Below are positions 1 to 34,590 of a stretch of 34,590 nucleotides of DNA, one piece after another. The translations under genes and the position numbers were made by a program. Every line of letters starts with the position of its first letter. Positions within the stretch are counted from its first letter, which is position 1. The notes beneath the pieces were generated by a model, which was given only the letters and a program-made list of their open reading frames with translations, made no database searches and was not told the origin of the DNA. This DNA is from Treponema sp. (GTDB lineage Bacteria; Spirochaetota; Spirochaetia; Treponematales; Breznakiellaceae): assembly GCA_009781915.1 (NCBI GenBank), contig WQUW01000013.1, forward strand, positions 1-34,590, written 5' to 3'.

Positions 1-165
1 CAGGGGAGGATATACGGTTTAAGAAGCCATTTGCCCAGGCTCTTTAGCGTAGGAGACCGTGGCTCCGGAGCGGGTTCCCTGGGCGGCTTCTTAAACCGTA
101 TATCCTCCCCTGCCGGAGCTTTTAGCGGGAATGTTCATCTCATGCGCGGCGGGGGGGAAGCCGCA
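1..165 (-). repeat. Palindromic repeat element, copy 1 (cut by window edge)
   Basis: A perfect 28-bp inverted repeat pairs 1-28 with 85-112 around a 56-nt loop. Inside the loop, 33-39 pairs with 78-84 (GCCCAGG/CCTGGGC), so the whole folds into one long hairpin. The flank 113-165, which runs through CATGCGCGGC and a G7 tract, matches in reverse complement the left flank of the copy at 20246. This copy is therefore in the opposite orientation to the other two. The loop read in reverse is clearly the same sequence as in the other copies (shared GGGCAAATGGCTTCTT end, shared GGTCTCC core) but more diverged. No protein is convincingly encoded. The outer left arm lies outside the window. Confidence 0.93.
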
Positions 166-177
166 ACCTGCCAACAT

Positions 178-186
178 TGATATAAT
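178..186 (+). promoter_or_regulatory. Extended -10 promoter for the AlaX-like gene
   Basis: A perfect extended -10 (TGATATAAT) lies at 178-186, with no good -35 upstream. The expected transcription start, about seven bases after the -10, falls on or next to the ATG at 193. No Shine-Dalgarno sequence precedes that ATG, so a leaderless mRNA is likely. The promoter begins about 13 bp after the recognisable edge of repeat copy 1. Confidence 0.6.
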
Positions 187-192
187 ACAACC

Positions 193-1392
193 ATGCAAAC
201 CGAAAAAGCGTACTATCACCACACTTCCGCCGAACCATTCAGCGCCGCGATTGTCGAACTGAGGCCCGCCGCAGACGGCGCTGCCCACGTCATTCTGGAC
301 AAGACGCTGTTTTACCCCGAAGGCGGGGGCCAGCCATCAGACCGGGGAACCATCAACGGCGTTTCCCTTCTGGGCGTGCGGGAAAAAGACGGGGAAATTG
401 TTCACGTCGTTAGCGCCGAAGACTCAAGCCTGTTAGCGCCCGGCCCGGCAGAACTGGTTCTGGACAGCCGCCGCCGCAGGGATATTACCGTTCAGCACAC
501 GGGCCAGCACCTGCTTTCCGGAACCATATTTCGCATGACCGGAGCGCACACGGTTTCCATGCATCTGGGAGACGAAACCTGCACCATTGACGTAGAGGCG
601 GCGGAAATGAGCGAGGAGCTTCTTACTTCCATAGAGGAAGCCGTGGCAGATACCATTGAAGAAAACCTTCCCGTGATTGTTCACCTGTGCCCGCCGGAAG
701 ATATTTCTTCCCTTCCCCTGCGGAAATTCCCTCCCAAGGGAGAGGACGTAATCCGTGTGATAGAAATTCAAGCGCTGGATTTTTCCCCCTGCTGCGGAAC
801 CCATCTCGCATCGACCGCCCAGATAGGCATACTCCGCATTCTGGGCGCTGAAAAGTACAAGGGCATGACCCGCATCACCTTTATCGCCGGACGCCGAGCC
901 CTGCTGGACAGCCGTCGCCTCAGGCAGAATGCCGGCGTTATTTCACGGGCCCTTAGCGCGCCGGTAAACGAAACCGGCAAGGCCGTTCTTGAGTTTCTGG
1001 AAAAAACCGCCGTCATGGAAAAACGGCTCAAAGCCCTGCACGAAGAGTCCATACGGGCAAAGGCCGGGGCTCTGGCCGATAAGGCCAATAAAGCCGCGGG
1101 AGCCGGCGGCCCGGTGATCGTTGTCGAGTCTTACGCCGAGATAGACATTGACGAAGCGCTTTGCATCGGCAAGGCCGCCCAAAAAGAAACAGAGGCGGTA
1201 TTGGTTCTGGCCTCAGAGCGGGAATACAAGTTCGTAACCTTCTGCTCCGTCCGGGGGTTTGATCTGCGTCCCCTTATTAGAGAAACGTTTGAGGCACAGG
1301 GCGGACGGGGCGGGGGCGGCCCCTCGTTTTTTCAGGGAAGTTTTGGGACAAAAGAGGCTTTGGACGCTTTTCTTCTGGCGCTGAAAAAATAG
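193..1392 (+). CDS. AlaX-type trans-editing alanyl-tRNA synthetase-related protein
   Basis: This 399-residue protein resembles the long AlaX family, which hydrolyses mischarged tRNA(Ala) (Ser or Gly on tRNA-Ala) in the cytoplasm. The zinc-site signature of the editing domain is complete: His102-x3-His106 (in QHTGQHLL) and Cys200-x3-His204 (in CCGTHLA). The N-terminal YPEGGGQPSD stretch is the usual beta-barrel glycine motif. A DHHA1-like C-terminal region ends in a glycine-rich run near GGRGGGGPSFF. There is no aminoacylation domain, so it is a free-standing editor. The M15 peptidase gene follows after 40 bp and is probably cotranscribed. The start at 193 is supported by the promoter immediately upstream. 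Confidence 0.88.
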   Translation: MQTEKAYYHHTSAEPFSAAIVELRPAADGAAHVILDKTLFYPEGGGQPSDRGTINGVSLLGVREKDGEIVHVVSAEDSSLLAPGPAELVLDSRRRRDITVQHTGQHLLSGTIFRMTGAHTVSMHLGDETCTIDVEAAEMSEELLTSIEEAVADTIEENLPVIVHLCPPEDISSLPLRKFPPKGEDVIRVIEIQALDFSPCCGTHLASTAQIGILRILGAEKYKGMTRITFIAGRRALLDSRRLRQNAGVISRALSAPVNETGKAVLEFLEKTAVMEKRLKALHEESIRAKAGALADKANKAAGAGGPVIVVESYAEIDIDEALCIGKAAQKETEAVLVLASEREYKFVTFCSVRGFDLRPLIRETFEAQGGRGGGGPSFFQGSFGTKEALDAFLLALKK

Positions 1393-1432
1393 CATTTATC
1401 GAAACACAGGGAAACAACACAGGAGAACATCA

Positions 1433-2335
1433 ATGGTTGCGCTGCTTCGGAAAAAAAGCGCCGCTGGAAAACTGGCATTATTTGCGTGCGCTGTACTGAC
1501 AGCGTGCGCGTTGGTTGGCTGCGGTACATTGCGTTACCCGCCGCGGATACCTTCGACCCTGACGATTCTTGACGACTTGGAAGCGCAAGAAAGAATTATG
1601 CTGGTTTTCGCAAAGGCGTATCCGGAAAAAATCAGCGATGTAGCGTTTATCGACAATGACTGGACAATGCTGGTTAACGGCGTACGTTTTTTCTTTGCGA
1701 ACGGACGGTTCTTGCCAGAAGAACTGCGTGGGCGGTGGGCGGAGTTCCACCCCTATGATTTTTACGTGTATCCCTGGATTGGCACGCCCAGAGAACGGCG
1801 GGCTATGATCAGAAACCCCGTCTTTTCCATTGGCTCGTCTTTTTTGTTTGACACACTGTACGATTCGCCGGAGGAAGACGCCAGCTTGGAACAGCAGGTG
1901 AAATATTATTTTTTCGATGTCAAGCTGCTGGTTAACCGCCATATCGAGCCTTTGCTGGATCGCGTGCAAGAGCGCATCCGCATTGCCGCCAAGACCGATT
2001 TATGCGTCAAGGAATGGCTCTCCGACTTGCGGGGCTACGGCTGGTACTGGCGCAATATAGCCGGAACCTATCGCCGCAGCCTTCACTCCTATGGCATTGC
2101 CATTGACCTATTGCCCATAGATTTAAGGGGCCGCCAGTCCTATTGGCGGTGGGACACCAGCCGCAGGATAAACATTGATAATTATTATATGCCGCCAGAA
2201 GCGGTAGTTATGGCTTTTGAAGCTTACGGTTTTATTTGGGGCGGCAACTGGAGCTTGATTGACACGATGCACTTTGAATACAGGCCGGAAATACTTCTGT
2301 TAAATAATTTTGTCATAGAGCATTTAAGCAGGTAG
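1433..2335 (+). CDS. M15-family D-Ala-D-Ala carboxypeptidase-like lipoprotein
   Basis: This 300-residue exported protein carries a lipoprotein signal ending in LVGC (lipidated Cys30). The C-terminal half has the M15/VanY zinc-peptidase pattern: HSYGIAID (His218 to Asp225, the HxxGxAxD ligand motif) and a downstream MHFEYRPE with His280 as third ligand and Glu282 nearby. Family members trim D-Ala from peptidoglycan stems, or cleave cross-links, in the periplasm. The N-terminal 30-170 region is not recognised. AGGAG sits eight bases before the ATG. The gene is 40 bp downstream of the AlaX gene. Substrate is inferred from family only. Confidence 0.82.
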   Translation: MVALLRKKSAAGKLALFACAVLTACALVGCGTLRYPPRIPSTLTILDDLEAQERIMLVFAKAYPEKISDVAFIDNDWTMLVNGVRFFFANGRFLPEELRGRWAEFHPYDFYVYPWIGTPRERRAMIRNPVFSIGSSFLFDTLYDSPEEDASLEQQVKYYFFDVKLLVNRHIEPLLDRVQERIRIAAKTDLCVKEWLSDLRGYGWYWRNIAGTYRRSLHSYGIAIDLLPIDLRGRQSYWRWDTSRRINIDNYYMPPEAVVMAFEAYGFIWGGNWSLIDTMHFEYRPEILLLNNFVIEHLSR

Positions 2336-2384
2336 GATGTGTGTAATTCCGGGCCTCAAAAACCCCTTGCACAGATAAACTAAA

Positions 2385-2399
2385 AAATCCTCAGGATTT
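2385..2399 (+). terminator. Weak hairpin after the M15 gene
   Basis: AAATCC (2385-2390) pairs with GGATTT (2394-2399) around a 3-nt loop, followed by TTTCTTAAAA-like sequence. The stem is short and AT-rich, so terminator function is uncertain. The rest of 2336-2538 shows no other clear signal. Confidence 0.3.
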
Positions 2400-2538
2400 C
2401 TTAAAATACTTCCCAAATGTGTCTCTTATCATTCCATAAGCGACAGCGTTATCGCCAGTGGACGTTTGTGCAAAAAGGAAAAGCACGATAATAATGATCA
2501 CATTTAAAGGGGATTTCCCTAAGAAGGGCCAGCAGAAA

Positions 2539-2889
2539 ATGAAAGAAACAACAAAAGGAATAAGCATTAGGAGCTTGTTTTCAAAAAACTTAAAGCGATT
2601 GCGTACTGTTGCGAACATGTCACAACTAGCCTTGGCGGAAAATGCCGGGCTAACGCATAACTTTATAAACGATATTGAAAACGGGAAAAAATGGGTGTCG
2701 GCTGAGACGATAGGAAAACTTGCGTTCGCTCTTAAAGCTGAACCCTATCAGTTTTTTATCTCTGAAGCGAAATGGAACGATCAGGGAGCGGAAATCTTTT
2801 CCCTTTACCTGGACGACTTTACCGACTCTATCGCAAAGATGGTAAAGGATTATCGTTACCGGTATCTTGCGGAAGATTCTGAAGATTGA
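2539..2889 (+). CDS. Small XRE-family (HTH_3) transcriptional regulator
   Basis: This 116-residue protein has one Cro/C1-type helix-turn-helix near its N-terminus: LFSKNLKRLRTVANMSQLAL leads into AENAGLTHNFINDIENGKKW, the canonical recognition helix followed by I-x-x-I-E-x-G. A short acidic C-terminal tail with DDFTDSIAKMV may be a dimerisation segment. I start at the ATG at 2539, where a weak GAAGGG lies upstream. In-frame ATGs at 2494 and 2458 would add 15 or 27 unrelated residues. Base composition is more AT-rich than the neighbours, which fits recent acquisition. It converges with ftsH, with one base between the two stop codons. Targets are unknown. Confidence 0.8.
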   Translation: MKETTKGISIRSLFSKNLKRLRTVANMSQLALAENAGLTHNFINDIENGKKWVSAETIGKLAFALKAEPYQFFISEAKWNDQGAEIFSLYLDDFTDSIAKMVKDYRYRYLAEDSED

Positions 2890-2890
2890 A

Positions 2891-4861
2891 TCAGGGCTGC
2901 GACAACAGAGCCTTGAATTCTTTTTCGTCCAGAGTTTCTTTTTCCAATAGCGCTGACGCTACATTGTCCAGAGTTTTGCGCTGGCCTTCCAGGAGGAGCT
3001 TTGCTTTGGTGTACTCGGTTTCGATAATGCGGGCGATCTCTTCATCGACATACTGCTGGGTGCTTTCGGCGTATTCGCGCTGAAAAGCCGGTTCGTTCCT
3101 TTCCTGTCCGGTCGTACTCATGCCCCGCGATGTAAGGGCCACATTGCGGAAGCGGTCGGACATACCGTAGTCGGTGATCATCTTGCGGGCTATGTCAGTG
3201 GCTCTGGTGATGTCATTTGACGCTCCGGTAGAATATTCGCCGGAGACCAATTCTTCGGCAATGCGCCCGCCAAGCAGAATGTCTATCTGCCCCAAAAGAT
3301 CGGATTTTTTGATTTTGTAGCGGTCTTCAACAGGGAGCTGTAACATATACCCCAGAGCAAGGCCGCGGGGAATAATCGAAATCTTTGTAACAGGGTCTGC
3401 GTTAGGCGTGAAAGCGGCGACTATAGCATGACCTGCTTCGTGGTAAGCGGTAAGCTTTCTGTCTTCCGGCTTTTGAACACGGGTCTTTTTCTGCAGGCCC
3501 GCTATAATTTTTTCTATCGCTTCGCCAAAGTCAGCCTGAACAACGATTCTCCGCCCTGCCCTGACAGCCAGAAGCGCCGCCTCGTTTACAATGTTTGCCA
3601 AGTCCGCTCCGGAAAAGCCGGATGTTACACGGGCGACAGCCTCCATATCTACAGCGGGGTCAAGCTTTACCGGCTTGGAATGAATCAGCAAAATCGCTTC
3701 ACGGCCCTTTAAGTCTGGCCTGTCCACCAAGACCTGCCGGTCAAAGCGTCCGGGCCGTAACAGCGCCGGGTCAAGCACGTCCAGACGGTTTGTGGCGGCA
3801 AGGATAATAAGCCCGGATGTAGCGTCAAAGCCGTCCATTTCGACAAGGAGCTGGTTTAAGGTCTGCTCCCGCTCGTCGTTGCCCCCGACTATGTTGTTAG
3901 CCCTGCTCTTGCCTATGGCGTCAAGCTCGTCAATAAAAATGATGCCCCCGCCCTTTTCCCTGGCCTGCTTAAAAAGGTCTCGCACACGGGCGGCCCCAAC
4001 GCCCACAAACATCTCGACAAACTCAGCGCCGGAAATCCTAAAGAACGAAACCCCGGCCTCCCCCGCCGCCGCTCGCGCAAGAAGCGTTTTCCCCGTTCCG
4101 GGCGGACCCACGAGCAAAACCCCTTTAGGAATTTTGCCGCCTATGTCCGTATACTTCCGGGAGTTTTTAAGGAAGTCCACCACTTCCATGAGTTCTTCCT
4201 TGGCCTCGTCCACCCCGGCAACATCGGCAAAGCGGGTAGCGATGTCGCCTTCGGCAACAACAACTGCCTTGTTCTGCCCCACGGAAAGAACATTGCCGCC
4301 CATGCTTCCAAGGCGCCTTATAAGGAAGCGCCAAATAAAAATAAAAAACGCTATGGGCAGAACCCAGCTAAATACAAGGTTAAGAAGCGTCATCCGCCCA
4401 CGGGAAACAGCGTAATAGGACACGCCCATTTCGTCCATAAGCCTGATTAAATCGGGGTGATTAATGGCTACTGTCCGGAACATTGTGTCGTAGGCCGCAT
4501 TCAGTTGGGGGGCCCTGAACATCGCGCCTCTGGCCCGTTCGGGGCGCTGGGGCGAGGTAAATCCGGTAAAGTAATTGTCGGAAAGCTCTACCCGCCTGAT
4601 TTCCCCGCTGGCAATTCTGACTTTGAACTCGGAAAAATCAATGGTGGGATTTGCCCGGCGAGCCAGCGCATGGTTAAAAAGGCTTAATCCCATGATAAGG
4701 ACAAGGACATACATAAGGGAAAATTTCCAGTTCTTGAAAGGGCCAAGGTCTGGAAGTTTTGGGCCGCCTTCTCCCCAAAACGGAAACTGGGGGCCGGAAC
4801 CCTTTTGCTTATTGGATTGAGGGTCTTTGGGCCCATCATCGATCATACTATTACTATCCAT
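2891..4861 (-). CDS. ftsH: ATP-dependent zinc metalloprotease FtsH
   Basis: This 656-residue membrane-anchored AAA+ protease degrades misassembled membrane proteins and short-lived regulators. Two transmembrane helices (about 46-66 and 159-180) flank a periplasmic domain. The ATPase has Walker A GPPGTGKT (about 252-259), Walker B IIFIDELD (307-314), and a second region of homology with [20 protein letters not shown]. The zinc site HEAGH is at 474-478, with the downstream third-ligand region near [15 protein letters not shown]. Length is normal. An N-terminal extension of about 40 polar residues rich in Pro, Gly and Lys precedes the first helix. No clear Shine-Dalgarno sequence is seen before the ATG at 4861. 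It is divergent from the reductase gene at 5017, with 155 bp between them. Confidence 0.97.
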
Positions 4862-5016
4862 AAATGCAGGTATATTTGCAAGCCCTGAAAGCTTAAAAAA
4901 AGGAGCGATGTTGCTCGCTTCCCGCCTATTGCAAAATTACCTGAACTGTGAAAAACTGTTCTCTAAACGAGGCGAATTCCGCTTGAAAAGCGGGGTCGTG
5001 ACAAGGAGAGTACCCC

Positions 5017-6723
5017 ATGAAAAAAATGATAGTAACGTTTGCCGTGTTTGCGTGCGTGTTTTTACTGGCAACGTGCCACTCGATGGGCCGCCGTGTAACT
5101 GACGGCGTTTTTGAAGGCGCAAGCATCGGTTTTGGCGGAGAGTTACGGCTTTCTGTTACGATAACCAACGGAGAGATTGCGGATGTGGTGTTGATTTCCG
5201 ACCGTGAATCATACGCTGTCATGTCAAGGACATTCCCTTTGCTCCGCCAGCGCATCATGGAAGCGCGGTCGCCCGTTGTTGACAGCGTTACCGGCGCTAC
5301 TATTACGTCTTTCGCGGTAAAGGCGGCGGTTGCGGACGCAAGCAGGCAGGCCGGTATTGATGTTGGCCCAATCACCTTCGCCACAAGGGGCCCAGCGCCC
5401 GCGCAACTGGCACGGCCTCCCGTACAAACCGGCATCGTTGTCGTGGGAGGCGGGCCCGCCGGACTTGCCGCCGCAATCGAAGCCAGACAGTCGGGCGCGG
5501 AAGACATCATCCTGATAGAAAAGCTCGATGTTCTTGGCGGCAGCGGGAAACACAACATGAATTTTTCCGAAATCATCAATTCGCAGGCGCAGCTTGCCAA
5601 TGGCAGATCGGAACCGCTTGAAACCTTCATGGCTCACATTGCCGGACGGGAGATAGTGCCTGAGCGCATACCGGTATGGGCGCAGGGAGCCGCCGAGGCT
5701 GATGCGTGGCTTAGGGGCATTGGCGTACAACTGAACTATAACTGGGGCAGGTTTAACCTCAAAGCCGAGGCCGATGTGTATGCCGGGGATCATATGATGT
5801 CCGGCATGGAGGCGGAACTGCGCAGGTTAGGCGTTGACATACGCACTGGCACTAAAGGCATTGATTTGATTATGGAAGGCGGAGCGGTTACCGGTGTTGT
5901 TGTGGAAGACAGGCATGGCAGGTACAATATCATGGCTGGCGCGGTTATTCTGGCGACAGGCGGGTTCGCGGCAAACCGGGAACTGCTGGCACGGCATATG
6001 CCCGGTACTGAAGCTCTGGCAACCACTAACCCGCGGCACGCTGTGGGCCACTTCATACCGTTGTTTGAAGAATACGGGTTCTGGATGGAAAGGATGAACG
6101 GGCTGGTTATGTCCGCTCCGGTATTGAGCGTAAACCGCACACTGACCGGAAGCATAGGAGCCAGCCCCGGATTCATTTACGTCAACGAAAACGGCGAGCG
6201 CTTTGTAAGCGAAACTACCGGGGGGCTGACCCTTGCGCACAGATTCCGGGAACAGCCAAACGGCAGGGTGTTTTATATCTACGACCAGAATATGTTTGAC
6301 GAGGACTACGCTGGTTCCCGCCGCTTGGTGGGGCAATACCGGGCCGGCTACCATGTAAGCGCCGCCACGCTGGAAGAATTGGCGGCAAGGCTTGGCATTA
6401 ATGGGGCAAACCTTGCCGCCGCCGTCGAAGCTTTTAATAGAGCCGTTGACGGGTATTCAAGCGATCCCTTCCGCGCGACTGCCTTTACAAGAAGGTTCGG
6501 GGAACGGGGGCCGTTCTACGGCGTACAGGTAACAAGCGCGGTTCACATGACCCGCGGCGGTGTAGTGCCTGACGAAAGAGCCCGTGTGCTTATGGCTGAC
6601 GGCTCTGTGGTGCGAGGATTGTTTGCCGCAGGCGAAGTAACCGCCACGCTCGGCAATTTTTCCGCCGCCGTAATCTTCGGCAGGGTCGCCGGAAGGGAAG
6701 CGGCGTTTTCTATCGCCCAATAA
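5017..6723 (+). CDS. FMN- and FAD-binding fumarate-reductase-type lipoprotein
   Basis: This 568-residue exported reductase has a lipoprotein signal ending LLATC (Cys20). Residues 30-115 are an FMN-binding domain with DSVTGATITS, the S/T-G-A-T-x-T flavinylation motif where ApbE-type enzymes attach FMN to the last Thr (about 97). Residues 140-568 are an FAD-dependent fumarate reductase/urocanate reductase-type domain: VVVGGGPAGLAAAIEA at the N-terminus, AGAVILATGGFAANRELL in the middle, and GLFAAGEVTATLGNF near the end. Such proteins reduce a small unsaturated acid as an extracytoplasmic electron sink; the substrate cannot be told from sequence. AAGGAG precedes the ATG. A small hairpin (4979-4984 with 4988-4993) lies just 5' of the Shine-Dalgarno sequence. 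No haem motif is present. Confidence 0.9.
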   Translation: MKKMIVTFAVFACVFLLATCHSMGRRVTDGVFEGASIGFGGELRLSVTITNGEIADVVLISDRESYAVMSRTFPLLRQRIMEARSPVVDSVTGATITSFAVKAAVADASRQAGIDVGPITFATRGPAPAQLARPPVQTGIVVVGGGPAGLAAAIEARQSGAEDIILIEKLDVLGGSGKHNMNFSEIINSQAQLANGRSEPLETFMAHIAGREIVPERIPVWAQGAAEADAWLRGIGVQLNYNWGRFNLKAEADVYAGDHMMSGMEAELRRLGVDIRTGTKGIDLIMEGGAVTGVVVEDRHGRYNIMAGAVILATGGFAANRELLARHMPGTEALATTNPRHAVGHFIPLFEEYGFWMERMNGLVMSAPVLSVNRTLTGSIGASPGFIYVNENGERFVSETTGGLTLAHRFREQPNGRVFYIYDQNMFDEDYAGSRRLVGQYRAGYHVSAATLEELAARLGINGANLAAAVEAFNRAVDGYSSDPFRATAFTRRFGERGPFYGVQVTSAVHMTRGGVVPDERARVLMADGSVVRGLFAAGEVTATLGNFSAAVIFGRVAGREAAFSIAQ

Positions 6724-6727
6724 AAAA

Positions 6728-6759
6728 CCTGAGCCACGGCATCTGCCTTCTGGCTCAGG
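6728..6759 (-). terminator. Rho-independent terminator of the minus-strand peptide operon
   Basis: CCTGAGCCA (6728-6736) pairs with TGGCTCAGG (6751-6759). Read on the minus strand it is followed directly by TTTTTTA, a good U tract. It therefore ends the transcript of the 49-residue peptide gene and not the plus-strand reductase, although the stem could also insulate the latter. Confidence 0.88.
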
Positions 6760-6795
6760 TTACGAAGAATGGCTCTGAATCACTTGATTCGAAAT

Positions 6796-6837
6796 CACTT
6801 GATACGGATCAAGTGGGTTTAACCGCCGACCGGCGGT
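6796..6837 (-). other. Two hairpins in the 3' untranslated region of the 49-residue peptide gene
   Basis: CACTTGAT (6796-6803) pairs with ATCAAGTG (6808-6815), and ACCGCC (6822-6827) pairs with GGCGGT (6832-6837). Both have 4-nt loops. AATCACTTGAT is repeated directly at 6778-6788 and 6793-6803. With the terminator this gives three successive stem-loops in about 110 nt after the stop codon, which is unusual for a short mRNA. Confidence 0.7.
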
Positions 6838-6850
6838 GTAGTAAAGCCTA

Positions 6851-7000
6851 TCAGAGCTCGCAATCTTCCTCGTCAATAACCGGCGCGGGCGGCGGCGGCG
6901 TTTCCACGGTAACGGGCGCTTGCTCGGCGGGGGTTTCCGCGTAAACGGTAAACGACAGCAAAGCAAAGAGCACAAGGGCAAGCAAGAATAATCTCTTCAT
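6851..7000 (-). CDS. 49-residue secreted proline-rich peptide
   Basis: The short frame starts at the ATG at 7000, preceded by AGAGGAG at good spacing. It encodes a Sec signal peptide (MKRLFLLALVLFALLSFTVY, then AETPAEQ with a plausible AYA-like cleavage site VYA). A mature part of about 28 residues follows, rich in Pro, Val and Glu and ending in an acidic EEDCEL. There is one Cys, three residues from the end, and no lipobox. The clear ribosome binding site, signal peptide and downstream terminator support a real gene. It lies 90 bp after the LPP20 lipoprotein gene on the same strand. I recognise no family and no function can be assigned. Confidence 0.8.
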   Translation of the reverse strand: MKRLFLLALVLFALLSFTVYAETPAEQAPVTVETPPPPAPVIDEEDCEL

Positions 7001-7089
7001 ACTGTTACTCCTCTTACATAAAAGTTGTAGTAATAAAAGCCATGGTATAATACATTTGGAACAAAATCAATAGGGCGGCTTACAGTGCG

Positions 7090-8118
7090 CTAAAACCCCG
7101 TCTCCAGGGAAAACTCGTAGCGCACCCTTTCCGCCAACGCCTCGTATGCCCGCCGGCGCGCGACATCGGCGCTCATGGCGGCCTGTTGCCCTGCCTCGGC
7201 ATTGAACGTAAAAAGCGTTCCGGCAGGGCTTGTTATTACGGCCTGTACGCGCGGGAAATAGAAAATGCCAAGGTCACGGACTTGGCGGCCCTCGTCCACC
7301 GTTACCACACACACTGCGGCGGCGGCGGCTCTGTTGCTGGTTACGGGGAACCCAAGGGCGGCAAAACTTTGCGAAAACGCCCCCTGCATCCTAGACTCGA
7401 AATCTACGGGGATGTCCAGAAACACTGGCGCTCCGCCGCGCGCATTGGCGGCCCTTGCCGGAAGCGTGGACAGCATGGTCTGCACACCGGCAAATTCGGT
7501 GTTCATCCTTGCGGGCTGTAAAAGCTGGCCCATGCCCTGCGCCCCTTGAAATTCGGGCGAGCGGGCAAAATCTTGCGCCGCAGTATAGCGAAGGGCTCTT
7601 CTAAAAGGGTCGGCTTCGCTTTCGGCCGCTTCGAAAAGGCTTGCAAGGGTCTGGGCTTGCTGTCTAAAGCGCGGGCCGTATACCTGCCATGCCTCGGTGC
7701 GGTTTATGTAGGCCACGGCGATCCATTCCCGGTGATGCCTGTCAAAAAAGGCATCGGGGCTGTGGCGTACACCAAAAAGCTGCATCTGCGCCTGCACGAA
7801 GGTTTCCGCCTCGATTTCGGTTCTTGTCCCTGCCGTACCATCCTGTTCCCAATATTGTTCCAGTATGACCACACGGGACACTACCTCGCTGTTAAGGAAC
7901 CGTGCGATTGCGGCGGTGGCATCGGCCTCGGCTGCGGCCCTTGTCGCGCCCCTGCCCTGCTGGGCGATAAACTCGCCATCGGGAAACGCCTCGCTCATGG
8001 CAGCAGAGGAGGCGGCCCAATGCGGCGGAGCAGAGGGGCCCCCGGCACAGGCAGCTAGGGTTAGGTGTACAGTTATGGCAAGGGCAAAAAACGGTAAAAG
8101 TTTTGTAGATATTGTCAT
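7090..8118 (-). CDS. LPP20-family lipoprotein
   Basis: This 342-residue lipoprotein has signal LTLAAC (Cys24). The region after the signal, with GRGATRAAAEADATAAIARF, fits the LPP20 pattern in which repeated alanine-rich helices follow a G-x-A-x-x-x-A-x-x-A-A core. The rest predicts as alternating helix and beta strands. AGGAG precedes the ATG at suitable distance. It sits between the CsgG/LRR lipoprotein (90 bp upstream) and the 49-residue peptide, so the three probably form one transcript ending at 6728. A second, shorter LPP20-like gene is at 12017-12607. Role is unknown; surface or periplasmic location is inferred. Confidence 0.7.
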   Translation of the reverse strand: MTISTKLLPFFALAITVHLTLAACAGGPSAPPHWAASSAAMSEAFPDGEFIAQQGRGATRAAAEADATAAIARFLNSEVVSRVVILEQYWEQDGTAGTRTEIEAETFVQAQMQLFGVRHSPDAFFDRHHREWIAVAYINRTEAWQVYGPRFRQQAQTLASLFEAAESEADPFRRALRYTAAQDFARSPEFQGAQGMGQLLQPARMNTEFAGVQTMLSTLPARAANARGGAPVFLDIPVDFESRMQGAFSQSFAALGFPVTSNRAAAAAVCVVTVDEGRQVRDLGIFYFPRVQAVITSPAGTLFTFNAEAGQQAAMSADVARRRAYEALAERVRYEFSLETGF

Positions 8119-8160
8119 TGAAATTTACTCCTGTATTTTCTGTATGGGTCAAAGGAAGCA

Positions 8161-8185
8161 CAGGGCTAGTTTAGCGCTAACCCTG
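8161..8185 (-). other. Intercistronic hairpin between two lipoprotein genes
   Basis: 8161-8169 pairs with 8177-8185 around 7 nt. The single non-Watson-Crick position is A-C in plus-strand RNA but a U-G wobble in minus-strand RNA, so the stem favours the minus transcript. There is no U tract, so it is more likely an mRNA stability or processing hairpin than a terminator. Confidence 0.5.
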
Positions 8186-8208
8186 AGCCTCGTAAAGTTG
8201 TGAACGTT

Positions 8209-10410
8209 TTAATGCGCGCCTGGTGTTGGTATAAAGGCCAAAGCAATGATTCCCGCAAGTACAGCTCCCAATCCTATCGCCGTCCATGTCTGTCTCCGTC
8301 TCTGATCTTCCCGCATTCCCGCCATATCCGCCCCAGCGCCCCCTACCCATGCTGTCTGAAAGAGAGAGGTGGTAAGGAGGAAACTGTATGTACCCGCCTG
8401 TCTGCCGTTTTGGGCATAAGTGGCCGCAAATTCATCGAAGCCCCTGAAGCCTTCCCGCCATTCGAGCCGGGTACCGCCCCCTTGAGTTCCTACCCTGACC
8501 TGCCAACGTTCATTTTGCCCATACCGAAAGGGATTCCCATCCATAGCAACATTTGCTCCTATGGTTATGTTAATTTCGTCTGCGACTGACAGCAGACGCT
8601 GATCGGCGGTAGCGTCCGGGCGAGGACTAAAATTGTCAAATCTTCTTTCGTCCCAGAACGCTCTGGCGCCAATTGAACTAACGCTGGCGGGGACAGTAAT
8701 ATGCGTCAAGTGGTTGCCCCTAAACGCATCATCGCCAATTTGCGTAACGCTATAGGGGATGGTTATGCGGCTAAACCTGTTGTTCCCCCATTGCCGTGCG
8801 TCAAACGCTCCATTGCCGATAGTGGTAACCGGATCGCCCCAAATGTTGGCCGGAATAACCAAGACCGGGACGCTGGCGTTTCTGGCGGCAGTGTTCGTAA
8901 AACCATGTACCGTGTTCCTTGAAAACCTGAACAGATCGTTTCTGTCAACTTCCGCTTGGGTAATGGTGCGAACCTGTAGAACACCGTTCCTGGCCGCAGT
9001 TTCCGCATTTACGCCGTTCACGGTTACAACCCTTACGGTCATGCCTTCATCGGTTATCGCATGGGCGTTTACGTTCTGGAAGGTAAGTGTCCTTCTGTCG
9101 CTGGCGTTTACATTGATGCTGCCGCCTGTTGTTCTTTGCCAAAAGCCCGATGATTGCAATGTCTGCCTGCCTATCACCTGTCCATGGGCGTTCACCAGCT
9201 CAAAGACAACGGCGAAATTGCTGGTTCGCCGGGCGTTCACGTTTGTGCCGGTTACTGTTCCCTGGTTGGGCCAGTTGGCAAAGCCCCATGCCTGCGCCCT
9301 GCCCGTGGCTCTAAGCCCTTCTTGCACCGTATTCAGCACCTGTTCTATCGAGCCCGCCCAAATATCACTGCCGTGAAGGTGTGTCGTTATGCTTAAGTTT
9401 ACGGTGTTGTTGGCCCAGTTAATCTGGCCTTGCTGAATGTCGGTGGTGTAAAACAGCGTGAAGGGCATGGAGTTCTCCCTGCGGAAATCGTCAAAGAAAC
9501 GCTCGGTTTCCGTCAGACGTTCCGCCCATGCCGCCCGCCATGCGATTTCTTGTAACACATCACCGCCGATACCCCCGGTCTGTATGTTTGCCGCAAGGAC
9601 GTTCTGCCGGGTAATGGCCTCGGCAAGCTGCGGGTTAAAGGCTCCGGCTTGGGCTGCAAGGAGCATCGCCTCGACCTCGTTCCCGCGATCTTGGGCCACT
9701 ATGCTTCTGGCAAGCGCTGTTTCCGCCCGAACCTCGTTGTCCGTTGCCGCAAGCGTAAGGTTTTGCATTGCGGCTGTCGTAAGCGTTATTCCCATCTGTG
9801 TAAGCAAGTCTGCCGATGCCCTGCGTATGCCGGTAAAGTTATCCATTTCCGCAACAGTGGGTGTGCCGGAAAAAGAAGCCCGAATGTCCCCGACTGCGCG
9901 CGCTCCCACTACCCGTAACTGCATGGCATGACCGGTGGCTGTGGCGGTAATTTCGCCCATAAGGAAGTAGTCTGCGCCGGCGATTTCCCCAAGGCGGCCA
10001 AAGTCCGCAGATGGACTGTAAATGCCGCTTTCAATTTCCATAAGGACGGCGGGCAGACCGGCGCGATCCAGCACATTCATGGCCGAAAAGTTGCGGAAAT
10101 TGGCAAGAAGCTCGCCCTGCACCAGCGAAGGCAGATATTCCTGCCCGGCAGGCAGCCCACGCCCTTCCAGGGGCATTATGGCAATGCGTGTTCCCCGGCC
10201 CCCTTCGCCGACAAAGGGCGCTGGCGTGGAGGGGGCGGCGGCGAACCCCGCCGGACCGCCCTGCCCCCTTGACCCTGATGTGCTGGCACAGCCAGTCAAG
10301 GAGACTGATCCTAGCAACATAGAGACGCACATAATTACGGCTGTAAAGGACGAAAAAGCGCCTTTTACCCACCTAAAACGAACAAATTTGCGGAATACAC
10401 TATTTTTCAT
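8209..10410 (-). CDS. Large lipoprotein: CsgG-like domain, BspA-type leucine-rich repeats and C-terminal membrane helix
   Basis: This 733-residue protein has a long signal with SLTGC (Cys41). Residues about 74-215 resemble the CsgG/curli-assembly-type domain found in many lipoproteins: RIAIMPLEGRGLPAG, then LANFRNFSAMNVLDR, then GADYFLMGEITATATG. Residues about 215-550 are beta-rich, with two stretches of Asn/Thr/Val strands. Residues about 565-640 hold BspA-type (LRR_5) repeats: VTTIGNGAFDARQWGNNRFS, ITIPYSVTQIGDDAF, ITVPASVSSIGARAF. A hydrophobic helix near residues 708-727 ends the protein. AAGGAG precedes the ATG by six bases, and a conserved leader hairpin lies upstream (10439-10458). 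Surface adhesion or envelope assembly are possible roles but unproven. Confidence 0.75.
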   Translation of the reverse strand: MKNSVFRKFVRFRWVKGAFSSFTAVIMCVSMLLGSVSLTGCASTSGSRGQGGPAGFAAAPSTPAPFVGEGGRGTRIAIMPLEGRGLPAGQEYLPSLVQGELLANFRNFSAMNVLDRAGLPAVLMEIESGIYSPSADFGRLGEIAGADYFLMGEITATATGHAMQLRVVGARAVGDIRASFSGTPTVAEMDNFTGIRRASADLLTQMGITLTTAAMQNLTLAATDNEVRAETALARSIVAQDRGNEVEAMLLAAQAGAFNPQLAEAITRQNVLAANIQTGGIGGDVLQEIAWRAAWAERLTETERFFDDFRRENSMPFTLFYTTDIQQGQINWANNTVNLSITTHLHGSDIWAGSIEQVLNTVQEGLRATGRAQAWGFANWPNQGTVTGTNVNARRTSNFAVVFELVNAHGQVIGRQTLQSSGFWQRTTGGSINVNASDRRTLTFQNVNAHAITDEGMTVRVVTVNGVNAETAARNGVLQVRTITQAEVDRNDLFRFSRNTVHGFTNTAARNASVPVLVIPANIWGDPVTTIGNGAFDARQWGNNRFSRITIPYSVTQIGDDAFRGNHLTHITVPASVSSIGARAFWDERRFDNFSPRPDATADQRLLSVADEINITIGANVAMDGNPFRYGQNERWQVRVGTQGGGTRLEWREGFRGFDEFAATYAQNGRQAGTYSFLLTTSLFQTAWVGGAGADMAGMREDQRRRQTWTAIGLGAVLAGIIALAFIPTPGAH

Positions 10411-10438
10411 GTTAAACTCCTTTCCTCTGAATTTATTT

Positions 10439-10458
10439 ATTTACCCATACGGGCATTT
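10439..10458 (-). promoter_or_regulatory. Leader hairpin motif, site 1
   Basis: The minus-strand RNA core CCCGTATGGG (10444-10453) forms a 3-bp stem with a GUAU loop. Here the outer stem seen at the sister sites is weak (one G-U and one U-A pair). It lies 33 bases before the start codon of the CsgG/LRR lipoprotein gene. Confidence 0.5.
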
Positions 10459-10483
10459 TTTTCATTGCAATATTGGATTTAGG

Positions 10484-10512
10484 GGAAAAACCAGCAGAAA
10501 GCCGGTTTTTCC
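10484..10512 (-). terminator. Terminator with G-U wobble favouring the minus strand
   Basis: GGAAAAACCAGC (10484-10495) pairs with GCCGGTTTTTCC (10501-10512) around 5 nt. The one mismatch is A-C on the plus strand but a U-G wobble on the minus strand. A run of five Us lies in the 3' arm. It would end minus-strand transcripts arriving from the 204-residue gene and YidD-like remnant. Confidence 0.65.
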
Positions 10513-10586
10513 AGCACCAATACCGCTCTTTCTTAAATTGCCTTTTGAATATCAGCAATTTATACTTCATCACCTCATCTAGTTTA

Positions 10587-10748
10587 TTAGGGATAATCAA
10601 TATCCCCATTAGGTGCTTTGCACCGCATAATTCTATTCAGCCCATTTATTTCACCAATAATCGCTCCATATTTGTAAACCACCCTAAGCGTATAGTTAGA
10701 ACAGCTAGGAATAAATCGTTTAGGTATCTGGCAGTTTGGGCAGTCTAG
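10587..10748 (-). pseudogene. YidD-like C-terminal remnant
   Basis: A 53-codon open stretch on the minus strand has no start codon near its beginning and is bounded upstream by TAG. It reads DCPNCQIPKRFIPSCSNYT, then VVYKYGAIIGEINGLNRIMRC, then KAPNGDIDYP. The pattern matches the YidD membrane-protein-insertion factor core: Cys, then P-S/T-C-S-x-Y, then K-x-G-x-x-x-G, then R-x-x-R-C, then a G-x-D-x-P ending. The amphipathic N-terminal helix of YidD is missing and not found in other frames, so this looks like a truncated copy. It lies in an AT-rich stretch after the 204-residue membrane protein gene. A non-ATG start is possible but none has a ribosome binding site. Confidence 0.55.
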
Positions 10749-10815
10749 CTACTCTCCGGCGGTGCACAGCTACCGGTTGTTAAATGATGTACGCCATTTT
10801 ACAGGCAGTAATTTT

Positions 10816-11430
10816 TTAACCAACAAGAGTCTTAGCACGAGAAATAGCTTCTTTGCCTTTTCTTACGACTTCTTCATACTCCTTCATTTTCGTTGGGTAA
10901 TTTTTTTTCCATTGCTTATATTCTGCCATTTCTCGATCGAATTTTGCTTGATATTCATTGCGTTGCTTCTTCCATTTTACTATTTTTATAATAGTTAATA
11001 TGGTAAATAAAATACCAACAGCCACAAATAAAATTGCAACAGAAGATAAAACAAAACCAGCAATTGATAAAATCAAAAAGAAAACAGGAAAAGCTTCTTT
11101 ATAGATGTTATTATATTCAGGTTCACTACCCTCATAAGGCTCCTTATAATCATTTGCTTCATCATAAGTCTTCTCAAGAGCAACCAATTCCTGATAATTT
11201 GGCATTTCTTTATCACGTTGAAAAGTTATTTTCACGTAATGAATTTTTTCAGTTACAATTTTAGTTGTTTTTATACCAGCAGAATCGGTCCAACTATCTC
11301 CATCACGTACGGTTTTATTGAAAATTTCTTGGGGAGCCCCCAATAATTCCCATCCAAAGCTTTGCCATTTTTCAATTGTTTCCTCTACCTTATTAGGATC
11401 AATTTCAAGAAATTTTGTCTCTTTTGCCAT
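10816..11430 (-). CDS. Hypothetical membrane protein with two adjacent helices and C-terminal coiled coil
   Basis: This 204-residue protein of unknown family has a soluble N-terminal region (1-112) rich in Lys, Glu and aromatic residues. Two transmembrane helices follow in close succession (about 114-152, FFLILSIAGFVLSSVAILF and ILFTILTIIKIV). A strongly charged helical tail rich in Lys, Glu and Tyr ends the protein, probably as a coiled coil. There is no signal peptide. GGAGG lies seven bases before the ATG. The gene is clearly more AT-rich than its neighbours, as is 10411-10815, which suggests transfer. It is 146 bp downstream of the Ig-like lipoprotein gene and has its own leader hairpin (11476-11495). 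Function is unknown. Confidence 0.75.
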   Translation of the reverse strand: MAKETKFLEIDPNKVEETIEKWQSFGWELLGAPQEIFNKTVRDGDSWTDSAGIKTTKIVTEKIHYVKITFQRDKEMPNYQELVALEKTYDEANDYKEPYEGSEPEYNNIYKEAFPVFFLILSIAGFVLSSVAILFVAVGILFTILTIIKIVKWKKQRNEYQAKFDREMAEYKQWKKNYPTKMKEYEEVVRKGKEAISRAKTLVG

Positions 11431-11475
11431 TTGTGTCCTCCAAAAATAAACATTTACTGCCTTTTGGCATTTATA

Positions 11476-11495
11476 AACATCCCATACGGGTTGTT
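11476..11495 (-). promoter_or_regulatory. Leader hairpin motif, site 2
   Basis: The minus-strand RNA folds as AACA / A / CCC-GUAU-GGG / A / UGUU: 4-bp outer stem, 1x1 mismatch, 3-bp inner stem, GUAU loop. It lies about 45 bases before the ATG of the 204-residue membrane protein gene. The outer stem sequence differs from sites 3 and 4 but is still paired. Confidence 0.6.
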
Positions 11496-11514
11496 TTCAC
11501 AAAACATCCTTATA

Positions 11515-11540
11515 GGGCATGGGCATAATCGCCCACGCCC
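11515..11540 (-). other. Strong GC hairpin between lipoprotein and membrane protein genes
   Basis: GGGCATGGGC (11515-11524) pairs with GCCCACGCCC (11531-11540) around 6 nt, with one pair that is a G-U wobble in minus-strand RNA. No U tract follows on the minus strand, so it may be a factor-dependent terminator or a stability element for the upstream lipoprotein mRNA. Confidence 0.5.
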
Positions 11541-11576
11541 CAAAAACGCCGCCAGCCTTAACTAGCAGTTCGGGCT

Positions 11577-11951
11577 TTAATAACCCACAATTGGACCGAT
11601 CACATTGCTAAAGACTGTGTCCCCTCCTCCAGTGCGGCGGGATGCTCTTAAAAACCTGCCTGCCATACCAGCACCAAAGCCCGTCCCAATCTCAAGATTT
11701 TGATTGTTTGATCCGAAAACACGATTGTGTCCTATACCAATGATCGCATTACTCCAATTGTATTGCCCACCTATGGCGGAAACCTGCCAGCTAAAATTCC
11801 CTGTAAAATCGCCGTTTTGCGATGTCGCAGTGATGGTACTGCCCACTTGCGGATTACCGCTGATAGTTATCTCAGGCGACGCACAAGAGGTAAAGGCAAA
11901 CCCGATTGCCACAACTAAAACGGCAATCCCAAAAAACTTAAACTTATTCAT
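11577..11951 (-). CDS. Small lipoprotein with Ig-like repeat
   Basis: This 124-residue protein starts at the ATG at 11951, where AAAGGAG lies nine bases upstream; the in-frame ATG 14 codons earlier lacks one and precedes the signal. The lipoprotein signal ends FTSC (Cys23). Residues 26-60 (ITISGNPQVGSTITATSQNG, then FSWQVS) match the short Ig-like/beta-sandwich repeat pattern G-x-P-x-V-G-x-x-x-x-A...W common in spirochaete surface proteins. The tail is Gly/Asn/Arg-rich. The leader carries a GC hairpin (GCGGCG with CGCCGC) right before the Shine-Dalgarno sequence and the shared leader motif at 12000-12019. Function is unknown. Confidence 0.75.
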   Translation of the reverse strand: MNKFKFFGIAVLVVAIGFAFTSCASPEITISGNPQVGSTITATSQNGDFTGNFSWQVSAIGGQYNWSNAIIGIGHNRVFGSNNQNLEIGTGFGAGMAGRFLRASRRTGGGDTVFSNVIGPIVGY

Positions 11952-11999
11952 TACAAAAAACTCCTTTGCGGCGTTTAATGCCGCCGCTCGCATTTATTT

Positions 12000-12019
12000 T
12001 AATCTCCGTACGGAAATTA
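12000..12019 (-). promoter_or_regulatory. Leader hairpin motif, site 3 (variant core)
   Basis: The minus-strand RNA folds as UAAU / U / UCC-GUAC-GGA / G / AUUA. It has the same architecture as the CCCGTATGGG sites (4-bp outer stem, single 1x1 position, 3-bp inner stem, GUAN loop), but both stems have changed with compensation. It lies about 50 bases before the Ig-like lipoprotein ATG and touches the stop codon of the upstream LPP20 gene. Confidence 0.5.
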
Positions 12020-12607
12020 TTCCCTGACAACCGTAGGCGCATTCCTCTGTTCAAAAGCAGCGTCCATGCGATCCAGCGCCCACAGCGCAGCGTTAGCATG
12101 GGGAGCCAGAGCTGCGGCTATAGTGTTGTTGGCATCGACCCTGGGCATGGTCATAATTGTCCATGCCTCAAAAGCGTTGCCATCCCGAAATGTCCGTGTG
12201 TACGGGCGTGTTCCCCTAAGGTCAGCCTCAGCCAGTGTTCTGGAAACAGTTTGCTGAAAACTGAGCATCGCTTCAGGTTCCATATCAGAGCCCGCCGCAT
12301 AGTCTTCGATCATGTTCATTACCGAAGAATCTATCTGCTGGGCAATGGATACTCTGGCACGGTTCTCCGCAATCTGCCTTGCCATGTTCAAGTTCCCTGC
12401 CCTTGCGGTCCCAATGCCCACATATGCGTCATCGGGTGGGTTAGACATGACTTCCTGAATAAACGGGGGTTCGGCAGCCTCCCATTGCTGCTGCTGTTGT
12501 TGTTGTTGCTGCTGCCACTGCTCCCACTCTGGCGGCACTGAGCGGCAGGAAGCGGCGGTAAAAACCACCAACACTGCCAAGGAAACGAAGATAAAAGCTC
12601 TTTTCAC
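12017..12607 (-). CDS. LPP20-like lipoprotein with polyglutamine tract
   Basis: This 196-residue lipoprotein starts with GTG at 12607 behind AAGGAG (six bases). The signal ends FTAASC (Cys21). A W-x-x-W-Q10-W segment follows the anchor. Residues 58-130 (DDAYVGIGTARAGNLNMARQ, then IAENRARVSIAQQIDSSVMN) fit the LPP20 fold, with an A-x-x-x-A-x-x-R-A-R-x-x-I core that is clearer here than in the paralogue at 7090. The C-terminal half (EAWTIMTMPR) continues it. A strong promoter lies at 12698-12726. The gene begins a minus-strand series with the Ig-like lipoprotein (65 bp on) and the 204-residue membrane protein. Confidence 0.78.
   Translation of the reverse strand: MKRAFIFVSLAVLVVFTAASCRSVPPEWEQWQQQQQQQQQQWEAAEPPFIQEVMSNPPDDAYVGIGTARAGNLNMARQIAENRARVSIAQQIDSSVMNMIEDYAAGSDMEPEAMLSFQQTVSRTLAEADLRGTRPYTRTFRDGNAFEAWTIMTMPRVDANNTIAAALAPHANAALWALDRMDAAFEQRNAPTVVRE
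12485..12514 (-). repeat. Ten-codon CAG/CAA triplet repeat
   Basis: Ten successive glutamine codons, a mixture of CAG and CAA, lie just after the lipid anchor of the LPP20-like lipoprotein. A tract like this can change length by slippage in whole codons, altering the linker without breaking the frame. Confidence 0.8.
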
Positions 12608-12631
12608 AAATAACTCCTTAAAAAAATTTTT

Positions 12632-12651
12632 CTATGCCCATACGGGAATAG
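12632..12651 (-). promoter_or_regulatory. Leader hairpin motif, site 4
   Basis: The minus-strand RNA folds as CUAU / U / CCC-GUAU-GGG / C / AUAG: 4-bp outer stem, 1x1 mismatch, 3-bp inner stem, GUAU loop. It lies downstream of the predicted transcription start (about 12691) and 25 bases before the GTG of the LPP20-like gene, so it is in the mRNA leader and not the promoter. Confidence 0.6.
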
Positions 12652-12670
12652 TTTTTAACTACGAGCCTTC

Positions 12671-12690
12671 ATTACGAGAAAACTCGTAAT
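12671..12690 (-). other. 5'-end stem-loop of the LPP20-like transcript
   Basis: ATTACGAG (12671-12678) pairs perfectly with CTCGTAAT (12683-12690) around AAAA. It starts at the predicted +1, a typical place for an mRNA-stabilising hairpin. Confidence 0.6.
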
Positions 12691-12697
12691 AGTTGGC

Positions 12698-12726
12698 ACT
12701 TTAGACTAAAATATTAGTATTGTCAA
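12698..12726 (-). promoter_or_regulatory. Sigma-70 promoter for the LPP20-like gene
   Basis: On the minus strand TTGACA (12721-12726) and TAAAGT (12698-12703) are separated by exactly 17 bases of AT-rich sequence. The start is expected near 12691. CTCGTA occurs three times on this strand within about 90 bases around the promoter and once inverted, which suggests a regulator site. Confidence 0.8.
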
Positions 12727-12787
12727 GAGTACCAATACGAGTTTTATCACATTTTTAAGGCATTAATTTTAGGGGAAATGCGGGGCG

Positions 12788-12821
12788 GGAGTTTGCCAAT
12801 CGTGCCAAACTCCGCTATACT
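12788..12821 (+). promoter_or_regulatory. Sigma-70 promoter with overlapping inverted repeat
   Basis: TTGCCA (12793-12798) and TATACT (12816-12821) are 17 bases apart. GGAGTTTG (12788-12795) and CAAACTCC (12806-12813) form a perfect 8-bp inverted repeat that covers the -35 and spacer, a classic repressor-site arrangement. The predicted +1 near 12828 falls at the AGGAG, so the leader is only about 11 nt. Confidence 0.72.
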
Positions 12822-12838
12822 TACGGCAGGAGTATGCC

Positions 12839-13468
12839 ATGACCGAAGCGACAGCATCCTACGAATACCCTCCCGGCGCGAGCCCCGCCGAAATCTGGGC
12901 GATACTGCGGGAAACCGCCGAGCTCCGGAAAGAAACAGAACGCCTCTTCAAAGAAGTTGCCGAGCAGCAGAAAGAAACCGACAAGCAGGTGAAGGAGACC
13001 TCTAAGAGAGTCGATGCTCTGTCCAAAAATGTCGGCGGCCTGAACAGGTCTTTTGGTGAACTCCTGGAAACCCTCATAGCCGCCCGCCTGTGGGAAAAGT
13101 TTTCCGCCTATCCCTACAACCTTAAGCGCGCCTACCAGCGTGTGCCCTTGTTCGACGAAAACTCTAGGGTGCTTACGGACATCGACATCCTTCTTGCGGA
13201 CGGCGAATGGGTTATGGCGGTGGAAGTAAAGCGGGAATCAACCAAAAAGGACGATGTAGACCACCATATACGGCGCATGGGCCTTGCGCGGCAGTACCCT
13301 CCGGCGGAAACCGTGGGCAAGAAGCTGCTCGGGGCGTTTGCCTGCGGCGTTATTGACCCCGATGTGCGGGATTACGCCCACGCTTGCGGCTTTTTTGTCC
13401 TTGAACTAAAGGGCGAAGCGGTTGATCTTGTGCCGCCGCCCGAAGGCTTTTCGCCCCGCCAGTGGTAA
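12839..13468 (+). CDS. Coiled-coil protein with PD-(D/E)XK nuclease-like domain (DUF3782-type)
   Basis: This 209-residue protein has a charged heptad-like coiled coil at residues 25-65 (RKETERLFKEVAEQQKETDK and following) and a C-terminal nuclease-fold domain. The core motif is TDIDILLADGEW (Asp116), then MAVEVKRE (Glu129-x-Lys131), with a conserved Glu in GELLETLIAARLWE before it. This is the PD-(D/E)XK layout seen in DUF3782-type proteins of unknown role. AGGAG precedes the ATG. The promoter with inverted repeat lies directly upstream. It is 67 bp before dnaE and may be cotranscribed. Nuclease activity is inferred from motif geometry only. Confidence 0.75.
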   Translation: MTEATASYEYPPGASPAEIWAILRETAELRKETERLFKEVAEQQKETDKQVKETSKRVDALSKNVGGLNRSFGELLETLIAARLWEKFSAYPYNLKRAYQRVPLFDENSRVLTDIDILLADGEWVMAVEVKRESTKKDDVDHHIRRMGLARQYPPAETVGKKLLGAFACGVIDPDVRDYAHACGFFVLELKGEAVDLVPPPEGFSPRQW

Positions 13469-13535
13469 ACGAACAGCGGCTTCGCGGCCCCGCCCGCCTT
13501 GCCGGAAACAGCATTTTCGGCTATCATTTCGCATA

Positions 13536-16500
13536 GTGACTGATTTCGTTCACCTCCACGTTCATTCGGACTTTTCCCTGCAGGATGCCTCGGTTTCAGT
13601 GATGGGCTTGGCGGACAAGGCGGAAAAACTGGGGATGAAGAGCCTAGCCCTTACCGACCACGGCAATATGTTCGGGGCAATGGAATTCCTTGCCGCCTGC
13701 GAAGAAACCATCAACGAAGACGGCCAGCATCGAAAACGGGAAAACCCCATCAAGCCCATAATCGGCTGCGAGGTGTACGTTTCGCCCGGTTCCCGGTTTG
13801 AAAAAAAGGGATCGGAAAACGACAACTGGTACTATCACCTTGTTCTTTTGGCGGCGAACCGGGAAGGCTACCTTAATCTAATGAAGCTTTGCTCCTTTGC
13901 CTACACGGAAGGCTTCTACTACCGGCCCCGTGTCGACGATGAACTCCTTCGCCAGTACCGCGGCGGGCTTATCGCGCTTTCCGGCTGTGTTTCGGGGGAA
14001 ATACCTGCCCTTATCCAGAGCGGGAAGCTCAAAGAGGCGCGGGAAAAAGCCTGCCATTACCGTGACCTTTTTGGAAGCGATGAAAACGGGAACCCCAACT
14101 TCTATCTGGAGATACAGGATCACGGCATTCCCGGACATGTCTTAAACGGCTCCCTTTCGCAAGGGGACATAAACAAGGCCGTTGCCCGCATTGCCTTGGA
14201 CACCGGCATTCCTTTGGCGGCGACTAATGACGTGCATTACCTTGAACAGGAAGATTTTGCGGCGCACGACATACTCCTGTGCGTTGGAACCGGCAAGGTG
14301 CGGAGCGAAGAAAAACGGAAAAAATATTACGGCGACCAGTTCTACCTTAAAAGCGGGGACGAAATGGCTGCCCTTTTTTCCGAGTACCCCCAAGCCATTG
14401 CCAACACAGTACGCATTGCAGAACGCTGCGCCGCCGACATTCCCAAAGTCAAGACTCAAGATTTGCCCAAGTACCTGCCGGAGTTTGAAATCCCGGCGGG
14501 CTACGAAAATCCCGGCGATTACCTAAAAGCCCTTACGCTGGAGGGCCTTGCCAAACGGTATGCCGGGCCGCAAGAGGCCGGCGGGGAACCTTGGGCAAAC
14601 ATACAAAAGCGGGCGGAGTACGAACTGGACACCATCATACAGATGGGATTTACCGGCTATTTTCTTATCGTGGCGGATTTTATCAACTGGGCCAAAAAGC
14701 AGGGCATTCCCGTAGGCCCCGGACGGGGTTCCGGCGCGGGATCAATCGTGGCCTATTCGCTGCGGATAACGGACATCGATCCCCTCAAATATAAGCTCCT
14801 GTTTGAACGCTTCCTTAACCCCGAGCGTATTTCCATGCCTGACTTTGACGTAGATTTTGCCAACGAAGGCCGCGATGATGTCATAAAGTACGTTACGGAA
14901 AAATACGGACGCCAGCAGGTAGGGCAGATTATTACATTTGGAACCCTTGGGGCCAAGGCCGTAATTAAGGACGTGGCGCGGGCGTTAGGCATACCAATCC
15001 CCGAATCGGAAATGATTACAAAGCTTATCCCCAAAGACCCCAAGATAAATCTGAAAAAGGCGATGGGCGGGGAACCTAAGCTGCGGGAACTGGCGGAAAA
15101 GCCGGAGTACACTGAGCTTTTTTCCCTTGCCAAAAAGCTCGAAGGCCTTAACCGCCATTCCAGCATTCACGCCGCCGGGGTCGTTATCGGCAAGTCCAGC
15201 CTTCATGATTTCGTGCCCCTTTACCGTGATCCCAAAACCGGCGGCACAGCCACTCAGTACAGCATGAACCATCTGGAAACCTGCGGCCTTGTAAAAATGG
15301 ACTTTTTGGGCCTTAAAACGCTGGACGTAATCCAGCGCACCGAAGAGCTAATACGCCTTAGAGCAGGCCCCTACTCCGGCTTTAGCGTGGAAACCGCGCC
15401 GGAAGATGACGAAGCCACCTTCAAAATGCTAGGCGAAGGAAAAAGTTTCGCCGTTTTCCAGTTTGAATCCGATGGCATGCAAAGCGTTCTGAAACGGGCA
15501 AGCCCCAGCTCTATCGAAGACCTTATCGCCCTTAATTCCCTGTACCGGCCCGGCCCTATGGATAACATCAGCCAGTTCGTTGATTCCAAAAATGGCCGGC
15601 GGGCAATAGTCTACCCCGACCCAAGCCTTGAAGAGGTTCTTAAAGAAACATACGGGGTCATTGTGTATCAGGAACAGGTTATGCGGGTGGCCCAGATTAT
15701 CGCCGGGTACAACATGGGGCAGGCGGACTTGCTTCGCCGGGCAATGGGGAAAAAGAAGAAGGAAATACTGGACAAGGAAAAAATCCCCTTCCTTGAAGGG
15801 GCGGCAAAGCAGGGCTATTCCCCGGCCCGTGCCGGGGAAATCTACGACATTCTTGTTCCCTTTGCCGACTACGGTTTTAACAAGAGCCACGCCGCCGCCT
15901 ACTCCGTAATAGCCTACCAGACCGCCTACCTTAAAGCCAATTTCCCCGCCGAGTTCATGGCTGCCAACCTTACCAACGAGATTAACGCCACGGACAAGGA
16001 TAAACTTTCGGAATGTATCGCCGAGGCCCGCAAGATGGGCCTTGAAATTGACCCGCCTGACATTAACCGTTCCAGCAAACGTTTTACCGTGGTCGAAGGG
16101 CGCATTGTGTACGGCCTTTTAGGAATTAAAGGCTTGGGAGACGGGCCTGCGGACGAAATCGTGCGCTGCCGGCAGGAAGGCGGAGCGCCTTTCAAGGATT
16201 TTATGGACTTCCTTGACCGGGTGGACATAAAAGCCGCAGGCAAGAGCGTCATAGAACGGCTTATCCAGACCGGCGCGTTTGACCGCTTGGGCAGAACCCG
16301 CGAAACTCTTTTGGGAAACCTAGAGCGGGCGGTCGAGTATGCCCAGAATATCAAGGACGACAAGAAATTCGGGCAGGGTAGCCTTTTTGGAGATACTGGA
16401 GAAAAAGAATACCCGGACTTCGTGTTTGAAAGCTTTCCCGAAACAGGCCGGGCCGAAAAACTCAAAACCGAAAAGGAACTTATCGGCTTTTACTTTTCCG

Positions 16501-17534
16501 GGCATCCAATGGACGAGTACCGGGAAATCTGGCAAAAGGCGGTTAAGGTAAACTTGGGCCGCCCGGAAACCCTGAACCCCGGCACGCACATTCTTGTGGG
16601 ACTGCTGAAAAACATCAAACCCATCACCACAAGCAAGGGCGAAAAAATGGCCTTTGCCACGCTAGAAGATTATAACGGCGAAATAGAGCTTACCTTTTTT
16701 TCCGGCCCTTGGAGAAAATGTCAGGACAGGGTAGAGGCCGAAAAGGTTACCATTCTTAGGGGAAAACTCGATTACCAGAAAGAAAGGGACAAGCGCGGGT
16801 TTTCGGTCGATGAATGTCTGGACGCGGACAGCGCGGAGCAGGCAATCCGGGAGGAAGAAGCCAGAGAGCGCAAGTGGGACAGGTACAACAATGTATGGAA
16901 GTACGCCAAAGAGCTTGATTTACGCTTCCCCGACCTTGGCGCTCAGGCGGATGTAAGGCCGGGAACGTACACGATTATCGGCGTCTTAAAATCTTTGCGA
17001 ACCCATATTGATTCAAAAGGCAAGGAGATGGCGTTTGCGGCCATTCAGGATCAGCGTGGGGAGATGGACGTGGTGTTCTTTGCCCGTGTCTGGGAAAACT
17101 GCAAGGCGGTCGTGGCGGTGGACGAAATACTGGCCATTAAGGGAAGCATCGACCCGGCTAAAGACAAAAATCCGGCAAAGCCGTCCTTTGTGGTGTCCAG
17201 CTTACAGGAACTAAGCAAACTGGTACGGGCGGCGGCGAAAAAGGCCGAAGAATTCCCCGCGCAGCCGGAAAGCCAGCCTTCGTTCCGGGAAATCCACATA
17301 CGCCTTGCCGCCCGCGCCACAGATGACGAGGCGGTTCTTTACTCCCTTAGGGATCACCTGAAACGTAACCCCGGCGCTTGTCCGGTTTTTATACATATTC
17401 CGGCGTCTTGCGGCGAAAGATCAAGGGAAACAATAATCCGCACCGCCGCTCAATTCGATGCCGGGAAAGGCCCCGCGTCCGTGGGCGCTTTGGCGGAGTG
17501 CGCCGCCGTTGCCGATGCGTGGGGAGCCCATTGA
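13536..17534 (+). CDS. dnaE: DNA polymerase III alpha subunit
   Basis: This 1332-residue replicative polymerase starts, as I read it, at the GTG at 13536, because homology begins at VTDFVHLHVHSDFSL; an upstream in-frame ATG at 13422 would overlap the preceding gene and add unrelated residues. The PHP domain (1-285) keeps HLHVHSD, LTDHGN, GCEVYV and NDVHYL. The polymerase catalytic region has GPGRGSGAGS (about 395-404) and PDFDVDF with Asp436, Asp438 and Asp440. Helix-hairpin-helix and finger regions follow. Two similar OB-fold units lie at about 1017-1085 and 1145-1215, giving a length about 170 greater than the E. coli enzyme. The start lacks an obvious ribosome binding site. Confidence 0.96.
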   Translation: MTDFVHLHVHSDFSLQDASVSVMGLADKAEKLGMKSLALTDHGNMFGAMEFLAACEETINEDGQHRKRENPIKPIIGCEVYVSPGSRFEKKGSENDNWYYHLVLLAANREGYLNLMKLCSFAYTEGFYYRPRVDDELLRQYRGGLIALSGCVSGEIPALIQSGKLKEAREKACHYRDLFGSDENGNPNFYLEIQDHGIPGHVLNGSLSQGDINKAVARIALDTGIPLAATNDVHYLEQEDFAAHDILLCVGTGKVRSEEKRKKYYGDQFYLKSGDEMAALFSEYPQAIANTVRIAERCAADIPKVKTQDLPKYLPEFEIPAGYENPGDYLKALTLEGLAKRYAGPQEAGGEPWANIQKRAEYELDTIIQMGFTGYFLIVADFINWAKKQGIPVGPGRGSGAGSIVAYSLRITDIDPLKYKLLFERFLNPERISMPDFDVDFANEGRDDVIKYVTEKYGRQQVGQIITFGTLGAKAVIKDVARALGIPIPESEMITKLIPKDPKINLKKAMGGEPKLRELAEKPEYTELFSLAKKLEGLNRHSSIHAAGVVIGKSSLHDFVPLYRDPKTGGTATQYSMNHLETCGLVKMDFLGLKTLDVIQRTEELIRLRAGPYSGFSVETAPEDDEATFKMLGEGKSFAVFQFESDGMQSVLKRASPSSIEDLIALNSLYRPGPMDNISQFVDSKNGRRAIVYPDPSLEEVLKETYGVIVYQEQVMRVAQIIAGYNMGQADLLRRAMGKKKKEILDKEKIPFLEGAAKQGYSPARAGEIYDILVPFADYGFNKSHAAAYSVIAYQTAYLKANFPAEFMAANLTNEINATDKDKLSECIAEARKMGLEIDPPDINRSSKRFTVVEGRIVYGLLGIKGLGDGPADEIVRCRQEGGAPFKDFMDFLDRVDIKAAGKSVIERLIQTGAFDRLGRTRETLLGNLERAVEYAQNIKDDKKFGQGSLFGDTGEKEYPDFVFESFPETGRAEKLKTEKELIGFYFSGHPMDEYREIWQKAVKVNLGRPETLNPGTHILVGLLKNIKPITTSKGEKMAFATLEDYNGEIELTFFSGPWRKCQDRVEAEKVTILRGKLDYQKERDKRGFSVDECLDADSAEQAIREEEARERKWDRYNNVWKYAKELDLRFPDLGAQADVRPGTYTIIGVLKSLRTHIDSKGKEMAFAAIQDQRGEMDVVFFARVWENCKAVVAVDEILAIKGSIDPAKDKNPAKPSFVVSSLQELSKLVRAAAKKAEEFPAQPESQPSFREIHIRLAARATDDEAVLYSLRDHLKRNPGACPVFIHIPASCGERSRETIIRTAAQFDAGKGPASVGALAECAAVADAWGAH

Positions 17535-17575
17535 CGCACGCCGGATACCGGGTAAACTAGTTTAGGAGGAACGAT

Positions 17576-18163
17576 ATGGTTCAGTTTGCGGGATTTTTAG
17601 GGACGCTTGTCAGCGTCTACATGATGATAGTGTTTTTCCGCATTATACTCACATGGTTTAGCTGGATGCGGCGCGGGCGCTTGCATGATTTCCTTGCAAG
17701 GCTGACCGACCCCTACCTTAACTGGTTTCGCCGCTTCACGTTTCTTAGGGTGGGGTTTCTTGACCTTTCGCCCGTTGCAGGCTTGGCTGTCCTTGCCCTT
17801 GCGAACCGCGTCCTTGTTAATCTGGCCCACCACCAAACAATCTCCGCCGGCATCGTTCTGGCGATGGCGCTGCAAATGGTTTGGGGGGTGGTTTCGTTTC
17901 TGCTAGGCCTCTTAATCGTTGTGTTCGCCCTGCGCCTTGTCGCCTATTTTGCAAGGGCCAATATGTACAACCCCCTTTGGCGCGCGGTAGACGCTATTTT
18001 CCAGTTCGCTTCGTTCAAAATTAACCGCCTGCTTTTTAAGGGCCGGATCGTGAATTTCGCCAATTCCATCATTATCTCCATTGCCGTCTTGGGGCTCCTT
18101 TTCCTTGGGCTGCGGTTTTTGGTGATGTTCGCTTCCGGCGTGCTGGCGGGACTGCCGATATAA
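17576..18163 (+). CDS. YggT-family integral membrane protein
   Basis: This 195-residue, very hydrophobic protein has about five transmembrane helices arranged as two similar halves. Each half has the YggT pattern of a hydrophobic helix followed by a loop with Tyr/Asn/Pro near an interface: FLARLTDPYLNWFRRF in the first, ANMYNPLWRAVDAIFQFASF in the second. AGGAGG lies six bases before the ATG. It is 41 bp after dnaE and 7 bp before recG, so it probably shares their transcript. YggT proteins have been tied to osmotic tolerance and cell-envelope functions in other bacteria, but the role here is not known. Confidence 0.8.
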   Translation: MVQFAGFLGTLVSVYMMIVFFRIILTWFSWMRRGRLHDFLARLTDPYLNWFRRFTFLRVGFLDLSPVAGLAVLALANRVLVNLAHHQTISAGIVLAMALQMVWGVVSFLLGLLIVVFALRLVAYFARANMYNPLWRAVDAIFQFASFKINRLLFKGRIVNFANSIIISIAVLGLLFLGLRFLVMFASGVLAGLPI

Positions 18164-18170
18164 CTCCGCT

Positions 18171-20312
18171 ATGTTTCTTGGGGAACTTAAAGAGCCGGTA
18201 ACCCGCCTGAAAGGAGCCGGCCCCGCCACTGCCGCCAAGCTGGCCCGTCTGGGCATAAGCACGGTCGATACCCTGCTTCGCCACTATCCCCGTGACTGGG
18301 AGGACTGGAGCCGGACGGTTCCCCTGAAAGACTGGAGCCGGGGCCGGGTTTGCACGGAAGTAAAGGTGCTGGCCCATGACTGGTTCGGGGCCGCCAGAAT
18401 GAGAACCCTGAAAATCTATGTCGAAGACGAAACGGCCCGTGCCTGCCTTGTCTGCTTTAACCGGCCCTTTATGGAACGCCAGCTTCCTGTCGGAACACGC
18501 TGTAGGCTTTACGGGCATTTTTATTACAAGTACGGGGATATACAGTCCACAGCCTTCGAGATTGAGCCGTCCGGCTCAGGCGGCCTTGCTGGCGGCGGCA
18601 GCGCCGGGCTTTCGGGCCGGGGATTCGGCCCCATCCGTCCGGTGTATCCCCTTACCGCCGGGCTTTCCCAGAACATCCTTCGTGATCTTGTCCGCCACGC
18701 CCTTGCCCAGTTTGGCCCCAGTCTGGAGGACGAACTTCCCGAAAGCGTTATCTGCCGGGACGGCCTTTTGCGCAAACCTGAGGCGATGCGGGCCATTCAT
18801 TTCCCCGCCTCGCAGGAAGACATTGAACAGGCGAAGAAAACGCTTATGTACGAGGAGCTTTTTTATCTGGAAGTGATGATAGGAAAGCGGGCCATGCAGA
18901 GAAAGAGTGCGTCCAGCGGGCCAAGGAGCGCTGCTTCCGGCTCCCTTCTTCAACGCCGCCTTCTTGATCGCCTTCCGTTTTCCCTTACGCCCGGTCAGCA
19001 AGAAGCCATTGCCGAAATCAACGGCGACATGGACGGCCCCTTTCCTATGGCCCGGCTTCTTCAGGGCGATGTCGGTTCGGGCAAAACGCTGGTTTCCTTT
19101 CTTGCCGCCCTTAAAGCTGTCGAGGCCGGGGGACAGGCGGCGCTTATGGCTCCCACGGAGCTTTTGGCCCGGCAGCACGCCGAAACCGCCGCCCGGCTTC
19201 TTGAGCCTTTGGGGGTACGCATGGCGTTCCTTACGGGGAATCTTAAAATTTCAGGCAGGGCGCAGCTTCTTAAAGCCCTTGTTGCCGGGGAAATCGACAT
19301 TGTTGCCGGAACCCACGCCCTTTTTTCCCGTGATGTGGAATACCGCAATCTTCGCCTTGCGATAATTGACGAACAGCACCGCTTTGGGGTTGTCCAGCGT
19401 CAGGCGATAATGGCGAAGGGTTCCACGCCCGGCCTTTTAATGATGAGCGCAACGCCCATTCCCCGCAGTCTTGCGCTTACCGTTTTTGGAGACCTTGACG
19501 TGTCGGTAATTCGGGATATGCCGCCGGGACGCAAGCCGGTCAGAACCCATCTTGCCAAAGCGTCAAACGAGAATGCGGTGTACGAGTTTGTGCGCCGGGG
19601 CTTGGATGCGGGGCATCAGGCATACTTTGTGTACCCGCTCATAGAAGGCGGGGACGAGAGCGACCTTAAAGACGCGGTTTCCGCCGCCCGGCGGCTTGCG
19701 GAGGAAGTGTTTCCGTCTTTTCCCTTGGCGCTTTTGCACTCCAAGGTTGATGAAGAAGAAAAACGGCGGACAATGGACGCTTTCCGGCGGGGCGAGATTA
19801 AAATCCTTGCCGCCACCAGCGTAGTAGAGGTGGGCGTTGACGTGCCAAACGCTACCTGCATGGTGGTCGAACACGCCGAGCGCTTTGGCCTTTCCGCCCT
19901 GCACCAGCTCCGGGGGCGGGTTGGCAGGGGCGATGCCCAGTCCTACTGCTTTCTGGTGTACGCCGACAGCCTTACGGAAGACGGGAAAACCCGCCTAAAG
20001 GTAATGCTGGAAAACTCGGACGGCTTTGTTATCGCCGAGGAAGATTTAAAGCTCCGGGGGCCGGGCCAAATCGCCGGCGTTGAACAGTCGGGCTACTTTA
20101 AGCTGGGCCTTGCCGACCCCGTCAGGGATATGCGGGAGCTTGCCCGCGCCCGGGATGACGCTTTTGCCATGCTAGAAGCCGACCCCGGCCTTGAACTCCC
20201 GGAAAACCGCCGTGTCGCGGAGGTTCTGGAGCTGGCCCCGCCGTTCCCCCCCGCCGCGCATGAGCCAAACATTCCCGCCAAAAGCTCCGGCAAGGGAGGA
20301 TATACGTTTTAA
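18171..20312 (+). CDS. recG: ATP-dependent DNA helicase RecG
   Basis: This 713-residue helicase remodels stalled replication forks and Holliday junctions. The N-terminal wedge has LKGAGPATAAKLARLGISTV and DTLLRHYPRDWEDWS, then an OB fold. The helicase core holds Walker A GDVGSGKT, APTELLARQHA, IIDEQHRFGVVQRQ (DExH), MMSATPIPRSLALT and HQLRGRVGRG (motif VI). The RecG-specific end GPGQIAGVEQSGYF is present. The last 22 residues (692-713, PPAAHEPNIPAKSSGKGGYTF region) are not RecG sequence: they are read from the left arm of the palindromic repeat, which also supplies the stop codon. No clear ribosome binding site is seen; the gene is 7 bp after the YggT-like gene. Confidence 0.95.
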   Translation: MFLGELKEPVTRLKGAGPATAAKLARLGISTVDTLLRHYPRDWEDWSRTVPLKDWSRGRVCTEVKVLAHDWFGAARMRTLKIYVEDETARACLVCFNRPFMERQLPVGTRCRLYGHFYYKYGDIQSTAFEIEPSGSGGLAGGGSAGLSGRGFGPIRPVYPLTAGLSQNILRDLVRHALAQFGPSLEDELPESVICRDGLLRKPEAMRAIHFPASQEDIEQAKKTLMYEELFYLEVMIGKRAMQRKSASSGPRSAASGSLLQRRLLDRLPFSLTPGQQEAIAEINGDMDGPFPMARLLQGDVGSGKTLVSFLAALKAVEAGGQAALMAPTELLARQHAETAARLLEPLGVRMAFLTGNLKISGRAQLLKALVAGEIDIVAGTHALFSRDVEYRNLRLAIIDEQHRFGVVQRQAIMAKGSTPGLLMMSATPIPRSLALTVFGDLDVSVIRDMPPGRKPVRTHLAKASNENAVYEFVRRGLDAGHQAYFVYPLIEGGDESDLKDAVSAARRLAEEVFPSFPLALLHSKVDEEEKRRTMDAFRRGEIKILAATSVVEVGVDVPNATCMVVEHAERFGLSALHQLRGRVGRGDAQSYCFLVYADSLTEDGKTRLKVMLENSDGFVIAEEDLKLRGPGQIAGVEQSGYFKLGLADPVRDMRELARARDDAFAMLEADPGLELPENRRVAEVLELAPPFPPAAHEPNIPAKSSGKGGYTF

Positions 20313-20440
20313 GAATCCCGCCCAAGGAACACAGCTACGGAGCCTCGGTCTCCTTCGCCTAAGAATTTGGGCAAATGGCTTCTTAAAACGTATATCCTCC
20401 CTTGCCGGGCATTGGCCTAGAGGCTCATGCGCAGCGGGGG
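20246..20440 (+). repeat. Palindromic repeat element, copy 2 (most complete)
   Basis: The inner arms pair perfectly over 29 bp (20287-20315 with 20380-20408) around a 64-nt loop. Within the loop GCCCAA (20320-20325) pairs with TTGGGC (20367-20372). The outer arms CCCCGCCGCGCATGAGC (20249-20265) and its near-exact complement (20423-20439) match at 16 of 17 positions. The whole is therefore a nested palindrome of about 195 bp. It begins inside recG and contributes its last codons and stop. The loop differs from that of copy 3 at only one position. Confidence 0.95.
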
Positions 20441-20443
20441 CAT

Positions 20444-20477
20444 TGCTGGGGGCTCCGCAGAACACGAGCCCCCAGCA
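20444..20477. other. Perfect 12-bp stem-loop beside copy 2
   Basis: TGCTGGGGGCTC (20444-20455) pairs with GAGCCCCCAGCA (20466-20477) around 10 nt. There is no T tract on either strand. It lies four bases from the outer arm of copy 2 and may be a separate module of the same cluster, or act to halt transcripts from recG and from the opposite lipoprotein gene. Confidence 0.7.
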
Positions 20478-20504
20478 TCACCGCAGGGCATTGTCGCACG
20501 GCCT

Positions 20505-20567
20505 TCCCGGCTACGGAGCCGGGTTCCCTGGACGGATTCTGGGCACAGTATCCTCCCCCTCCGGAAA
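20505..20567 (-). repeat. Degenerate half-copy of the palindromic repeat
   Basis: This stretch aligns with the right half of copy 1 (63-118): shared CGGAGC, GGGTTCCCTGG, CGG-TTCT, GTATCCTCCCC and TCCGGA in the same order and spacing, with the arm sequence decayed. A local hairpin CCCGGCT (20506-20512) / AGCCGGG (20517-20523) remains. Its left arm is not recognisable. It is in copy 1 orientation. Confidence 0.65.
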
Positions 20568-20603
20568 TGTTTTGCCTACTGGCTGTGGCAGCGGGCTACG
20601 CCA

Positions 20604-22333
20604 CTAGGGGTGGGCAACACGGAAGCCGAAGTGGGCGACGTAGCGCCTAGCCGGATCGTACCCGCCACGGCTGACGGAACGGACGCCGTGATCCGAACTG
20701 ATCCAGCCCCCGCCGCGGAGCACGCGGACAGACCCCGAGGACGCGCCCAATGGGTCTGTCTTGTCCACGGAGGTATACGACCCACTCCAGTCCCAGACCC
20801 ATTCCAATACATTACCGCTCATGTCGTGTATCCCAAGCCGGTTAGCCTGTAAACCGCCAACTTCTCGTGTCCGGCTTCCGCTGTTACCAGAGTGCCACGC
20901 GACATCGCTAACAATATTGCTTCCAGAAAATGTGAACCCACTATCAAGCGGCCCGTCCTTCGCGGCAAACTCCCACTGAGCCTCCGTAGGCAGACGGTAT
21001 CCGATAGAGCCGGGCACAATGGTAACAACGTTCCATGTCGCGTTAAAGGTTGTGGGTATGGAGCCCCAATCATCGGGGTTCGTACTGCCGCCTATGCTAT
21101 ACGCCGGAGTTAATCCCCTAAGTATGCTCAAACGGTTACTGAACACGATTGCGTCATACCAGCTTACCCTCTCGACAGGCAAGTTGTTCCGGTTAAGAGT
21201 CGGCGTAACGGTAGTACCACTAGAATTGTTCGTCCCCGTGAAAAAATTCGGCCACGTACCCATTACCGCATACCACTGCCCCTGTGTTACCGGATATCTG
21301 CCAATGTAAAACCCGCTCATTGTTACACGGGATATGGGGGTTGTGTTACCCCAAGCACTCGCAGTCCCTTCTTCACGACCAAGGTAAAACACCCCGCCGC
21401 CTACACGTACCACTGGGATTTGCGGTGGAGGCAAAGTACCAAGCCTTCGCTCATGCGTAAATGCCAAGATCGCGTCTCGCAAAGTTGCGGCTGCCGAATT
21501 AACCTGCGCTTGTGTGCTGGCAGTGTTACTGTAGACACTTTGAGCGGCGGCAATCGCGTTCTGGAATACCGTACGCACGGCGGTGGTAGTCCAGTGCCTG
21601 TTATTGAAAACGTCCGTGCCGTTTGCCGACTCAAACGTGTTGGTAAACATTGCTTGCGCTTCGGCTATTGCCGCCGACAAGCCGGCCCGGCTGACATGGC
21701 CTATCGGCAGCGCGCCCGGCCTTCTGGCAAGCTCAAATGTCGATATTGCATCCCGCAGGGCCGCTGCTGCCGAATTTATCTGCGCTTGCGTGCTGGCAGT
21801 GTTGTTCCGTATGCTGGTGGCCGCGGCAATGGTGTTGGCAAAGATTGTCCGTGCCGCTTGCGTTGTCCAAAACTCGCCGGCTGCTACATCGGAGCCGTTT
21901 ACCGACACCACAGTCAGGTCAAGCAGAGCTTGGGCGTCGGAAAGGGCGGCGTTAAGGATGTCGGGGCTGGCATAGCCTATCGACAGCGTGCCATGCCTTC
22001 GCTCACGCTCAAACGCCAATGTTATGCCTCCTACCACCGCAGCCTCGTCGTCAATCTGCGTCTGTGTCACGGCGGGGTTACTGTAGACACTCTGGGCGGC
22101 GGTAACCGTGTTCTGGAGCGCTGCCCACGCGGCGGGGCTAGTCCAGTACCTGTGCATATGCACGTCAGCACCGCCTGCCACTGACACATCCGTGCCGGCA
22201 AGCGTTGTTTGCGCCGCTCCTATCGCCGCCCGCCCCTGTGGCGGGGGGGACTGGCATTGCCGCCGCCATCGCAGCCGGCAGCGAAAAACGCCAGAACCAA
22301 AACAACCCCGGCACACAAAACGATTTTTTTCAT
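20604..22333 (-). CDS. SUMF1-domain lipoprotein with FIVAR-like repeats, frameshifted in a C7 tract
   Basis: From the ATG at 22333 (AGAGG upstream) the frame encodes a clear lipoprotein signal (MKKIVLCAGVVLVLAFFAAG, then Cys21) but stops within 40 codons. The domains lie in another frame from about 22249 onward. One extra C in the C7 run (22243-22249) would join them into about 576 residues. Residues about 30-300 hold three repeats of about 90 residues resembling FIVAR (SVYSNTASTQAQVNSAAATL and relatives). The C-terminal 270 residues are a formylglycine-generating-enzyme-type fold: YRLPTEAQWEFAAKDG, GNVLEWVWDWSG, LRGGGWISS, FGFRVAHP. The catalytic cysteines of true FGly enzymes are absent, so this is probably a structural or ligand-binding lipoprotein. 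The frame break may be real phase variation or a base-call error. Confidence 0.78.
22243..22249 (-). repeat. C7 homopolymer at the frame break
   Basis: Seven G on the plus strand (C7 in the mRNA) lie a few codons after the lipid anchor cysteine of the SUMF1 lipoprotein. An eight-base tract would place signal peptide and domains in one frame. Confidence 0.85.
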
Positions 22334-22636
22334 AAAACACCTCTTTGCAATCCCCGCTTCATTATGGCGGGCGATTACACAGGCCAAAGCCCCAAAGGAC
22401 TAAAGCCCGAATAAATTACCCGCTTGCAAGCGGAAGCGCCCCAACGGGACACGATAATAAAAGGCGGCGCAAGCTGTGAGCCTGCGTTGAGCCTGTTATT
22501 CCAGAGAAAAAAAATGTCCCTTCTGTGGTGTAGTACTGAGGTGTAAATGGGAAAATGTATAGTGTCAAATACTGTAACTAACGCAATAAACGTCTGTGGA
22601 AAACTCTCTAAGTCGTTACAGGATAAGGAGTTACGT

Positions 22637-22647
22637 GGGGGGGGGGG
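22637..22647. repeat. G11 homopolymer tract
   Basis: Eleven consecutive G on the plus strand, the longest homopolymer noticed in the window, lie between GTTAC and GTAAC blocks. It is about 300 bp upstream of the SUMF1 lipoprotein start. Length instability is likely; a role is not known. Confidence 0.85.
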
Positions 22648-22821
22648 AGGTAACGTGCCTCACAACAGCCGTCTGCAACGGCAATTTTACGAGCGGGGAA
22701 ATTGCGTTGTCAGTTATAACGCGCATCATCAAAAGAAAGTATATCCACCTATTGGCGAAACGTCAACATTTTTGCAGGAATTTTTTCAAAAATTTTTATG
22801 CTCCCAGCACGCTTCTCACAA

Positions 22822-22844
22822 CCTTCCCGGCTCCGCCGGGAAGG
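22822..22844 (-). other. 10-bp hairpin after the TonB-receptor gene
   Basis: CCTTCCCGGC (22822-22831) pairs with GCCGGGAAGG (22835-22844) around 3 nt, starting 10 bases past the receptor stop codon. No U tract follows on the minus strand, so it is a weak or factor-assisted terminator, or a 3'-end protector. Confidence 0.55.
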
Positions 22845-22854
22845 CCCCCGCCCG

Positions 22855-24888
22855 CTAAAACCGGTAGCGCAAAGAAACAGTTACCGAGCGTCCGCTTGCG
22901 GGGTAAAAGAGAGCTGGGCCCCCAAAGGTATCGAACACACCAAGCGTTGCGAAATTCCTGTTCAAAAGATTTCTCGCGTCAACTTGAATGGCCAATTCCC
23001 TGCCCTCTCCCGTTGTTACAGCGTAACGGGCCCGCGCGCCAAGCGAAAACCACGAGTCAAGCCTGTCGTCTCCCGCGTTTCCAATATCCGCAAGCAGGTA
23101 AGAGCCGCTTGCGTACTCGATGTACGGGCCAAAGCTCACTTCCCCGGGAAGCCGTACCGTCAGGCTTCCGTAGAACGTGTGGGCCGGAACCATAGGGATA
23201 GTGTTGCCGTTGTTTGGCCCGCCCGTAAATACGGCGTTGATAAAAGAGTAGGAGGCGGCAAGGGAAAGAAAGCCCACAGGGGTAACGTTGAAGCCAACAT
23301 TCGTGCCAACGCGCCGGGTCTGGTCAAGGTTTGCCACAGCCCATGTCATGGGGTCAACGAATATTTCATCTTCAAGCTGCATAAAAAAAACATTCGCGCT
23401 AATGTCCAGCATTCCGCCAAACCTGTAGGCCGCCCCCGCCTCAAGGTTAAAGCCCCTTTCGGGCTCTAAATGGGAGTTGAACGTCATGCCCCCTCCTTGA
23501 AGGAAGTGGACATTGGAGACTAACTCGTCCGTAAAGGGATAGCGGAACAGGGTTGCGTACCGTGCGTAGAACCGCAAATCACGCACAGGGTTAAAAGCAA
23601 TTCCCGCCTCATACACAAAGGCCGAAAAACTCCCCCCGTCATTCAGGTCGCCGGTTTCGGCGTCAAATGCGGTCATGTCAAAGCGGGCCCCGGTTGTAAG
23701 GTGAAGGCTGGGCAGCGGGGAAAAGCGTGCTGTGATGTAAGGCCCCGCAGTCCATTGGGAAATGGTAGAAGAGCTTTCAGTTGTTCTGCGGGATGGATCA
23801 TTGAACGTATCCGCTTCAAGCCTTGTAAAAGAAAGGTCAACGCCGCCAAGAACACGAAGCGGCATGCCTGCAAGGTCGAGCGTCAGTGAGCCTTGGGGCC
23901 GGGCCTCCAGAGTATGCAGGGCGGTATCGGTGTACCAATCCCAGCCAGCCATGTCCGCCGCGATAGTTCTTCCCCGGTATGAAAGGGGCAGGTTTACTTC
24001 GACATTTTCCACCGCAAACCACTGTAAGCCAATGCCGCCGCCAAAATGCCGCTCTCTGTTTTCGTCGTCAAGGTTTGGGGAGCCCCAAGCCATCGCTTGC
24101 CGTGGGTCGTCCTCGAACTCTTCCCTTGTAAGGCCGCCGGGAAGCTGATAGGCAAGGTACGTGAAAAAAGCGTTAAGCGAAAGAGTTGCGGTATCGCCCA
24201 GGAATATCGTGGCTCTGGAGGCAATGTGGTTTACCATAGAGCCCTGCCGCTGGCGGAAGCCTTCCGTTCCGGCGCTTTCGGCAGAGAGGGAAAAACTGCC
24301 CCATGCGGCGGGCGAAAAATGGAAGAACGACATTCCGTGGGAAAAAAAACTTCCGCCACTTGCGCCGACAACGGTACGCTGTTCGCCGCCCCTTCTGGTG
24401 ATGATGTTTATCACACCACCGACAGCGTGGTTGCCGTACTGGACAGAGGCGCTTCCGTCCAGTATCTCGATACGCTCAATGTCCGAAAGGGGAATGGCGT
24501 TCCAGTTTGTGCCTGCCATGTCCGGGCGGTTAATCCTGTTTCCATCCACCAGAACAAGAACCCGGCCGTGAGCGTTATCGCCAAAGCCCCGCATGGAGAT
24601 TTCCTCGGAGCCCGCCCCGGCCATCGCGCCGGAAAAGCGCACCCCCACAGCCCGCCCCAGCGCCTCGGTAACGCTTGCCGCGCCAGAGGCGGCAATATCC
24701 TCTGCCGTGATAACCGTAACCTGCGCGGCAACGGTGTCCGCCGGCTCCGGGGTTCTGCCCGCGACGACTACAAGCCCGCCGGCCTCGCCAAAATCAAGGA
24801 AATCGCCTTCGTCAAAGCTTTGGGCCCACAGCGGACACAACAGACCCCCGGCAAGCAGGAAAAGAGAGAAAAACCGAAAATGAGACAT
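22855..24888 (-). CDS. TonB-dependent outer-membrane receptor, probable cobalamin transporter (BtuB-like)
   Basis: This 677-residue receptor starts at the ATG at 24888, since GAAGGAG lies six bases before it; the ATG 21 bases upstream lacks one and precedes the signal peptide (MSHFRFFSLFLLAGGLLCPL, cleaved near WAQ). The plug domain has VVVAGRTPEPADTVAAQVTV, EALGRAVGVRFSG, ISMRGFGDNAHGRVLVLVDG and IERIEILDGSASVQYG. A 22-strand-type beta barrel follows, rich in alternating aromatic residues, and ends with a terminal Phe (VTVSLRYRF). The upstream cobalamin riboswitch makes a corrinoid the likely ligand. No TonB or ABC-transporter gene is adjacent. Confidence 0.92.
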   Translation of the reverse strand: MSHFRFFSLFLLAGGLLCPLWAQSFDEGDFLDFGEAGGLVVVAGRTPEPADTVAAQVTVITAEDIAASGAASVTEALGRAVGVRFSGAMAGAGSEEISMRGFGDNAHGRVLVLVDGNRINRPDMAGTNWNAIPLSDIERIEILDGSASVQYGNHAVGGVINIITRRGGEQRTVVGASGGSFFSHGMSFFHFSPAAWGSFSLSAESAGTEGFRQRQGSMVNHIASRATIFLGDTATLSLNAFFTYLAYQLPGGLTREEFEDDPRQAMAWGSPNLDDENRERHFGGGIGLQWFAVENVEVNLPLSYRGRTIAADMAGWDWYTDTALHTLEARPQGSLTLDLAGMPLRVLGGVDLSFTRLEADTFNDPSRRTTESSSTISQWTAGPYITARFSPLPSLHLTTGARFDMTAFDAETGDLNDGGSFSAFVYEAGIAFNPVRDLRFYARYATLFRYPFTDELVSNVHFLQGGGMTFNSHLEPERGFNLEAGAAYRFGGMLDISANVFFMQLEDEIFVDPMTWAVANLDQTRRVGTNVGFNVTPVGFLSLAASYSFINAVFTGGPNNGNTIPMVPAHTFYGSLTVRLPGEVSFGPYIEYASGSYLLADIGNAGDDRLDSWFSLGARARYAVTTGEGRELAIQVDARNLLNRNFATLGVFDTFGGPALFYPASGRSVTVSLRYRF

Positions 24889-24936
24889 GTGTTTCTCCTT
24901 CGGGCCCATTCCACGAGGCCCAAAAAAAATATGGTG

Positions 24937-25028
24937 CGTATACTAAAGTTCCTGGCTTTACCGGCCCTAGAGCCGTCACAGTTACGGGATAGCGGGGGAT
25001 TTGCACCCCTCTTCCTTTGAAGTATACG
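24937..25028 (-). promoter_or_regulatory. Cobalamin riboswitch
   Basis: The minus-strand leader has the corrinoid-aptamer core: GGGGTGCAAATCCCCC, then GCTATCCCGTAACTGTGACG, then the B12 box AAAGCCAGGAAC. The closing stem P1 is perfect: CGTATACT (25021-25028) with AGTATACG (24937-24944). The aptamer is compact at about 92 nt. After it come U8 (24922-24929) and a 5-bp hairpin, GGGCC with GGCCC, just before the Shine-Dalgarno sequence of the receptor gene, so control may act on translation. It is expected to lower receptor expression when cobalamin is abundant. Confidence 0.92.
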
Positions 25029-25034
25029 AGGGAA

Positions 25035-25063
25035 AGTCTACATTGCCGCGCAAGGCGTGTCAA
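25035..25063 (-). promoter_or_regulatory. Sigma-70 promoter driving the riboswitch
   Basis: On the minus strand TTGACA (25058-25063) and TAGACT (25035-25040) are separated by 17 bases. The predicted transcription start coincides with the first bases of riboswitch stem P1, so the aptamer is at the very 5' end of the mRNA. Confidence 0.88.
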
Positions 25064-25099
25064 GCGCCCTTTTCGCTGGCGGTTAATAAAAGGCAATCT

Positions 25100-25133
25100 G
25101 GGCAGTTGACCTGCCCCCCTCATCCATGATACC
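25100..25133 (+). promoter_or_regulatory. Probable promoter of the yajC-sec operon with overlapping inverted repeat
   Basis: TTGACC (25106-25111) and GATACC (25128-25133) are 16 bases apart; the -10 is weak. GGGCAG (25100-25105) and CTGCCC (25111-25116) form an inverted repeat across the -35. The start would lie about 35 bases before the yajC ATG. Confidence 0.5.
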
Positions 25134-25175
25134 CTAGCCCATAAATTTTATTTTCTACAAGTAAAGGATGTTTTT

Positions 25176-25559
25176 ATGGATTCAATTTTTTCGTCTCTCG
25201 GATCTATGGCTAGGCTTATGGGCGCCCCTGCGGGGGAAGGCGGCGCAGGGGGGATGATGACCTTCCTGCCGCTGGTGGCCATTATAGCGATTTTCTATTT
25301 CCTGATTCTCCGCCCGCAGAAGAAAAGGCAGCAGGAAACCCAAAAAATGCTTTCGGCCCTTAGAAAAGGCGACCGGATTGTTACCATTGGCGGCATCCAC
25401 GGGGTTATAACGAACCTTAGGGATACCACGGTTATCGTAAAAGTTGACGAAAGTGTGAAACTAGAGTTTAACCGGGCGGCCATCTCTGGTGTTATAAGTC
25501 AGGGGAGGGATGACAGAGATGATAGAAAAGACGAGGAATCAGACAACGAAGGAAGATAG
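25176..25559 (+). CDS. yajC: Preprotein translocase accessory subunit YajC
   Basis: This 127-residue protein has one N-terminal transmembrane helix (FLPLVAIIAIFYFLILRPQK, about 29-48). The family signature R-P-Q-x-K-R, K-G-D-R-I-V-T-I-G-G, and the domain D-x-x-V-x-V-K-V-D-E follow. The C-terminal tail is strongly charged (Asp/Arg/Glu). It works with SecDF to aid SecYEG-driven export at the inner membrane. AAAGGATG precedes the ATG. Five bases separate it from secD, typical of this operon. Confidence 0.95.
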   Translation: MDSIFSSLGSMARLMGAPAGEGGAGGMMTFLPLVAIIAIFYFLILRPQKKRQQETQKMLSALRKGDRIVTIGGIHGVITNLRDTTVIVKVDESVKLEFNRAAISGVISQGRDDRDDRKDEESDNEGR

Positions 25560-25564
25560 AAACT

Positions 25565-27340
25565 ATGAGTAAACGCTTTCGGTTCATCCTTATTTTAGGG
25601 ATTTTAGGGCTGTGTTTTGTTTTTCTGCTGCCGTCTATCCGCTGGCATTTTTGGACGCCCCGGCAGGATCAGGCCAGGGCGCTGGCTCCACGGGAACAGT
25701 TGCGGGCCCACGCGACCGGGATGGCCTACGCGCACTTGGAAAACCTTATTTACCAAGCCCGGACTGGGGGAGATATGCCGGAGGAATTGGCCTTTATGAT
25801 TCCTCAGGCACGAAGGATTTACCGGGATTCCAGACAGCCCCTTCCCGACAGGTGGGATGCCGCTTCCGTGTTGCGCGCCTTTACCCGCGAGCAGGCGTTT
25901 GGGGTGATAGAAGCCCACTACCGGGAGGAAGTTTTCGCCCTAAGGGACTTGCACAGGAACGCCGTCCAGCTTGGGCTGGACCTTTCCGGCGGCCTGAGCA
26001 TCGTCCTACAGGCCGACTTGGACGCCCTTAGCGAGCGGCTGGGCCGGCCCGTCAACGATGCCGACCGGGAAGACGCTATAGAGCGGGCGCTTGACGTTCT
26101 AAACAGCCGGATTGACCGTTTCGGCCTTACCGAGCCGGTTATACGCCGGCAGGGAACGGATCAGATATACGTGGAGATTCCCGGCACTGCCGACCCTGAG
26201 CGGATCAACGACATAATTATGGGGAGGGGCAGTTTAACCTTCCATATAGTGGACGAAGAAGCCACAATGATGTTCAACAGTTTCCACGGAATCAATCCGG
26301 CTGCGGCCTTTGACGCATCGGGGGAACTGCTTAACCCCGGCATAGTGCATCCGGACGTTGTTATCCGGGGCGTTTTTGAGAGGGATCAGTACGGCATTGA
26401 CGAACAGAGGCGGACTGCGGGCGTTCCGGAATTTGTGGCGATCAGAAGGGAAATCGGGCTTCACGGAGACCATATCCGCAGCGCCGAGGTAAGCCGGAAC
26501 CCCGATCCCATGTCGCGTACCCCGATTGTTACCTTCACGCTCGATTCCGAAGGCGGGGAGATATTCCACAGGCTTACCTCCGCCAATGTGGGCAGGCCAA
26601 TGGCTATCGTTCTGGAAGACCGGGTCAGGTCTATCGCCACAATCAGGGGGCCTATCTGGGATAACGTATCTCTGGAAGGCTTCGCGGCGGACGAGGCTCG
26701 CAATATCGCCCTTATGCTGCGTACTGCCGCTCTGCCGGTGGAACTGGAAGTGGTAAACCAGCAGAGCATCGGCGCTTCGTTGGGAGAGGACACCATTCGC
26801 CGGGGACTTAACGCCCTTCTTTTGGGGATTGCCCTAGTTCTGGCGTTTATGCTGTTGTATTACAGGGCCGCCGGTATCAATGCCGTGGTCGCCCAGCTTT
26901 TGAACTTCTACATTATGTTCAGCGTCCTTTCCGCTTTTAACTTTACGCTGACCTTGCCGGCGATTGCGGGCTTTATTCTTACCATTGGTATGGCAACGGA
27001 TGCCAGCGTGATAATTTTTGAGCGTATAAAGGAAGAACTGCGCTTGGGCAAAGGCCGCAAAGCGGCGGTAGAAATGGGGTTTGACAAGGCTTTCTGGGCA
27101 ATCATGGACTCTAACATCACGACCTTCATCGCGGCGTTGTTCCTTTCTCAGCTTGGAACCGGCCCAATCAGGGGCTTTGCCGTGGCGCTTGCGATTGGCG
27201 TGTTCTCGTCAGTCTTTACATCCCTTTTTGTCTCCCGGCTTATGTTTGACTTTGGCACTGATGTTCTGCGCAGTAAGAACCTTGCGATAAGCTGGTTTAA
27301 TCTGCGTGGCGAAGGCCAAGCCCTAAAGGGGACAAGCTGA
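25565..27340 (+). CDS. secD: Protein-export membrane protein SecD
   Basis: This 591-residue protein has a first transmembrane helix at about 5-28, a large periplasmic domain with LGLDLSGGLSIVLQAD and RIDRFGLTEPVIRRQGTD (the P1 region), and a C-terminal five-helix bundle. The bundle holds the RND-type motif GMATDASVIIFERIKEEL used for proton-coupled pulling of exported proteins. The stop codon overlaps the start of secF by one base (TGATG), implying translational coupling. GGAAG lies upstream of the ATG within the end of yajC. Confidence 0.97.
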   Translation: MSKRFRFILILGILGLCFVFLLPSIRWHFWTPRQDQARALAPREQLRAHATGMAYAHLENLIYQARTGGDMPEELAFMIPQARRIYRDSRQPLPDRWDAASVLRAFTREQAFGVIEAHYREEVFALRDLHRNAVQLGLDLSGGLSIVLQADLDALSERLGRPVNDADREDAIERALDVLNSRIDRFGLTEPVIRRQGTDQIYVEIPGTADPERINDIIMGRGSLTFHIVDEEATMMFNSFHGINPAAAFDASGELLNPGIVHPDVVIRGVFERDQYGIDEQRRTAGVPEFVAIRREIGLHGDHIRSAEVSRNPDPMSRTPIVTFTLDSEGGEIFHRLTSANVGRPMAIVLEDRVRSIATIRGPIWDNVSLEGFAADEARNIALMLRTAALPVELEVVNQQSIGASLGEDTIRRGLNALLLGIALVLAFMLLYYRAAGINAVVAQLLNFYIMFSVLSAFNFTLTLPAIAGFILTIGMATDASVIIFERIKEELRLGKGRKAAVEMGFDKAFWAIMDSNITTFIAALFLSQLGTGPIRGFAVALAIGVFSSVFTSLFVSRLMFDFGTDVLRSKNLAISWFNLRGEGQALKGTS

Positions 27341-28578
27341 TGAAGATTAACAGGATAATCCGCTTTTCCAGATTTTTTATACCGGCCTTTGTCCTTTCCG
27401 CCATCCTTGTGATTGTGGGCATTTCCGGCTTTGTGGCGAACAGGGGCTTTAACCTTGGCATAGATTTTCAGGCCGGGCTTTTGCAGGAGATTCAGATAGC
27501 CGCCCCCGCCTTAAGCATAACCTATGACGGGCCGGGAACCGCTGTCGCCTCTCTTGGCTGGGCAAATCTTTACGTTTCCATTACCGGCATCGGGCTGGAG
27601 GAGTTTTCCCGCACGTTTGACTTCGCTTCCTACCCCACGCAGGGCGATCTTGTCGCGGGGCTTGGGGAGATCGAGGGCATCCACGTTCTAGGAGCGGCCC
27701 CGGCCAGCACCCAGTCCGCATGGCTGCTCCAGAGCGCCCAAAGCAGCCCTTGGCTTGAAGCCGAGCGGCCCTTTGTCCTCCATTACCTTTCCCCGGACGC
27801 CGCTCCTGTTTTGATTGAAGATGTCCGCTCCAGCCTTATTCCTTTGGGAACCGTGGCGGTTCAAAACCTTGGAAGCCCGCACGAGCGGCGTTTCATGGTT
27901 CGCATGGAAGCCAGCGAAATTGACGGCGTTGGGGGAGTGCCCACCGAGACGATTATCGCCGCTCTGGAAAGCGCTTTTGGGCAGGGCTCGATTGTGGTGA
28001 ACCGCTCGGATTTCGTGGGGGCCCGCTTTTCCAGAGACTTGACAGACCAAGCGGCAATACTTTTAACCCTTACCCTGCTGTTAATGCTTTTGTATATGGC
28101 TTTCCGGTTTAAACTGCAGTACGCTGTCGGCGCGATCATCGGCATTGTCTATGACGGCATTATTATCGTGGCGTTTGTGGCCCTGACCAGAATGGAGTTT
28201 AACACCATTACCATTGCGGCAATTCTTACAATCCTTGGGTATTCAACCAACAACACCATTGTTGTGTTCGACAGGATCAGGGAAAACATCCGCATTTACC
28301 CGGATGACACGTTTGTAGACGTGATAGACCGCTCCCTTACCGGAACGCTGGGCCGCACCATTATTACGACATTTACAACGATGCTGGCGGTGCTGTCTCT
28401 GTTTATTTTCGCTACCGGCGCAATGCAGGATTTTGCCCTCGCGCTCATGATTGGCATGACTTCCGGCGTGTATACGACAACGTTTATCGCCTCTGGCTTT
28501 GTGTACTACTGGGAACTCAGAAAGGCCGAAAAGGGAAGACGCAAGCTGGGCTTAGTGGCGGCAGGGGCCAAAGCCTAA
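27340..28578 (+). CDS. secF: Protein-export membrane protein SecF
   Basis: This 412-residue partner of SecD has an N-terminal helix (FFIPAFVLSAILVIVGISGF), the NLGIDFQAGLL motif, a periplasmic domain longer than in E. coli SecF (about residues 55-220), and a five-helix C-terminal bundle with ILGYSTNNTIVVFDRIRENI, the counterpart of the SecD motif. A short basic tail ends the protein. The ATG at 27340 shares its A with the secD stop codon. Confidence 0.97.
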   Translation: MKINRIIRFSRFFIPAFVLSAILVIVGISGFVANRGFNLGIDFQAGLLQEIQIAAPALSITYDGPGTAVASLGWANLYVSITGIGLEEFSRTFDFASYPTQGDLVAGLGEIEGIHVLGAAPASTQSAWLLQSAQSSPWLEAERPFVLHYLSPDAAPVLIEDVRSSLIPLGTVAVQNLGSPHERRFMVRMEASEIDGVGGVPTETIIAALESAFGQGSIVVNRSDFVGARFSRDLTDQAAILLTLTLLLMLLYMAFRFKLQYAVGAIIGIVYDGIIIVAFVALTRMEFNTITIAAILTILGYSTNNTIVVFDRIRENIRIYPDDTFVDVIDRSLTGTLGRTIITTFTTMLAVLSLFIFATGAMQDFALALMIGMTSGVYTTTFIASGFVYYWELRKAEKGRRKLGLVAAGAKA

Positions 28579-28634
28579 AACTAAGGGCGAAGGGCAGGGT
28601 GTGGATGTACGCTCCCTGCCCATGTCGTTAAGCC

Positions 28635-29504
28635 ATGAACGTTATTCGGGCACGGACGCTGGGTTTTTGCATGGGTGTCCGCCGGGCTGTTGAAATGGCC
28701 TTGGCGCAATCTAGTGTTCGGGGAGGGCCTGTGTACACGCTGGGCCCCCTGATTCACAACCCGGTAGTTCTTCAAAACCTTCAAGACTGCGGCATCCGGG
28801 TTCTGGAAGAAGGGGCCCCGTTGCCTGAAGATTCCACCGTAATTATCCGGGCGCACGGGGTTCCCCCTGATTTGCAAGCCGCCCTTGCCCGCCGTGCCGT
28901 GCGTGTCCTTGACGCTACCTGCCCCCACGTAAAACTAAGCCAGACCAAGGCCCGCTCTTTTGCTGAAAAAGGATACCACCTGTTCCTTGCCGGGGAGGAA
29001 AACCACGGCGAAGTTACCGGCATCCGGGGCTATGTCGAATCTGTCCCCGGCGCGCCGCCCTGTTACGTTGCCGGTAACCCCGATGATGCAGGGCGGGCGG
29101 CGGCGGAAGTTTTCCGGCTCCGGCCCGGCGCGAAAACCGCCCTTATGGGGCAGACAACCATCAGCCCCGGCGAATACCGGGCCATCGAACAGGCGCTAAA
29201 GCAGGTGTTCCCCGCCCTTGAAACAGCGGACACCATCTGCGGCGCGACGGCCCTGCGGCAACAGGCCCTGCGGGAACTCTGCGGACAGGTTGACGCGGTG
29301 ATTATTGCCGGGGGCCGGGAGTCGGCGAACACCCGGCGGCTTCTGTCGCTGGCTGTGGAGTTGGGAAAGCCAGCTTGGCTTGTCCAGACGCCGCAGGAAA
29401 TCCCCGCAGAGATAGGGATGTACGGAACCGCCGGGCTAAGCGCCGGGGCTTCTACTCCGGACGGCCTTATCACGGAAATTGAGGATGCCTTGAAGGCGGT
29501 TTAG
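28635..29504 (+). CDS. ispH: 4-hydroxy-3-methylbut-2-enyl diphosphate reductase
   Basis: This 289-residue iron-sulfur enzyme makes isopentenyl and dimethylallyl diphosphate in the last step of the MEP isoprenoid pathway. The three [4Fe-4S] cysteines are in place: Cys12 (LGFCMGVRRAV), Cys96 (LDATCPHVK) and Cys202 (TICGATALRQ). Substrate-binding histidines appear in LIHNPVVL (His41), IRAHGVP (His74) and EENHGEVTG (His124). The serine/asparagine-rich GGRESANTRRL near the end is also conserved. Length is normal for the single-domain form. It is 56 bp after secF; no clear ribosome binding site is seen. Confidence 0.96.
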   Translation: MNVIRARTLGFCMGVRRAVEMALAQSSVRGGPVYTLGPLIHNPVVLQNLQDCGIRVLEEGAPLPEDSTVIIRAHGVPPDLQAALARRAVRVLDATCPHVKLSQTKARSFAEKGYHLFLAGEENHGEVTGIRGYVESVPGAPPCYVAGNPDDAGRAAAEVFRLRPGAKTALMGQTTISPGEYRAIEQALKQVFPALETADTICGATALRQQALRELCGQVDAVIIAGGRESANTRRLLSLAVELGKPAWLVQTPQEIPAEIGMYGTAGLSAGASTPDGLITEIEDALKAV

Positions 29505-29601
29505 GCGCGGGCGCAGACAATCCCCGCTGACCAAGCCCCCGCGCACCCCCCGCCCCCGCCTTGCGAAACCCGGCGCATCCGGGACATAATCAACGTAGCG
29601 T

Positions 29602-31626
29602 ATGACCACAACACAGGAAGAAACCCTTTACGATTTTCTCGACAACGCCGCCGGGGCCTTTGAGCTTGACGACATCGTTTCCTTTATGCGCAGGGCCGAG
29701 CCCTCCCGCTTTAACCAGTTGGCGATGGAAACCGAAATCTTCATCAATTCCCGGAACCTCGCCTTTTCGTCAGGCAAGCGCCAGTGGATTTCCCGCCGGG
29801 GCTTTTTTGGGCCCCTCTCTTTCGTCATAAGCCCAAGCCGGCTGGAACTGGTCAACGGCATACTTGTGCCCGGACACCGCTGCGTCCCGTTTGCCAACCC
29901 GGGGCTACTGCCGCAGGAGTACTCCTTTTTCTGGCAAGGCAGCCAAGTTCCCTTTACAACAACCGAAGGCGCTCCCGAAGAGTTCTACCCCTTTTACAGC
30001 GTCTATGGGGAAGAATACGCCCCTCAGTACGTGGCGCGGGATAACGACAAAAACGAAGCCGCCTTTAACAGCGACCCCTACGATGAACCCCCGGAAGTGT
30101 CTGTTAAAACGCTGGATATGCGGAACATTTACCGGGAAGCTTCCTTTGTGCCCGGAGACCGCTTTACTGTTCGCACCCTGGACTGGAAAAAAGGGCACTT
30201 TGAACTGGGGAAATCCGGAAAGGACGACTGGAACCCCGCTGACCTTGCCGCGTGGCTAGAGGCCGCCGAGGAAGGCTTTGAGCTTTCCTTTAACGTCCTG
30301 GGGCCCGCCTCCTGCACCGAAGAACAGCTTGCCTACGCCTACTGGTACGCCCCCCCCAGAATGAGAGAAATCCCCGCCTATTCCCTGGAGGAGTTTCTGT
30401 ACAAGAGAACCGAAAAGGTCGAAACCGTCCCCTACGGCATAGAAACCCGTTTTTGGCACGCCGGACGGGAAATCCCCGACCACAAAGGGCTGGACACCGG
30501 CAACGCCGCCCGCCCCGACAAAACCCCCGTAGAAGAAATACTCCACAGGCTCAAAATCCCCGCCTCCGAGTTCATTGTCCAGTCCTATGTCCGGGACTCT
30601 CTGTATCGGGAGGGCGGGGAAACGCCCCTTATCGTGGAAAGAATCGCCCCCGCCAGCATAGAACTTGACAACCGCAGCAGAAAACTGCTTGCCTGCTATG
30701 TCGAAAGCGTCTTGGAAGATTTCCGTGATTTTTACAGCCCGTTTGCCGACAAAGCGATGGGCCCCATTAGGACACGGGCGGGGGAACTGCATACCGCCGT
30801 AATAGACCTTGCCTCCCGGCTTGGCAAGGGCGACATTGACCCCTCATGGCTTCCCCGGCACACCTTCATTATCCTTTCGCAAATACAAAACCACACCGCC
30901 TACGCGCTGGAAGACATGAATACCGATGAATCCCCCCCCGATACCGAGCTTGACGCTCTGGATGGCTCCCTGGACGGCATGATAGAAACCTACGAGGACA
31001 TAAAAGAACTCATTGACGAAGCGCTGGACAAGTTCCGGCGCAACAAGCTTACCATAATCCGGGCGGGGAACAATTCCGGCGCTGTTTCCGAGCGCCTGAT
31101 CCAGTTGACCATAGGCGGTATTGATGTCTGGCGCAGGCTCGTTTTTGCCGAAAGCCGCACCCTTGGGGAGCTTCACTGGATCATTCAGGCCGCCTTTGGG
31201 TGGCGCGGCTCGCAAGGGTTCAAGTTCAGCGCCGAAAACATTCCGGAAAAATCCGAGCGCAACCTCTTTTCCGGCGGGATAGATTTGAATACCTCGATCA
31301 AGGAGCTTGAAGGGCAAAATGTCTTCGGACTGATCTACGAATATGGGACAATATGGAACGTGCGGATAATGATCCTTTCACGGCACGAAAGCCCGGCGCA
31401 AAAACCCGTGCGCTGCGTTGCCGGGGCCGGGGCGGCCCCGCCGGAATACATCAACGGGCCGTTGAAATTCAAGCGGGCCGTTTCCGCTTTGGAAAGCGGA
31501 AATGACATGGAGCGGCTGGGGGCCCGCAAAGAACTGGGCATGGAGTTTTCCCCCGGAGAATTCGACATGGATGCCTGTAACCGCAACCTTGCCGCAGTCC
31601 TTGCCGGGAAAATACAACCAGTATGA
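29602..31626 (+). CDS. Hypothetical protein with C-terminal pRiA4b ORF-3-like domain
   Basis: Of 674 residues, the last about 170 (from roughly residue 498) match the plasmid pRiA4b ORF-3-like domain: LIQLTIGGIDVWRRLVFAES, TLGELHWIIQAAFGWRGSQ, GLIYEYGTIWNVRIMIL, and the late GNDMERLGARKELG and FDMDACNRNLA. The N-terminal about 490 residues are acidic, mixed helix and strand, and not recognised; no signal peptide or membrane helix is seen. The gene overlaps the next by four bases (ATGA), so the two are translationally coupled and may act together in DNA metabolism. The domain's molecular role is not established. The 97-bp gap before it holds no clear promoter, and no ribosome binding site is evident at the ATG. 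Confidence 0.75.
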   Translation: MTTTQEETLYDFLDNAAGAFELDDIVSFMRRAEPSRFNQLAMETEIFINSRNLAFSSGKRQWISRRGFFGPLSFVISPSRLELVNGILVPGHRCVPFANPGLLPQEYSFFWQGSQVPFTTTEGAPEEFYPFYSVYGEEYAPQYVARDNDKNEAAFNSDPYDEPPEVSVKTLDMRNIYREASFVPGDRFTVRTLDWKKGHFELGKSGKDDWNPADLAAWLEAAEEGFELSFNVLGPASCTEEQLAYAYWYAPPRMREIPAYSLEEFLYKRTEKVETVPYGIETRFWHAGREIPDHKGLDTGNAARPDKTPVEEILHRLKIPASEFIVQSYVRDSLYREGGETPLIVERIAPASIELDNRSRKLLACYVESVLEDFRDFYSPFADKAMGPIRTRAGELHTAVIDLASRLGKGDIDPSWLPRHTFIILSQIQNHTAYALEDMNTDESPPDTELDALDGSLDGMIETYEDIKELIDEALDKFRRNKLTIIRAGNNSGAVSERLIQLTIGGIDVWRRLVFAESRTLGELHWIIQAAFGWRGSQGFKFSAENIPEKSERNLFSGGIDLNTSIKELEGQNVFGLIYEYGTIWNVRIMILSRHESPAQKPVRCVAGAGAAPPEYINGPLKFKRAVSALESGNDMERLGARKELGMEFSPGEFDMDACNRNLAAVLAGKIQPV

Positions 31627-34475
31627 ATGTGGTTATCCGTACAATACGGGAACACATTGCCGATGCCGGTGTCAGCTTTGTGTTTCCATCCCAAGTCGCG
31701 GCGAACCGCTGGGCACGGAAAACCTGTACCTTGGGCATCGTCCGATCCGTGGCGGAAAACCGGTTTCTCGCATGGGATCGCTTCAAGGAAGATGCGATTC
31801 GCAAGAAAGACACGCGGCGAAAGCCCGCCTCGGCCCTGGTACGCAAGCTCTTTGCCGAAGCCCTGATACGCCGTAACGCCGAAACCGCCTTTCTTACATC
31901 GGTTATCCCCGCCGAATACGCCAAAGGGGGCCGGGTTTTCGTCCCCTTTATCGCAGGCCTTCTCCCTTCCCTCGCCTACTGGGAAAAACTGATGAACGCC
32001 GCCGGACACATCCGCCGGGACACCGAGGACGAAGATTACGGGCGCGTAAAAAAGGAATACGGGGCGTTTCTGGAGCGGCACGGGTTTTTCGAGCCGTCAT
32101 GGGAAGAGGCGGCAATCCGCGAAGGCGGCGGGCGGTACGTGATATTCTTCCCGGAACTCATGGAAGATTTTGCCGAGTACGACGCCATGCTCAAAGCCCC
32201 CCGGTTCATTCGGGTAACGGCGGAAAGCGTTGTGCCTTCAACCCCCGCGGGAACGGGATTTACGTTTTTCAAATCCGCCCGCAAGGAGATACGCGGCGTG
32301 GTTTGCGCCCTTCGCAGGCTTCACGAGGAAGAGGGCATGGCTTACGAGGATATGGCGGTAAGCGTTCCCGGCCTTGAAGAAATGGAACCCTGCCTGCTTG
32401 CCGAACTTTCCCTTCGCCACATTCCCTTTGTCCGGCGGGCGGGGAAGAAGCTGGCGGAAACCGGGCCGGGGCGGCTTTTCGCCCTGGTAAACGAGTGCGC
32501 CGCGTCCGGCTTTTCCTTCGACAGCCTTAAAGCCCTGCTCCTTAACGGGCACATCCCCTGGAAAGAGCGGGAAAAAAACAAGGCGCTGGTTACATTCGGC
32601 ATAACGTACAACTGCGTTTCAGGCTATGCCCAGAACGGGAAGACCGTTGACATCTGGGAAGAGGCGTTTAAGGAAGGGTACATTTCAGGCGGCAGGGAAT
32701 TGCGGGATTATTACCGGGGGCTGAAAAAACACGCCCATGCCTTTGCCGGATCGCCGGATTTCGCCGCCATACGAAAGAGCTATTTCGCCTTCCGCCGGGA
32801 GTTTCTTGATACGGAAAATGTTTCGCGGGAAGACAACGATGTGCTAAGCCGCTGCGTTGCCGAGCTTGGCTCCCTTATCGACCTTGAAGAATCGCTTGGC
32901 GAGCCTTCGCTGGTTCCGCCTTCGCCCTTTGGGTTTTTTCTTTCCCATCTTGGCGATGTGGAGTATGTGCGGGACAGGCAGACGCCGGGGGTGAATATTT
33001 TCAGGTGGCGGGTGGCGGCGGCGGCTCCCTTTGCCTGCCATTTTGTGCTGAACGCTTCCCAGAGCGCCGCCTCGGTGCTGTATCAGCCGGTGAAATTCCT
33101 GCGTCAGGACAAGCGCAAGGCATTGGGCCTTGAAGACCGGGACGCGAGTGGGGCGTTTTTCCTTCTGTGCGACACCGGAAATGACGATGGCTTTACAAGC
33201 CACGTGCGGATCAGCGCCGCCGCCCAGACCTTTTCCGGCTGGGCCATTGCCCACAGTTTTTTCGCGCGGGAAATGAGCCGTGGCCCCCTTTCCCAAGGCC
33301 CGGCGGACAGCGCTTGCCCTGCGGCGTTTTTGGACGACCCGTATGACGCTGAGCGCCGCTTTTGGGGGAACGCGCAAAAGCCCGGTACGGCGGCGGATCA
33401 GGCGGCGCTTACGGCGCTTTTTCCGATGCAGAAAAGCGCTTACGAACTGTGGAAAAGCGCCCTGTCCCAAAAACAGAACTATTTTTCTTTCTCCGCTACC
33501 CCGGTTCCGGCGGGCGCGAAAAACGACAGCGCCCACAGGATACGGGAACGGCTTTCGGCGGCTATTCTTGGCAATGACGGCTGCCTTGCCGTTACCGCCA
33601 CCAAAGACCTTAACGTGTATTACCGTTGTACGCTTTTCTGGCTGTACTCAAGGATATTCCGGGCGGGCGAGTTTTCCCTTGAAGCGGCGCTTTTGGACGA
33701 TACCTCGCTGGGGCTTCTGTACCATGTCATTCTTCAAGAGCTTTTCGCCAGAATTAAGGACGAGGACGGGGCGTTTCATTCCCGCCGTCTGGATGCGTAC
33801 AAAGCGTGGGCGCTGGAAATTACCAGGGCCGCCATCAAAAAGCACCCCGCCTTTAAGGGCCCGCTCGCCGTTCCCCTTGTTTCGCCCCAAGCCGCGGGGA
33901 TGGCGAAGAAAATCGCCGGACTCTTGGAACTGGAGGCTGAGTTTTTTGACGGGTACGCCGTGGCGGAACTGGAGCTAAGCGTAAGCCTTACCACGGCGGG
34001 CCTTGTGTTACGCGGGGTTATCGACCGGGTCTCGGTTTCGCCAGACGGGGAGCCGGTGATCATCGACTACAAGACGGCGTACCTTCCCAGCCAGACTGCC
34101 GTGGAGGATGTGGGGAAGCTTGCCCTGCGTGAATTCCAGATGCCCCTTTACACAAGGCTGTACGAGGAAAGCGCCGCCGTAACTGTGCGGGGAGCGTTTT
34201 TTTACAACATTGCCGGGCGCAAAATCAGGGCGGCGATGGGGGAAAGGGCCGGGGGAAGAGCCGCCGTCCCCAGCCGGGAAGAATACGGGCCCTTTCTTGA
34301 CGCGGCGGGGACGCAGATTGCCGCGTTTGCCGAAAAGGTAACGGCGCTTGATTTTGTTCCAAGGGAGCGTCTAACGGCTGAATGTTTCGCCTGCGTGTAT
34401 AAAACCGTGTGCAGGTCGGCGTATGTCCTTAACAGCGGCTTCGCTCCCCCGCCGCACGTGAGCATTTCCGCATAA
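31623..34475 (+). CDS. AddB-type PD-(D/E)XK nuclease with [4Fe-4S] cluster motif
   Basis: This 950-residue protein resembles the AddB half of bacterial double-strand-break resection nucleases. The N-terminal part is helicase-like without a Walker A motif (SFVFPSQVAANRWARKTCTL opens it). The C-terminal nuclease has LRGVIDRVSV, PVIIDYKTAYL (Asp and Lys of the catalytic core) and EFQMPLYTRLY (the QxxxY motif). Four cysteines fit the AddB iron-sulfur clamp: Cys669 (YYRCTLFW) and C-x2-C-x5-C at Cys921, Cys924 and Cys930. An AddA helicase-nuclease gene may follow beyond the window. The last nine residues (942-950) come from the palindromic repeat. It overlaps the upstream gene by four bases. Confidence 0.82.
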   Translation: MNVVIRTIREHIADAGVSFVFPSQVAANRWARKTCTLGIVRSVAENRFLAWDRFKEDAIRKKDTRRKPASALVRKLFAEALIRRNAETAFLTSVIPAEYAKGGRVFVPFIAGLLPSLAYWEKLMNAAGHIRRDTEDEDYGRVKKEYGAFLERHGFFEPSWEEAAIREGGGRYVIFFPELMEDFAEYDAMLKAPRFIRVTAESVVPSTPAGTGFTFFKSARKEIRGVVCALRRLHEEEGMAYEDMAVSVPGLEEMEPCLLAELSLRHIPFVRRAGKKLAETGPGRLFALVNECAASGFSFDSLKALLLNGHIPWKEREKNKALVTFGITYNCVSGYAQNGKTVDIWEEAFKEGYISGGRELRDYYRGLKKHAHAFAGSPDFAAIRKSYFAFRREFLDTENVSREDNDVLSRCVAELGSLIDLEESLGEPSLVPPSPFGFFLSHLGDVEYVRDRQTPGVNIFRWRVAAAAPFACHFVLNASQSAASVLYQPVKFLRQDKRKALGLEDRDASGAFFLLCDTGNDDGFTSHVRISAAAQTFSGWAIAHSFFAREMSRGPLSQGPADSACPAAFLDDPYDAERRFWGNAQKPGTAADQAALTALFPMQKSAYELWKSALSQKQNYFSFSATPVPAGAKNDSAHRIRERLSAAILGNDGCLAVTATKDLNVYYRCTLFWLYSRIFRAGEFSLEAALLDDTSLGLLYHVILQELFARIKDEDGAFHSRRLDAYKAWALEITRAAIKKHPAFKGPLAVPLVSPQAAGMAKKIAGLLELEAEFFDGYAVAELELSVSLTTAGLVLRGVIDRVSVSPDGEPVIIDYKTAYLPSQTAVEDVGKLALREFQMPLYTRLYEESAAVTVRGAFFYNIAGRKIRAAMGERAGGRAAVPSREEYGPFLDAAGTQIAAFAEKVTALDFVPRERLTAECFACVYKTVCRSAYVLNSGFAPPPHVSISA

Positions 34476-34590
34476 AGCCCCGGCAGGGGAGGATAAATGT
34501 TTTAAGAATCCCGCCCAAGGAACACGGCTACGGAGCCTCGGTCTCCTTCGCCTAAGAATTTGGGCAAATGGCTTCTTAAAACATTTATCC
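34446..34590 (+). repeat. Palindromic repeat element, copy 3 (cut by window edge)
   Basis: The inner arms pair perfectly for the 18 bases visible (34491-34508 with 34573-34590) around a 64-nt loop that differs from copy 2 by one base. The left flank (CCCCCGCCGC, then AAAGCCCCGGCAGGGGAGG) matches copy 2 with a 3-base gap. The outer left arm lies inside the end of the addB-like gene and supplies its last nine codons and stop, but in a different frame from that used in recG. Orientation is the same as copy 2. The right outer arm is beyond the window. Confidence 0.94.

Follow-up and report, generated by a model that had tools for sequence, protein, structure and literature searches.

To our knowledge, leader RNAs conserved across unrelated genes are uncommon in bacteria; where they occur, such common leader RNAs can reveal a global post-transcriptional regulator. 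Sites for CsrA/RsmA are short leader hairpins common to many genes and carry GGA in the hairpin loop. The E. coli ompA 5' stem-loop is a small hairpin in the leader of an envelope-protein gene (PMC7509114). In E. coli and B. subtilis, L10 leaders upstream of rplJ control the rplJL operon through L10(L12)4 autoregulation (PMC4538822). In Treponema, an 86-nt candidate structured RNA, HMP2_2105, has been published upstream of L7/L12 as a possible ribosomal leader (PMC8040213).

The window (the whole 34,590-nt stretch analysed; contig C13 of a 2.82-Mb draft genome, 97% complete, in 180 contigs) carries small hairpins in the leaders of four genes. The source is probably a spirochaete of the termite-gut Treponema group; among named records, those closest in rplL protein are Treponema sp. 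metagenome genomes. They resemble the ompA stem-loop in size and in their place before envelope-protein genes, and CsrA/RsmA sites in being short leader hairpins common to many genes. The same hairpin is found in the operon controlled by L10 leaders; with HMP2_2105 it shares the gene, the bacterial order and the leader position.

Leader hairpins in the window

All four hairpins and their genes lie on the minus strand. P0004 (12017..12607), the first of the four genes, encodes a 196-aa lipoprotein with a GTG start and has no match in Pfam or NCBIfam. Its leader contains a GUAU hairpin at 12630..12653 (AACUAUUCCCGUAUGGGCAUAGAA; CUAU-u-CCC-GUAU-GGG-c-AUAG), whose loop-closing pair has a probability of 0.97 in the fold of the leader. 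The next hairpin, at 11998..12021 (AAUAAUUUCCGUACGGAGAUUAAA), has a GUAC loop and eight unbroken pairs, and overlaps the stop codon of P0004. It precedes P0003 (11577..11951), a 124-aa lipoprotein with a signal peptide and lipobox and with AAAGGAG upstream; the true start is probably the ATG at 11951 rather than 11993. Sequence and fold suggest a second short hairpin, GCGGCGGCATTAAACGCCGC, at 11960..11990 on the same strand, downstream of the GUAC hairpin and ahead of the P0003 ribosome-binding site. This two-hairpin order recurs at L042:14722 and L181:72.

P0002 (10816..11430) encodes a 204-aa membrane protein without a signal peptide, for which a family search returned nothing above the cut-off; a GUAU hairpin lies in its leader at 11474..11497 (AAAACAACCCGUAUGGGAUGUUUA; AACA-a-CCC-GUAU-GGG-a-UGUU). 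P0001 (8209..10410) encodes a 733-aa lipoprotein with BspA-type leucine-rich repeats (PF13306, E 1.6e-8). Its GUAU hairpin, at 10437..10460 (AAAAAUGCCCGUAUGGGUAAAUAA; UGCCC-GUAU-GGGUA), had been described in the first-pass annotation as having a weaker outer stem; it has five unbroken pairs and so is not really a weaker site. The ribosome-binding site of P0001 (AAAGGAG, 10413..10425, minus strand) is downstream of the hairpin and is not covered by it.

When full leaders are folded with ViennaRNA, closing-pair probabilities are 0.91-0.99 at all four sites, and the ribosome-binding site takes no part in hairpin pairing in the predicted folds. The loops lie about 36-60 nt before the start codons. 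A ribosome-binding site follows the hairpins, with no U run directly after them; intrinsic terminators were rejected for this reason. All four hairpins have a GUAN loop, a pyrimidine-purine (Y-R) closing pair, a covarying stem and a place in a sense leader ahead of the ribosome-binding site, and are GUAU-loop leader hairpins by this definition. A looser version, CCC-GUU-GGG, had also been suggested before the SUMF1 gene; this variant is rejected as chance, with one match against 0.76 expected.

Sequence and structure in leaders

The string YCCGTAYGGR occurs six times in the window against 0.52 expected. Genome-wide it is not enriched (26 occurrences, most of them within genes, against 44 for the reversed control); the enrichment in the window is therefore weak evidence by itself, and the string is not the signal. 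The exact sequence CCCGUAUGGG likewise lacks genome-wide enrichment. An exact search with CCCGTATGGG gave no genome-wide enrichment and placed the copies mostly inside genes; consequently, the idea of a sequence motif or operator gave way to that of a structural motif.

Tetraloop hairpins were counted in leaders of up to 120 nt, in sense and antisense orientation and in dinucleotide shuffles, over 1.56 Mb of the 2.82-Mb genome. Genes were called with a simple home-made method based on hexamers and ribosome-binding sites, and repeated leaders were collapsed by a 65% identity rule. For stems of at least five pairs, GTA-type loops rank first in the discovery part (8 sense, 2 antisense, 1.2 shuffled). 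An independent part of 800 kb bears this out, with GTA loops at 14 sense, 3 antisense and 1.0 shuffled; non-redundant GTAT hairpins with stems of at least five pairs number 8, 1 and 0.5 respectively (p ~4e-7). A third, smaller part is weak alone, with 2 sense, 1 antisense and 0 shuffled for stems of at least five pairs, and 5, 3 and 0.7 for stems of at least four.

Over all 1.56 Mb sampled, GTAT ranks first among loops, both for stems of at least five pairs (12 sense, 3 antisense, 1.4 shuffled) and for stems of at least six. Tetraloop hairpins taken together, by contrast, show hardly any leader enrichment (389 sense, 358 antisense, 308 shuffled). Counted genome-wide on both strands, hairpins with a GTA loop rank 35th of 64, an average place. 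The energy of the GUAU loop is the median, giving it no special stability. Taken together, the counts indicate specificity of the signal at three levels: leader, sense strand and loop. A genome-wide search had been proposed in the first-pass annotation: the exact string is not enriched, while the structure is enriched in sense leaders. Equal frequency inside coding regions or in shuffled sequence had been named as the argument against the signal; sense leaders are instead enriched over antisense leaders, over shuffles and over the genome at large.

The hairpin upstream of rplL

The link with rplL, which encodes L7/L12, came from one leader match that preceded this gene, and likewise in G032. 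A GUAN-loop hairpin is found before rplL in 38 of 50 typed genomes of the order, about 34-46 nt before the start codon. It is present in 27 of 31 genomes of the source genome's own family and in most genomes of families f2, f4 and f5. It is absent in the four genomes of family f3 that were read; a model match lies at the right place before rplL in the f3 genome G062. Among rplL leaders of named genomes in another collection, 7 of 11 from spirochaetes and 0 of 51 from other phyla carry the hairpin. Across the rplL loci (167 kb), every strong GUAU/Y-R hairpin is in sense orientation, and nearly all are at the rplL leader.

The 38 loops are GUAU (28), GUAC (4), GUAG (4) and GCAU (2); in the alignment (A1) the G and A of the G-U-A-N loop are invariant and U exceeds 90%. 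In this alignment 89.1% of cells are paired, a percentage somewhat inflated because hairpin positions were chosen partly by pairing, against 58.8 ± 2.2% after shuffling and 32-43% in slid controls. The contrast with the slid controls and the number of double changes (108 against 40 shuffled) are too large to result from that selection. Compensatory changes are seen at all eight pairs.

A covariance model, R1, was built from the rplL hairpins only (n = 38; one from the source genome, none from the window). In an unfiltered search of the window, the four best matches are exactly the four sites (E 0.00034-0.0022, rough values by the tool's own statement), and the next match has an E-value of 0.56. 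The P0002-leader hairpin ranks first (22.8 bits, E 0.00034), followed by those of P0004 (21.1 bits, E 0.0011), P0003 (20.8 bits, E 0.0013) and P0001 (20.0 bits, E 0.0022). In 1.56 Mb of the source genome, 15 of the 20 matches of at least 15 bits lie in sense leaders, which make up 2.8% of this sequence. The four hairpins, placed on the minus strand by the first-pass annotation, are genuine rather than chance, and there is strong support for a common RNA signal.

The near-palindromic character of CCCGTATGGG and TCCGTACGGA could be read as a DNA operator, or as a chance palindrome, with no role for RNA. This is already contradicted by covariation: the stem is free in sequence yet its pairing is kept, including G-U pairs. 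The strand bias also argues against it (all strong matches at rplL loci are sense; 8 against 1 in leaders), and chance is excluded by the R1 ranking, by the share of matches in sense leaders and by the p value of about 4e-7. We give this explanation almost no weight.

The rplL hairpin is intercistronic, with rplJ before it and rplL after it; it must therefore be part of the operon transcript, and it is positioned with respect to the start codon. A second conserved element, CCGUCAGGCUUC..GCUGCCGUUCCUGUCGG, lies in the rplJ-rplL spacer and is also present in genomes without the GUAU hairpin. A signal for RNase cleavage, splitting rplJ from rplL and P0004 from P0003, would suit the several intercistronic sites, among them the 12005 site with its overlap of the upstream stop codon. 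Many sites are in single-gene leaders, however, and 3-9 pairs make a short stem for RNase III; processing is a distinctly improbable role.

In L202 (CUGU) and L221 (CGUG), a hairpin with another loop occupies the same position before rplL, a hint that structure alone may suffice. Because a few genomes keep an other-loop hairpin in this place, the main rival to loop recognition is a purely structural hairpin which guards the 5' region or processed end of the mRNA, or leaves ribosomes an open landing zone, needs no specific partner and shows a mild preference for the loop. Protective 5' stem-loops have precedents in ompA of E. coli and vacA of H. pylori (PMC7509114), and some sites closely follow a plausible promoter (e.g. 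L037, L109:11554). Against this, the rplL sites lie within an operon rather than at a known primary 5' end; GUAU is enriched in the source genome while tetraloops overall hardly are, and it is of ordinary stability. A purely structural role is possible but rather unlikely.

Other target genes

The target set extends beyond the window and rplL. The whole-genome R1 search found an additional lipoprotein gene on contig C161. A paralogue of P0004 (G000:C6:20739, 64% identical) carries CCCU-GUAU-GGGG, and P0004 homologues carry aaacUUCC-GUAU-GGAGguuu (G034), ggggUCUU-GUAU-GAGGgcccc (G011) and guUCUU-GUAU-AAGGac (G006). The stems are unrelated among these genes; the GUAU loop is common to all. The hairpin was not found at P0001 homologues in relatives.

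Lipoprotein genes account for 12 of 29 raw targets downstream of leader hairpins. With repeats removed they account for about 7 of 22, against a background of about 10% (p 0.006), in agreement with the lipoprotein enrichment that the first-pass annotation had put forward as a check. Judging by names read from their sequences, other targets include TRAP-type and ABC-type binding lipoproteins and TolC-like and porin-like proteins. In two genomes the hairpin precedes RiPP-like precursor genes, also identified by reading the sequence. A common signal had been proposed for secreted and membrane proteins; the shared leader RNA signal is upheld, and its confinement to such genes is not, as rplL and RiPP-like precursors have it too.

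Outside rplL, the spacing from loop to start codon is wider (22-110 nt). In 400 kb each of G003 and G032 there are 0 and 3 GTAT leader hairpins, respectively, with stems of at least five pairs, and few genes besides rplL bear the hairpin; the target set outside rplL therefore varies much between genomes.

The presence of one hairpin before diverse genes fits a regulon, and its conserved loop is compatible with recognition by a protein. Such a protein could be repressive, blocking ribosome access or triggering decay once bound, so that envelope genes and rplL are co-regulated. However, the hairpin is upstream of the ribosome-binding site and does not overlap it, and a shared repressor would hardly be expected to act on rplL, which is needed constitutively. 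Repression is accordingly improbable.

Proposed function

Our preferred reading, to which we assign a probability of about 0.5, is a cis-acting leader RNA that raises or sustains expression of the downstream gene once a shared factor has recognised its loop. The tetraloop of the element is GUAU, with GUAC or GUAG as less frequent forms, on a pyrimidine-purine closing pair; the stem can have any sequence as long as it is paired, and the ribosome-binding site follows after a few nucleotides. The shared factor may be an RNA-binding protein or the ribosome itself. Recognition of the loop is suggested by the absence of special stability in GUAU and of comparable enrichment in other loops.

The effect would be positive, since the ribosome-binding site is left free and the downstream products are expected to be abundant. 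Products of this kind are L7/L12, lipoproteins, substrate-binding proteins and RiPP precursors. The choice of rplL as the best-conserved target points the same way, as L7/L12 is needed in several copies per ribosome. The hairpin might help ribosome loading on the open AU-rich stretch that follows it, or might shield the leader from decay.

RRM proteins (PF00076) were considered as a candidate partner on two grounds: 51 of 59 relatives have them, and G033, G037 and G040, complete genomes in which RRM is absent, also lack the rplL hairpin. In the wider set, the RRM-negative drafts G082, G109, G152, G164 and G180 (85-94% complete) have the rplL hairpin, and some RRM-positive genomes are without it; the wider set did not uphold the link.

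More tentatively, the hairpins may belong to a post-transcriptional regulon spanning this order of spirochaetes, in which a factor or a specialised ribosome contact recognises the hairpin, jointly sets synthesis of L7/L12, surface lipoproteins, transporter binding proteins and RiPP precursors and couples translation capacity to envelope output. If true, synthesis of the ribosome stalk would be linked with envelope protein output in spirochaetes. A covariance model can score the 24-nt element, rplL offers a natural, well-conserved site for reference, and the members of the order that carry the element include ones that can probably be grown in culture; its partner could therefore be isolated directly.

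Comparison with known RNAs

Searches of Rfam 15 gave no family at the four sites; the only match in the window was AdoCbl at 24892-25042, and six further loci gave tRNA only. Permissive Rfam scans of the site region and 16 loci returned chance-level, irrelevant matches, with neither Termite-flg nor Termite-leu among them. The hairpins were rejected as CsrA binding sites; the loop here is G-U-A-N, and any GGA is inside the stem.

The GUAU hairpin differs from ompA-type stem-loops in having a conserved loop and in that it can be intercistronic. We know of no conserved loop common to different genes in ompA-type protection. L10 leaders lie upstream of rplJ (PMC4538822), whereas the GUAU hairpin occupies the rplJ-rplL spacer and is also found before unrelated genes; the rplL loci have no L10_leader match in Rfam and do not fit the definition of an L10 leader.

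In the non-subscription literature searched, there was no report of a GUAU tetraloop and none of a GUAU hairpin common to rplL and envelope genes. The available text on HMP2_2105 makes no link to envelope or other genes (PMC8040213). The rplL leaders of Treponema sensu stricto type (L229, L230, L236) lack the GUAU hairpin and keep the second spacer element. HMP2_2105 may therefore be this second element; its position also fits the GUAU hairpin. A candidate RNA upstream of L7/L12 is thus already published, while the set of GUAU hairpins shared by many genes appears to be new.

In the genome to which the window belongs, a leader of about 110 nt is repeated in at least 12 copies, each preceding different lipoprotein genes; copies lie at L102:19368-19480 (-) and L109:774-880 (-), and further ones in L119 (at 5.8 kb), L166 (at 18.2 kb), L169 (at 10.8 kb), L183 (at 10.2 kb) and L245-L251. 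Its GUAU hairpin, CCUGCUU-GUAU-GAGCGGG, shares one arm with a downstream hairpin (AGCGGGUAAUCAC/GUGAUUACCCGCU); because the two compete for this arm, the repeated leader could be a switch.

The GUAU hairpin is also present at RiPP-like precursor genes, whose leaders are of the double-glycine type. One is in the same genome (L109:11554-11712); relative genome G031 has four near-identical copies (L262, L263, L267 and L271), with the start codon 71 nt downstream.

A dispersed repeat containing the inverted repeat GCTGTTCCAAAATCTGACATTTTGGAACAGC occurs in many places in the window's own genome (e.g. L185:4532, L042:3755, L169:1842 and L040:10393).

Upstream of the GUAU hairpin of lipoprotein gene P0004, a perfect 8-bp hairpin, ATTACGAG-TTTT-CTCGTAAT (window 12672-12691, (-)), lies directly 3' of a promoter-like TTGACA-N17-TAAAGT; it is possibly an operator or 5'-end hairpin. 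The cobalamin riboswitch at 24892-25042 (-) precedes a gene for a TonB-dependent receptor (22855-24909), and models of vitamin B12 receptors match this gene from end to end; the arrangement is ordinary.

The rplJ-rplL spacers contain a second conserved RNA element, CCGUCAGGCUUC..GCUGCCGUUCCUGUCGG (e.g. L186, L199, L224, L229 and L236), approximately 60-110 nt upstream of rplL. It occurs order-wide, independently of the GUAU hairpin, and is possibly the published HMP2_2105, an 86-nt candidate structured RNA upstream of L7/L12 in Treponema (PMC8040213).
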